DNA of 64,000 bases, from assembly GCA_016278325.1 (NCBI GenBank), contig JADQCB010000034.1:62001-126000 (forward strand), read 5' to 3'. Source of the stretch: Actibacterium sp. Lineage in GTDB: Bacteria > Pseudomonadota > Alphaproteobacteria > Rhodobacterales > Rhodobacteraceae. A program made the translations under genes and the position numbers. This document shows positions 1 through 64,000 of this stretch, piece by piece. Position 1 is the first letter of the stretch. Each line of letters starts with the position of its first letter. Under the pieces are notes generated by a model. That model did no database searches, was not told the origin of the DNA, and saw only the letters and a program-made list of their open reading frames with translations.

Positions 1-120
1 GCGCCGGACAGCCCCGAGCCCCGGCCGGAGCACGGCCGTTTCCCGCTGGCCGCGCTTGCGCTGGGGCTGGCCGTGGTGCTGGTCCTGGTGATTGCCGCGC
101 TGCTGAGTGTCGGATCTTGA
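1..120 (+). CDS. C-terminal fragment of a small membrane protein (5' end outside window)
   Basis: The open frame runs from the window edge to a TGA at 118-120 and gives 39 visible residues. A Pro/Glu-rich stretch is followed by one strongly hydrophobic segment (about residues 14-36, rich in Ala, Leu and Val) that ends almost at the C-terminus. It looks like a tail-anchored or short single-pass protein. The next gene starts 14 nt downstream on the same strand, so both probably lie in one operon, which in related bacteria begins with pyrB. No function can be read from the fragment. Confidence 0.6.
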   Translation, partial: APDSPEPRPEHGRFPLAALALGLAVVLVLVIAALLSVGS

Positions 121-134
121 AGAGGGATGGCGGC

Positions 135-1409
135 ATGAGCCTGTTTTGCCGGAATGCCCGGCTTGTCGACCCCGAGGCCGGGACCGAAACCATCGGCAAC
201 CTGCTGATCGAGAATGGCCTGATCGCCGCCAAGGGCGATATCGCCACACCGGCCGGCGCGCAGGTCGTCGAATGCGACGGCAAGTGCCTTGCGCCGGGCA
301 TCGTCGATATCGGCGTGAAGATCTGCGAACCCGGCGAACGCCACAAGGAAAGCTTCCGCTCGGCCGGTCTGGCCGCAGCGGCGGGCGGTGTCACTACCAT
401 GGTCACCCGGCCCGACACGCTTCCGGCGATCGACACCCCCGAAGTGCTGGAATTCGTCACCCGCCGCGCGCGAGAGGCCAGCCCGGTGCGCATCAAGCCC
501 ATGGCGGCCCTGACCAAGGGGCGCGAAGGGCAAGAAATGGTCGAGATCGGTTTTCTCCTGGACGCCGGCGCCGTGGCCTTTACCGATGGCGACAGCGTGA
601 CCCGGGACACCAGGGTGCTGAGCCGCGCCATGACCTATGCAAGGGGGTTGGGCGCGCTGATCATCGCGCATCCCCAGGATCCCGGCCTGTCGCGCGGCGC
701 GGCGGTGACCTCGGGCAAGTTCGCCTCGCTCAGGGGGTTGCCCGCGGTTTCGCCGATGGCCGAGCGCATGGCGCTGGATCGTGACATCGCGCTGGTCGAG
801 ATGACCGGCGTCAGATACCACGCCGACCAGATCACGACCGCCCGTGCGCTGCCCGCGCTGGAGCGGGCCAAGCGCAACGGCCACGATGTGACCGCCGGCG
901 TCTCGATCCACCACCTGACCCTGAACGACCTGGACGTGGGCGACTATCGCACCTTCTTCAACGTCAAGCCCCCGCTGCGGTCAGAGGGAGACCGGCAGGC
1001 GGTGGTCGAGGCGGTTGCGAGCGGCCTGATCGACGTGATCTGTTCGATGCACACCCCGCAGGACGAAGAGAGCAAGCGCCTGCCCTTCGAAGAGGCCGCG
1101 AGCGGCGCCGTCGGGCTGGAAACGCTTCTGCCCGCGGCGATGCGCCTGTATCACGCCGGCGCGATCGGCCTGCCGGCGCTCTGGCGGGCGCTGTCGCTGA
1201 ACCCGGCCCGCCGTCTGGGGCTCGAATCCGGTCGCCTGGCACAGGGGGCCCCCGCCGATCTGGTCCTGTTCGACCCGGATGCCCCGTTCATCCTCGATCG
1301 TTCCATGCTGCTCTCGAAATCCCGCAACACCCCGTTCGACGGCGCGCGGATGCAGGGCCGGGTATTGGCCACCTTCGTCGGTGGCGAACAGGTCTACCGG
1401 AGGCGCTGA
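135..1409 (+). CDS. pyrC: Dihydroorotase-like protein (PyrC/PyrX type), metal ligands missing
   Basis: A 424-residue amidohydrolase of the type I dihydroorotase family, whose active members convert carbamoyl-aspartate to dihydroorotate in pyrimidine synthesis. The family's metal-binding HxH is replaced by G60-V-K62, with C64 in place of the usual Arg. The catalytic Asp of the ATDHAP motif is M305 (CSMHTP). H179 and H259/H260 remain. This resembles the non-catalytic PyrC' (PyrX) subunits that hold aspartate transcarbamoylase together in Pseudomonas. I chose the ATG at 135, with AGAGGG upstream, over an in-frame TTG at 117. The stop overlaps the plsY start (TGATG). Family is certain; lack of activity is inferred. 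Confidence 0.9.
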
Positions 1410-2017
1410 TGCCGGAAATCGTGACATCGCCCCTGATCCTCGCGCTGGTCGCGGCGCTGGCCTATCTTCTGGGCGCGGTGCCGTTCGGGCTCGTGATCGC
1501 CCGCGCCTTCGGGCTGGGCGATCTGCGGCAGATCGGATCGGGCAATATCGGCGCGACCAACGTGCTGCGCACCGGGAACAAGGGCGCGGCGGCGCTGACG
1601 CTGATCCTGGACGCGGGCAAGGGCGGGCTGGCGGTTCTGGCCGCCCGCGCGGCCGTGGGGCCGGACGCGGCGCAACTGGCCGGATTGGCCGCCTTTCTCG
1701 GGCATCTCTTCCCGGTCTATCTGGGATTTCGCGGCGGCAAGGGTGTTGCGACCTTCCTTGGCACCCTGCTGGCGCTTGCCTGGCCGGTGGGCCTTCTGGC
1801 CTGCGGCACCTGGCTGGCGACGGCCCTGGTCACGCGGTATTCGTCGCTCTCGGCGCTGATCGCCGCGGCGACGGCACCTTTATGGATGCTCTATACCGGC
1901 AACGGCCGGATGATCCTGCTGGGTGCGTTGCTGACGGTGCTGATCTACATCCGCCACGCCGAGAACATCAAGCGGCTGAAGGCCGGGACCGAAGCCCGGA
2001 TCGGCATCAGGCGCTGA
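1409..2017 (+). CDS. plsY: Glycerol-3-phosphate acyltransferase PlsY
   Basis: A 202-residue integral membrane enzyme that transfers an acyl group from acyl-phosphate to glycerol-3-phosphate, the first step of phospholipid synthesis. The family signatures are present: GSGNIGATN near residue 40 and FRGGKGVAT near residue 110, between hydrophobic segments typical of the five-helix PlsY fold. The start ATG shares one base with the stop of the upstream pyrC-like gene, which implies translational coupling. The gene converges on gshA with only 37 nt between stops. Confidence 0.95.
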
Positions 2018-2054
2018 CCGCCCGCCGCGGTGCCGGAATGGCCGCCGGCCGCGC

Positions 2055-3425
2055 CTAATAGCTGTATTCGGCATAGATGCGGGTCAGGTCGCCGTTCCAT
2101 TCACCGTAATATTTTTCCAGCAGCTCGTCGGCCGGAACGCGCCCGTCGGCCACGCTGTCTTCCAGCGCATGCAGGAAATGCCGCTCGTCGGGGATCATGC
2201 CGCCGGCGCCGGGCCGCGCGCGGGCCTTCAGCCCCTCGCGGGAAATCTCCAGCACGCGGCCGGCCAGCGCGCGCATGTCGATATCGCCGACACGGGCCTG
2301 GAGCGCATCCCGCGCCGCGGCCACGCGCAGCGCGTCGCGCGTTTGCGCATCCCAGCCCTTGACCAGATCCCAGGCGGCGTCCAGCGCCGTCTGATCGTAA
2401 AGCAACCCGACCCAGAGCGCCGGCAAGGCGCACAGGCGGCGCCACGGCCCGCCATCGGCGCCGCGCATTTCCATGAATTTCTTGATCCGCGCCTCGGGAA
2501 AGATCGTGGTCAGGTGATCGGCCCAGTCGGACAGGGTGGGCGTCTCGCCCGGCAGGGCGGGCAACCGGCCTTTCATGAAATCGCGGAAGGACTGGCCGAG
2601 TGCGTCGATATACTTGCCGTCGCGATAGACGAAATACATCGGCACATCGAGCGCGTAATCCACATAGCGTTCGAAGCCCATGCCGTCCTCGAACACGAAC
2701 GGCAGCATGCCGGTGCGGTCGTCGTCGAGATGGCGCCAGACATTCGCGCGCCAGCTTTTCATGCCGTTGGGCCTGCCCTCCAGAAAGGGCGAGTTGGCGA
2801 AAAGCGCCGTGGCGACCGGCTGCAAGGCCAGCGCCACGCGGAATTTCTTTACCATGTCGGCCTCGGACGCGAAGTCCAGGTTCACCTGGACGGTGCAGGT
2901 GCGGCGCATCATGGTGGTGCCCATCGTGCCGACCGTCTGCATGTAGTTGTCCATCAGCTTGTAACGCCCCTTGGGCATCAGCGGCATGTCCTCGTGCCGC
3001 CAGATCGGCGCGGCGCCAAGCCCGATGAAGCCGACGCCGACCGCGTCGGCGATATGCTTGACGTCGCGCAGGTGGGCGTTCACCTCTTCGCAGGTCGCGT
3101 GGATGTTTTCCAGCGGTGCGCCGGAAAGCTCCAGCTGTCCGCCCGGTTCCAGGCTGACATTCGCGCCATCCTTTTCCAGCCCGATCAGGAAACCCGATTC
3201 CTCGACGGGCGTCCAGCCATGGGCGTCGCGCAGTCCTTCCAGCACGGCCAGGATGGACCGCTCGCCGGCATAGGGAATCGGCCGGAGCGTGTCCTTGCAA
3301 TAGCCGAACTTCTCGTGCTCGGTGCCGATGCGCCAGTCGTCCTTCGGCTTGCATCCGTCTTCGAGATAGCTCGCCAGCTGTTCGAAACTTTCGATCGGTC
3401 CGCCGCCGGTTTGAGGGATAGACAT
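2055..3425 (-). CDS. gshA: Glutamate-cysteine ligase (plant/alphaproteobacterial type)
   Basis: A 456-residue GCS2-family ligase that joins glutamate and cysteine, the rate-limiting step of glutathione synthesis in the cytosol. The N-terminus carries IGTEHEKFGY, part of the substrate/Mg-ATP site, followed by SLEPGGQLELSG and the MRRTCTVQVNLDF region typical of this class. The start is the ATG at 3425 (MSIPQTGG) with GGAG about 10 nt upstream; a longer in-frame start at 3491 lacks support. The gene converges on plsY and lies downstream of a small membrane protein gene on the same strand. Confidence 0.95.
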   Translation of the reverse strand: MSIPQTGGGPIESFEQLASYLEDGCKPKDDWRIGTEHEKFGYCKDTLRPIPYAGERSILAVLEGLRDAHGWTPVEESGFLIGLEKDGANVSLEPGGQLELSGAPLENIHATCEEVNAHLRDVKHIADAVGVGFIGLGAAPIWRHEDMPLMPKGRYKLMDNYMQTVGTMGTTMMRRTCTVQVNLDFASEADMVKKFRVALALQPVATALFANSPFLEGRPNGMKSWRANVWRHLDDDRTGMLPFVFEDGMGFERYVDYALDVPMYFVYRDGKYIDALGQSFRDFMKGRLPALPGETPTLSDWADHLTTIFPEARIKKFMEMRGADGGPWRRLCALPALWVGLLYDQTALDAAWDLVKGWDAQTRDALRVAAARDALQARVGDIDMRALAGRVLEISREGLKARARPGAGGMIPDERHFLHALEDSVADGRVPADELLEKYYGEWNGDLTRIYAEYSY

Positions 3426-3487
3426 GAAATGGAGGCTCCGATCTGGTCTTTCGTTTCGTGCGGCCAACAGGTGCGTCGGGTGCGCGG

Positions 3488-4009
3488 TCAAGTCAAGGCC
3501 GGGCGGTCATTTCGCCGCCAGACGGTGACCGGCCCCTGGTGCGGGCGCCGATCCAGCGCGGCGAGGATCCGGGCCGGGGTTGCGCCGGGCAGCGCCACGA
3601 AGGCATCGAACAGCGCATCCGCCCCGGTGGCCGAGACCGGGATCGACAAGGTTGGCGCCCCGGTCTGCGCGATCCGCCAATGCGCACGCCCGGCGGCGTC
3701 GAAGGCCAGTGCGATTTCCGTCACTTCCGTGCGCGCGGCAAACCCGCCGCCGGTGGGGCCGAGATAGGTGATCTGCCCCTCTGTCACCTCGACCACGCCG
3801 GCGGCCTGGCCATCACGGTGAAACCGCAGGCGACGCCAGCCGACGAAACTCAGCCCCAGGGCGAGGGCGACGATCAACAGGCCCAGCCCCTGGTAGAACC
3901 AGCCGCCGAAGGTGACGATCCAGCCACCGGCACCCGCCAGCGCGAACCCGGTCAGAACGTCGCGCCAGCGGGTCAGGGTCTTTTTCAGCTCGGGCCGGAT
4001 CAGGCTCAT
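3488..4009 (-). CDS. Small two-helix membrane protein of unknown function
   Basis: A 173-residue protein with two adjacent hydrophobic segments (about residues 18-55) followed by a soluble domain of about 115 residues rich in beta-prone stretches. I do not recognise a named family with certainty. The ATG at 4009 overlaps the rsmE stop in an ATGA, so translation is probably coupled to that methyltransferase. A longer in-frame start at 4177 would lie inside rsmE and is rejected. The C-terminal half may be a small ligand- or protein-binding domain facing the cytosol, but nothing in the sequence fixes a role. Confidence 0.8.
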   Translation of the reverse strand: MSLIRPELKKTLTRWRDVLTGFALAGAGGWIVTFGGWFYQGLGLLIVALALGLSFVGWRRLRFHRDGQAAGVVEVTEGQITYLGPTGGGFAARTEVTEIALAFDAAGRAHWRIAQTGAPTLSIPVSATGADALFDAFVALPGATPARILAALDRRPHQGPVTVWRRNDRPALT

Positions 4010-4740
4010 TGCCAGTCCCCCAATGTGCTTTGCCACAGCGTCATCGCCGCAACCGCGGCGGTATCGGCCCGCAGGATGCGCGGCCCCAGGCTGACCGCGA
4101 CGGTGCCGGGCATGTCGCGCAGGCGCGCGCGCTCTTGTTCCGAAAAGCCGCCTTCGGGGCCGATCAGGATCGCCCATTTGCCGCTTTCGGAGCTTTCAAG
4201 CGCAGCGCGGGCGCCAACCAGCGCCTCGTCACAGAACATCAGGCGACGGTCGGCCGGCCAGCCGGACAGGACCTTGTCGAGTTTCTGCAGGTCGCGGACC
4301 TCGGGCACGAAGGTGCCACCGCATTGCTCGGCCGCTTCCACCGCATGGGCCTGAAGCCGGTCGCGGCGAATGCGTTCGGAATTGGTGAAATCGGTCTGGA
4401 CCGGGCAGATCCGGGCTGCGCCCATCTCGGCGGCCTTTTCGACGATGAAATCGGTGCGCGCCTTCTTGATCGGCGCGAAAAGCAGCCAGAGGTCGGGCGG
4501 CATCTGCAATGGCCGGGTCATCTCCCGGCAGGTCAGCGTGCCCGACTTCTTGCCCGCCTGCGTCACTTCGGCCCGCCATTCGCCCGATTTTCCATCGAAC
4601 ACCAGGATTTCGGCGCCTTCGGCAAGCCGCATCACGCCGAAAAGGTAATGCGCCTTGTCGCGCGGCAGGGGAATGGTTTGCCCAGGACCCAGCGGGTGCT
4701 CTACAAACAATCTGACTTTCAGTGAGGAACCGATGCTCAT
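4006..4740 (-). CDS. rsmE: 16S rRNA (uracil-1498-N3)-methyltransferase RsmE
   Basis: A 244-residue SPOUT-class methyltransferase that modifies U1498 of 16S rRNA with S-adenosylmethionine. The N-terminus holds the PUA-like RNA-binding segment. The C-terminal half has the knot signatures ILIGPEGGFS and LGPRILRADTA, with LWQS near the end. The start at 4740 (MSIGSS) lacks an obvious Shine-Dalgarno and overlaps the 5' end of the divergent ubiA by 8 bp, so the true start is uncertain within a few codons. The stop overlaps the downstream membrane protein gene. Confidence 0.92.
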   Translation of the reverse strand: MSIGSSLKVRLFVEHPLGPGQTIPLPRDKAHYLFGVMRLAEGAEILVFDGKSGEWRAEVTQAGKKSGTLTCREMTRPLQMPPDLWLLFAPIKKARTDFIVEKAAEMGAARICPVQTDFTNSERIRRDRLQAHAVEAAEQCGGTFVPEVRDLQKLDKVLSGWPADRRLMFCDEALVGARAALESSESGKWAILIGPEGGFSEQERARLRDMPGTVAVSLGPRILRADTAAVAAMTLWQSTLGDWQ

Positions 4741-5719
4741 GGGGGCGGACGATATGACCGGCAAGAGCGGAATGCCAGAGGCCGATGGCCAGGTTTACGA
4801 CGCGGTTCGGGGAAACTGGGTGGACCGGCTGGCACCCGCCGCCGCGCGACCCTATCTGCGCCTCAGCCGCGCCGACCGTCCAATCGGCACGTGGCTGCTG
4901 TTGCTGCCATGCTGGTGGGGCGTGCTGCTGGCGGCGGCCGCGACCGGTTGGCGCTGGTTCGACCTGTGGATCATCGCGGGCTGCGGCATCGGCGCCTGGC
5001 TGATGCGCGGGGCCGGCTGCACCTGGAACGACATCACGGATCGGGATATCGACGACAAGGTCGCGCGCACCCGGTCGCGGCCGATTCCGTCGGGCCAGGT
5101 CACTGCGCGTCAGGCCGCGATGTGGATGGCGGCGCAGGCGCTGCTGGCCTTCGCGATATTGCTGAGCTTCAATTCCGATGCCATCATCCTGGGCATTGCG
5201 TCGCTGCTGCTGGTCGCGATCTATCCGTTTGCCAAGCGGTTCACCTATTGGCCGCAGATTTTCCTCGGCCTGGCGTTCAACTGGGGCGCGCTGCTGGCCT
5301 GGACGGCGCATACCGGGCACCTCGCCCTGCCGGCGGTGTTCCTGTATCTCGCCGGGATCGCATGGACGATCTTCTATGACACGATCTATGCCCACCAGGA
5401 CAAGGAGGATGACGCCCTGATCGGGGTCAAGTCCACCGCGCTGCTGTTCGGTGAAAACACCGGCGCGATCCTGCGATTGTTCATGATGCTTTCGGTCATC
5501 CTGATGAGCGCCGCCATCCTGATGGCGCTGCTGCCGACAGCGACCCTTGTCGAGATGCTGCTTTGCCTGGCCGGGGCCTGGGCCCTTGGCGGGCACATGG
5601 CCTGGCAGCTGGCCCGCCTCGACATCGAGGATGGCGATACATGCCTGATGCTGTTCCGCTCGAACCGGAATGCCGGGCTGATCCCTGCGCTGTTTTTCGC
5701 CGCAGCGATAATGCTTTGA
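4733..5719 (+). CDS. ubiA: 4-hydroxybenzoate polyprenyltransferase UbiA
   Basis: A 328-residue membrane prenyltransferase that attaches the polyprenyl tail to 4-hydroxybenzoate in ubiquinone synthesis. Both Asp-rich Mg-pyrophosphate motifs are present: NDITDRDIDDKVARTRSRP near residue 105, and YDTIYAHQDKEDD near residue 220. About eight or nine hydrophobic helices surround them. The chosen ATG at 4733 has GAGGA 4-5 nt upstream; an ATG at 4739 is an alternative. The 5' end overlaps the start of the divergent rsmE. Confidence 0.95.
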   Translation: MLMGADDMTGKSGMPEADGQVYDAVRGNWVDRLAPAAARPYLRLSRADRPIGTWLLLLPCWWGVLLAAAATGWRWFDLWIIAGCGIGAWLMRGAGCTWNDITDRDIDDKVARTRSRPIPSGQVTARQAAMWMAAQALLAFAILLSFNSDAIILGIASLLLVAIYPFAKRFTYWPQIFLGLAFNWGALLAWTAHTGHLALPAVFLYLAGIAWTIFYDTIYAHQDKEDDALIGVKSTALLFGENTGAILRLFMMLSVILMSAAILMALLPTATLVEMLLCLAGAWALGGHMAWQLARLDIEDGDTCLMLFRSNRNAGLIPALFFAAAIML

Positions 5720-5748
5720 TTGCGGCCCGTCACGGGGGACTCTAGACA
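5720..5748 (+). promoter_or_regulatory. Candidate sigma-70 promoter for the OmpA-family gene
   Basis: TTGCGG at 5720-5725, a 17-bp spacer, and TAGACA at 5743-5748. It lies directly after the ubiA stop and about 35 nt before the OmpA-family ATG. The TAG-type -10 recurs at several gene starts in this window. Assignment is by inspection only. Confidence 0.5.
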
Positions 5749-5783
5749 AGGTCAGACTGCACGAACGGAGCGACCCGCCCAAG

Positions 5784-7784
5784 ATGCGCCCAGGCCCCAA
5801 ACTGATAGCCGCCGCCGCCATCGCATTGGCCGCCATTCTGGCCCTGACCACCGCGGTTCTGGCCGCGAAACTGGTCGAAGACCATACCCGGGCCGAGATC
5901 CGGCGTGCCCTCGCGCAAGAGGATCTCGCCTGGACCCGCGTCGCGGCGGATGGTCTCTTGATTCGGCTGAGCGGCACCGCCCCGGATGAAATGCGCCGGT
6001 TTCGCGCCTTGACCGTGGCCGGGGAAATCGTCGATCCCTCGCGCGTGATCGACGAGATACAGGTCACCCCGTCCGAGCCGGTGCACGCGCCGGATTTCGC
6101 GCTTGAAATCCTGCGCAACGGGACCGGCGTGTCGCTGATCGGTCTCGTTCCGGCGGGACCGGCCCGGACCGAGATCGCCGCGGCGGTGGAGAAGGCGGCG
6201 CAGACCGAACAGGTCGCGGACATGTTGAACACCGCCGATTACCCGGCGCCCCAGGACTGGTCCGAAGCCCTCGATTACGCGCTGGAGGCGCTGACCCTGT
6301 TGCCGCGCGCGAAGATCTCGGTGCGCGCGGATCAGGTGACGATCACGGCAATCTCGGACAGCGAGAACGCCAAGCGAAAGCTCGAGTCCGAACTTGCGCG
6401 CAAGGCGCCGGACGGGCTGAAGGTCGTGCTGGACATTTCGGCGCCGCGGCCGGTGATAACGCCTTTTACCCTGCGCTTCGTGATGGGCCCCGATGGCGCG
6501 CGGTTCGACGCTTGTTCGGCCGACACGCCGGAAACGGCCGAGCGTATCCTGGCCGCGGCGCATTCCGCCGGTCTTTCGGGCAAGGCCGATTGCGCGATCG
6601 GGCTTGGCGTGCCGACACCGGACTGGGCCGCGGCGGTGGAAACCGGCATTTCCGCGCTGGCCGAGATCGGCAGCGGCAAGCTGACCTTTTCGGATGCTGA
6701 CGTGTCGCTCGTGGTTCCGGCAACCGTGTCGCAGGCCCTGTTCGACCGCGTCGCCGGCGAGCTTGAGACGGACCTGCCCGATGTCTTTTCGCTGCATGCC
6801 AAGCGCCTTGAGCCGGAAAATCCGGAAAACGGCGAGAAGGACAGCGCCCCGCCCGAATTCGTCGCCACCAAAAGCCCCGAGGGCCAGGTGCAGTTGCGCG
6901 GTCGGATCACCGATGATCTGACCCGCGAGGCAACCGAAAGCTATGCCCGCGCAAGGTTCGGTGTGGACAAGGTCTATCCGGCGATGCGCCTGGATCCGGA
7001 TTTGCCCAAGGGCTGGCCGATCCGGGTTCTGACCGCGCTGGAGGGGTTGTCGGCACTGAACAACGGGCGCGTGATCGTGCGCCCCGACCTGGTGGACCTG
7101 AGCGGGTCCACCGGCGATTCCGGGGCCCGCGCGCGGATCGCCCAACTGTTTGCCGACAAGCTGGGCGACAGCGGGAATTTCACCATCGACGTCACCTACC
7201 GCGAAGAGCTGGACCCGGAGGCGGCCAAGCCGACGCCGCAGGAATGCCTGGAAAGGGTCCGGGCGGTTCAGGCAGATCAGAAGATCACCTTCGAACCCGG
7301 CTCGACAACGCTTGCGGGAGAGGCGCTGGACATTGTCGACAGGATCGCGGATGTCCTGAAGGAATGCCCCGACGTGCGGATGGAAATCGGCGGCCATACC
7401 GACAGCCAGGGCCGCGAGGAGATGAACCAGACGCTCAGCCAGCAGCGCGCGAACGCAGTGCTGAACGCATTGATGGCGCGGCGGATCCTGACCACCAACC
7501 TGACCGCCAAGGGCTATGGCGAGGCAGAGCCGATCGCCGACAATGACACCGAGGAAGGGCGCGAGGCGAACCGGCGCATAGATTTCAAGCTGATCGGCGC
7601 CGCAGGCGATTCCGCAAAGGCAATGGGCGAAGGCGCCGCCGATGACGCCGCGAAGGCCGACGCCGGTGCATCCGCTGCCGGCACGGGCACGCCGCCCGAC
7701 ACGGCGGACGAAGACGCCGGGACGGGGGACGCCGGGGCAGGGGACGCGAAGAAAGGGGCGGACAACGCCAATGAACAGAACTGA
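5784..7784 (+). CDS. OmpA-family envelope protein with BON-like repeats
   Basis: A 666-residue protein with an N-terminal membrane anchor or signal segment (about residues 7-28). A long middle region follows whose beta-alpha patterns resemble repeated BON domains. The C-terminal OmpA-like peptidoglycan-binding domain (about 495-600) carries ITFEPGS, IGGHTDSQG, LSQQRANAV and NRRIDF. The tail after residue 610 is low-complexity (Ala, Gly, Asp) and probably disordered. The product likely spans the periplasm and contacts peptidoglycan. The last 14 bp overlap the next gene, so the two are probably made together. The family is clear; the cellular role is not known. Confidence 0.88.
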   Translation: MRPGPKLIAAAAIALAAILALTTAVLAAKLVEDHTRAEIRRALAQEDLAWTRVAADGLLIRLSGTAPDEMRRFRALTVAGEIVDPSRVIDEIQVTPSEPVHAPDFALEILRNGTGVSLIGLVPAGPARTEIAAAVEKAAQTEQVADMLNTADYPAPQDWSEALDYALEALTLLPRAKISVRADQVTITAISDSENAKRKLESELARKAPDGLKVVLDISAPRPVITPFTLRFVMGPDGARFDACSADTPETAERILAAAHSAGLSGKADCAIGLGVPTPDWAAAVETGISALAEIGSGKLTFSDADVSLVVPATVSQALFDRVAGELETDLPDVFSLHAKRLEPENPENGEKDSAPPEFVATKSPEGQVQLRGRITDDLTREATESYARARFGVDKVYPAMRLDPDLPKGWPIRVLTALEGLSALNNGRVIVRPDLVDLSGSTGDSGARARIAQLFADKLGDSGNFTIDVTYREELDPEAAKPTPQECLERVRAVQADQKITFEPGSTTLAGEALDIVDRIADVLKECPDVRMEIGGHTDSQGREEMNQTLSQQRANAVLNALMARRILTTNLTAKGYGEAEPIADNDTEEGREANRRIDFKLIGAAGDSAKAMGEGAADDAAKADAGASAAGTGTPPDTADEDAGTGDAGAGDAKKGADNANEQN

Positions 7785-8100
7785 ATTCATCGTCGCGACA
7801 GCCATCGTCCTGTTTGCCGCCTTTCTGCTGGGATGGTTTGCGGCATGGCTGGTTCACCGCCTGACCCGGGTGACCCAGTCCGATATGGGCGAACTGGACC
7901 GGATGGCCAGGGAACTGCACGAGGCCGAAGAGGCCCGGGACGAGGCGATGGCCTATCACCAGCAGCGCGAGGCGGAACTGACCAACAAGCTGAGCCAGGC
8001 CGAGGCGGAACTGCGCGCGGCGATGGACGGTCTGCGCGAGGCGCGCAGCGAGGCCGAGGAATTGCGCGCCTTCGTCGAGCGGCAGAACATGCGGGGATGA
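7771..8100 (+). CDS. Small membrane-anchored coiled-coil protein
   Basis: A 109-residue protein with one transmembrane helix (about residues 6-27) followed by a highly charged Glu/Ala/Arg-rich helix to the C-terminus, with heptad-like spacing that suggests a coiled coil. The ATG at 7771 has a purine-rich GAAAGGGGCGG upstream and overlaps the OmpA-family gene by 14 bp, so a shared envelope function is likely. I do not recognise a named family. An upstream start at 7642 lies in the repetitive tail of the OmpA gene and is unlikely. Confidence 0.8.
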   Translation: MNRTEFIVATAIVLFAAFLLGWFAAWLVHRLTRVTQSDMGELDRMARELHEAEEARDEAMAYHQQREAELTNKLSQAEAELRAAMDGLREARSEAEELRAFVERQNMRG

Positions 8101-8165
8101 CGGCGCCCTGTTCCGAAGGTCACGCAGGGAAATCTTCCAGCTGAACGCCCCGGCGCCGGGGGGCG

Positions 8166-8612
8166 CTACCAGCGTTTCAACGCGGCCTCGTCGGCGTCGC
8201 GGCTTTCCACCCAGGATTCGCCGCCCGTCGCGGTGACTTCCTTTTTCCAGAACGGGGCCCGCGATTTCAGGAAATCCATCAGGAATTCGGCCGCGGCAAA
8301 GGCCTCGGCGCGGTGCCGCGCGGCGGTGGCGACCATCATGATCATGTCGCCCGGGGCCATCGCGCCGAAACGGTGGATGATCAGGGCGTCGGCCAGGTTC
8401 CAGCGTGCGCGCGCCTCGGCCTCTATCCGTTCGAGGGCGCGTTCGGTCATGCCCGGATAATGCTCGATCACCATCCGGTCGAGCGCGTCCCGGCCCAGGT
8501 CGCGCGTGATCCCGGAAAAGGTGACGACCGCGCCGGCACCGCGGCACCGGGCGGCGAAGGCATTCGCCTCGGCGCCGAAATCGAAGGCGGCCTCTTGCAC
8601 CCGGACGCTCAT
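8166..8612 (-). CDS. moaE: Molybdopterin synthase catalytic subunit MoaE
   Basis: A 148-residue large subunit of molybdopterin synthase, which moves sulfur from the MoaD C-terminus onto precursor Z to form molybdopterin. Family marks are GAVVTFSGITRD near residue 30, EHYPGM near 50, IIHRFGAMAPGD near 80, and the catalytic lysine region APFWKKE near 120. The start lies one base after the moaD stop, so the two subunits are co-translated. The gene converges on the coiled-coil protein gene. Confidence 0.95.
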   Translation of the reverse strand: MSVRVQEAAFDFGAEANAFAARCRGAGAVVTFSGITRDLGRDALDRMVIEHYPGMTERALERIEAEARARWNLADALIIHRFGAMAPGDMIMMVATAARHRAEAFAAAEFLMDFLKSRAPFWKKEVTATGGESWVESRDADEAALKRW

Positions 8613-8613
8613 C

Positions 8614-8862
8614 TCAGCCGCCGGTCATCGGCGGAAAGAACGCCACCTCGCGCACGCCGGCCAGGGGCGCATCAAAGTCGCTCAGATCCTGGTCCACCGC
8701 GACGCGCAGGGCCGAAATATCGGCGAAGGCTGCGGCGTATCGCTCTTCTCGTGCCCTGAGTTCCTCGACCAGCCCGGCCACCGTGTCGGCATCGGTCTCG
8801 ACCCGCTCTTTCGGCAGGCCGATCCGTTCGCGGACCCAGGCAAAATAGAGCACATCGATCAT
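8614..8862 (-). CDS. moaD: Molybdopterin synthase sulfur carrier subunit MoaD
   Basis: An 82-residue ubiquitin-like protein that ends in Gly-Gly (PPMTGG), the site thiocarboxylated for sulfur transfer to MoaE. The start ATG at 8862 overlaps the pgsA stop as ATGA; a longer in-frame start at 8967 would lie inside pgsA. The moaE start follows within two bases of the stop. The arrangement pgsA-moaD-moaE is translationally coupled throughout. Confidence 0.93.
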   Translation of the reverse strand: MIDVLYFAWVRERIGLPKERVETDADTVAGLVEELRAREERYAAAFADISALRVAVDQDLSDFDAPLAGVREVAFFPPMTGG

Positions 8863-9530
8863 TTTCCGGCCTCGTCCCTCAGGAATGGCAGTGCCTTTCG
8901 AAAATAGTCCAGCCCGGTCACAAATGTAAGCACCGCGGCCAGCCACAGAAGGGCCACGCCCGCCCAATAGGCATAAAGCGCCGCCTGCCAGAAGAAACGC
9001 AGGCCCACGGCATCGGGTTCGTCCCCGCCCAGCACGGCACCGATCATGGCGTTGTCCATGCCGAAGCTGCGGGCCCCGAATTCATGGGCCGGGATCCCCT
9101 GCGCAAGCAGAACGGAAATCGCGACCATCTGGACCATGGTCTTCCACTTGGCCAGTTTCGTCACCTTCAGCCGCCCGGCCGTGTCGCCAAGGAATTCGCG
9201 CAGCCCGGAAACGAACACCTCGCGGAACAGGATGATCGTTGCCGGGGCGGTCACCAGGAAAGGCATTCCGGTCAGGCCGACGACCACCATCAGGGCGATC
9301 AGGACCATCGCCTTGTCGGCGATCGGGTCCAGCATCGTGCCAAACATGCTGGTCTGGTTCCACGATCGTGCCAGCCGCCCGTCCAGCCAGTCGGTAACCG
9401 ATGCGCCGACGAACAGGATCAGGGCGGCCCAGTCCGCGAACGGACGGGGCAGGACGAAAAACACCAGCGCGATGGCGGGGGCCGCCAACAGGCGCAAGAC
9501 GGTCAGGATGTTCGGCAGACTTCGGATCAT
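8859..9530 (-). CDS. pgsA: CDP-diacylglycerol-glycerol-3-phosphate 3-phosphatidyltransferase
   Basis: A 223-residue CDP-alcohol phosphatidyltransferase that makes phosphatidylglycerol phosphate at the inner membrane. The family motif DG-x2-AR-x8-G-x3-D-x3-D is intact (TDWLDGRLAR, then FGTMLDPIADK, about residues 45-75), with several hydrophobic helices around it. The gene lies 63 nt after uvrC on the same strand and overlaps moaD by 4 bp, in a uvrC-pgsA-moaD-moaE order. Confidence 0.95.
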   Translation of the reverse strand: MIRSLPNILTVLRLLAAPAIALVFFVLPRPFADWAALILFVGASVTDWLDGRLARSWNQTSMFGTMLDPIADKAMVLIALMVVVGLTGMPFLVTAPATIILFREVFVSGLREFLGDTAGRLKVTKLAKWKTMVQMVAISVLLAQGIPAHEFGARSFGMDNAMIGAVLGGDEPDAVGLRFFWQAALYAYWAGVALLWLAAVLTFVTGLDYFRKALPFLRDEAGK

Positions 9531-9593
9531 GCGCCCCTCTTATCCTTTGCGCCGGCCCGGGGGAAGGTGGCGATGCCGGGGCGCGCCCGTCTG

Positions 9594-11456
9594 TCAGCCC
9601 TTTTCATGGAAGAAGCCATAGATCGTTTCCGCCATGCTGTCGGAAATCCCCTCGACGGCCTTGAGATCGGCCAGCCCGGCGCGGCTGACGGCCTTGGCGC
9701 TGCCGAAATGGGTCAGCAGGGCACGCTTGCGTGTCGCGCCGACACCCGGAACCTCGTCCAGCGGGGTCGCGCTGAGCGACCTGGCGCGTTTCTGGCGGTG
9801 CGCCCCGATGGCGAAACGGTGCGCTTCGTCGCGCAGGCGCTGAACGAAATAGAGGACGGGATCGTTATGGCGCAGCGCGAAGGGCCGCCCGCCGGGGCGG
9901 TGAAACTCTTCCTTGCCGGCGTCGCGGTCGATCCCCTTGGCCACGCCCACCATCGCGATGTCGGACACCCCCAGTTCGGCCAAGATCCCGGCCACGGCCG
10001 AGACCTGCCCGGCGCCGCCATCGATCAGCAGAAGATCGGGCCAGGCATCGCCCTGGCGGTCGGGATTTTCCTTCAGCAGACGTTTGAAACGTCGGGTGAG
10101 CATTTCCTTCATCATCGCGAAATCGTCGCCGGGGGTCAGGTCGGCGCCCTTGATGTTGAACTTGCGATACTGGCTTTTCAAGAAGCCCTCGGGCCCGGCG
10201 ACGATCATCGCACCCACCGCGTGACTGCCCTGGATATGCGAATTGTCATAGACTTCGATTCGGCGCGGCGCGGCGTCAAGCCCGAAGGCCCGGCCCAGGT
10301 CTGCCAGAAGCCGGCCCTGGGCGGCGGTTTCGGACAGTTTCCGGCCAAGGCTTTCGCGCGCGTTTCGGGCCGCGCCGGCCACAAGCTCGGCCTTCTCGCC
10401 GCGCTGCGGGATGCTGATCGTCACCTTGTGACCGGCCTTTTCGCGCAAGGCGCCTTCCATCAGGGCGCGGTCTTCGATGTCGTGCGACAGCAGCACCAGC
10501 CGGGGCGGCTGCTTGTTGTCGTAGAATTGTCCGAGGAAGGCTTGCAGCACTTCGGCCTCATCGGCGCCGGCGCCGGTGCGCGGATAGTAATCGCGGTTTC
10601 CCCAGTTCTGGTTGGCGCGGATGAAGAAGACCTGCACGCAGGCCTGCCCGCCATCCATGTGCAGGGCGATCACATCGGCCTCGGCGACACCGCGCGGGTT
10701 GATCCCCTGCGCCGACTGGACCTGCGTCAAGGCGCGGATCCGGTCGCGCAGGGCCGCGGCGCGCTCGAATTCCATCGCCTCGGATGCCTCTGCCATCTCG
10801 GCGGCAAGTTGTTCCTGGATGCGGGTGCTCTTGCCTTGAAGAAAACGCTCTGCATCGCGCACCAGCCGGGCATAGTCGGCTTCCGAGATCTTTCCCACGC
10901 AGGGGGCACTGCACCGCTTGATCTGATACAGCAGGCAGGGCCGCGTTCGGCTTTCGAACACCGCGTCCGAACAGTTGCGCAGCAGGAACACCTTCTGAAG
11001 CTGGTTGAGCGTCCGGTTCACGGCGCCGGCATTGGCAAAGGGGCCGTAATAGCCGCCCTTGGTGGTCTTGGCCCCGCGATGCTTGCGGATCTGCGCAAAC
11101 CGGTGGTCCTTGGCCACCAGAATGTTCGGGAACGACTTGTCGTCGCGCAGCAGCACGTTGTAGCGCGGCTTGAGCTGCTTGATGAGGTTCTGCTCCAGCA
11201 GCAGCGCCTCGGTCTCGGTCTGCGTGGTCAGGAACATCATCGAGGCGGTTTCGCGGATCATCCGCGCGATCCGGGCCGAGTGACCCGTCGCCTTGGCATA
11301 ACTGGCAACACGCTTTTTCAGGTTGCGCGCCTTCCCGACGTAAAGCACCTGGGCCTGGGCATCCAGCATCCGGTAGACCCCGGGCGAATTGTCCAGCGTG
11401 CCCAGGTAGGTCGCGATGCAGGCATGCCCCGTGGGTCTGGCTTGGTTGCGTTCCAT
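9594..11456 (-). CDS. uvrC: Excinuclease ABC subunit C
   Basis: A 620-residue nucleotide-excision-repair nuclease that makes both incisions beside a lesion after UvrA/UvrB loading. An N-terminal GIY-YIG domain is seen ([19 protein letters not shown], about residues 20-100). It is followed by a UVR/UvrB-binding helix pair near 200-235, the C-terminal RNase H-like endonuclease ([13 protein letters not shown]) and a helix-hairpin-helix end ([13 protein letters not shown]). The ATG at 11456 has AGGA 9 nt upstream; an in-frame start at 11528 would lie inside the candidate promoter region. Confidence 0.96.
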
Positions 11457-11507
11457 GATGCGGCGTCCTGAATCCTTGTCGGGTCGTGATTCCCTAGGCG
11501 GGCTGCT

Positions 11508-11538
11508 CTTATATCGGGGCGGAGGCAAGGGAAAACAA
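11508..11538 (-). promoter_or_regulatory. Candidate promoter for uvrC
   Basis: On the minus strand TTGTTT (11538-11533) is followed after 17-19 bp by the overlapping -10 candidates GATATA, ATATAA and TATAAG (11515-11508). The uvrC ATG lies about 50 nt further on. A consensus DnaA box sits just upstream at 11551-11559. This is a weak call by inspection. Confidence 0.35.
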
Positions 11539-11550
11539 ATCCACGTTCTT

Positions 11551-11559
11551 TGTGGATAA
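11551..11559 (-). promoter_or_regulatory. Consensus DnaA box
   Basis: The minus strand reads TTATCCACA, a perfect match to the Escherichia coli DnaA box consensus. A near-match TTTTCCACC lies at 11746-11738. The site also forms half of an inverted repeat (ATCCAC at 11539-11544 with GTGGAT at 11552-11557). It lies just upstream of the candidate uvrC promoter in an AT-rich region. Confidence 0.5.
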
Positions 11560-11779
11560 GTCTGAGGGTAACTATCGGAGCACGAGGATTTTTCCTTGTT
11601 TTCGGATGTGTTCCCTGAAGTGCCTAATTTTTAGGCATATATGTAAGGTATTGATTTTGAATTGGAAAAATTTTGGCGCGGGCAAATATCTGAAAACACT
11701 AAATATTTTGTGAAGGCTTCATGAACGCGGGAAGGAAGGTGGAAAACTCGACCGAGATGCCCCGAGAAACGCGGAAATT
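11560..11779. other. AT-rich non-coding island between uvrC and a FolM-like gene
   Basis: This stretch is visibly richer in A and T than its surroundings and carries no credible gene on either strand. It includes a perfect inverted repeat TGCCTAA-TTT-TTAGGCA at 11621-11637, several A/T runs (around 11660-11710), and a DnaA-box-like sequence at 11738-11746. It could be a regulatory region, an unrecognised small RNA locus or a DNA-unwinding element; the sequence alone does not decide. Confidence 0.55.
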
Positions 11780-12565
11780 TCATTCCGGTCCAAGCACATC
11801 CGGCGTTTTCCATGACAGGTGCTGGCCGCCATCGACGCAGATCAGCTGACCGGTGACGGCGTCCGCCGACAGCAGGTAGTTCAGCGCGGCCGCGACATCG
11901 GCGGCATTCGCTCCGCGGTGCAGGGTGGTGGCCGCCCGCTGGGCGCGGAAATGCGCCTCGCTCTGGCGGGTGGCGCGCAGTGTGGGGCCCGGCCCGATGG
12001 CATTGACGCGAATGTCGGGGGCCAGCGCCTGCGCCGCTGTCCGGGTGAAGGCCCACAGCCCCATCTTGGCGATCGTGTAGGTCATGAATTCCGGCGTCAG
12101 TTTCAGAACGCGCTGATCGATCAGGTTCACGACGCTGGATATCGCCGCAAGCTCTCCGTTTTCGTCGGGGATTGCGGCGGGTGCCTGGGCGGCGAAACGC
12201 TGGGTCAGCACGAAGGGGGCGCGCAGGTTCGACCCGATATGCCGATCCCAGCTTTCGCGCGTCGCGGTCGCGATCGTATCGTATTCGAAGATGGAGGCGT
12301 TATTGATCAGCACGTTGAGCGGCCCGCCGAGCGCCTCGGTGCCGCGGTCGATCAGCGTCTCGCATGAGCGCTCGTCAAGAAGATCGGCCTGCACGATCGC
12401 GGCCCTGCGCCCCAGGGCGCGGATCTCGGCGGCGACGTCCCGTGCCTCGTCCGCGGACCCGTTGTAATGGACCACCACGTCGAGGCCGCGTCGCGCCAGC
12501 GCCAGCGCCATGATGCGGCCCAGGCGCTTGCCCGCCCCGGTGACCAGTGCCCTGCCTTCGCCCAT
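11780..12565 (-). CDS. Short-chain dehydrogenase, FolM/pteridine-reductase-like
   Basis: A 261-residue Rossmann-fold SDR. The N-terminal motif is TGAGKRLG, the TGx3RxG form seen in pteridine reductases and FolM (dihydromonapterin reductase) rather than plain TGxxxGIG. NNAS, an active-site Ser, YTIAK (catalytic Tyr and Lys) and a C-terminal VDGGQHL follow. It probably reduces a pterin or dihydrofolate with NADPH. I use the ATG at 12565 with AGGA 8-9 nt upstream; an ATG at 12580 that overlaps the preceding stop is possible but has no Shine-Dalgarno. Confidence 0.88.
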   Translation of the reverse strand: MGEGRALVTGAGKRLGRIMALALARRGLDVVVHYNGSADEARDVAAEIRALGRRAAIVQADLLDERSCETLIDRGTEALGGPLNVLINNASIFEYDTIATATRESWDRHIGSNLRAPFVLTQRFAAQAPAAIPDENGELAAISSVVNLIDQRVLKLTPEFMTYTIAKMGLWAFTRTAAQALAPDIRVNAIGPGPTLRATRQSEAHFRAQRAATTLHRGANAADVAAALNYLLSADAVTGQLICVDGGQHLSWKTPDVLGPE

Positions 12566-12576
12566 GTTGCGCTTCC

Positions 12577-13572
12577 TCATGCGATCAGCTTGACGACATA
12601 GGCCGCGTAAAGTGCGATGAACAGGGTGCCGACCGCCTTTCCCATGAACCAGCCGCGGAAAACGAACGGGGCCAGCAGGATCGAGGCGCCAAGCATGACC
12701 GGGACATCCATCTTCAGCATCTCGTCGGGGATGTGCACGTTTCCGATCAGGCTGGTGATGCCCATGATCGCCAGCAGATTGAAGAAGTTCGAGCCGATGA
12801 CATTGCCCAGGGCGACATCGGCCTGCCGCCTGATCGCGGCCATGACCGTTGTGGCCAATTCGGGCAGCGACGTGCCGATGGCGATCAGGGTCAACCCGAT
12901 CACCGTGTCGCTGACCCCCATGACCCGGGCGATGTCCACGGCGCCATCAACCAGAAGGTCAGCGCCGAGCGGCAGGCCGATCACACCCAGCAGCAGGAAC
13001 ATGACGATTTTCCAGACCGGCATAAACGGGTCGGCACCCTCAAGATCTTCCAGTTCGATATCGGCTTGTGCGTCTTCGCGCGCCGCCTCGGCGGCATCGG
13101 CGGCATCGCGTTGTAGCCGGCGGTGGTTCCTGGCCTCAACGTAATTGTCGCCAAGGATCAGGGTCAGCATGCCCAGCAGAACCAGGCCATGCCACCAGGT
13201 GAGCGGGCCGAACCAGATCAGGACATAGAACAGGAAACTCGCCGCGATCATCGTGACATAGGATCGTCGCGTGTCGCATTCACGGGTGCGCAGGCCCGAC
13301 AGGATCGCGGGAACCCCGAGCACGAGGAATATGTTCGCGATATTGGACCCGACCACGTTGCCCAGGGCGATTCCGGGCACGCCCTCCAGAACCGCCTTGA
13401 CCGAGACCAGAAGCTCGGGCGCCGAGGTTCCGAAGGCGACGATCGTCAGCCCGACGATCAGGGCCGGCACCCCCAGCCGCAGGCTGAGGTTCACGGCCCC
13501 CTTGACCAGCGAATCCCCGGCCAGCAGCAGGATGATCAGGCCCAGAAAAGCGAGAAGAAGGTCTGAGATCAT
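12577..13572 (-). CDS. Calcium/cation antiporter of the CaCA family (YrbG-like)
   Basis: A 331-residue, about ten-helix inner-membrane exchanger. Both alpha-repeats are visible: GTSAPELLVS near residue 48, followed by GNVVGSNIANI, and GTSLPELATTV near residue 230, followed by GNVIGSNFFNL. The conserved Glu/Asn residues in these repeats bind Ca2+ or Na+. A charged loop (about residues 150-185) links the two halves. The stop lies close to the downstream FolM-like gene. The ion specificity is not readable from the sequence. Confidence 0.92.
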   Translation of the reverse strand: MISDLLLAFLGLIILLLAGDSLVKGAVNLSLRLGVPALIVGLTIVAFGTSAPELLVSVKAVLEGVPGIALGNVVGSNIANIFLVLGVPAILSGLRTRECDTRRSYVTMIAASFLFYVLIWFGPLTWWHGLVLLGMLTLILGDNYVEARNHRRLQRDAADAAEAAREDAQADIELEDLEGADPFMPVWKIVMFLLLGVIGLPLGADLLVDGAVDIARVMGVSDTVIGLTLIAIGTSLPELATTVMAAIRRQADVALGNVIGSNFFNLLAIMGITSLIGNVHIPDEMLKMDVPVMLGASILLAPFVFRGWFMGKAVGTLFIALYAAYVVKLIA

Positions 13573-13581
13573 GCGGCGGCG

Positions 13582-13755
13582 TTACCCCTTTCGGCAGGGG
13601 CATGGCCCCTTTCCAATCCTGTAGCGCCCGCAGTCGGGGCATTTTCGCGGTTTCGCCAGCCGGCCCGTCCTGTCGCCACCGGGCAGGCGCAGCCGGCCGA
13701 ACATGGCCAGGGCGAGCATCCCGATCAGGAACAGGCTGACGATCTTGATAATCAC
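13582..13755 (-). CDS. 57-residue membrane-anchored zinc-ribbon-like protein
   Basis: A very small protein with one N-terminal hydrophobic helix (about residues 3-22), a basic linker, and a Cys cluster CPDCGRYRIGKGPCPC that looks like a zinc-binding ribbon. The GTG at 13755 starts one base after the stop of the upstream S49 peptidase gene (TGA-C-GTG), so it is probably co-translated with it. An in-frame ATG at 13803 would lie inside that peptidase gene. The tail may contact RNA, DNA or protein; this is inference. Confidence 0.75.
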   Translation of the reverse strand: MIIKIVSLFLIGMLALAMFGRLRLPGGDRTGRLAKPRKCPDCGRYRIGKGPCPCRKG

Positions 13756-13756
13756 G

Positions 13757-14557
13757 TCAAAGCCCGAATCGCGCCCGGAGCGCGCGTTCCTCGATCTCGG
13801 CACCGAGGCCGGCGGCGGCCTCTGCCCCCAGCCGCTGGAACAGCGAGCGGCGCGGCCCGTAGGTCGCGAACCGGACCTTGTCGCCGAAAATCTCTTTCAT
13901 TTTCGGCACCATGTGGCCGACCCCATCGGCCAGGCCGAGCTCGACGGCCTCCTGGCCAACCCAGACATCGCCGTTGAACAGATCCTGACCGTCGCTCAAC
14001 CTTGCGCCGCGCCGGTCGCTGACCTGCGCGATGAACCCCTTGTGCACGAGATCCTGGATATGCCTGAGCCGCGCCACGTCCTCCGCCTTTTCCGGCAGGA
14101 ACGGATCCAGCAGGCTTTTCGAGCGGCCCGATGTATGCAGCCGCCGTTCGACCCCGTGGCGCGTCAGCAGGTCGTGAAATCCGAAGCCCGCCGAGATCAC
14201 GCCGATCGAGCCGACGATCGAATTGCCGTCGACCCAAATCTCGTCGGCGGCCGTCGCCAGCCAATACCCGCCCGAAGCGGCCAGATCCTCCACGAAGGCA
14301 TAGACCGGGATCTCCCGTTCCTCGGCAAGCCTGCGAATGCGCGCCGCGATGAGCGCGCTTTGCGCCGGTGAACCGCCAGGCGAGTTGATCGCCAGCGCAA
14401 CGGCCTTGGGCTTGCCCTTGGAGAACGCTTTTTCGATCAGCGGCGCGATGGTCTGGTCGTTCAGGGCGGCGCCGCGGCTGTTGGCAGCGATCTGGCCGGA
14501 AAGCCGGATCACGCCGACCAGCGGGCCGGCATTCACGAAAGGCAAAAATCGTTTCAT
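13757..14557 (-). CDS. S49-family serine peptidase (SppA/SohB-like)
   Basis: A 266-residue member of the short SppA/SohB branch, membrane-associated proteases that cut signal peptides or other membrane peptides. The nucleophile lies in LAASGGYWLA near residue 100 and the catalytic Lys in SGRSKSLLDPF near residue 150. AINSPGGSP near 70 and GSIGVISAGFG near 125 are also typical. The start at 14557 (MKRFLPF) has no Shine-Dalgarno but lies exactly 6 nt after a candidate -10, consistent with a leaderless mRNA. A 57-residue zinc-ribbon protein follows in the same unit. Confidence 0.9.
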   Translation of the reverse strand: MKRFLPFVNAGPLVGVIRLSGQIAANSRGAALNDQTIAPLIEKAFSKGKPKAVALAINSPGGSPAQSALIAARIRRLAEEREIPVYAFVEDLAASGGYWLATAADEIWVDGNSIVGSIGVISAGFGFHDLLTRHGVERRLHTSGRSKSLLDPFLPEKAEDVARLRHIQDLVHKGFIAQVSDRRGARLSDGQDLFNGDVWVGQEAVELGLADGVGHMVPKMKEIFGDKVRFATYGPRRSLFQRLGAEAAAGLGAEIEERALRARFGL

Positions 14558-14563
14558 GGGGAG

Positions 14564-14592
14564 CATGTAGAGTGCGCCGGTTTCGGGAACAA
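14564..14592 (-). promoter_or_regulatory. Candidate promoter for the S49 peptidase gene (leaderless)
   Basis: On the minus strand TTGTTC (14592-14587), a 17-bp spacer, and TACATG (14569-14564). Six bases separate the -10 from the ATG at 14557, so the predicted transcription start coincides with the start codon. No ribosome-binding site is visible. The rest of the 14593-14937 gap holds no gene that I can support. Confidence 0.45.
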
Positions 14593-14937
14593 GACGATGG
14601 GCGCATTCCGACTTCGCGGTGATGCCGCTTTGCCGCGGCCCGGACATGGCAATCGGCGGGCGGACGCGCCCGAGATGGACCGGGCGAACAGGGCCGGTCC
14701 GGATCTGTGCGGGGGCCATCGCTAAAATCCGCCATTTAACGAATCGGCAGTGTTTTTCGGTGAAGGCTGCATTTCAGACGGCAGGGGCAACTTGCCCGCG
14801 CATCGGAACCGACCGGGAATCTTCCAGGCGGCCCGACCGATCCGGCGCCCGAACGCGCCGACCGGATCATCCGGAGGCGCGTGCTGCCGAGTTGACGCAA
14901 AGGCCCTGGCGCCCGGGGCAGGCAGAGGAGGTCCGTT

Positions 14938-15276
14938 GTGGATTGCGAGGACATCAAAGAGCATACGCCGGACAGGCCCGTGGCGCCCACGGTTCCGCCG
15001 GCCCGGCGCGTCGATCTTCCCGCGCGTCTGGACATGAACGTCGCCGAGGAGATCGGCGAGGCGCTGGAACATCTGCGCGATATGCCGCTCGTCGTCGACG
15101 CCAGCGCGGTGACGCAGGTCAGCACGCTTTGCGTTCAGGTGCTGCTGGCCGCGCGCCAGCAATGGGACCGCGACAACCAGGTCCTTTGGATCGAGGATCC
15201 GTCCCCGACCTTCTGCGAAGCGCTGCACGCATTGGGTGTCGCGGACGACCTCCTCGGGGACGGGGTGCAATCATGA
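14938..15276 (+). CDS. STAS-domain protein heading the chemotaxis operon
   Basis: A 112-residue single STAS domain of the SpoIIAA/anti-sigma-antagonist type. The core VVDASAVTQVSTLCVQVLL (about residues 50-68) matches the family's DLS...DSSGL strand-loop-helix, with Ser/Thr at the place phosphorylated in SpoIIAA. The GTG start at 14938 has AGAGGAG about 7 nt upstream. The stop overlaps the following cheY in ATGA. A STAS protein at the head of a che operon suggests a scaffold or switch role in signalling; the partner is unknown. Confidence 0.85.
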   Translation: MDCEDIKEHTPDRPVAPTVPPARRVDLPARLDMNVAEEIGEALEHLRDMPLVVDASAVTQVSTLCVQVLLAARQQWDRDNQVLWIEDPSPTFCEALHALGVADDLLGDGVQS

Positions 15277-15647
15277 CGTTGAAGATCCTTGCCGTTGACG
15301 ATTCTTTCACGATGCGCGGCCTGCTTGAACAGGCGCTGCACGAGGCCGGCTTCGATGTCGATCTGGCCGAAGACGGTCAGCACGGGCTGGAACGGCTTCC
15401 CGAATCCGATCCCGATGTCGTGATCACCGACATAAACATGCCCCGTCTCGATGGTTTCGGTTTCATCGAGGCGGTTCGGGCCGACCGCAGGCACAGGGGC
15501 TTGCCAATCCTGGTCCTGACCACCGAAAGCGCCGAAACGCTCAAGGACCGGGCGCGCAAGGCCGGCGCGACCGGCTGGATCGTCAAGCCTTTCGACGAGG
15601 AAAAACTGGTCGATGCGATCCGTCGCGTTGCGGCGCGGGAGATCTGA
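15273..15647 (+). CDS. cheY: Single-domain response regulator, CheY-like (first copy)
   Basis: A 124-residue receiver domain with no output domain. All key residues are present: D9 and D10 of the acidic pocket, phospho-acceptor D53 (ITDINMP), the switch Thr in LTTES near 82, and Lys in VKPF near 104. It should accept phosphate from the CheA encoded next and act on the flagellar motor or serve as a phosphate sink. The start overlaps the STAS stop (ATGA), and cheA begins one base after its stop. Confidence 0.93.
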   Translation: MTLKILAVDDSFTMRGLLEQALHEAGFDVDLAEDGQHGLERLPESDPDVVITDINMPRLDGFGFIEAVRADRRHRGLPILVLTTESAETLKDRARKAGATGWIVKPFDEEKLVDAIRRVAAREI

Positions 15648-15648
15648 C

Positions 15649-17787
15649 ATGACGAATCGCGAATCCCTCAGGGCCGGCTTTTTTCAGGAATGCGAGGATC
15701 TCCTGGAGACGATGTCGGACTCGCTGGCGCGCGTCGAACGGGATGCGACCGACCATGACGCGGTGAATGCCTTGTTCCGGGCGGTCCACTCCATCAAGGG
15801 CGGCGCCGGGGCGTTCGGGCTCGACGCCCTGGTCACATTTTCACACGCCTTCGAGAATCTGCTCGACGATATCCGCGAAACCCGTGTCACGCCACGGGGC
15901 GATATCATGGCTCTTCTGTATCGCGCCGGCGATCGAATGTACGATCTTGTCGAGTCCGAACAGAACGAAGAGGATCCGGCCCGGTGGCAGCAGGACGACG
16001 ACGAACATGCGGCCTTGCTGGCGGCCATTGCCGCGGCCTGTGCCAATTCGGACGGTGGCGATACCGGACCCGAAGAAGATTTCGTTCCGACGCCTCTGGC
16101 CATCGAAATGCCGGGCCTTCCCGCGCTGGATGTGCCCGCCGACGGCGGATCGGCTGACGACCGCGCCGGCGATGACCGATGGAGGATCACCTTCAGGCCG
16201 CTCAAGGCCCTCTATGCGCTCGGCAACGACCCGCTTCCATTGTTCCGCGCCCTTTCCGAGATCGGCCCGCTGGAGGTGAAACCCGACCTTTCAGCCCTGC
16301 CGCCATTGGGCGAAATGACCTGGGATGAATCCTATTTGTGTTGGGAAGTCGACCTTCGGGCCGATTGCGCGGCCGAGGAGATTCGTGAAGTCTTCGAATT
16401 CGTCGCCGATGATTGCGTGCTTCAAATCGACCGCGGAGAAACGCAGTCAACGCATTCGGCGCAGGAAAATGCCGGGCCGAGCGAACGGGCGCAACCCGCG
16501 ACCCTGCCAGAGCCCCTTCTGGCCGAGACTTCCGGCGATGCGGAGACACCCGCTGCCGGGCGCGGGGCGACCGGGCAACCGGCACCGCGGCAATCCATAC
16601 GCGTGGATCTGGACCGGGTGGACCGGCTGATCAATCTGGTGGGAGAGCTTGTCATCAGCGAGGCCATGCTCAGCCAGTCCCTGAGCGAAGGCGGAAAGTT
16701 CCGCGATCCGGCGGTCGAGGGGGCCCTGGGACAGCTCAAGCAGCTCGCCTCCGAGTTGCAGGAACGGATCATGGCGATCCGCGCCCAATCGGTGAAATCG
16801 CTGTTCCAGCGCATGTCGCGCATCGTCCGCGAAGCCGGTCACGCCACCGGCAAGGAGGTGCGGCTGGTCACCGAGGGCGAGGCGACCGAGGTCGACAAGA
16901 CGGTGATCGAACGCCTGGCCGATCCATTGACGCATATGCTGCGCAATGCCATCGACCACGGGATCGAGACGCCGGAGACGCGAGAGGCCGCCGGAAAATC
17001 GCCGCAGGGAACGGTCCGAATGACGGCCGGGCACAGGTCCGGCCAGGTGATCATGGAAATCACCGATGACGGGGGCGGAATCGATTGCGATGCGGTGCTG
17101 TCGCGCGCGATCGAACGTGGTCTTGTCCCGCCCGATGCGAACCTCAAGACCCAGGAAATCTACAACCTGCTTTTCGAACCCGGCTTCTCGACCGCCCAGA
17201 ATGTTTCCAACCTCTCGGGGCGCGGCGTTGGCATGGACGTGGTGCGCAGCGAGATCCAGTCGCTGGGCGGCCGTGTCAATATTGATTCGACGCTCGGGCA
17301 GGGCACGACCGTGACAATCAGCCTGCCGCTGACGCTCGCCGTGGTCGAGGGGATGCTCGTGGATGTGGCCGGTGAAACGCTTGTCGTCCCGTCTTCGGCG
17401 CTGCGCGAAACCATGCGGGCCGAAGCGGGCATGATACACCGGTTGGGGCCCCGCGACCTGGTCCTGTCGATGCGGGGCACCCTGATCCCGGTTTTCGATC
17501 TCGGTGCCAGTATCGGCGAGAGGGAAATGTCGCGTGATATCCATGGCATGCCCGTTCTCATGGTCGAAACGGCCGCCGGAATGATGATCGCCCTCACGGT
17601 CGATCGGATCCTCGGGCAACGTGAGGTCGTCATAAAGGGACTTTCGGAAAACTATGGCCTCGTCCGGGGAATCGCGGCGGCCACGGTCCTGGGCGACGGG
17701 CGGATCGCGCTCATCGTCGATGTTGACCAGCTGGCGCAGAATGCCGGAATCGCGCTCGAGGACAGCAACGCGCGACTGACAGCTTAA
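15649..17787 (+). CDS. cheA: Chemotaxis histidine kinase CheA
   Basis: A 712-residue kinase with the classical layout. The HPt domain carries phosphorylated H47 in HSIKGGAGAFG. A linker and CheY-binding segment follow (about 110-300). The dimerisation domain starts near 310 (RVDLDRVDRLINLVGELV). The ATPase has an N box near 432 (HMLRNAIDHG), G1 near 475 (DDGGGID) and G2 near 525 (GRGVGMD). The C-terminal CheW-like domain spans about 570-700. It couples receptor state to phosphorylation of the two CheY proteins of the operon. The ATG at 15649 follows the cheY stop directly. Confidence 0.97.
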   Translation: MTNRESLRAGFFQECEDLLETMSDSLARVERDATDHDAVNALFRAVHSIKGGAGAFGLDALVTFSHAFENLLDDIRETRVTPRGDIMALLYRAGDRMYDLVESEQNEEDPARWQQDDDEHAALLAAIAAACANSDGGDTGPEEDFVPTPLAIEMPGLPALDVPADGGSADDRAGDDRWRITFRPLKALYALGNDPLPLFRALSEIGPLEVKPDLSALPPLGEMTWDESYLCWEVDLRADCAAEEIREVFEFVADDCVLQIDRGETQSTHSAQENAGPSERAQPATLPEPLLAETSGDAETPAAGRGATGQPAPRQSIRVDLDRVDRLINLVGELVISEAMLSQSLSEGGKFRDPAVEGALGQLKQLASELQERIMAIRAQSVKSLFQRMSRIVREAGHATGKEVRLVTEGEATEVDKTVIERLADPLTHMLRNAIDHGIETPETREAAGKSPQGTVRMTAGHRSGQVIMEITDDGGGIDCDAVLSRAIERGLVPPDANLKTQEIYNLLFEPGFSTAQNVSNLSGRGVGMDVVRSEIQSLGGRVNIDSTLGQGTTVTISLPLTLAVVEGMLVDVAGETLVVPSSALRETMRAEAGMIHRLGPRDLVLSMRGTLIPVFDLGASIGEREMSRDIHGMPVLMVETAAGMMIALTVDRILGQREVVIKGLSENYGLVRGIAAATVLGDGRIALIVDVDQLAQNAGIALEDSNARLTA

Positions 17788-17816
17788 CCCGCCCAACGTG
17801 AAATGGAGTTGAAACC

Positions 17817-18284
17817 ATGCAGGACACATCCGTTCTGGAAAAGACCGAGCAGCGCGAAATCGTATCGTTCCGCGTCGCGGACCAGGATTTCTGCATAGAT
17901 ATCGGCCATGTCCGCGAGATCCGCGGCTGGAGCGAGACGACACCGCTGCCGCACACGCCGGAATATGTGAAAGGGCTTGTCAACCTGCGCGGCAACGTGA
18001 TCCCGGTCATCGACCTGGCGCATCGTCTCGGGCTGGGGCATACCGATCCCGGCGAGCGTCATGTGATCGTGATCACCGTGTGCGAAGAGCGCACTGCCGG
18101 TCTTCTGGTCGAGGCTGTATCGGATATCGTGACGGTGGACTGCGCCGAGATGAAACCGCCGCCCTCGCTCACCTCCAGTGCCGCCCGCGAAGTGGTCGAA
18201 GGGGTTTTCGTGATCCGCGAAAGTCTCGTGCGAATGATCGACCTCGCGCGCGTCCTGCCCAGCGAAGCCGAGGTCGCGGAATGA
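17817..18284 (+). CDS. cheW: Chemotaxis coupling protein CheW
   Basis: A 155-residue SH3-like scaffold that links receptors to CheA. The family core is present: REIVSFRVADQDFCIDI, VREIRGWSETTPLPHTPEYVKG (split here only by description), VNLRGNVIPVIDLA near residue 65, and GLLVEAVSDIV near 100. It is separated from cheA by 29 nt, the only real gap in the operon, and its stop overlaps the cheR start. Arrays of this CheW with CheA and the chemoreceptor at 35858-37711 are likely but inferred. Confidence 0.95.
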   Translation: MQDTSVLEKTEQREIVSFRVADQDFCIDIGHVREIRGWSETTPLPHTPEYVKGLVNLRGNVIPVIDLAHRLGLGHTDPGERHVIVITVCEERTAGLLVEAVSDIVTVDCAEMKPPPSLTSSAAREVVEGVFVIRESLVRMIDLARVLPSEAEVAE

Positions 18285-19180
18285 ACGCCCCATGCCTTTC
18301 GGCGCCGCCATCAACGAGCGGTCCACTTCTTTCCGAATCCGATTTCGCGGCGCTGGCCAGGGTAATCCATCTCGAGACCGGGATATTCATGCCACCCGGC
18401 AAACGGGCGCTGATGCAATCACGGCTCGCCAAGCGGCTTGCGGCACGCGGACTTGGGAGCTTCCGGGAATACCGCGAACTGGTTGAAAGCCGGTCGGACC
18501 CGGATGAGATCGGGCTGATGATTTCGGCCCTGACCACCAACATCACCCGGTTTTTCCGCGAGGGGCAGCATTTCGACGATCTGCGGGAAAAGGTTCTTCC
18601 CGGCTTGCTGGCCCAGGCCCGGGCCGGCGGTCGGATCCGGATGTGGTCGGCCGGCTGCTCGACCGGGGAGGAACCCTATAGCATGGCGCTGTCGGTTCTT
18701 GCGCTTTGCCCCGAGGCGCCGCGGCTGAATATCCGGATTCTTGCGACCGACCTGGATCCGGTTGTCATCGCGACGGCAAAGGCCGCTCGATACCCGGCGG
18801 CGGCATTGGCCAATCTTCCCGACGATGTCGCAACGGGCGCAAGCAGGCCCGACAAGGCCGATCCCGAGTTTGTCCGGATCCGCGAAGATGCACGCAAGCT
18901 GATCAGTTTTCGTGTTCTGAACCTGCTGCACGACTGGCCGTTCGGCGGCCAGTTCGACGTGATCATGTGTCGCAACGTCGTGATCTATTTCGACGCCGAA
19001 ACCCGGGATCGGCTGTGGACACGATTCGCCGCACTGCAACCTTCGGGCGCGCGGATCTATGTCGGTCATTCCGAGCGCATCGCCGGCGAGGTCGGCGCGC
19101 TTTACGTTCCAAGCGGGATCACCGCCTATACACGAACGGAAACGCCGCCCCCCGGCAGGGGAAGGAGCATCGCCAAATGA
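18281..19180 (+). CDS. cheR: Chemoreceptor methyltransferase CheR
   Basis: A 299-residue S-adenosylmethionine-dependent methyltransferase that methylates glutamates on chemoreceptors for adaptation. An N-terminal helical CheR_N domain (about 20-85) is followed by the SAM-binding domain with WSAGCSTGEEPYSMA near 127, ATDLDP near 160 and the FDVIMCRNVVIYF segment near 225. The ATG at 18281 overlaps the cheW stop (ATGA). The chemoreceptor elsewhere in the window ends in a pentapeptide of the kind bound by CheR beta-subdomains. Confidence 0.96.
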   Translation: MNAPCLSAPPSTSGPLLSESDFAALARVIHLETGIFMPPGKRALMQSRLAKRLAARGLGSFREYRELVESRSDPDEIGLMISALTTNITRFFREGQHFDDLREKVLPGLLAQARAGGRIRMWSAGCSTGEEPYSMALSVLALCPEAPRLNIRILATDLDPVVIATAKAARYPAAALANLPDDVATGASRPDKADPEFVRIREDARKLISFRVLNLLHDWPFGGQFDVIMCRNVVIYFDAETRDRLWTRFAALQPSGARIYVGHSERIAGEVGALYVPSGITAYTRTETPPPGRGRSIAK

Positions 19181-19563
19181 GCCTCAAGGACAACCTGCAC
19201 ATCATGGTCGTCGATGACATGTCAACCAGCCGGGGGTTGATTACCCAGGCGCTGGACGAACTGGGTATTCGAAATTACCTGACCGAGAATGACGGTGCGA
19301 CCGCTTTGAAGCGCCTTGCCGCCAAGCCGGTGCATCTGGTCCTGTCGGACTTCAACATGCCCGGGTTGGACGGTCTTCAGTTGCTTGACGCGCTGCGCCA
19401 GACCCAGTCGACGCAGAAGATCGGTTTCATTCTTGTCACCGGCCGCGCCGACAAGGACGTTCTGGATCGTGGCATCAAGCTTGGGATGAACAACTACATA
19501 AAGAAGCCATTCAGCACATTGGACATGAAGCAGTGTGTCGAACGGGTTGTGGGGCCATTGTGA
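19177..19563 (+). CDS. cheY: Single-domain response regulator, CheY-like (second copy)
   Basis: A 128-residue receiver. D13 and D14, phospho-acceptor D58 (LSDFNMPG), Thr in VTGRADK near 85 and Lys in IKKPFS near 108 are all present, so it should be phosphorylated by CheA. It differs clearly from the first CheY of the operon, so the two probably divide motor-binding and sink functions; the sequence does not say which is which. The start overlaps the cheR stop, with GGAAGGAG upstream. Confidence 0.93.
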   Translation: MSLKDNLHIMVVDDMSTSRGLITQALDELGIRNYLTENDGATALKRLAAKPVHLVLSDFNMPGLDGLQLLDALRQTQSTQKIGFILVTGRADKDVLDRGIKLGMNNYIKKPFSTLDMKQCVERVVGPL

Positions 19564-20231
19564 AATCGGCGCGCTTGCGGGGCGACCGGGCCGGAACCGA
19601 TGAAACGCGGCGCCATGACGGCGGGCCGGGGGGCGATGCCTTGCCGCTGATCTGCGTCGGGGCCTCGACCGGCGGGATCACGGCGCTGGAAAAGATCCTG
19701 CCCGGGCTTCCGGTCGACTGCCCCCCGACGCTGGTCGTGCAGCACATCCGCGGCGAATTCCTGCCCGGGCTGGTTGAGCGGATAGACAAGATGTGCCCGG
19801 CGCGGATCCGGATGGCCGAGGACGGCGCGTTGCTCGAACCCGGGTCGGTTCTCGTTGCGCCGGGAAATTCGGCGCATCTGGTCGTCGCCGGGCGCTCGCG
19901 GCATCACTGTCGCCTTCAGGAAGGTCCGCCGCGAAGCGGGCATATTCCATCTGTCGACGTGCTGTTCGAATCCGCGGCAAAAAGCGGTCTGCGCGTCACC
20001 GCGGCGCTTTTGACGGGCATGGGAAGGGACGGGGCCGAGGGGCTGGATGCGATCCGGCGCGCCGGCGGTCAGACGATCGCCCAGGATGAAGAAAGCTGCA
20101 CGGTCTACGGCATGCCCCGCGCAGCCGTGGAAATCGGCGCCGCCGACTATGTGGTGCCGTTGCGTCTGATCGGCGCGATGCTGTTCAGCCTGGCGACCGG
20201 CAGAATGCAAAGGACCGGAGCTGACCGATGA
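19560..20231 (+). CDS. cheB: CheB-type methylesterase domain without a receiver domain
   Basis: A 223-residue receptor methylesterase/deamidase. The catalytic triad is visible: S36 (GASTGG), H62 (VVQHIRG) and D157 (GMGRDG). Standard CheB is about 350 residues with an N-terminal receiver; here only about 28 residues precede the catalytic domain. I chose the GTG at 19560, which overlaps the cheY stop as GTGA and fits the coupling pattern of the operon. An in-frame GTG at 19533 is possible and still leaves no receiver. Control by phosphorylation must be absent or act in trans. Confidence 0.92.
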   Translation: MKSARLRGDRAGTDETRRHDGGPGGDALPLICVGASTGGITALEKILPGLPVDCPPTLVVQHIRGEFLPGLVERIDKMCPARIRMAEDGALLEPGSVLVAPGNSAHLVVAGRSRHHCRLQEGPPRSGHIPSVDVLFESAAKSGLRVTAALLTGMGRDGAEGLDAIRRAGGQTIAQDEESCTVYGMPRAAVEIGAADYVVPLRLIGAMLFSLATGRMQRTGADR

Positions 20232-20776
20232 GCGCGGAACAGAGCCGAGTGCTTCCCTTGATCCAGGGCGAATTTCGCATCTCGGACCGTCCCGATGACG
20301 TGATTACAACGATTCTCGGTTCCTGTATCGCGACCTGCCTGCACGATCCGGTTGCGCGCATTGGCGGTGCGAACCATTTTCTGGTTCCCGGCTGCGACAA
20401 GGATCAAGGAGAGGAGCTGCGCTTCGGGATCAATGCCATGGAACTGCTGATCAATTCCCTGATCCGGCGCGGCGCCGAGAAATCCCGGCTGACCGCAAAG
20501 GTGTTCGGCGGCGCCCGGATGACGGCGAAAGGAAGCAATATCGGCCTGGCGAATGCCGAATTCGCCATATGGTTTCTGGACAATGAAGGGATCGGTTGCG
20601 TCAGCCGCAGTATCGGCGGGAACCGCGGGCGAAAGCTGAAGTTCTGGCCGGAAAGCGGGCGGGTCAGCCAGATGTTCATGACCGACAGGATGACGGAAGC
20701 GGTCGTTCCACTGGTCGATGCCGGTGACACGGCCCGGCCGGCCGCGTCCGGCAGTGGCGATGTGACCTTTCTTTGA
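20228..20776 (+). CDS. cheD: Chemoreceptor glutamine deamidase CheD
   Basis: A 182-residue deamidase that converts receptor glutamines to glutamates. The catalytic Cys33 (LGSCIA) and His50 (NHF) have the 17-residue spacing seen in Thermotoga CheD, with Thr27 in the third position. KVFGGARM near 97 and GRKLKFWPESG near 140 are further family marks. It is the last gene of the operon and its start overlaps cheB (ATGA). With CheR and the receiver-less CheB it forms the adaptation module. Confidence 0.94.
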   Translation: MSAEQSRVLPLIQGEFRISDRPDDVITTILGSCIATCLHDPVARIGGANHFLVPGCDKDQGEELRFGINAMELLINSLIRRGAEKSRLTAKVFGGARMTAKGSNIGLANAEFAIWFLDNEGIGCVSRSIGGNRGRKLKFWPESGRVSQMFMTDRMTEAVVPLVDAGDTARPAASGSGDVTFL

Positions 20777-20927
20777 CCGGTCTTCCGGATTTTCGATGCA
20801 AAGGGCCGGTCGTGAAAAGGCCGCGCGATCCAACCGGACCGGGCCGTGGCGCGCCTTGATCGCCTGCGATCGGGGAATGTGCCATGCCCCGGCTTCGCCA
20901 ATGCGGTCCACGATGGCGCGCCCAGCG

Positions 20928-20951
20928 GGACGACGGATATTCACGTCGTCC
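20928..20951. other. Stem-loop between convergent cheD and dapB
   Basis: A perfect 8-bp inverted repeat, GGACGACG at 20928-20935 and CGTCGTCC at 20944-20951, with an 8-nt loop. No T-run follows on either strand. It may help end transcription from either side; the surrounding 20777-20986 shows no gene. Confidence 0.4.
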
Positions 20952-20986
20952 GGTCAGCCTTGGCCATCTGTTCGGGGATTGCGTTG

Positions 20987-21799
20987 TCAGAGGCCCAGCA
21001 CATCGATCATGTCGTATTCCCCGGGCTTGCGCCCCTGGCCCCAGAGCGCGGCCTTCAGCGCCCCGCGCGCAAAAATCTGCCGGTCGGTGGCGAGATGGCG
21101 CAATACGATCCGCTCGCCCTCGCCGGCAAAGATCACGTCATGTTCGCCGACGATATCGCCGCCACGGATCGCGGAATAACCGATATGCCCGCGTTCGCGC
21201 GGGCCCGTGATGCCGTCACGCCCGCGATCGGCGACCGCGTCATGGTCCACGCCCCGCCCCTCGGCCGCGGCGCGGCCCAGCATCAGCGCCGTGCCCGACG
21301 GCGCGTCGACCTTGTGGCGGTGATGCGCCTCGACCACCTCGATGTCGAAATCGGCATCCAGCGCGGCGGCCACCTTTCGCGTGAGCTGGACCAGCAGATT
21401 GACCCCGAGGCTCATGTTGCCGGCGCGGATCACGATGGCCTGGCGGGCGGCGGCCGCGATCTTGTCCAGATCGTCGTCGCCCAGCCCGGTGGTGCCGATC
21501 ACATGCACCATGCGGGCCTTGGCGGCCAGCGCGGCCAGTTCGACCGTCGCGCCGGGCGCGGTAAAGTCGATCACCGCCTGCGCCCGATCCATCGCCGCCG
21601 CCGGGTCGTCGGTCACGATGACGCCGGTTTTCTCGGCCCCCACCAGGTCACCCGCGTCGCGCCCGACCCATGCGTTGCCCGGCCGCTCGATCGCGCCGGT
21701 CAGTTGGGCGTCGCGGCTTTCCAGAACGGTCCGGATCAGCATCCGGCCCATCCGGCCCGAGGCACCTGCGATCACGATTCCGGGGCTGTCGGTCATCAT
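20987..21799 (-). CDS. dapB: 4-hydroxy-tetrahydrodipicolinate reductase
   Basis: A 270-residue NAD(P)H-dependent reductase of lysine and diaminopimelate synthesis. The Rossmann motif GASGRMGRM sits near residue 12, IGTTGL near 100, and the catalytic [16 protein letters not shown] near 150. A GGGAG lies 5 nt before the ATG at 21799 and 8 nt before a second ATG at 21796; either may be used. A candidate promoter lies at 21826-21854. The gene is divergent from rbfA. Confidence 0.96.
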
Positions 21800-21825
21800 G
21801 GGCACTCCCTGCATCAGTTCGGCCC

Positions 21826-21854
21826 GGTTTAACCGAGGCGTGGCGCCTTGGCAA
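21826..21854 (-). promoter_or_regulatory. Candidate promoter for dapB
   Basis: On the minus strand TTGCCA (21854-21849), a 17-bp spacer and TAAACC (21831-21826), about 27 nt before the dapB start. It sits back to back with the rbfA promoter. Confidence 0.45.
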
Positions 21855-21861
21855 AGCCGGC

Positions 21862-21890
21862 TTGCGTCGGGCCTGCGCATCGCCTAGATG
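21862..21890 (+). promoter_or_regulatory. Candidate promoter for rbfA (leaderless)
   Basis: TTGCGT at 21862-21867, a 17-bp spacer, and TAGATG at 21885-21890. The ATG at 21897 lies exactly 6 nt after the -10, so transcription is predicted to start on the initiation codon. No ribosome-binding site is visible before rbfA. Confidence 0.5.
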
Positions 21891-21896
21891 CAGCCC

Positions 21897-22310
21897 ATGG
21901 CAAAAGGCAGGTTCAACAGCGGCTCCGGCCCGTCGCAACGGCAGCTTCGCGTGGGTGAGCTGATCCGTCGCACGCTGTCCGACGTGCTGGCGCGCGGCGA
22001 CGTGCACGACCCGGACCTGACCGGCATGTCGATCACGGTGGGCGAGGTCAGCGTCTCACCCGATCTGAAGGTGGCCACCGCCTTCGTCCTGCCGTTGGGG
22101 GGGCAGGGGGCAGACGTGGCGCTGGAGGCGCTGCGCCGCAACAAGGGCGAACTTCGGCGCGTGATATCGAAAACCCTGACGCTGAAATTCGCGCCGGACC
22201 TGCGGTTCGAGATGGACGAGACCTTCGACCGGATGGACGAGACACGCCGCCTGTTCGCACAGGAAAACGTGCGCCGCGACATAGAGGATGACGGGGATGA
22301 CGCGGGCTGA
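21897..22310 (+). CDS. rbfA: Ribosome-binding factor A
   Basis: A 137-residue KH-like protein that assists late 30S maturation and 16S rRNA 5' processing. The N-terminal [18 protein letters not shown] and the central [19 protein letters not shown]-like segment (near residues 40-60) are family marks, as is [14 protein letters not shown] near the C-terminus. The ATG at 21897 is chosen over 21888 because it fits the leaderless promoter spacing and typical family starts. The last 14 bp overlap the following DUF2233 gene. Confidence 0.92.
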
Positions 22311-23040
22311 TTGCCTTGGCGTCGCCCTGGTCCTTGCGCTGATGCCCGCGGTGGCGCAGGCGGATTGTTCCGAAATCACCTTTGACGAGACCCCCTATAC
22401 CATCTGCGGGGTTGATCCGGCTCGGGCGGATTTGCGGCTGTTCCGCCTGACCGAGGATGGCTCGGTCATCGGCAGCTTCGAGCGGCTGGAGGCCAGCCTT
22501 GCCGAGAAGGGGTTGCGCCCGACCTTCGCGATGAATGCCGGCATGTACCATGCCGACCGCGACCCGGTTGGCCTTTACATCGAAGACGGAAAACAGCAGC
22601 AGCGCGCGATTGCATCGGACGGCCCGGGCAATTTCGGGATGCTGCCCAACGGGGTGCTCTGCATCACCGACCAGTCCGCGCGGGTGATCGAGACGCTGAC
22701 CTATCAGGCCGACCGGCCCGATTGCCGCTTTGCCACGCAATCCGGCCCGATGCTGGTGATCGACGGGGCGCTTCACCCGCGGTTCTTGCCGGATGGCCGG
22801 TCGAAAAAGATCCGCAATGGCGTCGGCGTGGATGGCGCGGGCAAGGCGTGGTTCGCCATATCCGACAGGCCGGTCAATTTTCACGAATTCGCCCGGCTTT
22901 TCCGCGACCGGCTTGGCACACCGAACGCCCTGTTCCTGGACGGGGACGTGTCGCGCCTTTATGCCCCCGCGCTTGGCCGGAACGATGGCGGCTGGCCGAT
23001 GGGGCCGATCGTGGCCACGGTGGTGCCGCTGGACCGTTGA
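22297..23040 (+). CDS. Exported DUF2233/phosphodiester-glycosidase-like protein
   Basis: A 247-residue protein with a Sec-type signal peptide (hydrophobic residues 7-20, cleavage near AQA-DC). The mature part has the DUF2233 pattern: FAMNAGMYH near 72, PVGLYIEDG near 85, NGVLC near 110, [10 protein letters not shown] near 147, NGVGVD near 170 and [11 protein letters not shown] near 210. The family includes the catalytic domain of the mammalian N-acetylglucosamine-1-phosphodiester glycosidase, so a periplasmic sugar-phosphodiester hydrolase is plausible. The ATG at 22297 has GAGGA about 9 nt upstream. It sits between rbfA and truB. Confidence 0.83.
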
Positions 23041-23065
23041 CGGCGCGCCGCGGCTTCGCTAGCAG
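23037..23065 (+). promoter_or_regulatory. Candidate promoter for truB
   Basis: TTGACG at 23037-23042 (overlapping the stop codon of the DUF2233 gene), a 17-bp spacer, and TAGCAG at 23060-23065. The truB ATG lies 33 nt further on with a GGAG between. Confidence 0.5.
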
Positions 23066-23097
23066 GCATGCTTCACGCACAAACACGGAGACATTGC

Positions 23098-24003
23098 ATG
23101 GGCCGCAGCCGAAAGGGACGCGACATTTCGGGCTGGCTGGTGGTGGACAAACCTGCCGGGCTGACCTCCAACGCGGTGGTGAACAAGGTGCGCTGGGCCT
23201 TCGGGGCCAGGAAGGCGGGTCATGCCGGCACCCTGGACCCCGAAGCGACCGGGGTGCTGGCGGTGGCGCTGGGCGAAGCGACCAAGACCGTTCCCTTCGT
23301 CACCGACGCGCTGAAGGCCTATCGCTTTACCGCGCGGCTGGGTCTGGCGACCAATACCGACGATGCCGAGGGCGAGGTGATCGCCCGGAGCGACACGCGC
23401 CCGACGGATGATGAAATCCGCGCGGCCTTGCCGCGATTCACCGGAGAGATCATGCAGGTGCCGCCGAAATTCTCGGCCGTCAAGATCGACGGGGAACGCG
23501 CCTACAAGCGCGCCCGGGCCGACGAGGATTTCGAAATCGCGGCGCGCCCGCTCTTTGTCGAAAGCCTGGAGCTGGTCGCGCGCCCCGATGCCGACCATAT
23601 CGTGCTGGAAATGGTCTGCGGAAAGGGCGGGTATGTTCGCGCCATTGCCCGCGATCTGGGTGCGGCGCTGGGCTGCCACGGGCATGTGACCCGGCTGCGC
23701 CGCATCTGGTCGGGGCCGTTCGACGCCGAGGACGGGGTCGGCATGGACCTGATCGAGAAACTGGCCGGCACGCCGGAGCTGGACGCTTTCCTGCGCCCGG
23801 TGGAAGACGGGCTGGCAGACCTGCCCGAACTGCGCACCACCCCCGAAAGTGCCGCGCGCCTGCGCCATGGCAATCCGGCGATGGTGATCACCTCGGATGC
23901 CGAATATGGCGAAGAGGCCTGGGCCTCGCTTGGCGGCAAGGCGGTGGCGGTCGGAATCTACTGCGCCGGCGAATTGCATCCGCACCGGGTCTTCAATCAC
24001 TGA
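23098..24003 (+). CDS. truB: tRNA pseudouridine(55) synthase TruB
   Basis: A 301-residue enzyme that makes pseudouridine 55 in the T-loop of tRNAs. The catalytic Asp is D47 in [13 protein letters not shown]. The KPAGLTSN segment near residue 18, YRFTARLG near 78, [20 protein letters not shown] near 120 and [13 protein letters not shown] near 178 are conserved. The ATG at 23098 has GGAG about 10 nt upstream; an in-frame ATG at 23068 lacks one. A C-terminal PUA-like stretch completes the fold. Confidence 0.96.
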
Positions 24004-24099
24004 GAGCGGCGCGGCGGCAGGCGCGCCCGATTATCTCGTTGCAACCGGGAACAGACGGCGCCAACATGGCGCTGAAATGTTCCTTGCCGCACAGATGCC

Positions 24100-24981
24100 A
24101 TGAGCTTTGAAAACTGGGATGAAATTCGCACGGCCTATCAGGTTGCGCGGATGGGGACGGTCAGCGGCGCGGCCGATGTGCTGGGTGTGCATCACGCCAC
24201 GGTGATACGCCACATCGATTCACTTGAGGGGCGCTTGGGTGTCAAGCTGTTCCAACGCCACGCCCGCGGGTATACGCCCACCGAGGCCGGGCTCGATCTT
24301 TTGCAGGTGGCCCAGACCACCGCCGATCAGTTCGACCAGCTGGTCGGGCGCATACACGGCGCGGGGGCCGCGATGACCGGCGAGCTCGTGGTCACCTCGG
24401 TCGATACCTTCGCGCCCCTGATCGTTCCGGTAATGGCCGATTTCCAGGTGGAGCATCCAGACCTGCGGATGCGCCTGATTTCCGACGCGCGCCTGTTCCG
24501 GCTGGAATATGGCGAGGCGCATGTCGCGATCCGGGCCGGTGCCAAGCCCGACGACCCCGACAATATCGTTCAGTCGCTGGCCGGTCACAAGGCCGCGCTC
24601 TATGCGCACAAGGATTATGTCGCGGCGCAGGGAATGCCCGAAACCGACGCGGATTTCGCCGATCATCGCTTTGTCGGTCCGGATGACGAAAACCATCGGG
24701 CCGGTTTCTTTCGCTGGCTGCGGGAAAACGTGCCGTCCGACCGGATCACGATGCGCGTCTCTGACATGCGCGATGGGTTCGTCGCGGTCGTCGCGGGGGC
24801 CGGGATCGGATTCCTGCCGGTCTGGCTGGCCCGGCAGACGCCGAATCTGGTCGAGATACGCCCCGCGCGCGAGGAGTGGAGCGTGCCGATGTGGCTGGTC
24901 ACCCATGTGGATCTGCACCGGACCGCCAAGGTGCAGACCTTCACCGCCGCGCTGAAGGAGGCCGCGAAGCAATGGCCCTGA
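24100..24981 (+). CDS. LysR-family transcriptional regulator
   Basis: A 293-residue regulator with an N-terminal winged helix-turn-helix (about 5-65; GTVSGAADVLGVHHATVIRHI, described here in two parts around the turn) and a C-terminal periplasmic-binding-like effector domain. The recognition helix region uses HHATV rather than the commoner TQPAVS. It overlaps the following EamA exporter gene by 10 bp on the same strand. LysR genes are usually divergent from their target, so this co-directional overlap suggests that it controls its own unit. The ligand is unknown. Confidence 0.9.
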   Translation: MSFENWDEIRTAYQVARMGTVSGAADVLGVHHATVIRHIDSLEGRLGVKLFQRHARGYTPTEAGLDLLQVAQTTADQFDQLVGRIHGAGAAMTGELVVTSVDTFAPLIVPVMADFQVEHPDLRMRLISDARLFRLEYGEAHVAIRAGAKPDDPDNIVQSLAGHKAALYAHKDYVAAQGMPETDADFADHRFVGPDDENHRAGFFRWLRENVPSDRITMRVSDMRDGFVAVVAGAGIGFLPVWLARQTPNLVEIRPAREEWSVPMWLVTHVDLHRTAKVQTFTAALKEAAKQWP

Positions 24982-25901
24982 CCGCGCTGAGCCCGGCGGC
25001 ACGCGGCCACCTGGCGATGCTGACCTTCTCGGCCCTGGTCGCGGGGTCGTTCAGCTTCGGCAGCCTGATCGCCAACCGGATCGACCCGGTGGCGCTGACG
25101 GCGGTGCGCTTTGCCATCGCCAGCGCGCTGATCGGCGCGGCGGCCGTGCTGGGGCCGGGGCTGCGCCGCGCACATTTCGTGGCGCCCTGGCGGTATCTGG
25201 TGTTGGGCGGGCTGTTCGGCACCTATTTCGTTCTGATGTTCGAGGGGTTGAAAACCGCGCCGCCGGTCTCGACCGCGGCGGTGTTCACACTGACCCCGGT
25301 CATGAGCGCGCTGTTCGGCTGGATGCTGCTGCGCCAGATCACCACGCCGCGCATGGCGCTTGCCCTGGTGGTCGGCGGGGCCGGGGCGCTCTGGGTCATC
25401 TTCCGCGCCGATCTCGGCAACCTGCTGGCCTTTGACATCGGCCGGGGCGAAGCGATCTATTTCGTCGGCTGTATCGCCCATGCGGCCTTTACCCCGCTGC
25501 TGAAAGTCCTGAACCGGGGCGAGCCGCCGCTGGTGTTCAACTTCGGCACGATGCTGGCCGTGGTGGCCCTGCTGTGCATCTATGGCGGTCCGACCATCCT
25601 GGCGGCGGATTGGTCGCTGCTGGGGCTGCGCGGCTGGCTGATCGTGGCCTATCTTGCGATCTTCGCCAGCGCCACGACCTTTCTTCTGCTGCGCTATTCC
25701 TCGCAGCACCTGCCGGCGGCGAAGGTCATGGCCTATACCTATCTCACGCCGACATGGGTCATCGGCTGGGAAATCGTCCTGGGGCACACGGTGCCCAACG
25801 GGCTGGTCCTGGTCGGGGTGGTGATGACCATGGGCGCGTTGTGGCTGTTGCTGAAGGACGAGGAAAAGCCGGCGCCGGGGCGTGCCTCGGCAGCGCGTTG
25901 A
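24972..25901 (+). CDS. EamA/DMT-family exporter
   Basis: A 309-residue ten-helix drug/metabolite transporter with two EamA repeats (about 13-145 and 160-295). Members export amino acids, purines or other metabolites. The PPVSTAAVFTLTPVMSALFG segment near residue 97 ends the first repeat, and AYTYLTPTWVIGWE near 258 the second. The ATG at 24972 overlaps the LysR gene by 10 bp. The substrate cannot be read from the sequence. Confidence 0.9.
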   Translation: MALTALSPAARGHLAMLTFSALVAGSFSFGSLIANRIDPVALTAVRFAIASALIGAAAVLGPGLRRAHFVAPWRYLVLGGLFGTYFVLMFEGLKTAPPVSTAAVFTLTPVMSALFGWMLLRQITTPRMALALVVGGAGALWVIFRADLGNLLAFDIGRGEAIYFVGCIAHAAFTPLLKVLNRGEPPLVFNFGTMLAVVALLCIYGGPTILAADWSLLGLRGWLIVAYLAIFASATTFLLLRYSSQHLPAAKVMAYTYLTPTWVIGWEIVLGHTVPNGLVLVGVVMTMGALWLLLKDEEKPAPGRASAAR

Positions 25902-26002
25902 GGGCGCGCGCCGGATCGGCCTGTGCCGGGTCCATGCGACCGGCCCCGCGACGCGGCGCCGGAATCCGGACGGGAAAAGGGTGGGATGGATCCCGAGACG
26001 CG

Positions 26003-26338
26003 CTAATCGGGTACGCCATCGCGCAATTCGCGCTCCAGGAATCTTTCGAACGCATCAAGGTTGATCGCCTCGAACTGGCCGAAGCCCTGCATCCAGATCG
26101 AGGCGTCGCGCAGCGCGTCTGGCTCCAGCTTGCACCATTTGACCCGGCCGTGCCGCTCCTGGCTGACAAGCCCGGCCCGAGTGAGAATGCCCAGATGCTT
26201 GGAAATCGCCGCCAGCGACATCTCGAACGGCTCGGCCACGTCGGTAACCGCCATGTCGTCCTCAAGCAGCATTGCCAGGATCGCGCGGCGCGTGGGGTCG
26301 GCCAGCGCGGCGAACACGGTATCCAGATGATCGTCCAT
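26003..26338 (-). CDS. ArsR-family transcriptional regulator
   Basis: A 111-residue winged helix-turn-helix repressor. ADPTRRAILAML near residue 10, EPFEMSLAAISKHLGILTRA (35-55, recognition helix AAISKHL) and the wing VSQERHGRVKWCKLEP are typical. No obvious metal-binding Cys pair is present, so it may sense something other than a metal. The ATG at 26338 lies 6 nt after a candidate -10, and a 6-bp inverted repeat overlaps the -35, which suggests a leaderless, autoregulated mRNA. Longer in-frame starts up to 26488 cross this promoter. Confidence 0.88.
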   Translation of the reverse strand: MDDHLDTVFAALADPTRRAILAMLLEDDMAVTDVAEPFEMSLAAISKHLGILTRAGLVSQERHGRVKWCKLEPDALRDASIWMQGFGQFEAINLDAFERFLERELRDGVPD

Positions 26339-26344
26339 GCTGCG

Positions 26345-26385
26345 GCTATGCGCCCGGCCCGGCGCATCGTCAACCTTTCGGTTGA
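26345..26385 (-). promoter_or_regulatory. Candidate arsR promoter with palindromic operator
   Basis: On the minus strand TTGACG (26373-26368), 17 bp, CATAGC (26350-26345), then 6 nt to the ATG. An inverted repeat TCAACC-TTTC-GGTTGA at 26370-26385 overlaps the -35, placed as an autorepression operator would be. Confidence 0.45.
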
Positions 26386-26497
26386 ATATGGCCTTGCGCC
26401 CCGCCACGGCCCCGGCGGCGACCGCCCTTTGGCGGATGCGTTCAATTAATGAGCAAAAACAACGCATTGGATGCCCAGCGGTCGACATTTATCCGGC

Positions 26498-26526
26498 TTG
26501 ACTCGGGGCACACCCCTATCTAGGTT
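26498..26526 (+). promoter_or_regulatory. Candidate promoter of the F0 ATP synthase operon
   Basis: TTGACT at 26498-26503, a 17-bp spacer and TAGGTT at 26521-26526. It is followed by GAGGGGG (26541-26547) and the atpI ATG at 26556, which gives a leader of about 22 nt. Confidence 0.55.
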
Positions 26527-26555
26527 CGCCGCGACTGTCCGAGGGGGCCTTGGTC

Positions 26556-26885
26556 ATGGTGGATCCGGTCGAGGAAGAGCGGCTTGCGCGGCTCGAAAAG
26601 CGGATCGCGGCGGCGAAGAAGACGCTTGCGCCGGAAAAGGCCCACCAGGAAGAACATTATTCTCAGGCACAGCTTGCCTGGCGGATGGTGACAGAGCTTG
26701 TGGCCGGTCTGGGGATCGGCTTTGGCATCGGTTACGGGCTGGACGTGCTGCTTGGCACTTTGCCCTTCCTGCTGGTGCTGTTCACATTGCTGGGCTTCGC
26801 GGCCGGGGTGAAGACGATGCTTCGATCCGCCGCCGAGATCCAGAAACGGATGACGGCCGAGGCCGACAAGGACGAAAGGGGCTGA
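26556..26885 (+). CDS. atpI: ATP synthase protein I
   Basis: A 109-residue membrane protein that assists c-ring assembly. A charged N-terminal helix (about 1-40) is followed by two hydrophobic helices (about 47-68 and 72-92) with the glycine-rich [13 protein letters not shown]. The ATG at 26556 is 8 nt after GAGGGGG; a TTG at 26550 is too close. It opens the F0 operon, with atpB starting 2 nt after its stop. Confidence 0.9.
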
Positions 26886-26887
26886 AC

Positions 26888-27643
26888 GTGGCGACCGAAG
26901 AGCACAGCGAAGGCGCGGGTCGGGCAATCGACCCGATGGATCAGTTCATCGTCAAGCCGTTGTTCGGCGGTGACACGGTGCATTGGTATACCCCCACGAA
27001 CGTGACGCTATGGATGGCGATCACGGTTCTGGTGATCTTCCTGCTGCTGATCGTCGGCACCCGCGGACGGGCCACGATCCCGTCGCGCGTCCAGTCGATT
27101 GCCGAACTGGCCTATGGCTTCGTTCACAAGATGGTCGAAGACGTGACCGGCAAGGATGCGCTGAAATATTTCCCCTACATCATGACGCTGTTCATGTTCA
27201 TCGTGTTCTCGAATTTCATGGGCCTGCTGCCGCTGGCCTTTACCACCACGAGCCATATCGCGGTCACCGCCACGCTGGCGCTGGCGGTGTTCCTGAGCGT
27301 CACGATCCTGGGGTTTGTCAAGAACGGCGCCAAGTTCCTGGGCCTTTTCTGGGTGTCCGCGGCGCCGCTGGCGCTGCGGCCGATCCTCGCGGTGATCGAG
27401 CTGATTTCCTATTTCGTCCGCCCGGTCAGCCATTCCGTGCGTCTGATGGGCAACATGATGGCCGGCCACGCGGTGATCAAGGTGTTTGCCGGCTTCGCCG
27501 CGGTCGCCGTGATTTCGCCGGTTTCGGTGCTGGCGGTCACCGCGATGTACGGGCTGGAGGTGCTGGTCGCTTTCATCCAGGCCTATGTCTTCACAATTCT
27601 GACCTGCGTCTATCTGCGCGACGCGCTGCATCCGTCGCACTGA
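26888..27643 (+). CDS. atpB: F0F1 ATP synthase subunit a
   Basis: A 251-residue integral membrane subunit that forms the proton half-channels beside the c-ring. Helices are visible around 40-60, 95-120, 125-145, 185-215 and 220-245. The essential Arg lies in [12 protein letters not shown] near residue 190, and [11 protein letters not shown] just before it is typical. The GTG at 26888 is preceded by AAAGGGG. It is the second gene of atpI-B-E-F'-F; the F1 genes are not in this window. Confidence 0.96.
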
Positions 27644-27698
27644 CGGTCGGATCGAACCAACCAATCACAACCAGTTCCAAACGTAAGGAGAAAACGAA

Positions 27699-27935
27699 AT
27701 GGAAGGCGATATCGCACAACTGGGTCAATATATCGGCGCCGGCCTCGCGGGCATCGGCTCTGGCGCTTCGGCCATCGGCGTGGGCCATGTGGCAGGGAAC
27801 TTCCTGTCGGGCGCGCTGCGCAACCCGTCGGCCGCCGCCGGCCAGACCGCGACCCTCTTCATCGGTATCGCGTTTGCGGAAGCCCTGGGGATCTTCTCGT
27901 TCCTCGTTGCGCTTCTGCTGATGTTCGCCGTGTAA
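27699..27935 (+). CDS. atpE: F0F1 ATP synthase subunit c
   Basis: A 78-residue hairpin of two helices that forms the proton-driven rotor ring. The first helix is Gly-rich ([18 protein letters not shown]). The polar loop carries ALRNPSA, and the ion-binding Glu is in the second helix ([10 protein letters not shown], near residue 61). A strong AAGGAG precedes the ATG inside a 55-nt A/C-rich spacer, as expected for the high copy number of this subunit. Confidence 0.97.
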
Positions 27936-28014
27936 TCCGGACGACCCGATCCTTACGGCCGGGTGGGCCCGCCAGGCGCCCGCCCGGTGTAATCCGAGGT
28001 TCCCGGAGGACGAC

Positions 28015-28572
28015 ATGGCAACAGACGCGACCGAAGCCGCCCACGGGGCAGCAACCGCCGCTCATGCCGCGGCCGAGCCGACCGGCATGCCGCAGCTCGA
28101 TTTCACGACCTTCCCCAACCAGATTTTCTGGCTGGTGATTGCGCTGGTGGTCATCTACCTGATGCTGTCGCGCGTTGCGCTTCCGCGCATCGCCGGGGTG
28201 CTGGCCGATCGGCAGGGATCGATCACGAACGACATCGCCAAGGCCGAAGAGTTGAAGCTGAAGGCGAAAGAGGCCGAAGAGGCCTATAATCAGGCTTTGG
28301 CCGATGCCCGCGCCGAGGCGCAAAAGATCATCGCCAAGGCAAAGGAAGAGATCCAGGCGGATCTGGACGACGCCATCGAGAAGGCCGATGCCGAGATTGC
28401 CGCACGTTCGGCCGAATCGGAAAAGGCGATCAACGAGATCCGCGAAGGTGCGCTGGAAAGCGTGACGGAAGTGGCCCGCGACACCGCGTTCGAAATCGTC
28501 GCGGCCCTGGGCCAGCAGGCCGACGCGAAAACGGTGGCCGACGCGGTCGACAGCCGGCTGAAAGGATCGTGA
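28015..28572 (+). CDS. F0F1 ATP synthase subunit b'
   Basis: A 185-residue stator subunit with an Ala/Thr-rich N-terminus, one membrane helix (about 42-62), and a long charged coiled coil to the C-terminus. The presence of this divergent b' next to b is characteristic of photosynthetic and alphaproteobacterial ATP synthases, where a b/b' heterodimer forms the peripheral stalk. The stop is one base before the atpF ATG. The symbol is often atpF' or atpX. Confidence 0.93.
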
Positions 28573-28573
28573 A

Positions 28574-29128
28574 ATGAAGAGACTTTCTGTTCTGTTCGCC
28601 CTTCTCGCCAGCCCGGCGCTGGCCGCGACCGGCCCGTTCTTTTCGCTGGGCAACACGAACTTTATCGTCCTGCTCGCCTTCCTGCTGTTCATCGCGATTC
28701 TGGTCTATTTCAAGGTGCCGCGCCTGCTGGGTGACATGCTGGACAAGCGCGCCGAGGGCATTCGCGGCGAATTGCAAGAGGCCCGTGCCCTGCGCGACGA
28801 GGCGCAGGCCGTTCTGGCCTCTTACGAGCGCAAGCAGAAGGAAGTGCAGGAGCAATCCGAGCGCATCATCGCCCATGCCCGCGAAGAAGCCGAGATTGCC
28901 GCCGAGCAATCCAGGAAGGATCTGGAGGCGTCCATCGCCCGGCGGCTGCAATCGGCCGAAGACCAGATCGCCTCGGCCCAGGCGAATGCCGTGCGTGAAG
29001 TGCGCGAGCGCGCGATTGCCGTGGCCACCGCGGCCGCCGGAGATGTGATCGCCCGGCAAATGACTGCGGATGCGCGCGACAAGCTGGTCGAGGATGCGAT
29101 TGCCCAGGTGCAACAGAAAATGCACTGA
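28574..29128 (+). CDS. atpF: F0F1 ATP synthase subunit b
   Basis: A 184-residue stator subunit with a short signal-like hydrophobic start (about 1-18), a membrane helix (about 31-50) and a long coiled-coil arm. The PRLLGDMLDKRAEGIRGEL segment near residue 55 and the Ala/Glu-rich heptads are typical. It pairs with the preceding b' subunit. It is the last gene of the operon and is followed after 24 nt by a strong intrinsic terminator. Confidence 0.94.
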   Translation: MKRLSVLFALLASPALAATGPFFSLGNTNFIVLLAFLLFIAILVYFKVPRLLGDMLDKRAEGIRGELQEARALRDEAQAVLASYERKQKEVQEQSERIIAHAREEAEIAAEQSRKDLEASIARRLQSAEDQIASAQANAVREVRERAIAVATAAAGDVIARQMTADARDKLVEDAIAQVQQKMH

Positions 29129-29152
29129 CCGACCCCGCTACGCATGACCCTG

Positions 29153-29179
29153 AAAACCCGGCCGCCGGCCGGGTTTTTT
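29153..29179 (+). terminator. Intrinsic terminator of the F0 operon
   Basis: An 11-bp perfect stem (AAAACCCGGCC at 29153-29163, GGCCGGGTTTT at 29167-29177) with a 3-nt loop, then a T-run to 29179. This is a textbook Rho-independent terminator 24 nt after the atpF stop. The rest of the gap (29180-29454) shows no gene; a direct repeat CCGATATT occurs near 29335 and 29369. Confidence 0.9.
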
Positions 29180-29454
29180 CATGCCGAACGATTACGACAC
29201 TGCAAACGATCGGTGGCAGATACGGTCGGCCCCCGCCACGAGGTGACGAGGGCCGCCTGATCGCAAGGCCCGGATGCGGCGAACCGGGTGGGGGCTGAAA
29301 CGCTCGCCGCACCGGGGTTGATCTTGCGCAACATCCGATATTTGGCCCGAAAACCCGGCCGATATTGGGGGCTCCATGGGAAAAGGCGGGGTGATTTCGC
29401 GGCGAAACCGGGGCGGCGCTTGATTTGCCGACCGATCCGGGCCAGATTTTTCGC

Positions 29455-29799
29455 ATGACGCTTCAGACTCCCCCGCCGTCTTCATCCGTTTCCGCTCCTG
29501 CCCAGGTCAGCTTCGACCGGCGCGAATTGGGCGTGATCCTGACACTCTATGGCCGGATGGTCGCAGCCGGGGAATGGCGTGATTACGGGATATCCTGTCT
29601 GAGGGAAGTCGCGGTTTTCTCGGTTTTCCGGCGGACGGCCGAACACCCGCTTTACCGGATCGAGAAACGCCCCCGACAACGCAACCGGCAGGGGCTTTAT
29701 GCCGTGATCGGGATGAACGGGCAGATCCTCAAGCGCGGCCACGATTTGAAAACGGTCCTGCGGGTGCTTGAGAGAAAGCTGATTCGGGCGGTCGACTGA
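29455..29799 (+). CDS. DUF2794-family protein
   Basis: A 114-residue protein with a Pro/Ser-rich start and a compact domain from about residue 18 (QVSFDRRELGVILTLYGRMV) to LRVLERKLIRAVD at the end. This matches the DUF2794 pattern, a small family confined largely to Alphaproteobacteria with no known function. The ATG at 29455 is preferred over a TTG at 29425. It converges on the NlpC/P60 gene, with a GCCCGG-TG-CCGGGC stem (29801-29814) between the two stops. Confidence 0.82.
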   Translation: MTLQTPPPSSSVSAPAQVSFDRRELGVILTLYGRMVAAGEWRDYGISCLREVAVFSVFRRTAEHPLYRIEKRPRQRNRQGLYAVIGMNGQILKRGHDLKTVLRVLERKLIRAVD

Positions 29800-29815
29800 C
29801 GCCCGGTGCCGGGCC

Positions 29816-30643
29816 TCACAGCCGTTTGTGCGCCGTGAGCGGCCCGTCGCCCTGGTCCTCGATCCGCGCGATGGCGTCGCGAATGGGCTCATATGCGACG
29901 GCCATGTGATATGCGTTTGCGTGAATCAGGATCTCGGCATCGACGGCGATCGCCACATGACCCGGCCAGAAAAACAGATCGCCCCGGCGCGGCGCCGTTC
30001 CTTGCGGCAGCTCTGTGCCCAGGGCCGATTGTTGCAGGTCGCTGTCGCCGGGGCAATCGATGTGGCAGGCGAGATGCGCCGCCTGGACGAGCCCGGAACA
30101 ATCGACCCCGCGCGTCGAGTTTCCGCCCCACAGATATGGCGACCCGAAGAAAAGCTGCGCCACGGTTGCCGGATCCCGCATCGCGGCATTCAGGGGGCGC
30201 AAATGCGGTTTCGGAACGAAAAGACCCTCTTCGGTTTCAAAGAACCGTCCCGAGGCCGACACGACCCGGAACCGCGCCCCGAACGGCAGCGCCATGTCCT
30301 CATGCGCCTTGAAATCCGGTCCCGGATAGGCATGGGTTGCCGGCGTGGCGACGAAATGGGTGCAGTCGATCACCGGCTTCAGATCCACGACGGCAATATA
30401 CCCGACATGGCCGTCGCGCCGCGCCTGCCCGAACGCATGGCCGTCATGGTCTTCCAGGACCCGAAAGGTTTCACCGAAAAGCAACTGCCGGTCGCGCCGC
30501 CCGCCCGGCGCGTCCAGAAGATCGACAACCGGCCGCGCCGCAGCCTGCCAGACTCCGGCGACGAAATGCTCGGCCGTGACCTGGCCCTTCAGTTCAACCG
30601 CCGCCACGCGGCCATTGGCGGGTGTAAGCCGGCGGTCCGTCAC
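29816..30643 (-). CDS. NlpC/P60 peptidase with N-terminal SH3-like region
   Basis: A 275-residue cell-wall-type cysteine peptidase. SH3-like segments fill about residues 45-150 (LLFGETFRVLED, GYIAVVDL). The NlpC/P60 catalytic domain follows, with Cys in STRGVDCSGLVQAA near 195, His in GHVAIAVD near 240 and a third polar residue in ILIHANAY. Members cleave peptidoglycan stem peptides. No signal peptide is evident with the GTG at 30643, which overlaps the aminopeptidase stop as GTGA. Coupling to a leucyl aminopeptidase suggests joint recycling of wall peptides. Confidence 0.88.
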   Translation of the reverse strand: MTDRRLTPANGRVAAVELKGQVTAEHFVAGVWQAAARPVVDLLDAPGGRRDRQLLFGETFRVLEDHDGHAFGQARRDGHVGYIAVVDLKPVIDCTHFVATPATHAYPGPDFKAHEDMALPFGARFRVVSASGRFFETEEGLFVPKPHLRPLNAAMRDPATVAQLFFGSPYLWGGNSTRGVDCSGLVQAAHLACHIDCPGDSDLQQSALGTELPQGTAPRRGDLFFWPGHVAIAVDAEILIHANAYHMAVAYEPIRDAIARIEDQGDGPLTAHKRL

Positions 30644-32022
30644 AGGCCGAGGATCCCGGGCAGGGCATCGAGCAACGCGCGCGCGCCCTGGCCCACGCCA
30701 CCCTTGGGTCGTGCCGGTGCCGCCGCGGGTTGCCATCCGTAGATGTCGAAATGCAGATAGGGGGCGGTTTCGACGAAGCGGCGCAGGAACAGCGCGGCGG
30801 TGATCGAGCCCGCGAATCCCCCCTTGGGCGCGTTGTCGAGATCGGCGATACCGGGCTCGATCATCTCTTCATAGGGGTCGTGAAACGGCATCTGCCAAAC
30901 CGGATCCGCGACCCGGGGCCCGGCCTGGGCCAGTTCCGCGGCGATTTCCGGCGCGGTGGTATAGAAGGGCGCGATATCCGGTCCCAGTGCGACCCGCGCC
31001 GCGCCGGTCAGCGTGGCCATGGAAACGATGCAGTCCGCGGATTGCTCGTCGGCCAGCACCAGCGCGTCGGCCAGCACCAGTCGCCCTTCGGCATCGGTGT
31101 TGTTGATCTCGACCGTCTTGCCACTGCGCGCGGTCAGGATATCGCCGGGTCGAAACGCGTTGCCGGCTATGGCGTTCTCGACCGCGGGCACCAGCACGCG
31201 CAGCCGCAGCGGCAGGTCGAGCGCCATGATCATATGCGCCAGCCCCAGAACCGTGGCCGCCCCGCCCATGTCCTTTTTCATCAATCCCATCGCGGCGGCG
31301 GGCTTGATGTCCAGCCCGCCGGTGTCGAAGCACACGCCCTTGCCCACCAGTGTCAGGGCCGGGCCGCTGGCGCCCCATGTCAGATCGAGCAGCCGCGGGG
31401 CCTGGTCGGCCGCGCGGCCCACGGCATGGATCATTGGAAAGTTCTGCGCCAGAAGATCGTCGCCCCGGATCGCGTCGGCCCGGGCGCCATGATCCGCGGC
31501 CAGCCGGAACAGCGCATCCTCCAGCGCCCCGGGGCCCATGTCTGTGGCCGGCGTGTTGATCAGATCGCGCGTCAATGCCTCGCCCGCCGCGATCGCCTCC
31601 AGCCGCGGGGCATCGACGCCGGCGGGCGCTTTCAGCCGGGCTTTGGCGCCGGGCTGGTCGCGATAGCGGCCAAAGCCATAGCCGGCCAATAGCCAGCCCA
31701 ACGCCTCTTGCGTGCGGGCCGGTTCATCCAGATCGGTGTGCAGGTGGAAAACCCCTTCGGGCAGTTTCGCCGCCGCCCCGGCCAGGTGAAAGCGGCCGCG
31801 CGCCCGCTTTCGTGCCGTGCCGTATCCGGCAACGGCCGCCACCGGCCCCCCGTCCGGACCCGGCAGAAGCTGGACCTCCCCCAGGCCGGCGCTGAACCCG
31901 GAGGCGGACAGCCAGCGCGCCTGTGGCGCCGGCAACGCTTCGCGAAAGGCGGTCAGCGCGTTCTCTTCAATGACGTGAACCGGCAACGAGGCGGCGTCGG
32001 CCGGGGCGAATTCAAGCGGCAT
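30640..32022 (-). CDS. M17-family leucyl aminopeptidase
   Basis: A 460-residue two-metal aminopeptidase. The C-terminal catalytic domain carries VGKGVCFDTGGLDIK near 245, MKKDMGGAA near 270, and the family signature NTDAEGRLVLADAL near 325. The N-terminal macro-like domain is divergent. It removes N-terminal residues from peptides in the cytosol. The ATG at 32022 has GAGGG about 5 nt upstream and is preferred over 32034. The next gene overlaps its stop. The family is sure; the specific subtype (PepA or PepB) is not. Confidence 0.92.
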   Translation of the reverse strand: MPLEFAPADAASLPVHVIEENALTAFREALPAPQARWLSASGFSAGLGEVQLLPGPDGGPVAAVAGYGTARKRARGRFHLAGAAAKLPEGVFHLHTDLDEPARTQEALGWLLAGYGFGRYRDQPGAKARLKAPAGVDAPRLEAIAAGEALTRDLINTPATDMGPGALEDALFRLAADHGARADAIRGDDLLAQNFPMIHAVGRAADQAPRLLDLTWGASGPALTLVGKGVCFDTGGLDIKPAAAMGLMKKDMGGAATVLGLAHMIMALDLPLRLRVLVPAVENAIAGNAFRPGDILTARSGKTVEINNTDAEGRLVLADALVLADEQSADCIVSMATLTGAARVALGPDIAPFYTTAPEIAAELAQAGPRVADPVWQMPFHDPYEEMIEPGIADLDNAPKGGFAGSITAALFLRRFVETAPYLHFDIYGWQPAAAPARPKGGVGQGARALLDALPGILGL

Positions 32023-32053
32023 GAAAACCCTCATGTGTTTCGTGTCCGCTGTA

Positions 32054-32081
32054 AGACTAGACGGAATGCCCCGACCTGCAA
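32054..32081 (-). promoter_or_regulatory. Candidate promoter of the aminopeptidase gene
   Basis: On the minus strand TTGCAG (32081-32076), a 16-bp spacer and TAGTCT (32059-32054), about 30 nt before the start codon. Confidence 0.4.
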
Positions 32082-32088
32082 GCCGCGA

Positions 32089-32466
32089 TCACCCGGACAT
32101 GTCCTGAAGATCCCACACCATCTTGAGCGAGCGGTTCGCCAGCCGGTCCAGACGTGCCAGGATCGCCGCCATCGCGATCGGGTTGTCCGCGAGTGCGGTC
32201 ATTTCCAGATCGTCTGCCACATGCCCCAGGCTGCACAGGCCCAGCGGTTCGGCGATGTCGCGCAGGCGCCTTGCGGCTTGCGGGATCGCCTGCGCTTGCC
32301 CGGCGCGCATCAGTCCCTTTAACCGCTCCATCTCCAGCGCCAGTTCCTCGGTTGCGCTGGCGATTGCCGCTTTCGCCCGTGTTTCCCCCAGTTCGACATA
32401 GATCCCCGCCAGCCGTTCGGGATCCATGCTCAACGCCTCCTCGTGCCAAAGTTCCATGACTCTCAT
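32089..32466 (-). CDS. Small helical protein resembling a degenerate Hpt domain
   Basis: A 125-residue, almost entirely helical protein. Residues 64-76 (AARRLRDIAEPLG) fit the histidine-phosphotransfer pattern A-H-x-L-K-G-x-A-x-x-L-G, but the phospho-acceptor His is R66, Lys is R69 and Gly is D70. The following CSLGHVADDLE also fits the helix after the active site. It may be an inactive Hpt-like fold that binds a receiver or kinase without phosphotransfer. Start candidates lie at 32466 and 32457 and cannot be separated. The gene is divergent from a carbonic anhydrase. Confidence 0.65.
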   Translation of the reverse strand: MRVMELWHEEALSMDPERLAGIYVELGETRAKAAIASATEELALEMERLKGLMRAGQAQAIPQAARRLRDIAEPLGLCSLGHVADDLEMTALADNPIAMAAILARLDRLANRSLKMVWDLQDMSG

Positions 32467-32588
32467 CACCCCGCATCCTCTGCACCACGCGCACCCCACG
32501 CAGGGCAAGGCTGTCATTTCAACGTCAAGAAACCGTTTCCGGGCGCCGATAGTTTTCCCTAGAATTCCCGGCGAATGCGTCATAATGC

Positions 32589-33269
32589 ATGCGGATGACC
32601 GAGGAGTCTTCGTTCCCGCGGCCGGATGCCCGACCGCTGCCTGCCTATCTGATCCAGCGGTATCAGGGCTGGCGCGCCACCACGCATGCCGAAAACCACA
32701 TCTGGTATCGCCGCCTCGCCGAAGAGGGCCAGCATCCGCGGGCAATGGTCATATCATGCTGCGACAGCCGGGTTCATGTGACCTCGATCTTCGGCGCGGA
32801 CCAGGGCGAGTTCTTCATCCACCGCAACATCGCCAATCTGGTGCCGCCCTACAACCCGGATGGCGATCTGCACGGCACATCGGCCACGGTGGAATTCGCC
32901 GTGAGCGCATTGCGCGTGCCGCATCTGATCGTCCTGGGACATTCCAATTGCGGTGGCGTGCGGGGCTGCCACGACATGTGCGCCGGCAATGCGCCCGAGC
33001 TGGAAAGGAAATCCAGTTTCGTCGGTCGCTGGATGGATCTGCTGCGCCCCAGCTATACCCGCCAGGCCGGCATCGCGGATGAGGCCGTTCGCCTGCGCGC
33101 GATGGAAAAGGACGCGGTCATCCTGTCCCTGTCCAACCTGATGACCTTCCCTTTCGTCAAGGCGGCGGTCGAGGCGGGCGAAATGACGATCCACGGATTG
33201 TGGACCGATATCGCCGACGGGGCGCTGGAATATTACGATCCGGTCGAGAACCGGTTCCTGGCGGTCTGA
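32589..33269 (+). CDS. Beta-class carbonic anhydrase
   Basis: A 226-residue zinc enzyme that interconverts CO2 and bicarbonate. The zinc ligands are seen in SCCDSRV near residue 57 and in GHSNCGGV near 118, with the Asp/Arg dyad in CDSR. It ends with a conserved THGLWxD-like segment (IHGLWTDIADG). Two starts (32589 and 32595) are possible, neither with a clear Shine-Dalgarno. TTCCGG-17-TAGAAT at 32537-32565 may be the promoter. Confidence 0.93.
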   Translation: MRMTEESSFPRPDARPLPAYLIQRYQGWRATTHAENHIWYRRLAEEGQHPRAMVISCCDSRVHVTSIFGADQGEFFIHRNIANLVPPYNPDGDLHGTSATVEFAVSALRVPHLIVLGHSNCGGVRGCHDMCAGNAPELERKSSFVGRWMDLLRPSYTRQAGIADEAVRLRAMEKDAVILSLSNLMTFPFVKAAVEAGEMTIHGLWTDIADGALEYYDPVENRFLAV

Positions 33270-33371
33270 AACCGCCTTTTCGCCCGGCGTCGCGGGGCCC
33301 GGGCTTTCGGTTGACATGACGGCGGCGGCCGCGAAGGGCCGCTGCCTGGCATGAATGTCCCGCCGGAATGC

Positions 33372-34394
33372 TCAGCCTTTCTTGAGAATCCGGTTCGCCA
33401 GCACTTCGGCGATTTGCACCGCGTTCAGCGCCGCGCCCTTGCGCAGGTTGTCCGACACGCACCACAGGTTCAGCCCGTTCTCGATCGTGCTGTCCTGGCG
33501 GATCCGGCTGATGAAGGTGGCGAAATCGCCGACACAGTCCACCGGCGTGATATAGCCGCCGTCCTCGCGCTTGTCGACGACCATCAGGCCGGGGCTTTCG
33601 CGCAGGATGTCGCGCGCCTCGTCCTCGTCGAGGAATTCCTCGAACTCGATATTGATCGCCTCGGCGTGCCCGACGAATACCGGCACGCGCACGCAGGTCG
33701 CCGTCAGCTTGATCGCCGGATCGACGATCTTCTTGGTCTCGGCGACCATCTTCCACTCTTCCTTGGTGGAGCCGTCGTCGAGGAACACGTCGATATGGGG
33801 GATCACGTTGAAGGCGATCTGCTTGGGGTAGACATGCGGCTCGACCTCCTGGCCCGGCACATACATGCCCTTTGTCTGGTCCCACAGCTCGTCGATGCCG
33901 TCCTTTCCCGACCCCGAGACCGATTGATAGGTCGAGACAACCACGCGCCTGATCTTCGCCCGGTCATGCAGCGGCTTGAGCGCGACGACCATCTGCGCGG
34001 TCGAGCAGTTCGGGTTGGCGATGATGTTCTTCTTCGAATAGCCGGTGATCGCATCGGCGTTCACCTCGGGAACGATCAGCGGCACGTCGGGGTCGTAGCG
34101 ATAGAGCGAGCTGTTGTCGATCACCACGCAGCCAGCCTTGGCGGCCTTGGGTGCGTATTCCTGGGTGGCCTCCGAGCCGATGGCGAACAGCGCGATATCC
34201 CACCCGGCAAAATCGAATTGGGCCAGGTCCTGGGTCTTGAGCGTTCTGTCGCCGAAGCTCACCTCGGTGCCGAGGCTCCGGCGCGACGCGAGCGCGGCGA
34301 CCTCATCCACCGGGAACTGGCGCTCGGCCAGGATGTTCAGCATTTCGCGGCCCACATTTCCGGTGGCGCCGACAACGGCGATCTTGTAGCCCAT
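33372..34394 (-). CDS. asd: Aspartate-semialdehyde dehydrogenase
   Basis: A 340-residue enzyme that reduces aspartyl-phosphate to aspartate semialdehyde, the branch point for lysine, threonine and methionine. The NADP-binding GATGNVGREM is at residue 10, the catalytic Cys in NPNCSTAQ near 132, and the substrate region VSTYQSVSGSGK near 155. Its start is preceded by AGGAGAG. The product also feeds DapB, encoded at 20987-21799. Confidence 0.96.
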   Translation of the reverse strand: MGYKIAVVGATGNVGREMLNILAERQFPVDEVAALASRRSLGTEVSFGDRTLKTQDLAQFDFAGWDIALFAIGSEATQEYAPKAAKAGCVVIDNSSLYRYDPDVPLIVPEVNADAITGYSKKNIIANPNCSTAQMVVALKPLHDRAKIRRVVVSTYQSVSGSGKDGIDELWDQTKGMYVPGQEVEPHVYPKQIAFNVIPHIDVFLDDGSTKEEWKMVAETKKIVDPAIKLTATCVRVPVFVGHAEAINIEFEEFLDEDEARDILRESPGLMVVDKREDGGYITPVDCVGDFATFISRIRQDSTIENGLNLWCVSDNLRKGAALNAVQIAEVLANRILKKG

Positions 34395-34454
34395 ATTGGC
34401 TCTCCTGCTGTCTCATGACATTGGCGCGCAGGTTTATCGCAAAGAATCGCGTTG

Positions 34455-35600
34455 TTAAAGGGGGCTCTCGCCCGACAGTTTCGCCCGGATCGCGGCCGCG
34501 TCCAGGCGGGCCGATCCGTCTGCCGCGATTTCAAGCCGCGGATAATAGACCTGGTCGAGATAGGTCATGAACGCCGCGCGAAGCGCCGGGTCGAAGGTCA
34601 GGTTTTCAGCCTCGCTCAGCAGGTGATGCAGGGCGCGCGGCCCGTCTGCGCGGTGGACAAGGCCGGGCAACGCATAGAACGCCTCGCCCAGCACGATCAC
34701 CGGCCGGTCATGGAAGAAGGCCTGAAGCCCGACCGAGGAATTGATCGTGACCACACCCGCCGACGCCGCGACCTGGGCGAAGGTGTCGGTTTCATTGTCG
34801 ATGACAAGGCGCCCGTGGGCACGATCGACGGCCGCCCTGACCGCCTCGCCCAGCCCGGCCCTGGCCGACGGATGTTCCTTCACGCGGATATGCCAGCCGT
34901 CCGGCAATTCGGCGGCGGCGTCGGACAGGATGTCGAGCATGCCGGGAACCGATCCAACCCAGCCCGAGAAAAGCCTAATCTGGCTGTCGTCGGGCACCTG
35001 CAAAGGGCAGAACAGGAACTTGCCTGCCAGGACAGGCGCTTCTGCACCGCCCTGCTTCACATCGGGCCGGCGCGATGCGCGGGCGATCAGCCCTTCGCCC
35101 ATGCGGCGCCAGTCCTCGCCCGTGCGGGCGGGATCCTTCGCGGCCCAGCCGGTGAAGAATTCCGGATCGCGGGGGACCGAATTCAGGGCATTTATCCCCT
35201 TGGGGTCGATCGTGACCCGGCCGGGAAAGGGGGCAAGCTCGACATAGAGACACCTGGCCCCCGCATCGCGCGCGCCCTGCATGAACGCCCGGCGCGATCC
35301 GGTGATGCCGTTCCAGCAGACCGCGATCCGGGCGCGGTGGCGGCTGAAATAACGGCGCGACCAGTTGTATTGACCCCGGATCAGCCAGTATTTCAGGCCG
35401 CGTGCCAGCGCGCCCCTGGGCTGTTTCTTGGCGGCGGCCAGCGCGGCGCGGGCCTGCTCGGCGCTTTCGGGGAAATCGTGCAACGACAGTCCGATGACAG
35501 GTATGCGCCTGGCCCCGCCCAGCGCATCGCCCAGCGCATCGCCCAGTGCCGCGAAAATGCGATCCTTGGCTTTCGTCCATTCCGCGACATAGGTGATCAT
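34455..35600 (-). CDS. Capsule polysaccharide biosynthesis protein (KpsS/KpsC-like)
   Basis: A 381-residue cytosolic protein of the Capsule_synth family. KpsS and KpsC, the characterised members, are Kdo transferases that build the linker between lipid and capsule. Family-type segments include FCPLQVPDDSQI near 190, VKEHPSA near 240 and TINSSVGLQAFFHDRPVIVLG near 285. A GDALGDALG repeat near residue 15 reflects a short DNA tandem repeat. The ATG at 35600 is preferred over 35693. No other capsule synthesis gene is adjacent, although a polysaccharide-type ABC permease lies at 62948-63772. Confidence 0.83.
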   Translation of the reverse strand: MITYVAEWTKAKDRIFAALGDALGDALGGARRIPVIGLSLHDFPESAEQARAALAAAKKQPRGALARGLKYWLIRGQYNWSRRYFSRHRARIAVCWNGITGSRRAFMQGARDAGARCLYVELAPFPGRVTIDPKGINALNSVPRDPEFFTGWAAKDPARTGEDWRRMGEGLIARASRRPDVKQGGAEAPVLAGKFLFCPLQVPDDSQIRLFSGWVGSVPGMLDILSDAAAELPDGWHIRVKEHPSARAGLGEAVRAAVDRAHGRLVIDNETDTFAQVAASAGVVTINSSVGLQAFFHDRPVIVLGEAFYALPGLVHRADGPRALHHLLSEAENLTFDPALRAAFMTYLDQVYYPRLEIAADGSARLDAAAIRAKLSGESPL

Positions 35601-35857
35601 CGGCGCAATTTCGGTCCATCCGCAAGGTGTAAGCCGCGCAGCTTCGCCCGGCTCGGGGCGGGGCGCCGGCCGCGATCGGGCTGCGGTCGTCACGGCTCCC
35701 GTGGTATGTGGCCCTGCGTCATTTCCGGACCGACGTCAACATGGTCCGGGAAAACGCCTGCCGTTCGCCGCGCGGTGGACCGGGGCGCGACGCGCCCTTT
35801 CCGGAGCGTTCGGCGGAACACTCCGGCAAGGGCCGGCGTCGATGATGCGGGCGCGGA

Positions 35858-37711
35858 TCAGAACTCGTGCCAGCCCTCCGCCGCGGCCTCGCCGCCGCCA
35901 CCGGCGGCCGCGGCCAGCTTCGGGGCAGGGGGTGTTTCTGTCGCCGGCCGGGCGTCGGGCACGTTCAGCGGCAGGACCTCGGCCGAGCCCGACCCCGACC
36001 GGATGCCGGAGAACCGCGCGAGCACTTCGGTAAGGCGCTGCGCCTCGGTGCTGAGCTGCTGGCTGGAGGCCGTCGTTTCCTCCACCATGGCGGCGTTGTG
36101 CTGTGCCACCTGGTCCAGTTCGTTCACCCCGGCATTGATCTCCTGCAATCCGATCGACTGCTCCTTGGCGGAAGACGCGATCTCGGAGACCAGCCCGGCA
36201 ACCTGTGCCACGCGCTGAACGATTTCCTCCAGGGCGGTCCCGGTCTTGCCCACGAGACGACCGCCTTCTTCGACCTGGTTCACGCTCTTGGAAATCAGCT
36301 CCTTGATTTCGCGTGCCGATTCCGAGGCCCGTTGCGCCAGCGCACGCACCTCCGAAGCGACGACGGCAAAGCCCCGCCCGGCCTCGCCCGCGCGGGCGGC
36401 CTCGACCCCGGCATTGAGCGCCAGGAGATTGGTCTGGAAGGCGATGTCGTCGATCACGCCGATGATCTGGGTGATCTGGCTCGACGATTCTTCGATATGG
36501 TGCATCGCCTCGATCGCGCTGTTGACGATCTCGCCGCTGGCCTCCGCCTCGCGTCGGTTGTCGGCAACCGCCTTGTCGGCTTCGCCTGCCTTTTCGGCCG
36601 CCGACTTGACCGAGGATGTGAGCTGCTCCAGCGCGGCGGCCGATTGTTCCAGGGTCGCCGCCTGGGTTTCGGTCCGCTTGGACAGGTCCTGCGCCACCTG
36701 GGCGATCTCGGCCGCGCCGCCCTGCACGGTGTCGGAACTGCTGCGCACCGAGGAGATCAGCTCGACCAGGCTTTCGGCAAGCGCATTGAAGTCGTGGCAA
36801 AGCACGACATAGGTGTCGTCGAGATCCGTGAACTGGCTGGCGTCGATTCGCGTTGCCAGATCGCCCTGCGACATCTGCCCCAGGCCCTCGCGCAGCTTCC
36901 CGAACAGGACACGCTGGCGCGCGACCTTGCGGTCGTCGGCCTTGCGGGCTTCGTCCGCCTTGGACAGCTGATCACGCAGGTCGGTCAGGTTGCGGGCGAT
37001 TTCGCCCAGCTCGTCGCCGCGGTCACTGTCGGAGATTGCCACATCATACTCGCGGTTCTGGATCTTCCGGATCGCCTCCACCACCCTTGCGATCGGATTG
37101 CCCAGCGAACGTCCGAAGACATAAGCGATAATTAACCCTGCCAGGACGCCCAGAACCGTCCCGGCAATCAGTACCTTGGGAATGAAGGCGGTAGCTTCGT
37201 CCTGAATCGCCGCTTCGGTTGCCGCATCCGCCTGCGCCCCGTTCTTGAGCGCGTCCAGAAGGTCGGAGATCTGCCTGCCAAGCGGGGCGAGGTCTTCGCG
37301 GTAAGCGGCGGTTCCCGACAGGCTGTTCGTCTGCCGGGCCGTGCCAAGCGTATCCCGTAAAGCGGCAATCCGGTCCAGAACCTGAACCAGCGAGTCTCGG
37401 TCTGCCTGCGGCATCGGCGTGGTCGCGACCTTTTCGCGAAGCGATTGGATTTTGTCCAGTTCCCCTATGGCGTCCTGCAGATCGCCGCTGTTCCGGCTGA
37501 TCTGGAACGACAGGGTCGCCAGGCGGGCCCGGTCGAATTCCTCCTGCACCTGACGGATCAGCGAGTAGCGTTGAAACGTCTTGTGGAAATCCTTCACGCT
37601 TTTCGAAAGCTGGTGATTTTCGAAAAGGGCGAGCGCGGCGACTGCCACGAGGACCGCCAGCTGCGCGGCAGAAAAAATGAAAAGTTTCCTTGGTATGCTC
37701 AGGTTTTTCAC
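35858..37711 (-). CDS. Methyl-accepting chemotaxis protein with CheR-docking tail
   Basis: A 617-residue chemoreceptor. It has an N-terminal membrane helix (about 9-29), a mostly helical sensor region (about 30-185), a second membrane helix (about 186-208), and one or two HAMP segments (210-335). The cytoplasmic hairpin has its tip at IDDIAFQTNLLALNAGVEAA (split around the turn) and GRGFAVVASEVRALA. The last five residues, GWHEF, fit the xWxxF pentapeptide that tethers CheR and CheB. The GTG at 37711 has AGGAG 9 nt upstream. The gene is divergent from the PAS protein gene. Confidence 0.94.
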   Translation of the reverse strand: MKNLSIPRKLFIFSAAQLAVLVAVAALALFENHQLSKSVKDFHKTFQRYSLIRQVQEEFDRARLATLSFQISRNSGDLQDAIGELDKIQSLREKVATTPMPQADRDSLVQVLDRIAALRDTLGTARQTNSLSGTAAYREDLAPLGRQISDLLDALKNGAQADAATEAAIQDEATAFIPKVLIAGTVLGVLAGLIIAYVFGRSLGNPIARVVEAIRKIQNREYDVAISDSDRGDELGEIARNLTDLRDQLSKADEARKADDRKVARQRVLFGKLREGLGQMSQGDLATRIDASQFTDLDDTYVVLCHDFNALAESLVELISSVRSSSDTVQGGAAEIAQVAQDLSKRTETQAATLEQSAAALEQLTSSVKSAAEKAGEADKAVADNRREAEASGEIVNSAIEAMHHIEESSSQITQIIGVIDDIAFQTNLLALNAGVEAARAGEAGRGFAVVASEVRALAQRASESAREIKELISKSVNQVEEGGRLVGKTGTALEEIVQRVAQVAGLVSEIASSAKEQSIGLQEINAGVNELDQVAQHNAAMVEETTASSQQLSTEAQRLTEVLARFSGIRSGSGSAEVLPLNVPDARPATETPPAPKLAAAAGGGGEAAAEGWHEF

Positions 37712-37931
37712 GGGCCGACACTCCTTCACCTTGCAGTCCCGAACCGGGACGGATTTTCGCGATCAGAGCATCGGTGCGGCCTCTGAATGTTTCGTAAATG
37801 CCAGCGCCCGAGTATTTCCGATTTGTCCCAAATGACTCCGAACTGCCGGAATCGCGGCCCGGCCGCATTGACGGGATGTTCACGAACTCGGTGCATTGAA
37901 CGGTCAGATCCTGTGCCATTTGGAGCTTGCG

Positions 37932-39158
37932 ATGCCCAATCCGACCACCGTTTCCGGTTCCGCCCTCGAGGTCGAATTCTCGCCGAAGGACATATTCTGG
38001 TCGCGCACTGACAAGCGCGGCGTGATCGAATTCGCCAATACCGTGTTCCAGCGCATCTCGGGGTTCGAGTGGGACGATCTCGTCGGCGCGCCGCACAAGG
38101 TGGTGCGCCATGCGGACATGCCGCGCGGGGTCTTTCAGCTGTTCTGGGACATGCTCAAGGCCGACGATTCGATTGTGGCCTATGTCAAGAATCGCACCGC
38201 CGAGGGGCGGGCCTATTGGGTGCTGGCCTTTGCCACGCCGATCGACGGGGGCTATGTTTCGGTCCGGATCAAACCCTCCAGCGCGCTTTTTCAAAAAGTG
38301 ACGCAGATCTACCAGGAGCTTCGGGCCGCCGAACATGCCGAGAAACTTTCCCCCGAGGAAAGCCGCGATCGCCTGCTGGCCGCGATTCAGGAACAGGGGT
38401 TCGAGGATCTCGGGGATTTCATGGCCAATGCGATCGCCGCCGAGGTTGCCGAACGGGCAAAACATATCGACCGCCCGAACGATCGCCTGGTCGCGCAGTG
38501 CATGACCATGCTGACGGCGATCCGCTCGGCCCGCGACCATGCACGAGAGATTTCCGAGCTATTCGACGGGATCCGCAATGTGCCCACGAATATCCGTATC
38601 CTGGCCGCACAGCTTGAGCAGGGGTCGGGGCCGATCAGTGTCATCTCGAACAATCACGGGGTTCTCAGCAACGAGATGCTCGAAGGGGTCGAACAGTTCC
38701 GCGCCGCCGCGAAGGAGACCGAGGATCAGATTCGGCGCACCCTGTTCATGGCCTATGGCGCGGCCTTGATGCGAGAGGTGTTGCAAGCGCTGGCCGAAGA
38801 GGTCGAATTGCTGCCCGATTGCTTCGATCCGCCCGAAGAAATGCGCCTGCAACAGCTGCGATGCGACAGTTACTTCGCAAAGGCACAGGAAGAATTCGCC
38901 GCGATTGCAGCATCGGGGCGGCATTTTCACGAGGTCACGGCGGGGTTGAAGCGCCATGTTGCCGGTCTCGATGTCACGCGCATCATGTGCAAGATCGAGC
39001 AATCGCGCCTGAACGACAATGCCGACGGTCTGGCGGAAATCATCGCCTATCTGGAAAAGGTGCAGGCGGCGATCAGCCGCGAGCTGGTCGAGATCGAACA
39101 TGCAAGTCATCAGATCAAGGCGGCCGCCGCCCGCTCCGCCGCCTCGCAGGCGGCCTGA
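37932..39158 (+). CDS. Aer-type PAS protein with degenerate receptor-like helices
   Basis: A 408-residue soluble protein. Residues 20-120 form an Aer-type PAS domain (FWSRTDKRGVIEFAN, then GAPHKVVRHADMP), the class that binds flavin in E. coli Aer. The remainder is helical. It contains TNIRILAAQLE followed by GSGPISVIS, which resembles a shortened chemoreceptor signalling tip (TNLLALNA...E and GRGFAVVA) without the AARAGE part. No membrane segment or HAMP is seen. The ATG at 37932 has TTGGAG 6 nt upstream. It is co-directional with the small gene that follows. Confidence 0.85.
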   Translation: MPNPTTVSGSALEVEFSPKDIFWSRTDKRGVIEFANTVFQRISGFEWDDLVGAPHKVVRHADMPRGVFQLFWDMLKADDSIVAYVKNRTAEGRAYWVLAFATPIDGGYVSVRIKPSSALFQKVTQIYQELRAAEHAEKLSPEESRDRLLAAIQEQGFEDLGDFMANAIAAEVAERAKHIDRPNDRLVAQCMTMLTAIRSARDHAREISELFDGIRNVPTNIRILAAQLEQGSGPISVISNNHGVLSNEMLEGVEQFRAAAKETEDQIRRTLFMAYGAALMREVLQALAEEVELLPDCFDPPEEMRLQQLRCDSYFAKAQEEFAAIAASGRHFHEVTAGLKRHVAGLDVTRIMCKIEQSRLNDNADGLAEIIAYLEKVQAAISRELVEIEHASHQIKAAAARSAASQAA

Positions 39159-39181
39159 GCCGCACGAACCGGAGGATGATC

Positions 39182-39541
39182 ATGCCGCGAATTCCCCTGA
39201 CCGAGGTTCTCGGGCGCGTATCACGCGAACTGGACTTGCTGGCCGCCGAAGCCGGAGACCTTGACCGGGCGATCGCCGCGGGGCTGCGATGCGTCGATGC
39301 CGGGGGCCGGCGGCAGATCGCGCATCTGCAACGCGCGGACTTTCTGCGACAGAATGCCGAGGATCTGGCGCATTTCGTAAGCGGCGTGTCGTCATTCCTG
39401 CCCGACGATATCAGTGTGGATGCGGATTCGGCGGCGGGGGGGCTTCAGATGCGCGCCCTGGCCCGCCGTCTTGCCGGAACGCATTGCCCTCCGGGCGATG
39501 AGAGCGGAGACGATCGAAGCGGAGAGGTCGAGCTGCTTTGA
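39182..39541 (+). CDS. Small helical protein paired with the PAS protein
   Basis: A 119-residue protein of unknown family. Residues 5-75 are strongly helical. The stretch Q50-x2-D53-x3-Q57 (LQRADFLRQ) has the D-x3-Q spacing of the CheZ and CheX phosphatase active sites, followed by an acidic/amide-rich helix. The C-terminal 30 residues are acidic, Gly/Ser-rich and end in VELL. The ATG at 39182 has GGAGG 6 nt upstream; the gene follows the PAS gene by 23 nt. A CheY-phosphatase or PAS-partner role is a hypothesis only. Confidence 0.72.
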   Translation: MPRIPLTEVLGRVSRELDLLAAEAGDLDRAIAAGLRCVDAGGRRQIAHLQRADFLRQNAEDLAHFVSGVSSFLPDDISVDADSAAGGLQMRALARRLAGTHCPPGDESGDDRSGEVELL

Positions 39542-39959
39542 TGCGCGGACGCGCACCCGGCCGAGTGACTTTGGTCGGTCGGGATCGTGCTCTTCGGGCT
39601 CGCCAACGGTCTGCCTGCACGTTCACGCGCCACTTCGGGGCGCACGCTGAGAAACAGACCGAGATCGCGACAGGCCCGGGCGTTTTCCGGTCTGTGCCGA
39701 CATGATGCATCACCGCGCGAAGGGGTCAGGCATTCGCATGTTGCAGACATGCCCGTTTGCAGATGGAAGCCGGTAATTCCCGATCCACTGCCTGAAACTT
39801 CTGTCATCGGTTCAGAAAATGCACTCGAACCCGGAAATCCGTGAAATTCATGGTGACGCGGACCTCTGCAAGGATTTATCAGTCGGGGCCGGATGTTGAT
39901 ATGCCGGTGACGAATCGCCCGCGCAGGATATTTCCCGTTCCGACGACCAGGTTGATGCC
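39542..39959. other. 418-nt gap without a convincing gene
   Basis: Short open frames exist on both strands but none has coding character or a ribosome-binding site. An inverted repeat of 8-bp arms, ACAGACCG at 39654-39661 and CGGTCTGT at 39688-39695, spans a 26-nt loop that itself contains GCCCGGGC. It may end the PAS operon transcript. I see no clear promoter for tspO. Confidence 0.5.
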
Positions 39960-40412
39960 ATGTGGACCCTTTTCCTGATCTTTCTTGCGGCTTCGGCCGC
40001 GGCAGCGGCCACCGGCACGCTGTTCAAGCCGGGCGCGTGGTACGAGGGTCTGGAAAAACCCGCATGGACCCCGCGGAAATGGATGTTCCCGGTCGTCTGG
40101 ACGGTGCTTTACATCGCCAGCGCCTACGCGGCGGCGCGGGTTGCGATCCGGCCGGACAGTGGCCAGGCACTGGCCTTCTGGTCGATGCAGATCGCCTTCA
40201 ACACCTTGTGGACGCCGGTCTTCTTCGGCGCGCATCGGATGGCGGCCGGGCTGATCGTGATCGTGATCCTGTGGCTGGCGGTTGCCGCGGTCATGGTCAA
40301 TTTCCTGACACTCGACCTGCTCGCCGGGCTGCTGATCGTGCCGTATCTGATCTGGGTGACGGTGGCGGCATCGCTTAACCTTTGGATCTGGCGCAACAAC
40401 CGCGCAGGCTGA
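39960..40412 (+). CDS. tspO: TspO/MBR family protein
   Basis: A 150-residue five-helix membrane protein. Family marks are [25 protein letters not shown] (near 28-50, described in parts), [15 protein letters not shown] near 77 and a final NLWIWRNN. TspO proteins bind porphyrins and sterols; in Rhodobacter sphaeroides TspO is an oxygen-dependent negative regulator of photosynthesis genes. No photosynthesis gene is in this window. A candidate promoter/terminator element follows within 20 nt. Confidence 0.93.
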
Positions 40413-40431
40413 GAGATTTCGCGATCTGCCC

Positions 40432-40460
40432 TTGCAGACTCGGGCGGTGGGGCGTATATG
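40432..40460 (+). promoter_or_regulatory. Candidate promoter upstream of the rimP leader
   Basis: TTGCAG at 40432-40437, a 17-bp spacer, and TATATG at 40455-40460. It would start transcription near 40467, about 72 nt before the intrinsic terminator. Confidence 0.5.
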
Positions 40461-40466
40461 GCCCTC

Positions 40467-40538
40467 GATAGCGGCGGTTTGGCCTCCACCCCCAAGCCTC
40501 CTCCGGACAGGTATGACGGGCCGCGCGCCCGTTTTTTT
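40467..40538 (+). ncRNA. Putative small RNA or attenuated rimP leader with anti-Shine-Dalgarno motifs
   Basis: Between a candidate promoter and a strong terminator lie about 72 nt with no open frame worth naming. A 7-bp stem (40476-40482 with 40492-40498, one G-U pair) displays the loop CCUCCACCC at 40483-40491. A second CCUCCUCC follows at 40497-40504. Exposed CCUCC in hairpin loops is the hallmark of the CcsR/cuckoo-type small RNAs of Alphaproteobacteria. The alternative is a premature-termination leader for rimP, whose ATG is 53 nt after the terminator. Both readings are inferences. Confidence 0.4.
40516..40538 (+). terminator. Intrinsic terminator between tspO and rimP
   Basis: Stem ACGGGC (40516-40521) and GCCCGT (40527-40532) around a CGCGC loop, followed by an unbroken T-run to 40538. 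It lies upstream of rimP rather than at the end of an operon, so it could end tspO transcripts, a small RNA, or attenuate rimP. Confidence 0.8.
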
Positions 40539-40590
40539 GTGCTTGCGCACAACCTGTCACCACCCTGATGGACGTCACGATACGCAACCC

Positions 40591-41169
40591 ATGAACGATC
40601 TGATCGCCAAAGCCGCAATCGACCGGCGCCTTGCCGAGATCCTTCTGCCCGTGATCGAGGGCATGGGCTTTGAACTGGTGCGCCTGCGCTTCATGGGCGG
40701 CAAGACAAAGACTCTTCAGATCATGGCCCAGCGTCCCGACGGTGGCATCGAGGTGGATGAATGCGCCGAGATTTCCACGGCGGTGTCAGCGGTGCTGGAT
40801 GTCGAGGATCCGATCGACGAGAATTTCACGCTTGAAGTGTCCTCGCCCGGGATCGACCGCCCGCTGACCCGGCTCAAGGATTTCGAAAGCTGGGAAGGCT
40901 ACGAGGCCAAGCTTGAAACGACCGAACTGATCGACGGGCGCCGCCGGTTCAAGGGGATCCTGGCGGGCACCGAGGGCGACGAGGTGCTGATCGAGGTCGA
41001 GGAAGGCACGATAGGCCTGAAATTCGACTGGCTGAGCGACGCCAAGCTGGTTCTGACCGACGACCTGATCCGCGACATGCTGCGCGCCCGAAAGGCCGCG
41101 GGTATCGTGGACGAAGACCAGTTCGACGAAATTGAAACGGATGAAACCGACGCTTCCGAGGAGGAGTGA
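40591..41169 (+). CDS. rimP: Ribosome maturation factor RimP
   Basis: A 192-residue factor for 30S subunit assembly. The N-terminal domain carries [13 protein letters not shown] near 27 and [18 protein letters not shown] near 55, then the family mark [11 protein letters not shown] near 85. The C-terminal SH3-like half ends with an acidic tail. It opens the rimP-nusA-ylxR-infB operon; nusA starts 3 nt after its stop, with GAGGAG overlapping the end. Control may act at the leader described above. Confidence 0.95.
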
Positions 41170-41172
41170 GTA

Positions 41173-42804
41173 ATGGCGATTACCTCTGCCAACCAGCTTG
41201 AGCTGTTGCAAACCGCCGAGGCCGTGGCCCGCGAAAAGATGATCGACCCCGAGCTGGTGGTCGAGGCGATGGAGGAATCGCTCGCCCGTGCGGCCAAGTC
41301 GCGCTACGGGGCCGAGATGGACATCCGCGTGTCGATCGACCGCAAGACCGGCCGGGCGACCTTTACCCGGGTTCGCACGGTGGTGCCCGATGACGAGCTT
41401 GAGAACTATCAGGCGCAATTGACGGTAGAGCAGGCCAGGCAATACCTGGACGATCCCAAGATCGGCGACGAATTCCGCGAAGAGGTTCCGCCGGTCGAAA
41501 TGGGCCGGATCGCCGCCCAGTCGGCCAAGCAGGTGATCCTGCAGAAGGTCCGCGAGGCCGAGCGCGACCGCCAGTACGAGGAATTCAAGGATCGCGTCGG
41601 CACCATCATCAACGGTGTCGTCAAGCGCGAAGAATACGGCAATATCATCGTCGATGTCGGCCAGGGCGAGGCGATCCTGCGCCGCAACGAAAAGATCGGC
41701 CGCGAATCCTATCGCCCGAATGACCGGATCCGGTGCTATATCAAGGATGTGCGGCGCGAGGCGCGCGGCCCGCAGATCTTCCTGTCACGCACCGATCCGC
41801 AGTTCATGGCCGAGCTGTTCAAGATGGAAGTGCCCGAGATCTATGATGGCATCATCGAGATCAAGGCCGTGGCGCGCGACCCCGGGTCGCGTGCGAAGAT
41901 CGGCGTGATTTCCCATGACAGCTCGATCGACCCGGTGGGCGCCTGCGTCGGGATGCGCGGCAGCCGCGTGCAGGCCGTTGTCAACGAGCTTCAAGGCGAG
42001 AAGATCGACATCATTCCCTGGAACGAGGATCAGGCGACCTTCCTGGTGAACGCGCTGCAACCGGCCGAGGTGTCCAAGGTCGTGATCGACGAAGACGCCC
42101 AGCGGATCGAGGTCGTGGTGCCCGACGATCAACTGAGCCTTGCCATCGGACGGCGGGGCCAGAACGTGCGGCTTGCAAGCCAGCTGACCGGCCTGGACAT
42201 CGACATCATGACCGAGGCCGAGGAATCCGAGCGCCGTCAGGCCGAGTTCGCCGAGCGGACCCAATTGTTCATGGACACGCTGGACCTGGACGAATTCTTC
42301 GCCCAGCTACTTGTCTCCGAGGGGTTCAGCTCGCTCGAGGAAGTGGCTTATGTGGACCGGGATGAACTGTTGGTGATCGACGGCGTGGACGAGGACACCG
42401 CCGATGAGCTTCAGGCGCGGGCGCGCGATTACCTGGAAGAGCTGAACAAGAAGGCGCTGGATCGCGCCCGCGAGCTGGGGGTCGAGGACAGCCTGGTTGA
42501 ATTCGAAGGCCTGACACCCCAGATGATCGAGGCCCTGGCGGAAGACGGCATCAAGACGCTGGAAGATTTCGCCACTTGCGCCGACTGGGAACTGGCCGGC
42601 GGCTGGACCACGGTCGATGGCGAGCGGGTCAAGGACGAAGGCCTGCTGGAAAAATTCGATGTCTCTCTGGAAGAGGCGCAGAACCTGGTGATGACCGCGC
42701 GGGTCCAACTGGGCTGGGTGGATATCGCCGACCTGAAGACCGACGCGCCCGAGGCGGATGCCGACGCGGCGATAGAACCCGCGGAGGCCGGGGCCTCTTC
42801 GTAG
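41173..42804 (+). CDS. nusA: Transcription termination/antitermination protein NusA
   Basis: A 543-residue RNA polymerase-binding factor. The N-terminal domain (about 1-125) is followed by an S1 domain (about 135-200; [19 protein letters not shown] near its start), two KH domains (about 230-350, with [15 protein letters not shown] and [14 protein letters not shown]), and C-terminal acidic repeats from about 365 on. It modulates pausing, termination and rRNA antitermination. Both its position after rimP and the downstream ylxR-infB order are standard. Confidence 0.97.
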
Positions 42805-42820
42805 GCCCCGGGAGCGCGCC

Positions 42821-43453
42821 TTGAGCCGTGGTGGACGAAACGATCGGCCCGATGCGCCCGAGCGGCGTTGCATCGCGACCGGAGAGGTTCAGCCCAAGGC
42901 GGGGCTGATTCGATTCGTCGTGGGGCCGGATGGCGTCATCGTGCCGGACCTGCTGGGCAAGTTGCCGGGGCGCGGAATATGGGTCGCGGCCGATCGGGCG
43001 GCGCTGGAAAAGGCGATTGCCAGGCGGCTGTTCGCGCGGGCGGCGAAACAGGCCGTGACAGTGCCCGAAGACCTGTTCGACCAGGTCGAGGCGGGGCTGG
43101 CCCGCCGGGTGGTCGAGGAGATATCCTTGGCCCGGAAGGCCGGATTGGCGGTCGCGGGGTATGAAAAGGTCAAGGGCTGGCTTCTGAGCGGTGAGGCAAC
43201 CGTGCTGATCCAGGCCAGCGACGGTTCGGAACGGGGCAAGTCGAAGCTGCGGCTGCCCTCGGAGACCGAGGCGTTCATAGGCTGTCTGAGTGCCCGGGAA
43301 TTGGGTTTGGCATTCGGACGTGAACATGTGATACATGGCGCGCTTGCGGCTGGCGGACTCACGCGACGTGTAGTAGAGGATGCGGCCAAGCTTTCGGGCG
43401 TTCGCAAAATGGGCGGGGGCAAGACCCCCGGAAAGGGTACGAAATCCATATGA
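42821..43453 (+). CDS. YlxR (DUF448) domain fused to an L7Ae-like domain
   Basis: A 210-residue RNA-binding protein. Residues 1-90 form the YlxR fold (RRCIATGE near 16, [17 protein letters not shown] near 50). Residues 100-195 resemble the L7Ae/L30e fold ([17 protein letters not shown]). The tail is Lys/Gly-rich. The fused form is common in Alphaproteobacteria, whereas in Bacillus the two are separate genes between nusA and infB. A TTG at 42821 with GGGAG about 7 nt upstream is the best start. The stop overlaps the infB ATG (ATGA). Confidence 0.9.
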
Positions 43454-45942
43454 GCGATAGTGACGACAAGAAAACTCTCGGTGTGCGCGGCGGTCCGCGG
43501 TCCGGCCAGGTGAAGCAGAGCTTCAGCCACGGGCGGACCAAGAATGTCGTGGTCGAGACGAAGCGCAAGCGCGTTGTCGTTCCCAAGCCCGGCGCCGCGA
43601 AATCCGCAGGCGGCGGCAAACCGCAGGGCGGCAACCCCGCGAGGCGGCCGGCCGGCATTTCCGATTCCGAGATGGAACGCCGGTTGAAGGCGTTGCAGGC
43701 AGCCAAGGCCAACGAGGCCGAGGATGCGCGCCAGCGCGCCGAGGATGAGCGCAGGCGCGACGAGGAACGCCAGCGCCGGCGCGAAGAGATCGAGGCCAAG
43801 GAACGCGAGCAGCAGGAAATCGAAGAGGCTGCCCGCCGCAAGGCCCAGCAGGAAGAGGACGCGCGCAAGGAGGCCGAACAGGCCCGCAGCCGCGCCGCCG
43901 AGCCGCCGGCCGAATCCACCGGGCCCACGCCGCCGGTCGAAGAGCCGCGTGGCGGCGCCAAGCCGGCCCCGCGCAAGGAGCGTGAGCGCGACACCCGCGA
44001 CGACAAGCCCGCCCGCAACAAGGGCGCAGGCAAGGATAACCGCCGGTCCGGCAAATTGACCGTGAACCAGGCGCTGACCGGCGGCGAAGGCGGGCGGCAA
44101 CGCTCGATGGCCGCGATGAAGCGCAAGCAGGAACGGATGCGCCAGAAGGCGATGGGCGGCGGGCAGGATCGTGAAAAGATCGTGCGCGAGGTCCAGGTGC
44201 CCGAATCGATCCTCGTGTCGGAACTGGCCAACCGCATGGCCGAACGCTCGGCCGACGTGGTCAAGTCGCTGATGAAGATGGGCATGATGGTGACCCAGAA
44301 CCAGCCGATCGACGCCGACACCGCAGAGCTTATTGTCGAGGAATTCGGCCACAAGGTCGTGCGCGTTTCCGATGCCGACGTGGAGCAGGTGATCGACTCG
44401 GTCGAGGACAAGCCCGAGGATCTCAAGCCGCGTCCGCCGGTCATCACGATCATGGGGCATGTCGATCACGGCAAGACCTCGCTTCTGGATGCGATCCGCA
44501 ATGCCAAGGTCGTCTCGGGCGAGGCCGGCGGGATCACCCAGCATATCGGCGCCTATCAGGTGCAGACCGACAGCGGATCGACCCTGACCTTCCTCGACAC
44601 GCCCGGTCACGCGGCCTTTACCTCGATGCGTGCCCGTGGTGCGCATGTCACCGATATCGTCGTTCTGGTGGTGGCTGCCGATGACGCGGTGATGCCGCAG
44701 ACGATCGAGGCGATCAATCACGCCAAGGCGGCCAAGGTGCCGATGATCGTGGCGATCAACAAATGCGACAAACCCGATGCGAACCCGAACAAGGTGCGCA
44801 CGGACCTGTTGCAGCACGAGGTCGTGGTCGAGGCGATGTCGGGCGATGTGCAGGACATCGAGGTTTCGGCGATCACCGGCAAGGGGCTTGACGAACTTCT
44901 CGAAGCGATCGCCCTGCAATCCGAGATCCTGGAACTGAAGGCCAATCCGGACCGTGCGGCCACCGGCGCGGTGGTCGAGGCGCAGCTCGATGTCGGCCGC
45001 GGTCCCGTCGCGACCGTCCTGGTGCAGAATGGCACGCTGCGCCGCGGCGACATCTTCGTCGTGGGCGAGCAATGGGGCAAGGTTCGCGCCCTGATCAACG
45101 ACAAGGGCGAGCGCGTCGAAGAAGCCGGGCCGTCGGTTCCGGTCGAGGTTCTGGGCCTGAACGGCACACCAGAGGCCGGCGACGTTCTGAACGTGGTCGA
45201 GACCGAGGCGCAGGCCCGCGAAATCGCGGAATACCGCGAACAGGCCGCCAAGGACAAGCGCGCCGCCGCCGGTGCCGCGACGACCCTGGACCAGCTGCTG
45301 GCGAAGGCCAAGGAAGACAAGAACCTCAAGGAGCTTCCGATCCTGGTCAAGGCCGACGTTCAGGGCTCGGCCGAGGCGATCGTCCAGGCGATGGAGAAGA
45401 TCGGCAATGACGAAGTGCGCGTGCGGGTTCTGCATGCCGGGGTCGGTGCGATCACCGAAACCGATGTCGGGCTGGCCGAGGCGTCGGGCGCTCCGATCAT
45501 CGGTTTCAACGTCCGGGCCAATGCGCCGGCGCGCAATGCGGCCAATCAGAAGGGGGTCGAGATCCGCTATTACAGCGTGATCTATGATCTCGTGGACGAT
45601 GTGAAATCCGCGGCCAGCGGTCTGCTGTCGAACGAGATCCGCGAAAAGTATATCGGTTACGCCGAGATCAAGGAGGTCTTCAAGGTGTCGGGCGTGGGCA
45701 AGGTTGCCGGCTGTCTGGTGACCGAAGGGATCGCCCGCCGCTCGGCCGGTGTCCGGCTTCTGCGCGAGGACGTGGTGATCCACGAGGGCACGCTGAAGAC
45801 CCTCAAGCGGTTCAAGGATGAAGTGCCCGAGGTGCAGTCGGGCCAGGAATGCGGGATGGCCTTCGAGAACTACGAGGATATCCGCCCGGGCGACGTGATC
45901 GAGATCTTCGAGCGTGAAGAGGTCGAACGCAATCTCAGCTGA
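43450..45942 (+). CDS. infB: Translation initiation factor IF-2
   Basis: An 830-residue GTPase that delivers initiator tRNA to the 30S subunit. The N-terminal 230 residues are a charged, Arg/Glu/Ala-rich helical region. The GTPase core starts near 330 with [13 protein letters not shown] (about 336), DTPGHAAF and NKCDKP, followed by the beta-barrel and C-terminal domains ending in [12 protein letters not shown]. It is the last gene of the operon and is followed by a terminator. Confidence 0.97.
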
Positions 45943-45971
45943 TGGCTGTCGTGACATCCGACAAGATCAGC

Positions 45972-46006
45972 GGGCGGCATCGGAAACGGTGCCGCCCTTG
46001 TCTTTT
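45972..46006 (+). terminator. Intrinsic terminator of the rimP-nusA-ylxR-infB operon
   Basis: A 10-bp stem (GGGCGGCATC at 45972-45981, GGTGCCGCCC at 45988-45997, one G-U pair) with a GGAAAC loop, followed by TTGTCTTTT. It lies 29 nt after the infB stop. Confidence 0.85.
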
Positions 46007-46082
46007 ACATCGGTGCCGTCGGTGCGCACCCGCCGGCGCGGCGGATGCGCGGGCGGCCCGGCGATGCAATGGCGGTTGATCG

Positions 46083-46775
46083 TCACCCCAGGTATTCGCG
46101 CAGTCGGGGCGGCGGATCCGACAGCAGGGTTGCGGTGTCGCGCGGCGGATCGACCCGGCCATCGAAGACGGTGATCGCCTGATCCGCGACCGTCGCGGCA
46201 TCCCGCGGATCGTGGCTGACCAAAAGCACCGTGCCGCCGGTTTCCGATGCCAGGTCGCCCACCAATGCCAGCATCTCGGCCCGCAGCGCCGGCCCAAGTG
46301 CCGCGAACGGTTCGTCCAGCAAAAGCAGGGGCCGGCCCCGCAGCAACACGCGGGCCAGGGCCACGCGACCGCGTTGGCCGCCTGACAGTTCCGCCGGTTT
46401 GCGCCCGCCCAGCCCCGCAAGCCCGACCCGTTCCAGGCCGCGCCGGACGGCCCTCTGCGCATCATTGTCGAGCCTGAGATCGGGGCGCAATCCAAGCCCC
46501 ACATTCTGCGCGACGGTCAGGTGCGGAAACAGATTGTTGTCCTGGAAGATCAGGCTGACCGGGCGCCGGCCCGGGGGAAAGGGGGCCAGGTCCTGCCCGT
46601 TCCACAGGACGCGGCCGGCATCGGGCATCTGGAACCCGGCGATCAGGTCCAGCAGCGTCGATTTTCCCGCGCCCGAGGGGCCGATCACGGCCACCCGCGC
46701 GCCGGTCTCGATGACAAGATCGGCGGTGAGTGTGAAATCGCCCTGGCTCAGGCGCAGGCCCTCAAGTTGCAGCAT
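46083..46775 (-). CDS. thiQ: Thiamine ABC transporter ATP-binding protein
   Basis: A 230-residue ABC ATPase. Walker A is GPSGAGKST near residue 33, the signature LSGGQRGRVALAR near 128, Walker B LLLLDEPFAALG near 150, and the switch His in LLVSHDPRDA near 185. It powers uptake through ThiP. The start overlaps the thiP stop by 14 bp, and the operon lies under a TPP riboswitch, which fixes the substrate as thiamine or a phosphate ester. Confidence 0.93.
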   Translation of the reverse strand: MLQLEGLRLSQGDFTLTADLVIETGARVAVIGPSGAGKSTLLDLIAGFQMPDAGRVLWNGQDLAPFPPGRRPVSLIFQDNNLFPHLTVAQNVGLGLRPDLRLDNDAQRAVRRGLERVGLAGLGGRKPAELSGGQRGRVALARVLLRGRPLLLLDEPFAALGPALRAEMLALVGDLASETGGTVLLVSHDPRDAATVADQAITVFDGRVDPPRDTATLLSDPPPRLREYLG

Positions 46776-48336
46776 TTCCGCGCCCCCCGCGATCGAAGAT
46801 CCAGAACAGCAGCAGGCTGAGCGTCAGAAGCAACAGTGCCGCGCCTGCGGCCTCATCCATTCGGTAGGCCGCCATCAGGCGGTAAAGTTGCAGCGGCAAG
46901 GTGGCCTGCGTCGGGTCGGCGAAAAGCGCGATCACCCCCAGATCCCCCATGCTGAGCGCGGCCGCCAGCCCGGTGGCAAAACCGATGGGCCGCCGCAGGC
47001 GGGGCAGCACCAGAAATCGCAGCCGCGCCCACCCGGTCATGCCCAGGCTGTCGGCAAGGCGCCCATGCGCCGCTTCGGTCTCGCGCAGGGCGGGAACAAG
47101 GGCGCGCATCGCGAAGGGAAGGCTCATCACCGCGTTGACCAGGGCCGTGACCGGCAGGGCCAGGACAACGGGGTCGGTGACGGGGAAGAGCAGGATGAAA
47201 AGACCGGTGCCGATGACCAGCGGCGAGGCGGCGATGGACAGCGCGCCGGTGACTTCCAGCGCGGCGCCGGCGGGGTGTCGTCCCAGCCGGACGGTGGCAA
47301 TCGCCAGCGGCAGCGCCAGAAGCAGCATCAGGGCCGCCGACCCCAACGCCACCAGGAAAGAGCGCAAGGCGGCCATCAGGACACTTGCCGGCAGTTGCCC
47401 GATCGTGGGCAGGCCGCTTGCGACAACCATCGCCAGCGGCACGATCAGGAACAGCGCGGCCAGCACGATCCACGCGGTGTCGGCCACGCGCGCCAAGGGA
47501 TTGCCCGCGTCCCAGCGTTGCGGCACCCGGTCCAGCCCGGCGCCGCCGAATGCCGGCAGCGCAACCCAGGCCGCAAGGCCCGCGGCCAGTGCCGACAGGG
47601 CGAACTGGACAAGCGACAGGAGCGCCGCGCGGCCAAGGTCGAATTCGAAGCGGAACGCCTGATAGATCGCCAGTTCGATCGTGGTCGCGCCCGGCCCGCC
47701 GCCCAGCGTCAGCGCCACGGCAAAGCTTGTAAGGCAGACCACGAAGATCACCACGATCGCGCCAGGCAGGACGGTGCGCAGCATCGGCCGTTCCAGCCAG
47801 CGGTTGACGTCGCGTGTCGTGAAACCCAGCGACGCGGCAAGCCGGAACCGTTCGGCCGGGATCGACTGCCAGCCCTGGAGGATCAGGCGCGTCGCCAGGG
47901 GAAGGTTGAAGAACACATGCGCCAGCACCACCCCCTGAAGCCCGTAGATCGACGGCGGGGCGATCCCCAGCACCTGAAGCCCCTGATTGAACAGCCCGTT
48001 GCGCCCGAAGACGGCCAGCAGGCCCAGGATGGCGACGATGACCGGCAGGATGAACGGGGCGCCGAGCAGCGTGATCAGCCAGCCGCGCCCGCGAAAGGCG
48101 CGCCGGGCCAGCGCGCGCGCCACCGGGATCGCCAACAGCACGCTCAGCACCGCCGAGAGCGTGGCCTGCACCAGGGTGAAGCGCAGCGCTGCCCAGTCGC
48201 CGGGGCCGAAAGCCGCCGCGTCTTCGGCCCGCGCGAACACGGCGCCGAGCGTGCCCAGCGTCAGCCCCAGCACCAGGATGGCGACGGCCATCCCGGCCCA
48301 GGTGCCGGGGCCTAGCGGCTGAGCGCGCTGCGCCAT
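46762..48336 (-). CDS. thiP: Thiamine ABC transporter permease
   Basis: A 524-residue permease made of two fused binding-protein-dependent transport domains with about twelve membrane helices. Each half has an EAA-type loop: ERFRLAASLGFTTRDVNRWLE near 180, and AHGRLADSLGMTGWARLRFLV near 430 (both quoted in part). It forms the inner-membrane channel for thiamine or thiamine phosphates. The gene overlaps thiB upstream by 25 bp and thiQ downstream by 14 bp. Confidence 0.92.
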   Translation of the reverse strand: MAQRAQPLGPGTWAGMAVAILVLGLTLGTLGAVFARAEDAAAFGPGDWAALRFTLVQATLSAVLSVLLAIPVARALARRAFRGRGWLITLLGAPFILPVIVAILGLLAVFGRNGLFNQGLQVLGIAPPSIYGLQGVVLAHVFFNLPLATRLILQGWQSIPAERFRLAASLGFTTRDVNRWLERPMLRTVLPGAIVVIFVVCLTSFAVALTLGGGPGATTIELAIYQAFRFEFDLGRAALLSLVQFALSALAAGLAAWVALPAFGGAGLDRVPQRWDAGNPLARVADTAWIVLAALFLIVPLAMVVASGLPTIGQLPASVLMAALRSFLVALGSAALMLLLALPLAIATVRLGRHPAGAALEVTGALSIAASPLVIGTGLFILLFPVTDPVVLALPVTALVNAVMSLPFAMRALVPALRETEAAHGRLADSLGMTGWARLRFLVLPRLRRPIGFATGLAAALSMGDLGVIALFADPTQATLPLQLYRLMAAYRMDEAAGAALLLLTLSLLLFWIFDRGGRGNAAT

Positions 48337-49304
48337 TCCTCCAGCGCCTCGTCGCGCAGTTTCGCGGCCCGTTCGGGCGGCAGGATCAGGGACTTGTCGG
48401 GCTGAATCAGGGTCTCGAACCCCTCGGGCAGACCTTCGGCGGGCAGGCTGGCGGGATACATCCAGTTGGTCGTGGGAATGACCGACTGGAACGCATCGCT
48501 CAACATGAAACGCAGGAAGCGGTCGGCCAGTTCAGGCTGGTCGGACCCTTCGATGCGGCCGGCCACCTCGATCTGCATGTAATGCCCCTCGTCGAAGCGG
48601 GCCGCGGCCTTGCTGTCATCGCCTTCCGCGATCAGGTGATAGGCCGGCGAGGTGGTGTAGGACAGGACCATGTCGGCCTCGCCATCGAGGAACAGGCCAT
48701 AAGCCTCGGACCAGCCCTTGGTGACGGTCAGGACCTGCGGCGCAAGCCCCTGCCAGACCTCGTCGGCGCGGTCGCCATAGGCGGCCTTGACCCACATCAG
48801 CAGTCCCAGGCCCGGGGTCGAGGAACGCGGGTCCTGAATGACGATTTTCATATCGTCAGGCGCGGCGGCCAGTGCCTTGAAACTGTCAGGCGGGGTGTCC
48901 ATCCGCGTCTTGTCATAGACGAAGGCAAACCATCCCCAGTCATAGGGCAGGAAAAGCGGGTCGTTCCATTCGATCGGCAACGACAGGTCGGGATCTGTGA
49001 TCCCGTGCGGCGCGAACAGCCCGGTTTCCCCCGCGGCGGCGGTCAGGTTGGTGTCCAGGCCCAGCACCACGTCGGCATCGGTGCGCGCGCCTTCCAGCTT
49101 CAGCCGGCCCAGCAATGCCGCACCGTCGCCAGTGCCGACAAATTGCAGGTCGCAGGCGCATTCCGTCTCGAAGGCTTTTTCGATTTTCGGGCCGGGGCCC
49201 CATTCGGACACGAAGCTGTCATAGGTATAGACGGTCAACACGGGGGTCTGTGCGCCGGCCATCGTGGCGCACAGGGTTGCCGCTGCGAAGATCGGATATT
49301 TCAT
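48312..49304 (-). CDS. thiB: Periplasmic thiamine-binding protein
   Basis: A 330-residue solute-binding protein with a Sec signal peptide (about 1-19, cleavage after AGAQ-like residues). The mature start PVLTVYTYDSFVSEWGPG (in part) and the LPYDWGWFAFVYDKT segment near 118 are typical of TbpA/ThiB. The ATG at 49304 is 6 nt after GGAGG; the ATG at 49310 directly abuts it. The TPP riboswitch lies 45 nt upstream. The three genes form thiB-thiP-thiQ. Confidence 0.93.
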   Translation of the reverse strand: MKYPIFAAATLCATMAGAQTPVLTVYTYDSFVSEWGPGPKIEKAFETECACDLQFVGTGDGAALLGRLKLEGARTDADVVLGLDTNLTAAAGETGLFAPHGITDPDLSLPIEWNDPLFLPYDWGWFAFVYDKTRMDTPPDSFKALAAAPDDMKIVIQDPRSSTPGLGLLMWVKAAYGDRADEVWQGLAPQVLTVTKGWSEAYGLFLDGEADMVLSYTTSPAYHLIAEGDDSKAAARFDEGHYMQIEVAGRIEGSDQPELADRFLRFMLSDAFQSVIPTTNWMYPASLPAEGLPEGFETLIQPDKSLILPPERAAKLRDEALEEWRSALSR

Positions 49305-49349
49305 GGTCATCCTCCATTCACGGGCGGTCAGGGGCAGGGATGGAGAATG

Positions 49350-49440
49350 TCCAGCAACCTTCCCTCCGCCGGTTCTAGCCGGTTCAGGTTCAACGGGTTC
49401 GCAATCTGCGTCTCAGCCCTGGTCGGGCACCCCGAGGTAT
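49350..49440 (-). promoter_or_regulatory. TPP riboswitch (THI element)
   Basis: On the minus strand the conserved THI-box blocks appear in order: CTCGGGGTGCCC (49435-49424), GGGCTGAGA, ACCCGTTGAACCTGA, the variable stem CCGG-CTAGAA-CCGG, and GGAGGGAAG near 49360. These form the pyrimidine- and pyrophosphate-sensing arms of the thiamine-pyrophosphate aptamer. The short spacing (about 45 nt) to the thiB start and the lack of a T-run terminator suggest translational control by hiding the GGAGG. Confidence 0.92.
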
Positions 49441-49442
49441 GG

Positions 49443-49461
49443 GCAACGTAATTCACGTTGC
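49443..49461. repeat. Perfect inverted repeat upstream of the TPP riboswitch
   Basis: GCAACGT (49443-49449), AATTC, ACGTTGC (49455-49461): 7-bp arms with a 5-nt spacer, immediately upstream of the riboswitch on the minus strand and about 110 nt before the SulP gene on the plus strand. It could be an operator for either unit. Confidence 0.45.
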
Positions 49462-49568
49462 GGCAAACGGCAAGAGATGCACAGATCGCGGTCGATCCAT
49501 CCCTTGTTATCCGTCGTTCATCACCTTAATCACATTTCAAATCATGAATACGACAAGGAGTCGCCCTG

Positions 49569-51293
49569 ATGCGCCTCGTCCGTGCGAAGCTTCTCGAACG
49601 CTATCTGCCGATCCTGCAATGGGGGCGCGGCTATGACCGGACCGCGCTGACCAACGACCTGGTCGCGGCGGTGATCGTGACGATCATGCTGATCCCGCAA
49701 TCGCTGGCCTATGCGCTGCTGGCGGGGCTTCCGGCGGAGATGGGGCTTTACGCCTCGATCCTGCCGCTGGTGGCCTATGCGATCTTCGGCACCAGCCGCG
49801 CCCTGGCGGTCGGGCCGGTGGCGGTGGTTTCGCTGCTGACGGCGGCGGCGGTCGGCAAGGTGGCGACGCCGGGAAGCGCGGATTACGCCACGGCAGCAAT
49901 CACCCTGGCCTTCCTGTCCGGCCTTTTCCTGACCTTCCTGGGGCTTTTCCGGCTGGGCTTTCTCGCCAATTTCCTGAGCCACCCGGTGATCGCGGGATTC
50001 ATTACGGCCAGCGGGATCATCATTGCGACCAGCCAGTTGAAGCACATCCTGGGGGTGCCGGCCTCGGGCCACAATCTGCTGGAACTGCTGCGCTCGCTTT
50101 TCGCGCATCTGGACGAAACGAACTATTACACCCTTGCCGTCGGGCTCCCGGCCACGGCGTTCCTGTTCTGGGTGCGAAAGGGCCTGAAGCCGCGGCTTCT
50201 GAAGGCCGGGGTGAAGCCGCGTATCGCGGACATCCTGGCCAAGGCCGGCCCGGTCGGCGCAGTGGTGGTGACAACGCTTGCGGCCTGGCTTTTCGGGTTG
50301 AAACAGCGGGGCGTGGCGATCGTGGGCGACGTGCCGCAGGGCTTGCCGCCGCTGACGCTGCCGCATTTCGATGCCGAGCTCTGGACCAGCCTGCTTGGCG
50401 CCGCGGTACTGATCTCGATCATCGGGTTCGTCGAATCGGTTTCGGTGGCGCAGACGCTGGCCGCGAAGAAACGCCAGCGCATCGTTCCCGACCAGGAGTT
50501 GATCGGTCTGGGCGCATCGAATATCGCGGCCTCGGTCAGCGGCGGCTATCCGGTGACCGGCGGCTTCGCCCGGTCGGTCGTCAATTTCGATGCGGGCGCC
50601 GAGACACCGGCGGCGGGCGCCTTTACCGCCGTGGGGATCGCGCTGGCGGCGATGGCGCTGACGCCGCTGCTTTTCTTCCTGCCCAAGGCGACGCTGGCGG
50701 CAACCATCATCGTTGCGGTTCTGAGCCTTGTGGACTTCTCGATTCTGAAAACGACCTGGAACTATTCCAGGGCCGATTTCGCTGCGGTCGCGGCGACGAT
50801 CCTGATCACCCTCGGCCTCGGCGTCGAACTGGGGGTATCGGCCGGCGTTGCGCTGTCGGTATTCTTGTATCTCTACCGCACCTCGCGCCCGCATATCGCC
50901 GAGGTTGGGCTGGTGCCGGGAACCGAGCATTTCCGCAATATCGAGCGTCACAAGGTGCAGACCGACCCGGCGATCCTGACGATCCGGGTGGATGAAAACC
51001 TGTATTTCGCGAATGCGCGTTACCTGGAAGATTACCTTTATGACCGGGTCGTCGGCGACAAGGATCTCAAGCATGTCATCCTGATGTGCTCGGCAGTGAA
51101 CGAGATCGACACCTCGGCGCTGGAATCGCTGGAAGCGATCGACCACCGGCTGCATGACATGGGAATCACCCTGCACCTGAGCGAGGTGAAAGGCCCGGTC
51201 ATGGACCGGCTCGGGCGCACGAAATTCCTGGCCGAGCTTTCGGGGCGCGTGTTCCTGTCGCAATTTGCCGCGGTGAAAGAATTGTCGGCCTGA
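49569..51293 (+). CDS. SulP-family anion transporter with C-terminal STAS domain
   Basis: A 574-residue transporter with about 10-14 membrane helices (residues 25-430) and a cytoplasmic STAS domain (about 450-565; LTIRVDENLYFANARYLED in part, CSAVNEIDTSALESLE). The N-terminal LIPQSLAYALLAGLP near 40 is the SulP signature. Members move sulfate, bicarbonate or dicarboxylates. AAGGAG lies 7 nt before the ATG. The substrate is not readable; a sodium-bicarbonate role is as likely as sulfate. Confidence 0.94.
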   Translation: MRLVRAKLLERYLPILQWGRGYDRTALTNDLVAAVIVTIMLIPQSLAYALLAGLPAEMGLYASILPLVAYAIFGTSRALAVGPVAVVSLLTAAAVGKVATPGSADYATAAITLAFLSGLFLTFLGLFRLGFLANFLSHPVIAGFITASGIIIATSQLKHILGVPASGHNLLELLRSLFAHLDETNYYTLAVGLPATAFLFWVRKGLKPRLLKAGVKPRIADILAKAGPVGAVVVTTLAAWLFGLKQRGVAIVGDVPQGLPPLTLPHFDAELWTSLLGAAVLISIIGFVESVSVAQTLAAKKRQRIVPDQELIGLGASNIAASVSGGYPVTGGFARSVVNFDAGAETPAAGAFTAVGIALAAMALTPLLFFLPKATLAATIIVAVLSLVDFSILKTTWNYSRADFAAVAATILITLGLGVELGVSAGVALSVFLYLYRTSRPHIAEVGLVPGTEHFRNIERHKVQTDPAILTIRVDENLYFANARYLEDYLYDRVVGDKDLKHVILMCSAVNEIDTSALESLEAIDHRLHDMGITLHLSEVKGPVMDRLGRTKFLAELSGRVFLSQFAAVKELSA

Positions 51294-51392
51294 ACCCTGC
51301 CATGGTATCACGATTCTGGTGGCCGGCGATCGACGGTTCCGTCGTCGAGCTTGGGATTGAAAAGCAGCACAAGATGATTGGGGAAACGGATC

Positions 51393-51833
51393 ATGAAGTT
51401 CAACATTGTCTTCCTTGCCGCATGTCTGATGGCCGCGGGTCCGGCCTTTTCCGAAAGCCACGGGCCGTCGGGTGACGCCGAGGCTGGCAAAATGGCGTTT
51501 CGCCAGTGCACCGCCTGCCACGTGGTGGTGAATGATGCGGGCGAGACCTTGGCCGGGCGCAACGCGCGCACGGGCCCGAACCTTTACGGCATCGCCGGAC
51601 AGGCTGCTGGCGCGGTCGAGGGGTTCCGCTATTCAAGCGCGATGCAGGAAGCGGCCGAGGCCGGGGTCGTCTGGACCGAGGAAAACTTCGTGGATTACGT
51701 CCAGGGGCCGACCGCCTTTGTCCGACAGGCGACCGGCGACAGCGGCGCGCGCTCGAAGATGACCTATCGGGTGCGCGACGCGCAGGAAGCCAGGGATCTT
51801 TACGCCTATCTCGCCAGCCTGTCGGCCGAGTGA
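51393..51833 (+). CDS. Periplasmic class I c-type cytochrome
   Basis: A 146-residue secreted cytochrome c. A Sec signal peptide covers about residues 1-20. The haem-attachment motif C39-T-A-C-H43 follows in the mature N-terminus, and a likely Met axial ligand lies in SKMTYRVRD near 122, as in cytochrome c2/c550 proteins. It carries single electrons between membrane complexes. The ATG at 51393 is preferred over 51378. It stands alone between a SulP gene and aroC. Confidence 0.92.
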   Translation: MKFNIVFLAACLMAAGPAFSESHGPSGDAEAGKMAFRQCTACHVVVNDAGETLAGRNARTGPNLYGIAGQAAGAVEGFRYSSAMQEAAEAGVVWTEENFVDYVQGPTAFVRQATGDSGARSKMTYRVRDAQEARDLYAYLASLSAE

Positions 51834-51851
51834 TCCGGGGCCGAGCGGCAG

Positions 51852-51878
51852 CGCCGCGCGTTAGCCCGACGCGCGGCG
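51852..51878 (+). other. GC-rich stem-loop after the cytochrome gene
   Basis: A perfect 10-bp stem, CGCCGCGCGT (51852-51861) and ACGCGCGGCG (51869-51878), with a 7-nt loop, 18 nt after the cytochrome stop. There is no T-run. It may terminate or protect the 3' end of the cytochrome mRNA. Confidence 0.45.
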
Positions 51879-51888
51879 GCAGCAAGGC

Positions 51889-51917
51889 TTGCCGCTGCGT
51901 GCGGCGCCCGCTATTGC
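51889..51917 (+). promoter_or_regulatory. Candidate promoter for aroC
   Basis: TTGCCG at 51889-51894, a 17-bp spacer and TATTGC at 51912-51917, followed by AAGGGG (51925-51930) and the ATG at 51940. Confidence 0.45.
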
Positions 51918-51939
51918 CTCTGGCAAGGGGAATCCGCGC

Positions 51940-53055
51940 ATGAGCATGAACACTTTCGGCCATCTGTTTCGCGTCACCACCTGGGGGGAAAGCCACGGGC
52001 CGGCACTCGGCGCGACGGTGGACGGGTGCCCGCCGGGTGTGCCGCTGGACGAGGCGATGCTTCAGCATTGGCTGGATCGGCGCAAGCCGGGGCAGTCGCG
52101 CTTTACCACCCAGCGGCGGGAACCCGACCGGGTGCGCATCTTGTCCGGCGTGTTCGAGGGGCAAAGCACCGGCACGCCGATCCAGCTGATGATCGAGAAT
52201 GCCGACCAGCGCAGCAAGGACTATGGCGAGATCGCCGAAAAGTTCCGGCCCGGCCATGCCGATATCACCTATTGGCAGAAATACGGGATCCGCGATTATC
52301 GCGGCGGCGGCCGGTCCTCGGCGCGGGAAACCGCGGCACGGGTCGCGGCGGGCGGCGTGGCACGCGCGGCCCTGGCGGAGTTGCGGCCGGGTATCGAGAT
52401 CACCGGCTACATGGTTCAGATCGGCCCTCACGGGATCGACCGGGCCCGGTTCGATGCGGACGAGATCGGGCGCAACCCGTTCTGGGTGCCCGATGCGCAG
52501 GCCGCGGCCGACTGGGCGGATTACCTGGACGGGCTGCGGCGGTCGGGCAACTCGGTCGGCGCGGTGATCGAGGTCACGGCGCGCGGGGTTCCGGCCGGCC
52601 TGGGGGCGCCGGTCTATGGCAAGCTGGACACCGATCTTGCCGCCGCGATGATGAGCATCAACGCGGTGAAGGGCGTCGAGATCGGCGAGGGCATGGCCGC
52701 AGCCGCCTTGACCGGGGTCGAGAATGCCGACGAGATTTTCCCGGGCAACGATGGCGCCCCGGTCTATTCTTCCAACCATGCCGGCGGAATCCTCGGCGGG
52801 ATTTCCACCGGGCAGGAGCTGGTCGTGCGGTTCGCGGTCAAGCCGACCTCGTCGATCCTGAGCCCCCGGCGCACGATCACGCGCCATGGCGAGGCGACAG
52901 AGATCGTCACCAAGGGCCGTCACGACCCCTGCGTGGGTATCCGCGCGGTTCCGGTGGGCGAGGCGATGATGGCATGTGTCCTGCTCGATCACATGCTGCT
53001 GCATCGCGGTCAGATCGGCGAGAACCGCGGCCGGATCGGGCCTGATCGGGGCTGA
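51940..53055 (+). CDS. aroC: Chorismate synthase
   Basis: A 371-residue FMN-dependent enzyme that converts EPSP to chorismate, the last common step of aromatic amino acid synthesis. Marks are [12 protein letters not shown] near 14, the [13 protein letters not shown] region near 125 ([13 protein letters not shown] here) and the C-terminal [17 protein letters not shown] near 325. The ATG at 51940 has AAGGGG 9 nt upstream; a second ATG at 51946 is possible. It converges on an EamA exporter gene. Confidence 0.96.
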
Positions 53056-53107
53056 CGGCGGGTTCCGTCGGCGTCGCGGTTTGCGACAGGATCCCGCGTT
53101 GCGAAAT

Positions 53108-53980
53108 CTAGCGCGCGGATTGCTTGGACCATTGCACGGCAAGGATTCCGGCCATGATGATCGCCACGCCGACGATGTCCATCGGGCCCAGGGCCTCATC
53201 CAGCACCACCGCGGCGATCGCCACGCCCAGGAACGGGTTGAGGAAGTGGAAGGTCGAGGCACGCACCGCGCCGATCCGGCCCACGAGGAAGAACCAGGTG
53301 ATCGTGGCCGCGAGTCCCGGCACCAGGGTCGTATAGGCGAAGGCGGCGATCAGCTTCCAGCTCCAGTCGACCTGCCAGGGTTCCAGAACCACCGCGGCCA
53401 GCGCCAGGGCCGCGCTGCCGACCAGCATCTGAAGCCCCACGATCATCAATATGTTGCCCCCCGAAGAGGCGCCGCGCACCGTCAGCGTCGCCACGGCCAG
53501 CGCAAGCGCCCCGAGGACGCAAAGCGAAAGGCCGAACGGATCGACGCCGCCGCCACCGATCCGGCTTGCCATGATGACACCCACCCCGGAAAACCCGGCA
53601 AACAGCCCGGCAATGCCAAGCGCCGGAATGCGTTCGCGCAGGAAGATCCAGCCCAACGCGGCGACCAGCAACGGCATCGAGGATGCGATGATGGCCGCCA
53701 GACCGGCCTGGATGGTCTGCATGGCGACGAAATTGAGGCCGAGGTAAAGCGCGTTCTGGCAGATGCCGAAGATCACGGTTGCGCGCAGCTGCGGCCGGTT
53801 CATGCGCCAGGTCTGGCCCATTGCCAGGGCCAGGGCGATGGCCAGCCCCCCCGAGATCAGGAAACGGATCGCCAGCGCCGTCAGGGGCGGCGCGTCGGCG
53901 ACGATGATCCGGGCCGAGGAAAAGGCCGAGGACCACATGAAGGCAAAGGCCAGCCCCATGCCGATGGCGCGAAGATCCAT
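53108..53980 (-). CDS. EamA/DMT-family exporter
   Basis: A 290-residue ten-helix transporter with two EamA repeats (about 8-137 and 150-285). The first ends in SSMPLLVAALGWIFLRERI (in part), the second in STFHFLNPFLGVAIAAVVLDE (in part), both typical of the family. GGAGGG precedes the ATG by 4 nt. The ribosome-binding site lies directly downstream of the HU terminator on the same strand, so transcription may depend on read-through. The substrate is unknown. Confidence 0.9.
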   Translation of the reverse strand: MDLRAIGMGLAFAFMWSSAFSSARIIVADAPPLTALAIRFLISGGLAIALALAMGQTWRMNRPQLRATVIFGICQNALYLGLNFVAMQTIQAGLAAIIASSMPLLVAALGWIFLRERIPALGIAGLFAGFSGVGVIMASRIGGGGVDPFGLSLCVLGALALAVATLTVRGASSGGNILMIVGLQMLVGSAALALAAVVLEPWQVDWSWKLIAAFAYTTLVPGLAATITWFFLVGRIGAVRASTFHFLNPFLGVAIAAVVLDEALGPMDIVGVAIIMAGILAVQWSKQSAR

Positions 53981-53990
53981 GCACCCTCCG

Positions 53991-54025
53991 GTAAAATAAA
54001 AGGGCCGCCTGGCAGCAGGCGGCCC
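53991..54025 (-). terminator. Intrinsic terminator after the HU gene
   Basis: Reading the minus strand, GGGCCGCCT (54025-54017), a 6-nt loop and AGGCGGCCC (54010-54002) form a 9-bp perfect stem, followed by TTTTATTTTAC. It lies 40 nt after the HU stop. Only about 10 nt separate its U-tract from the EamA start codon region. Confidence 0.85.
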
Positions 54026-54065
54026 CGGTCCTGGCTGAAAACGTCCCCCGCGGGGTCGTTTCCGA

Positions 54066-54353
54066 TCAGCCGTTCACGCTGTCCTTGAGGGCCTTGGCGA
54101 TGGTCATTTTCACCACCTTGTCGGCATCCTTCTTGATCTGCTCGCCGGTGGCCGGGTTGCGCACCATGCGCTCGGGCCGTTCGCGGCAATAGATCTTGCC
54201 GACGCCGGGCAGGGTGACGGCGCCGCCGGCGGATACTTCACGGGTAATCACGTCGGTGATCGCGTCCAGCGCGGCATTCGCCGTTTTCTTGTCACCGCCC
54301 ATTTCGTCGGCCAGGGCTGCGACCAGTTGGGTCTTGGTCATCGGTTTCGCCAT
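54066..54353 (-). CDS. HU/IHF-family DNA-binding protein
   Basis: A 95-residue nucleoid protein. The helical N-terminus (TKTQLVAALADEMGGDKKTA, in part) is followed by the DNA-binding arm with the conserved RNPATG near residue 75 and a C-terminal Lys-rich helix. LPGVGKIYCRERPER before the arm is typical of alphaproteobacterial HU. The ATG at 54353 has GAGGAG 9 nt upstream. A candidate promoter and an inverted repeat lie upstream. Confidence 0.94.
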   Translation of the reverse strand: MAKPMTKTQLVAALADEMGGDKKTANAALDAITDVITREVSAGGAVTLPGVGKIYCRERPERMVRNPATGEQIKKDADKVVKMTIAKALKDSVNG

Positions 54354-54399
54354 GTATGTTGTCTCCTCGTTCCGCCCTCTCTCGTCGGGGCCCACCGTC

Positions 54400-54431
54400 A
54401 AGATTTAACTTAATCTTGGGGCAGGACACAA
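54400..54431 (-). promoter_or_regulatory. Candidate HU promoter overlapped by an inverted repeat
   Basis: On the minus strand TTGTGT (54431-54426), a 17-bp spacer and TTAAAT (54408-54403). An inverted repeat AAGATT-6 nt-AATCTT at 54400-54417 covers the -10, as an operator would. The leader would be about 43 nt. Confidence 0.5.
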
Positions 54432-54486
54432 CGGTTTGTGGATTTCGCGCGGCCGAAATCAAGCATTTTGTGTGATTTTTCACGCT

Positions 54487-55971
54487 TCACAGGAAGGCGG
54501 TTTCCTCGAAACTGCGTAATTTCCGGCTGTGAATCCGTTCCAGCGGCATCTGGCGTAACAGTTCCATCGCGCGAATTCCGATCAGAAGGTGCCGTGCGAC
54601 CTGGGTCTTGTAGAACTCCGAGGCCATGCCGGGCAACTTCAGCTCGCCATGCAGCGGTTTGTCCGAGACGCAAAGCAACGTCCCATAGGGCACCCGGAAG
54701 CGGTAGCCATTGGCGGCGATCGTCGCGCTTTCCATGTCCAGCGCGATCGCGCGCGATTGCGACAGGCGCTGGACCGGGCCGGACTGGTCGCGCAGTTCCC
54801 AGTTGCGGTTGTCCACGGTGGCCACCGTGCCGGTGCGCATGATCCGCTTGAGTTCGTATCCTTTCAATTCGGTCACCTGGGCAACGGCGTCTTCCAGCGC
54901 GATCTGGATCTCGGCCAGGGCCGGGATCGGCACCCAGACGGGCAGGTCGTCGTCCAGCACCCGGTCCTCGCGCAGATAGGCATGGGCCAACACGAAATCG
55001 CCAAGACGCTGGCTGTTGCGTAGCCCGGCGCAATGGCCGACCATCATCCAGGCATGCGGACGCAGCACGGCGACGTGGTCGGTCGCCGTCTTGGCGTTGG
55101 ACGGGCCGATGCCGATATTGATCAGCGTGATGCCGCCGCCATCGGGGCGTTTCAGGTGATAGGTCGGCATTTGCGGCAGCTTCGACGGAACGTCCAGCGG
55201 CGCGTCGGGATCGGTGATCTGCGCGTTTCCGGGGCCGACCAGCGCGCAATAGCCGCTGCCGGGATCGGCCAGCGCCTTGCGGGCGTAAAGCTCGAACTCC
55301 TCGACATAGAACTGGTAATTCGTGAACAGCACATGGTTCTGGAAATGCTCGGCCGCGGTGGCCGTGTAATGAATGAGGCGGGCCAGGGAATAATCCACGC
55401 GCTGCGCCGTGAACGGCGCCAGTGATCTGGCGCCGTCGGGATATTTGAAGTCGTAGCCGTTGACGATGTCATCATTCGTGGTCGCCAGGTCGGGAACGTC
55501 GAAAACGTCGCGCAGGGGGAAGGCCAGCACTCCTTCCTGCGGGACGGTGATGTCCTGGTCGCCATCGACCGCGAAATGCACCGGCATCGGGGTGCGCGAG
55601 ACACCGACAGTGACCGGCACACCGTGGTTTTCGACCAGAAGCGCGATCTGCTGCTCCAGGTAATTCCGGAACAGCGTCGGATGGGTGACGGTCGCGGCAT
55701 AGCTGCCGGGTTCGGAGACGTGACCAAAGCTGAGCCGGCTGTCCACATGGGCGAAGGTTCGGGTGACGAGGCGCAGCTCGGGATAGAATGCGCGAAACCG
55801 CGCATTCCGGGGCTTTCCCGCGATCGTCGCCTGGAATTTCTCGCGCAGAAAATCCGTGGCCTCGTCGTAAAGTACGCAGAGCCGCGAGACCGCTTCTTGC
55901 GGATCGGTGAAACTTTCCGGTTCGTGCCGCGGCGGCGTTTCGACGGGAAGGTTCGGTTGGGCAAAGCTCAT
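54487..55971 (-). CDS. amn: AMP nucleosidase
   Basis: A 494-residue enzyme that cleaves AMP to adenine and ribose-5-phosphate. An N-terminal regulatory domain (about 1-175) precedes the phosphorylase-like catalytic domain with INIGIGPSNAKTATDH near 275, MMVGHCAGLR near 305 and the nucleoside-binding ALDMESATIAANG near 425. AGGAAA lies about 10 nt before the ATG at 55971. Length and domain order match E. coli Amn. Confidence 0.95.
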   Translation of the reverse strand: MSFAQPNLPVETPPRHEPESFTDPQEAVSRLCVLYDEATDFLREKFQATIAGKPRNARFRAFYPELRLVTRTFAHVDSRLSFGHVSEPGSYAATVTHPTLFRNYLEQQIALLVENHGVPVTVGVSRTPMPVHFAVDGDQDITVPQEGVLAFPLRDVFDVPDLATTNDDIVNGYDFKYPDGARSLAPFTAQRVDYSLARLIHYTATAAEHFQNHVLFTNYQFYVEEFELYARKALADPGSGYCALVGPGNAQITDPDAPLDVPSKLPQMPTYHLKRPDGGGITLINIGIGPSNAKTATDHVAVLRPHAWMMVGHCAGLRNSQRLGDFVLAHAYLREDRVLDDDLPVWVPIPALAEIQIALEDAVAQVTELKGYELKRIMRTGTVATVDNRNWELRDQSGPVQRLSQSRAIALDMESATIAANGYRFRVPYGTLLCVSDKPLHGELKLPGMASEFYKTQVARHLLIGIRAMELLRQMPLERIHSRKLRSFEETAFL

Positions 55972-56091
55972 TCGGGCAAATTTCCTCAGGAACCTGCGCG
56001 GGGCAGGGCTGGCGTCAAACTGTCACCGTTTCGGACCGATGCGCAAGCCCTTGCCCTTGCGTCGCGGCGGGACGCGACCCATGATCCGGGA

Positions 56092-56931
56092 ATGACGCAG
56101 ACATTGCTTTCCCTCGGACATGGGTTTTCGGCGCGGGCGCTGGCACGCGATCTGCCGGGCTGGCGCATCATTGCCACGACGCGAAGCCCGGAAAAGGCCG
56201 AACGCCTGGCCGACGAAGGGGTCGAGCCCTTGGTCTGGCCGGGCGCCGACCTGCGCGAACCGCTGTCGCGCGCGAGCCATGTCCTGAGTTCCATCGCCCC
56301 GGATGCGGCTGGCGACCCGGTCATCCGGGAAATCGGCCCTGTCCTGGCGCGATCGACCCATCTGACATGGGTCGGCTACCTGTCAACGACCGGGGTGTAC
56401 GGCGATCACGGCGGCGGATGGGTGGACGAGCAGACGCCGCTCACCCCCGGCACGCGGCGCGGCCGGGCACGGATGCGCGCGGAAGCGCAATGGCAGGCCC
56501 TGGGCCTGCCGCTGCACATTTTTCGGCTCGCCGGGATTTACGGCCCGGGCCGCGGCCCGTTCGAGAAGGTGAAGGCGGGGACGGCGCGGCGGATCATCAA
56601 GCCGGGCCAGGTTTTCTCTCGCATCCATGTCGAGGATATCGCGCAGGTGCTGGCCGCCTCGATGGCCCGCCCGCGGCCCGGTGCGATCTACAATGTCTGC
56701 GACGACGATCCCGCCCCGCCGCAAGAGGTGATCGCCCATGCGGCGCGGTTGCTGGGCCTGCCGCTGCCGCCGGCCGTGCCTTTCGACGCGGCGCAGATGA
56801 GCCCGATGGCACGCAGCTTCTATTCCGAGTCCAAGAAGGTGCGAAACGGCCGGATCAAGAATGAGCTGGGCGTCACCCTGAAATTCCCGAGCTACCGCGA
56901 GGGTCTGGCGGCCTTGCTGAATGACACCTGA
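56092..56931 (+). CDS. NAD(P)-dependent epimerase/reductase, YeeZ-like
   Basis: A 279-residue Rossmann protein of the extended SDR group. The N-terminal LLSLGHGFSARALA lacks the full GxxGxxG but keeps the GxG-like turn, as in YeeZ-type proteins. WVGYLSTTGVYGDHGG near 95, RLAGIYGPGR near 145 and FSRIHVEDIAQVL near 175 match the family. The substrate is unknown. The ATG at 56092 follows a weak CGGGA. The gene is divergent from amn. Confidence 0.86.
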   Translation: MTQTLLSLGHGFSARALARDLPGWRIIATTRSPEKAERLADEGVEPLVWPGADLREPLSRASHVLSSIAPDAAGDPVIREIGPVLARSTHLTWVGYLSTTGVYGDHGGGWVDEQTPLTPGTRRGRARMRAEAQWQALGLPLHIFRLAGIYGPGRGPFEKVKAGTARRIIKPGQVFSRIHVEDIAQVLAASMARPRPGAIYNVCDDDPAPPQEVIAHAARLLGLPLPPAVPFDAAQMSPMARSFYSESKKVRNGRIKNELGVTLKFPSYREGLAALLNDT

Positions 56932-56990
56932 CCGCCCCTGGCGCGCCGGGGGCTGGACCGCGCCGGGCCCAACCCCCATCTAGGGCAGAT

Positions 56991-57599
56991 ATGCCAAGCC
57001 GAAGCGATCATATCCCGACCGAAGCCGCCAGCCCGGGCGCCGTGACCCAGGTGCTGGAGGCATTGCAGAGCGCCGCCACGGGCGAACGGGTGTCGGTCGA
57101 GAAGGTCGTGGCGAAATTGGGCGAGCGGTCCTTCGCGCCGCTGCTCCTGCTTCCGGCGATGATCCTCGTGTCGCCGATCTCTTCGATCCCTGGCATGCCC
57201 ACCTTCGGCGCGCTGGTGATCTTCCTCGTCACGCTTCAGATGCTGTTGGGGCGCCGTCACTTGTGGCTACCCGGTTTCGTCGCGCGCCGCACGATAGCGA
57301 CCGCGCGGCTGAACCGGGCCATTGTCTGGCTGCGGCGGCCGGCCGGGTGGGTCGATCGTCATGTGCACCGGCGCCTGAGCTATCTTTCAATTCGGCCCTT
57401 CAGCCATCTGGCGCTGCTGACCTGCCTGTGCGTGACGCTGGTGATGCCGCTCATGGAATTCGTGCCGGCGCTTGCCACCGTGGCCGCGACCGCGATCACC
57501 TTGTTCGCCATCGGCCTTCTGACCCATGACGGGGCGTTTGTCATCGCCGGTTACGCGGTGATCGGCTTTGGCGTGGGGCTTGCCGGGCTGTTCGTCTGA
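56991..57599 (+). CDS. ExoD family membrane protein
   Basis: A 202-residue protein with about four hydrophobic segments (about 50-90, 130-155, 160-200). LLLLPAMILVSPISSIPGMP (in part) near residue 52 and FVPALATVAATAI near 160 fit the ExoD family, named from a Rhizobium gene affecting exopolysaccharide; its mechanism is unknown. No Shine-Dalgarno precedes the ATG, and CTAGGG lies 5-10 nt upstream, so it may be leaderless. It converges on radC with 11 nt between the stops. Confidence 0.87.
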   Translation: MPSRSDHIPTEAASPGAVTQVLEALQSAATGERVSVEKVVAKLGERSFAPLLLLPAMILVSPISSIPGMPTFGALVIFLVTLQMLLGRRHLWLPGFVARRTIATARLNRAIVWLRRPAGWVDRHVHRRLSYLSIRPFSHLALLTCLCVTLVMPLMEFVPALATVAATAITLFAIGLLTHDGAFVIAGYAVIGFGVGLAGLFV

Positions 57600-57610
57600 C
57601 CGCCGTCGTG

Positions 57611-58372
57611 TCAGAGGTAACCGGCAGAGCGAAAGCTCAACTCGCGCGATTTTCCGACAATGATGTGATCGTGCAGGGTCAGCCCCAGCGCCCGCGCGGC
57701 ATCGTCGATCTGGCCGGTCATCGCGATGTCGGGCTGTGAAGGTGTCGGATCGCCCGATGGATGGTTATGCACCAGGATCAGGGCCGAAGCGTTCAGTTCC
57801 AGGGCGCGCTTGACCACCTCGCGCGGATAGACCGGCACATGATCGACGGTGCCGCGGGCCTGTTCCTCGTCGGCGATCAGAACGTTCTTGCGATCCAGGA
57901 AAAGCACGCGGAACTGCTCGGTCTCGCGATGCGCCATCGAGGTGTGGCAATAATCGATCAGCGCATCCCAGCCCGAAATCACCGGCCGCTCCATGACCCG
58001 CGCCCGGGCCAGGCGATGCGCCGCCGCCTCGACGATCTTCAATTCGACCACGACAGCGTCGCCCACGCCCGCGACATCGCGCAACCGTGCCGGCGGGGCC
58101 GAGATCACGCGGTTGAAATCGCCAAAAACCTCCAGCAGCCGCCATGCCAGTGGTTTCACGTCCTGGCGCGGGATCGCGCGAAACAGCACCAGCTCAAGCA
58201 TCTCGTAATCGGGGATCGCACCGGCGCCGCCCTGCATGAACCGCCCGCGCAGGCGTTTGCGGTGATCGCGGATATAGGAGGGAACCCGCCCCTTCGCCAA
58301 TGCCGTGACCGCCGGTCCGTCGGCCCGGAAAAGCGGCAGGTTGGGTTCCTCGAAAGCTTCGGTCGACGACAT
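57611..58372 (-). CDS. radC: RadC family (JAB-domain) protein
   Basis: A 253-residue protein with an N-terminal helix-hairpin-helix region (DVAGVGDAVVVELK near 110) and a C-terminal JAB/MPN metalloprotease-like domain. The zinc motif is VHNHPSGDPTPSQPD near 210, intact. An upstream Glu is in the expected region. Despite the name, a DNA-repair role is not established; RadC-like proteins also occur near mobile elements, but none is seen here. The ATG at 58372 is preferred over 58510. Confidence 0.93.
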   Translation of the reverse strand: MSSTEAFEEPNLPLFRADGPAVTALAKGRVPSYIRDHRKRLRGRFMQGGAGAIPDYEMLELVLFRAIPRQDVKPLAWRLLEVFGDFNRVISAPPARLRDVAGVGDAVVVELKIVEAAAHRLARARVMERPVISGWDALIDYCHTSMAHRETEQFRVLFLDRKNVLIADEEQARGTVDHVPVYPREVVKRALELNASALILVHNHPSGDPTPSQPDIAMTGQIDDAARALGLTLHDHIIVGKSRELSFRSAGYL

Positions 58373-58480
58373 GGGCCGAGCTTTCCAGAACATCCTGAAC
58401 GAAAGGTTAACGCCCGCCGGGCCGATGCGGAAAGCGGCCGGCGATACCGCTTTCATATCGGCCAAAGGCGGCAGGCTTGT

Positions 58481-58503
58481 CCGAGGGGGCCGCGCCCCCT
58501 CGG
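58481..58503 (-). terminator. Stem-loop after dnaJ, possible terminator
   Basis: A perfect 9-bp stem, CCGAGGGGG (58481-58489) and CCCCCTCGG (58495-58503), with a 5-nt loop, 28 nt beyond the dnaJ stop on the minus strand. No U-run follows, so Rho-independent termination is uncertain. Confidence 0.45.
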
Positions 58504-58531
58504 CCTGCATCGGGCCGGGCGGCGCGGAGGA

Positions 58532-59680
58532 TCAGCTTTTCATACCGTCCCAGAAATGCTTGACCTTCGAAAAGAAGTTCTCGCTTTCCGGGCTGTTATC
58601 CGCGCTGAGTTTCTCGAACTCCCGCAGCAGCTCTTTCTGCTTGCCGGTCAGGTTGACCGGCGTCTCGACCGCAAGCTCGATGAACATGTCACCGCGCCCG
58701 GCGCCGCGCAGCGCCGGCATTCCCTTGCCGCGCAGGCGCATCTGCTTGCCGGTCTGGCTGCCGGCCGGGATCTTCACGCGGGATCGGCCGCCGTCGATCG
58801 TCGGCACCTCGATCTCGCCGCCCAGGGCGGCCGAAACCATCGACACCGGCACCCGGCATGACAGGTGCCCCCCGTCGCGGCGGAAGATCGGGTGATCCTC
58901 GACCTCGATGAAGATATAGAGATCGCCGGTCGGGCCGCCGCGCAGCCCCGCTTCACCCTCGCCGGCAAGGCGGATGCGGGTGCCGGTCTCGACCCCCGCG
59001 GGGATGTTGACGTTCAGCGAGCGGTTCTTTTCAACCCGACCGGCACCGCCACAGGCATTGCAGGGATTCTTGATGATCTGGCCCAGCCCGCCGCAGGTGG
59101 GGCAGGTGCGTTCGACGGTGAAGAACCCCTGCTGGGCGCGCACCTTGCCCATCCCCGAGCAGGTCGGGCAGGTGGTCGGCTCGGCGCCGCTTTCGGCCCC
59201 GGTGCCATGACAGACCGAGCAGGTGACGGAGGTCGGCACGTTGATCGTCTTCTGCATGCCGTTGAAGGCATCCTCGAGCGAGATCCGCATGTTGTAGCGC
59301 AGATCGGAGCCGCGCGCCGCGCGCTGCCGTCCGCCGCCGGCACGCCCGCCCATGAAATCGCCGAACAGATCGTCGAACACGTCGGAAAAGGCCGAGGCGA
59401 AATCACCCTGGCCCATGCCGCCGCCACGCGGGCCGCCGCCACCCCCCATGCCGCCCTCGAAGGCGGCGTGACCGAACCGGTCATAGGCGGCTTTCTTTTC
59501 GGGGTCCTTCAGCGCCTCATAGGCCTCGTTCACTTCCTTGAACTGCGTTTCGGCCTCGGGGTTGTCGGCATTCCGGTCGGGGTGGAGCTCCTTGGCCTTC
59601 TTGCGATAGGCCTTCTTGATCTCATCGGCCGATGCGCCCTTGGAGACGCCCAGAACCTCATAGAAGTCGCGTTTTGCCAT
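58532..59680 (-). CDS. dnaJ: Chaperone DnaJ
   Basis: A 382-residue co-chaperone that stimulates DnaK ATPase and binds unfolded proteins. The J domain (about 1-70) carries the essential HPD (ELHPDRN). A Gly-rich linker follows (about 75-110). The zinc domain (about 145-225) has four CxxCxGxG repeats ([32 protein letters not shown]), and the C-terminal substrate domain ends near GMKS. It lies 77 nt after dnaK, with a strong hairpin in between. Confidence 0.97.
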
Positions 59681-59714
59681 CTAATCAGCTTTCCCTCTCA
59701 GGGGAACGCGCGAG

Positions 59715-59740
59715 GGCCGGCCCGGTTTCCCGGACCGGCC
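59715..59740 (-). other. GAAA-tetraloop hairpin between dnaK and dnaJ
   Basis: On the minus strand an 11-bp stem (one G-U pair) closes a GAAA tetraloop (loop at 59729-59726). No U-run follows. Such an intercistronic hairpin may stabilise dnaK mRNA or lower dnaJ expression relative to dnaK. Confidence 0.6.
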
Positions 59741-59757
59741 ACAAGGGTTCCGGCGCG

Positions 59758-61680
<1,923 letters not shown>

Positions 61681-61787
61681 ATTACTCTACCTCTTCTTTC
61701 GGCGATGTTATGGGCGGCGGACCCTCATGAGGCTTCTGCTACCCGATCCCTGTGCAATGCGGAACCCTCCCGCATCGCGCTTCCCGG

Positions 61788-61819
61788 CGTATATAAGGAG
61801 GGGGTCCAAGCCCTGCAAG
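61788..61819 (-). promoter_or_regulatory. RpoH (sigma-32) heat-shock promoter of dnaK
   Basis: On the minus strand CTTG (61819-61816), 18 bp, then CTTATATACG (61797-61788). This matches the alphaproteobacterial heat-shock consensus CTTG-N17/18-CYTATNTNNG exactly. The predicted start lies near 61780 and gives a leader of about 100 nt. Confidence 0.8.
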
Positions 61820-61845
61820 CCGATGCAATGACGGAAATGTGAGCA

Positions 61846-62496
61846 ATGAGCGATAAAGACGAGCGCCAGCCGGATGACACGGGCCCCGCGCCCAGTGCCG
61901 ATCTGGCAGTGCGCGGGGTGCAGGTGTTCCGGGCGCGCCTGGGGGTCAGCGAACAGTCCGACCTGGTCGCGACGCTGCGCGCGGTGATCCGCGCGGCCCC
62001 TCTTTTTTCACCGATGACGCCGTATGGCCGGCCGATGCGCGTGCGCATGACCTCGGCCGGGCGCTATGGCTGGTATTCGGATCGCACCGGGTATCGTTAT
62101 CGAACGCGCCACCCCTCGGGGGTGGAATGGCCGCCGATCCCGCCGCAGGTGCTGGAGATCTGGTCAGGGGTGACGGGGCTGGCGCGGATGCCCGATTGCT
62201 GCCTGATCAATTTCTACGATGCGCAGGCCCGGATGGGGATGCACCAGGACCGCGACGAGGCCGATTTCGGCTATCCGGTCGTGTCGGTGTCGCTTGGCGA
62301 TGACGCGCTTTTCCGAATCGGCAACACCACGCGCGGCGGCAAGACCGAAAGCCTGTGGCTCAATTCCGGCGACGTGCTGGTGATGGGCGGCGAGTCACGG
62401 CTGATCTATCACGGGGTCGATCGTGTCCGCCCGGGATCGTCGACGCTGTTGCCCCGGGGCGGGCGGATCAACCTGACGCTTCGGGTGGTGGACTGA
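61846..62496 (+). CDS. alkB: AlkB-type 2-oxoglutarate/Fe(II) dioxygenase
   Basis: A 216-residue DNA/RNA demethylase that removes 1-methyladenine and 3-methylcytosine. The iron ligands are H133 and D135 (MHQDRDE) and a second His near 189 (YHGVDRV). The oxoglutarate-binding Arg lies in NLTLRVVD at the end. NFYDAQARMGMHQD and SLGDDALFRIG are typical. The gene is divergent from dnaK, so a shared 165-nt region serves both. Its stop codon is part of a hairpin shared with the convergent lipoprotein gene. Confidence 0.94.
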   Translation: MSDKDERQPDDTGPAPSADLAVRGVQVFRARLGVSEQSDLVATLRAVIRAAPLFSPMTPYGRPMRVRMTSAGRYGWYSDRTGYRYRTRHPSGVEWPPIPPQVLEIWSGVTGLARMPDCCLINFYDAQARMGMHQDRDEADFGYPVVSVSLGDDALFRIGNTTRGGKTESLWLNSGDVLVMGGESRLIYHGVDRVRPGSSTLLPRGGRINLTLRVVD

Positions 62497-62524
62497 ACCC
62501 GGCGCAGGAAAGGCGCCGGGTTCA
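62494..62524. terminator. 12-bp hairpin between convergent alkB and lipoprotein genes
   Basis: TGAACCCGGCGC (62494-62505) and GCGCCGGGTTCA (62513-62524) pair perfectly around a 7-nt loop. The left arm contains the alkB stop codon. The symmetry suits a bidirectional terminator, though there is no T-run. Confidence 0.6.
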
Positions 62525-62531
62525 AAGGGCG

Positions 62532-62798
62532 TCAGTAACCTTCGGGGCAGGGCGCCGTATAGGTCGAGCCGTCGGGATAGCGATAGCGGCATGTCGGGCC
62601 CGACCGCGCCGCGGCAACGGCCGCCCCGGCCGCAAGCCCGGTGGCCGCGCCGATAAGCGCACCGCGGGTTTCGTTCTGCCCGGCGGTGGCCGCCCCGATC
62701 GCCGCGCCGGTCGCGGCGCCGGCCATGGCCGTCTGGCCGGGGGTTTCGCAGCCGGCAACGAGACCGGCCGTGAAAAGCAATGCAATAAACTTTTTCAT
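62532..62798 (-). CDS. Glycine-zipper lipoprotein
   Basis: An 88-residue lipoprotein. The signal peptide has a LVAGC lipobox (Cys17). It is followed by Ala/Gly-rich repeats with GxxxG spacing (about 25-65) that fit a glycine-zipper membrane-spanning motif, and a C-terminal domain with CRYRYPDGSTYTAPCP. GGAGG lies 5 nt before the ATG at 62798. Such proteins anchor to or permeate the outer membrane; the function is unknown. Confidence 0.85.
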   Translation of the reverse strand: MKKFIALLFTAGLVAGCETPGQTAMAGAATGAAIGAATAGQNETRGALIGAATGLAAGAAVAAARSGPTCRYRYPDGSTYTAPCPEGY

Positions 62799-62947
62799 GT
62801 CATCCTCCATGGGATTGAGTGCTCTGCGACGCGCGAAATCTGCGCGCGCCCGACTATGCTCGCAAATCTAACGCGCCCCCGCATTGATATGCGATAACCG
62901 CGCGCCTTGAGTGCCCCGGTTTGGCGGTATTTCGCAGGTCGCTGCGC

Positions 62948-63772
62948 TCAGCGCCCGGCGTCCCAGCTGGCCGAGACATGCTTGCGCGTGTAGAATTCGG
63001 CCATCAGCCCGATCATCAGCAGGCACAGCGAAACGTAAAGCGGATAGGTGGTCGAGGTGAAATGCGGGTTGTAGTTTATGAAGGCAAACCCACGCGCCTG
63101 GTCGATCTCGTGGAACAGCGGGTTCCAGTCGAACATTGCCAGCATGTAGGCCGGCAACGTGTTGGCCAGGAACATCTTGCCCGAGGCGATCATGTTCGCG
63201 CGCTGATAGACCGTGGATATGATCCGCACCGCCTCGGGCGCCCATGGCTTGGCCGCCAGCAGGATCATCCCGATGGATACGCCGGTGAACCAGGCCAGAA
63301 GCAACATGCCCATGGCACCGACGGGATCGTAGATGGTGATCCGGTTGAACGCGGCGTGGTAGACATACAGGACCACCGCCATCGACAGGATCTGGATATA
63401 GAGTGCGCTGAGCGCCGAGGCCGAGATCGAGACGACGGTGTTCATCGGGGCGTGTTTCATCATCGGCGAGGCCGGCCCGTCCGACCCGACGACGGCGCCG
63501 ATCGCCTTGTTATGGGTCAGGAACAGGAAAATGCCGGACATGATGTAAAGCAGGAAATCGCCGCGCACCGCGTTCGTGCGCAGGCCCAGGACGGTGAACA
63601 TGACATAGAAGGCCCCCACGAACAGCACGGTCTGAAGGATGTTCAGAACCAGGCCCAGCAGCGCATGCCGATGCCGTTTGCGTATGTCGCGCACTGCGGA
63701 ATGGAATATGAGCATGGCCAGGTCGAAGCCACCGGCCAGCATGCCCTTCCGTTTATGCCCCGTTTCGAACAT
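62948..63772 (-). CDS. ABC-2 type transporter permease (KpsM/Wzm-like)
   Basis: A 274-residue inner-membrane permease with about six hydrophobic helices. The pattern of a short cytoplasmic N-terminus, a helix at about 40-60 (GLVLNILQTVLFVGAFYV, in part), an LYVYHAAFN loop and the NPLFHEIDQARGFAF segment near 220 fits the polysaccharide-export branch (KpsM). It would need an ATPase partner, not in this window. I chose the ATG at 63772; an in-frame ATG at 63838 would add 22 residues. Capsule or lipopolysaccharide export is likely. Confidence 0.82.
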   Translation of the reverse strand: MFETGHKRKGMLAGGFDLAMLIFHSAVRDIRKRHRHALLGLVLNILQTVLFVGAFYVMFTVLGLRTNAVRGDFLLYIMSGIFLFLTHNKAIGAVVGSDGPASPMMKHAPMNTVVSISASALSALYIQILSMAVVLYVYHAAFNRITIYDPVGAMGMLLLAWFTGVSIGMILLAAKPWAPEAVRIISTVYQRANMIASGKMFLANTLPAYMLAMFDWNPLFHEIDQARGFAFINYNPHFTSTTYPLYVSLCLLMIGLMAEFYTRKHVSASWDAGR

Positions 63773-63900
63773 TGCCTGCCCGTCCCCGTCCCGCCGGATT
63801 TCGCCGCACGGCTTGCCGTTCCGGTTGCAGATCAGCATAAGGGACTTGCAAAAATCTTACAATCGCGGCGGCCGCCGGTGTGGCGAAGGAGAGACAGGCA

Positions 63901-64000
63901 TTGGATTACGGGAAATTCGAGGATGTCGCGCGCCGGGCTGCACTGGAGGCCGGTGCGCGGATCATGGAGATCTATCAGGCGGAGGATTTCGAGGTCCGGG
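63901..64000 (+). CDS. cysQ: 3'(2'),5'-bisphosphate nucleotidase CysQ, 5' fragment
   Basis: The first 33 residues of an inositol-monophosphatase-family enzyme that recycles PAP from sulfate assimilation. The visible helix (DVARRAALEAGARIMEIY) is the family N-terminus. The TTG at 63901 is preceded by AAGGAGAG 7 nt upstream. The rest lies outside the window, so the metal-binding motifs cannot be checked. Confidence 0.75.
   Translation, partial: MDYGKFEDVARRAALEAGARIMEIYQAEDFEVR

Follow-up and report, generated by a model that had tools for sequence, protein, structure and literature searches.

A conserved leader upstream of rimP in Rhodobacteraceae, probably a family-specific transcription attenuator of the rimP-nusA-ylxR-infB operon

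The locus upstream of rimP

The 64,000-nucleotide stretch analysed in this work (the window) contains, between tspO and rimP, a compact unit in which a promoter-like sequence is followed by a hairpin and an intrinsic terminator. The unit ends 52 nt before rimP, the first gene of an operon that continues with nusA, a gene for a YlxR/RnpM-type RNA-binding protein and infB (Table 1). The GGGC..GCCC core of the terminator is GGGCCGCGCGCCC (40518-40530), and the second CCUCC of the window is a variant of CUCCACCGG. In the predicted fold of the window leader, G40473-G40474 are additionally paired with C40500-C40501.

Table 1. Features of the rimP leader and of the downstream operon (positions in the window)
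Feature	Position	Strand	Remarks
-35 element TTGCAG	40432-40437	+	read from sequence; TTGn conserved in family leaders
-10 element TATATG	40455-40460	+	17 nt after the -35 element
5' motif CGATAGCGG	40466-40474	+	family consensus CAACAGCGG; expected at transcript 5' end, start site inferred from promoter
Hairpin, 7 bp	40476-40498	+	covariation across the family
Hairpin 5' arm GGTTTGG	40476-40482	+	
Hairpin loop CCTCCACCC	40483-40491	+	contains CCUCCACCC
Hairpin 3' arm CCAAGCC	40492-40498	+	
CCTCCTCC	40497-40504	+	includes the second CCUCC, CCUCCUCC
3' flank TCCTCCGGA	40499-40507	+	variant of family motif UCCACCGGA
Intrinsic terminator GACGGGC-CGCGC-GCCCGTT	40515-40533	+	read from sequence and terminator scan
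CCGC at terminator loop	40521-40524	+	proposed partner of GCGG at 40471-40474
T-run, seven T	40532-40538	+	
rimP	40591-41169	+	NF000932, 277.6 bits; ATG at 40591
nusA	41173-42804	+	TIGR01953, 427.7 bits
YlxR/RnpM-type RNA-binding protein gene	42821-43453	+	NF006622, 258.8 bits
infB (IF-2)	43450-45942	+	TIGR00487, 808.3 bits

An ATG inside the leader, at 40513, is in frame with rimP, and the stretch 40513-40590 (+) is open into rimP without a stop codon. Because an ATG was found at this place in only 5 of the 141 leaders fetched from the family, the start of rimP is most likely at 40591. A leader peptide was rejected on the basis of start-codon counts, as no conserved upstream frame was apparent across 206 leaders (ATG upstream in 57, GTG in 50, TTG in 48).

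Taken alone, the window gave nothing beyond chance, because a sigma-70 scan returned 0 promoters, a terminator scan found 2 terminators versus 1.5 expected, and the fold of the leader (z = -0.21) was no better than that of shuffled sequences. The last result counts against reading the leader as an attenuator. The element is considered real because of comparison with relatives, which revealed a family-wide terminator and promoter and a covarying hairpin.

Elsewhere in the window, Rfam Cis2_sRNA (Ruegeria cis2 sRNA) was matched above its gathering score (63056-63205, +; 92.2 bits). A TPP riboswitch (49344-49444, -; 68.8 bits) is located upstream of same-strand ORFs (46083-48336, -), which by eye resemble parts of a thiamine-type ABC transporter.

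Conservation in the family and in the class

The family was sampled with 149 Rhodobacteraceae genomes, one per genus. RimP was matched in 142 of these and in 7 it was not; leaders were fetched for 141, the omitted one having rimP at a contig end. A second set of 80 named loci, overlapping with the first, was fetched with the RimP of the window, and the RimP of the closest named locus was that of an Actibacterium MAG (96% identity).

A single GGGC-arm terminator with a T-run was detected upstream of rimP in 138 of the 141 leaders by one regular expression, and the remaining three were placed by hand. The same expression found the terminator in 79 of the 80 named loci, and the last one was recognized by eye. 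(Leader L269 is absent from the 218-row set, which holds 205 or 206 unique leaders, because its terminator failed the expression.) A TTGn/TAnnnn promoter with a 16-19 nt spacer stands before the 5' motif in 202 of 204 unique leaders, the spacer being exactly 17 nt in 201. The distance from the end of the -10 element to the C of CAACAG, with which the 5' motif starts, was 5 or 6 bases in 194 of the 202, and the transcript should therefore begin within the 5' motif.

Alignment A1 comprised 138 sequences. Three leaders were left out: L038, which contains a run of N, and L148 and L149, which have the terminator and lack the 5' motif. The consensus was TATATGCC..TCAACAGCGGCGCGTCGGG.TCCA..CCCGA.GC.CCACCGGA.AA...C.ACGGGCCGCGCGCCCGTTTTTTT, with the AnAGCGG positions at least 90% conserved. 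Exact AnAGCGG was present in 124 of the 141 fetched leaders and CCACCG in 178 of 206 unique leaders. The predicted terminated RNA, reckoned from the 5' motif to the end of the T-run, measured 66-73 nt (5th-95th percentile, 206 leaders). For the window the prediction is 72 nt, in agreement with the transcript of about 72 nt anticipated in the initial annotation, whose promoter, 7-bp hairpin and terminator before rimP were likewise confirmed by their coordinates and by conservation in the family.

The distance between the end of the T-run and the rimP start was 12-94 nt in 79 named loci, with a median of 21 nt, and exceeded 40 nt in 9 of them. In most species this leaves little room for another promoter, and rimP should thus be reached by read-through, as in an attenuator. 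A pattern count of at least 291 of 394 family genomes was not specific, since reversed controls matched too.

A covariance model (R1) found one strong copy in the source genome (86.2 bits, the next match scoring 20.8). Across 289 genomes of the class, 14 matched at E 0.01. The four strong matches (at least 71 bits) belonged to members of the family and all stood before rimP; in the ten genomes with weak matches (11 matches, at most 27.4 bits) no RimP was found by tblastn within roughly 2-3 kb. In a RimP family search of the class, RimP was found in 53 of 57 genomes, and the best 29 of the 53 leaders, one of them from Rhodobacteraceae, were inspected. A GGGC..GCC[CT] terminator was present upstream of rimP in 18 of the 29 by regular expression and in several more by eye. 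The CAACAGCGG-hairpin-CCACCG block was present only in the family member among these 29 leaders and was not found in the 28 other alphaproteobacterial families. Since the terminator is widespread and the block confined to the family, the terminator appears to be general and the 5' domain Rhodobacteraceae-specific within the families inspected. By eye, a terminator of the GTGGGC..GCCCAC type was seen before rimP in many alphaproteobacteria outside the family (L168-L197), and it is possible that this rimP-leader terminator is a class-wide motif.

The hairpin and the complementarity between 5' end and terminator loop

The structure was tested on 28 of the 138 aligned sequences, picked for equal hairpin size. 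In the whole structure 92.0% of cells were paired versus 86.9% (sd 0.9) after shuffling, and covariation was 0.224 versus 0.132 (sd 0.014); neither value was reached in 500 shuffles, and slid versions of the structure paired in 26-50%. Changes on both sides were observed in four of the seven hairpin pairs. In these 28 sequences the number of double-change pairs (5 vs 3.3; 43/500) and of further pair types (12 vs 10.8; 114/500) did not go beyond the shuffles. Hairpin segments had a mean fold z of -1.94 relative to dinucleotide shuffles (189 segments). RNAalifold, applied to a MAFFT alignment, returned four pairs only, between the region of the 5' motif and the terminator.

The loop motif CCUCC, for which the initial annotation had looked to conservation upstream of rimP in relatives, was limited to 25 of 204 loops; UCC occurred in 127. 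UCCA was missing from 57 of the 204 hairpin segments (including a few parse failures), and some UCCA-less segments carry UUCG, GGAA or GAGA loops, i.e. UUCG or GNRA-type tetraloops. The loop sequence is thus free to vary, which removes an anti-Shine-Dalgarno loop as a shared function. The loop GUCCAAACC may resemble a tRNA T-arm. Pairing of the loop with the rimP ribosome site was rejected (-3.246 vs -3.301, sd 0.094, for shuffled sequences; a value this good was reached in 148 of 200 shuffles).

The 5' GCGG and the CCGC of the terminator loop are complementary. Both were present together in 184 of 205 unique leaders, GCGG without CCGC in 12, CCGC without GCGG in 3 and neither in 6 (Fisher p = 1.4e-5; neither the Fisher test nor the shuffle tests take phylogeny into account). 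CCUCU accompanies AGAGG in L023/L249 (same organism), L269, L275, L282 and L283. The latter two leaders were picked up when 394 genomes of the family were scanned for the pattern, and the position of both before rimP was confirmed. This AGAGG scan could see only CCGC or CCUC loops and misses leaders like L023; among its matches, about 100 in number and classified by eye, there was no element-like one in which AGAGG was combined with CCGC. In a RimP tree of 82 rows L269, L282 and L283 cluster, with L249 and L275 apart, and AGAGG needs three changes, two of which are forced by starred branches (bootstrap not settled).

Over the whole alignment A1 the five pairs were formed in 83.9% of cells versus 82.8% (sd 0.3) in shuffled data, and double changes occurred at three pairs versus 1.2 (1/500). 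The duplex energy, -7.54 versus -7.33 (sd 0.06; 0/300), represents a small gain. The covariation of a slid control (+2), 0.048, exceeded the 0.040 of the actual pairing and was counted against it, and L054, L058, L110 and L119 fit the pairing poorly; the 12 leaders without CCGC, among 196 with GCGG, likewise speak against it. It could also be that the CCGC beside GGG is conserved for the terminator itself, not for pairing. The joint changes of GCGG to GAGG and of CCGC to CCUC suggested that the 5' end of the RNA pairs with the terminator loop, and on the sequence evidence we lean towards base-pairing between 5' GCGG and terminator-loop CCGC. Such pairing would disrupt the last pair of the terminator stem while the base of the stem stayed intact, so a pseudoknot on a working terminator would be likelier than a classical antiterminator.

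Interpretation and comparison with known systems

Comparison established, at the level of sequence, a family-wide conserved promoter, terminator and hairpin, their spacing, and the complementarity between 5' end and terminator. The best explanation of the element appears to be a Rhodobacteraceae-specific version of a transcription attenuator that serves the rimP-nusA-ylxR-infB operon; we put the probability of this reading at roughly 0.78. RNA polymerase would initiate at the conserved promoter and produce a leader of about 71 nt, with AnAGCGG first, then the hairpin, CCACCGGA and the rimP-leader terminator. Some transcripts would stop at the terminator, and read-through would supply the operon. 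By analogy with B. subtilis, the likeliest control would be that NusA stimulates termination in its own leader, which would amount to negative feedback. The 5' GCGG probably pairs with the terminator-loop CCGC; the 5' end could then modulate or lock the terminator and also protect the short RNA once it is released. The family-specific 5' domain may have a tuning or sensing function. For rimP leaders of Rhodobacteraceae the literature yielded neither transcript or 3'-end data nor data on NusA, and among the matches listed there was no paper on the Rhodobacter rimP leader. The initial annotation had left the choice between an attenuated rimP leader and a cuckoo-type sRNA. The former is well supported by the conserved promoter and terminator, the close spacing to rimP and the agreement with the published rimP-leader.

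Cuckoo/CcsR (suhB) RNAs possess an anti-Shine-Dalgarno CCUCC loop, and the other half of that choice would make the element an RNA of this type, binding Shine-Dalgarno sequences through exposed CCUCC loops. The rimP leader shares a hairpin, a C-rich stretch and a terminator with these RNAs and with SorX, the loop of the window leader contains CCUCCACCC, with CCUCCUCC next to the loop, and the SorX model RF02784 matched the locus at 12.8 bits (E 1.5), below its threshold of 46.6 bits. However, the reading fails because the CCUCC loop is not conserved in rimP leaders and is replaced by a tetraloop in some; moreover, the suhB model RF00519 did not match at the locus, the element is single copy in the genome, and the complementarity of the loop to the rimP ribosome site was not beyond shuffles. 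We rejected this possibility as scarcely credible. A passage in PMC10253847 associates cuckoo/CcsR RNAs with a DUF1127 gene; among the immediate neighbours, to which the check was confined and which are tspO and rimP, there is no such gene. It is very improbable that the element is a plain terminator of an upstream transcript next to a chance promoter and devoid of regulatory meaning: the chance-level scans of the window agree with this, but the conservation throughout the family, the fixed promoter spacing and the covariation argue against it.

The terminated leader might also serve mainly as an sRNA that acts in trans and has a promoter of its own, rimP read-through being secondary, as reported for UpsM, the precedent from the same family (described in part of PMC5089854). 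Its own promoter and terminator, the narrow range of predicted lengths and the conserved CCACCGGA outside the stems are consistent with such a role. We consider it unlikely, as every strong model match stands before rimP, the element is single copy, the hairpin loop varies freely, nothing points to a target, and the terminator fits the general rimP-leader, which was proposed to be cis-acting (in the relevant passages of PMC2965389).

In the source genome L278 (C4:22261-22330) and L280 (C11:61093-61172) were matched by the suhB model below its threshold (27.5 and 23.9 bits) and carry CCUCCCUGU followed by a terminator. These two loci are better candidates for anti-Shine-Dalgarno RNAs than the rimP leader. 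Another sub-threshold suhB match (25.9 bits) in the window (53987-54063, -) is without CCUCC and resembles an ordinary intergenic terminator.

The attenuator could, more speculatively, represent a new structured class. The nascent RNA would fold its 5' end onto the loop of the intrinsic terminator as a pseudoknot, a bound protein would set the level of read-through, and the 71-nt product would build up as an sRNA. We regard this extension as doubtful at present. The protein, bound at the 5' motif, the hairpin and CCACCG, would be NusA, RimP, IF-2 or a ribosomal protein. The genes rimP, nusA and infB connect ribosome assembly, transcription termination and the start of translation. The leader is conserved and foldable throughout the family, and its compensatory changes point to a specific contact of the 5' end with the terminator; they narrow the question of what reads the rimP leader to a few mutations and proteins. 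Rfam 15, searched at gathering score, recognized nothing at the locus nor in 20 relatives; an alignment of this leader family is now available.

The closest known system is the rimP-leader. In the pertinent passages Naville and Gautheret (2010, PMC2965389) described an intrinsic terminator with a GGGc(...)gCCC stem before rimP-nusA-infB, proposed it to be cis-acting and suggested broadly that control was by feedback termination. The leader of the window resembles it in having a leader terminator with a GGGc(...)gCCC stem near the rimP start, and its distance of 52 nt is within the range of 4-130 nt used there, as are the 12-94 nt (median 21) of the 79 named loci. For the general form those passages reported no larger conserved element, and a tandem terminator in some Gammaproteobacteria, whereas in the Rhodobacteraceae leader the terminator follows a conserved 5' motif, a hairpin and CCACCG and has a loop complementary to the 5' end. 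Rfam RF01770 (rimP; threshold 47 bits) concerns the same gene, but its model did not match the source genome even at E 10.

In B. subtilis NusA is autoregulated through NusA-stimulated termination in its leader, according to a passage of a 2025 review (PMC12288461). There, too, attenuation controls NusA; a 5' domain is not mentioned in the passage. UpsM of Rhodobacter sphaeroides, as presented in part of PMC5089854, is an sRNA generated by termination in the mraZ leader. Read-through occurs about once per 100 there, and a separate start site is absent. UpsM is similar to the rimP leader in belonging to Rhodobacteraceae, in its own promoter and terminator, and in the operon read-through and sRNA by-product that are predicted for the rimP leader, but it precedes a different operon and has 268 nt versus about 125 nt for the rimP leader. 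With this precedent in the same family, a by-product sRNA from the rimP leader is plausible. Judged from sequence, the family-wide leader reads as a known kind of element, a rimP-leader attenuator, in a new structured variant.
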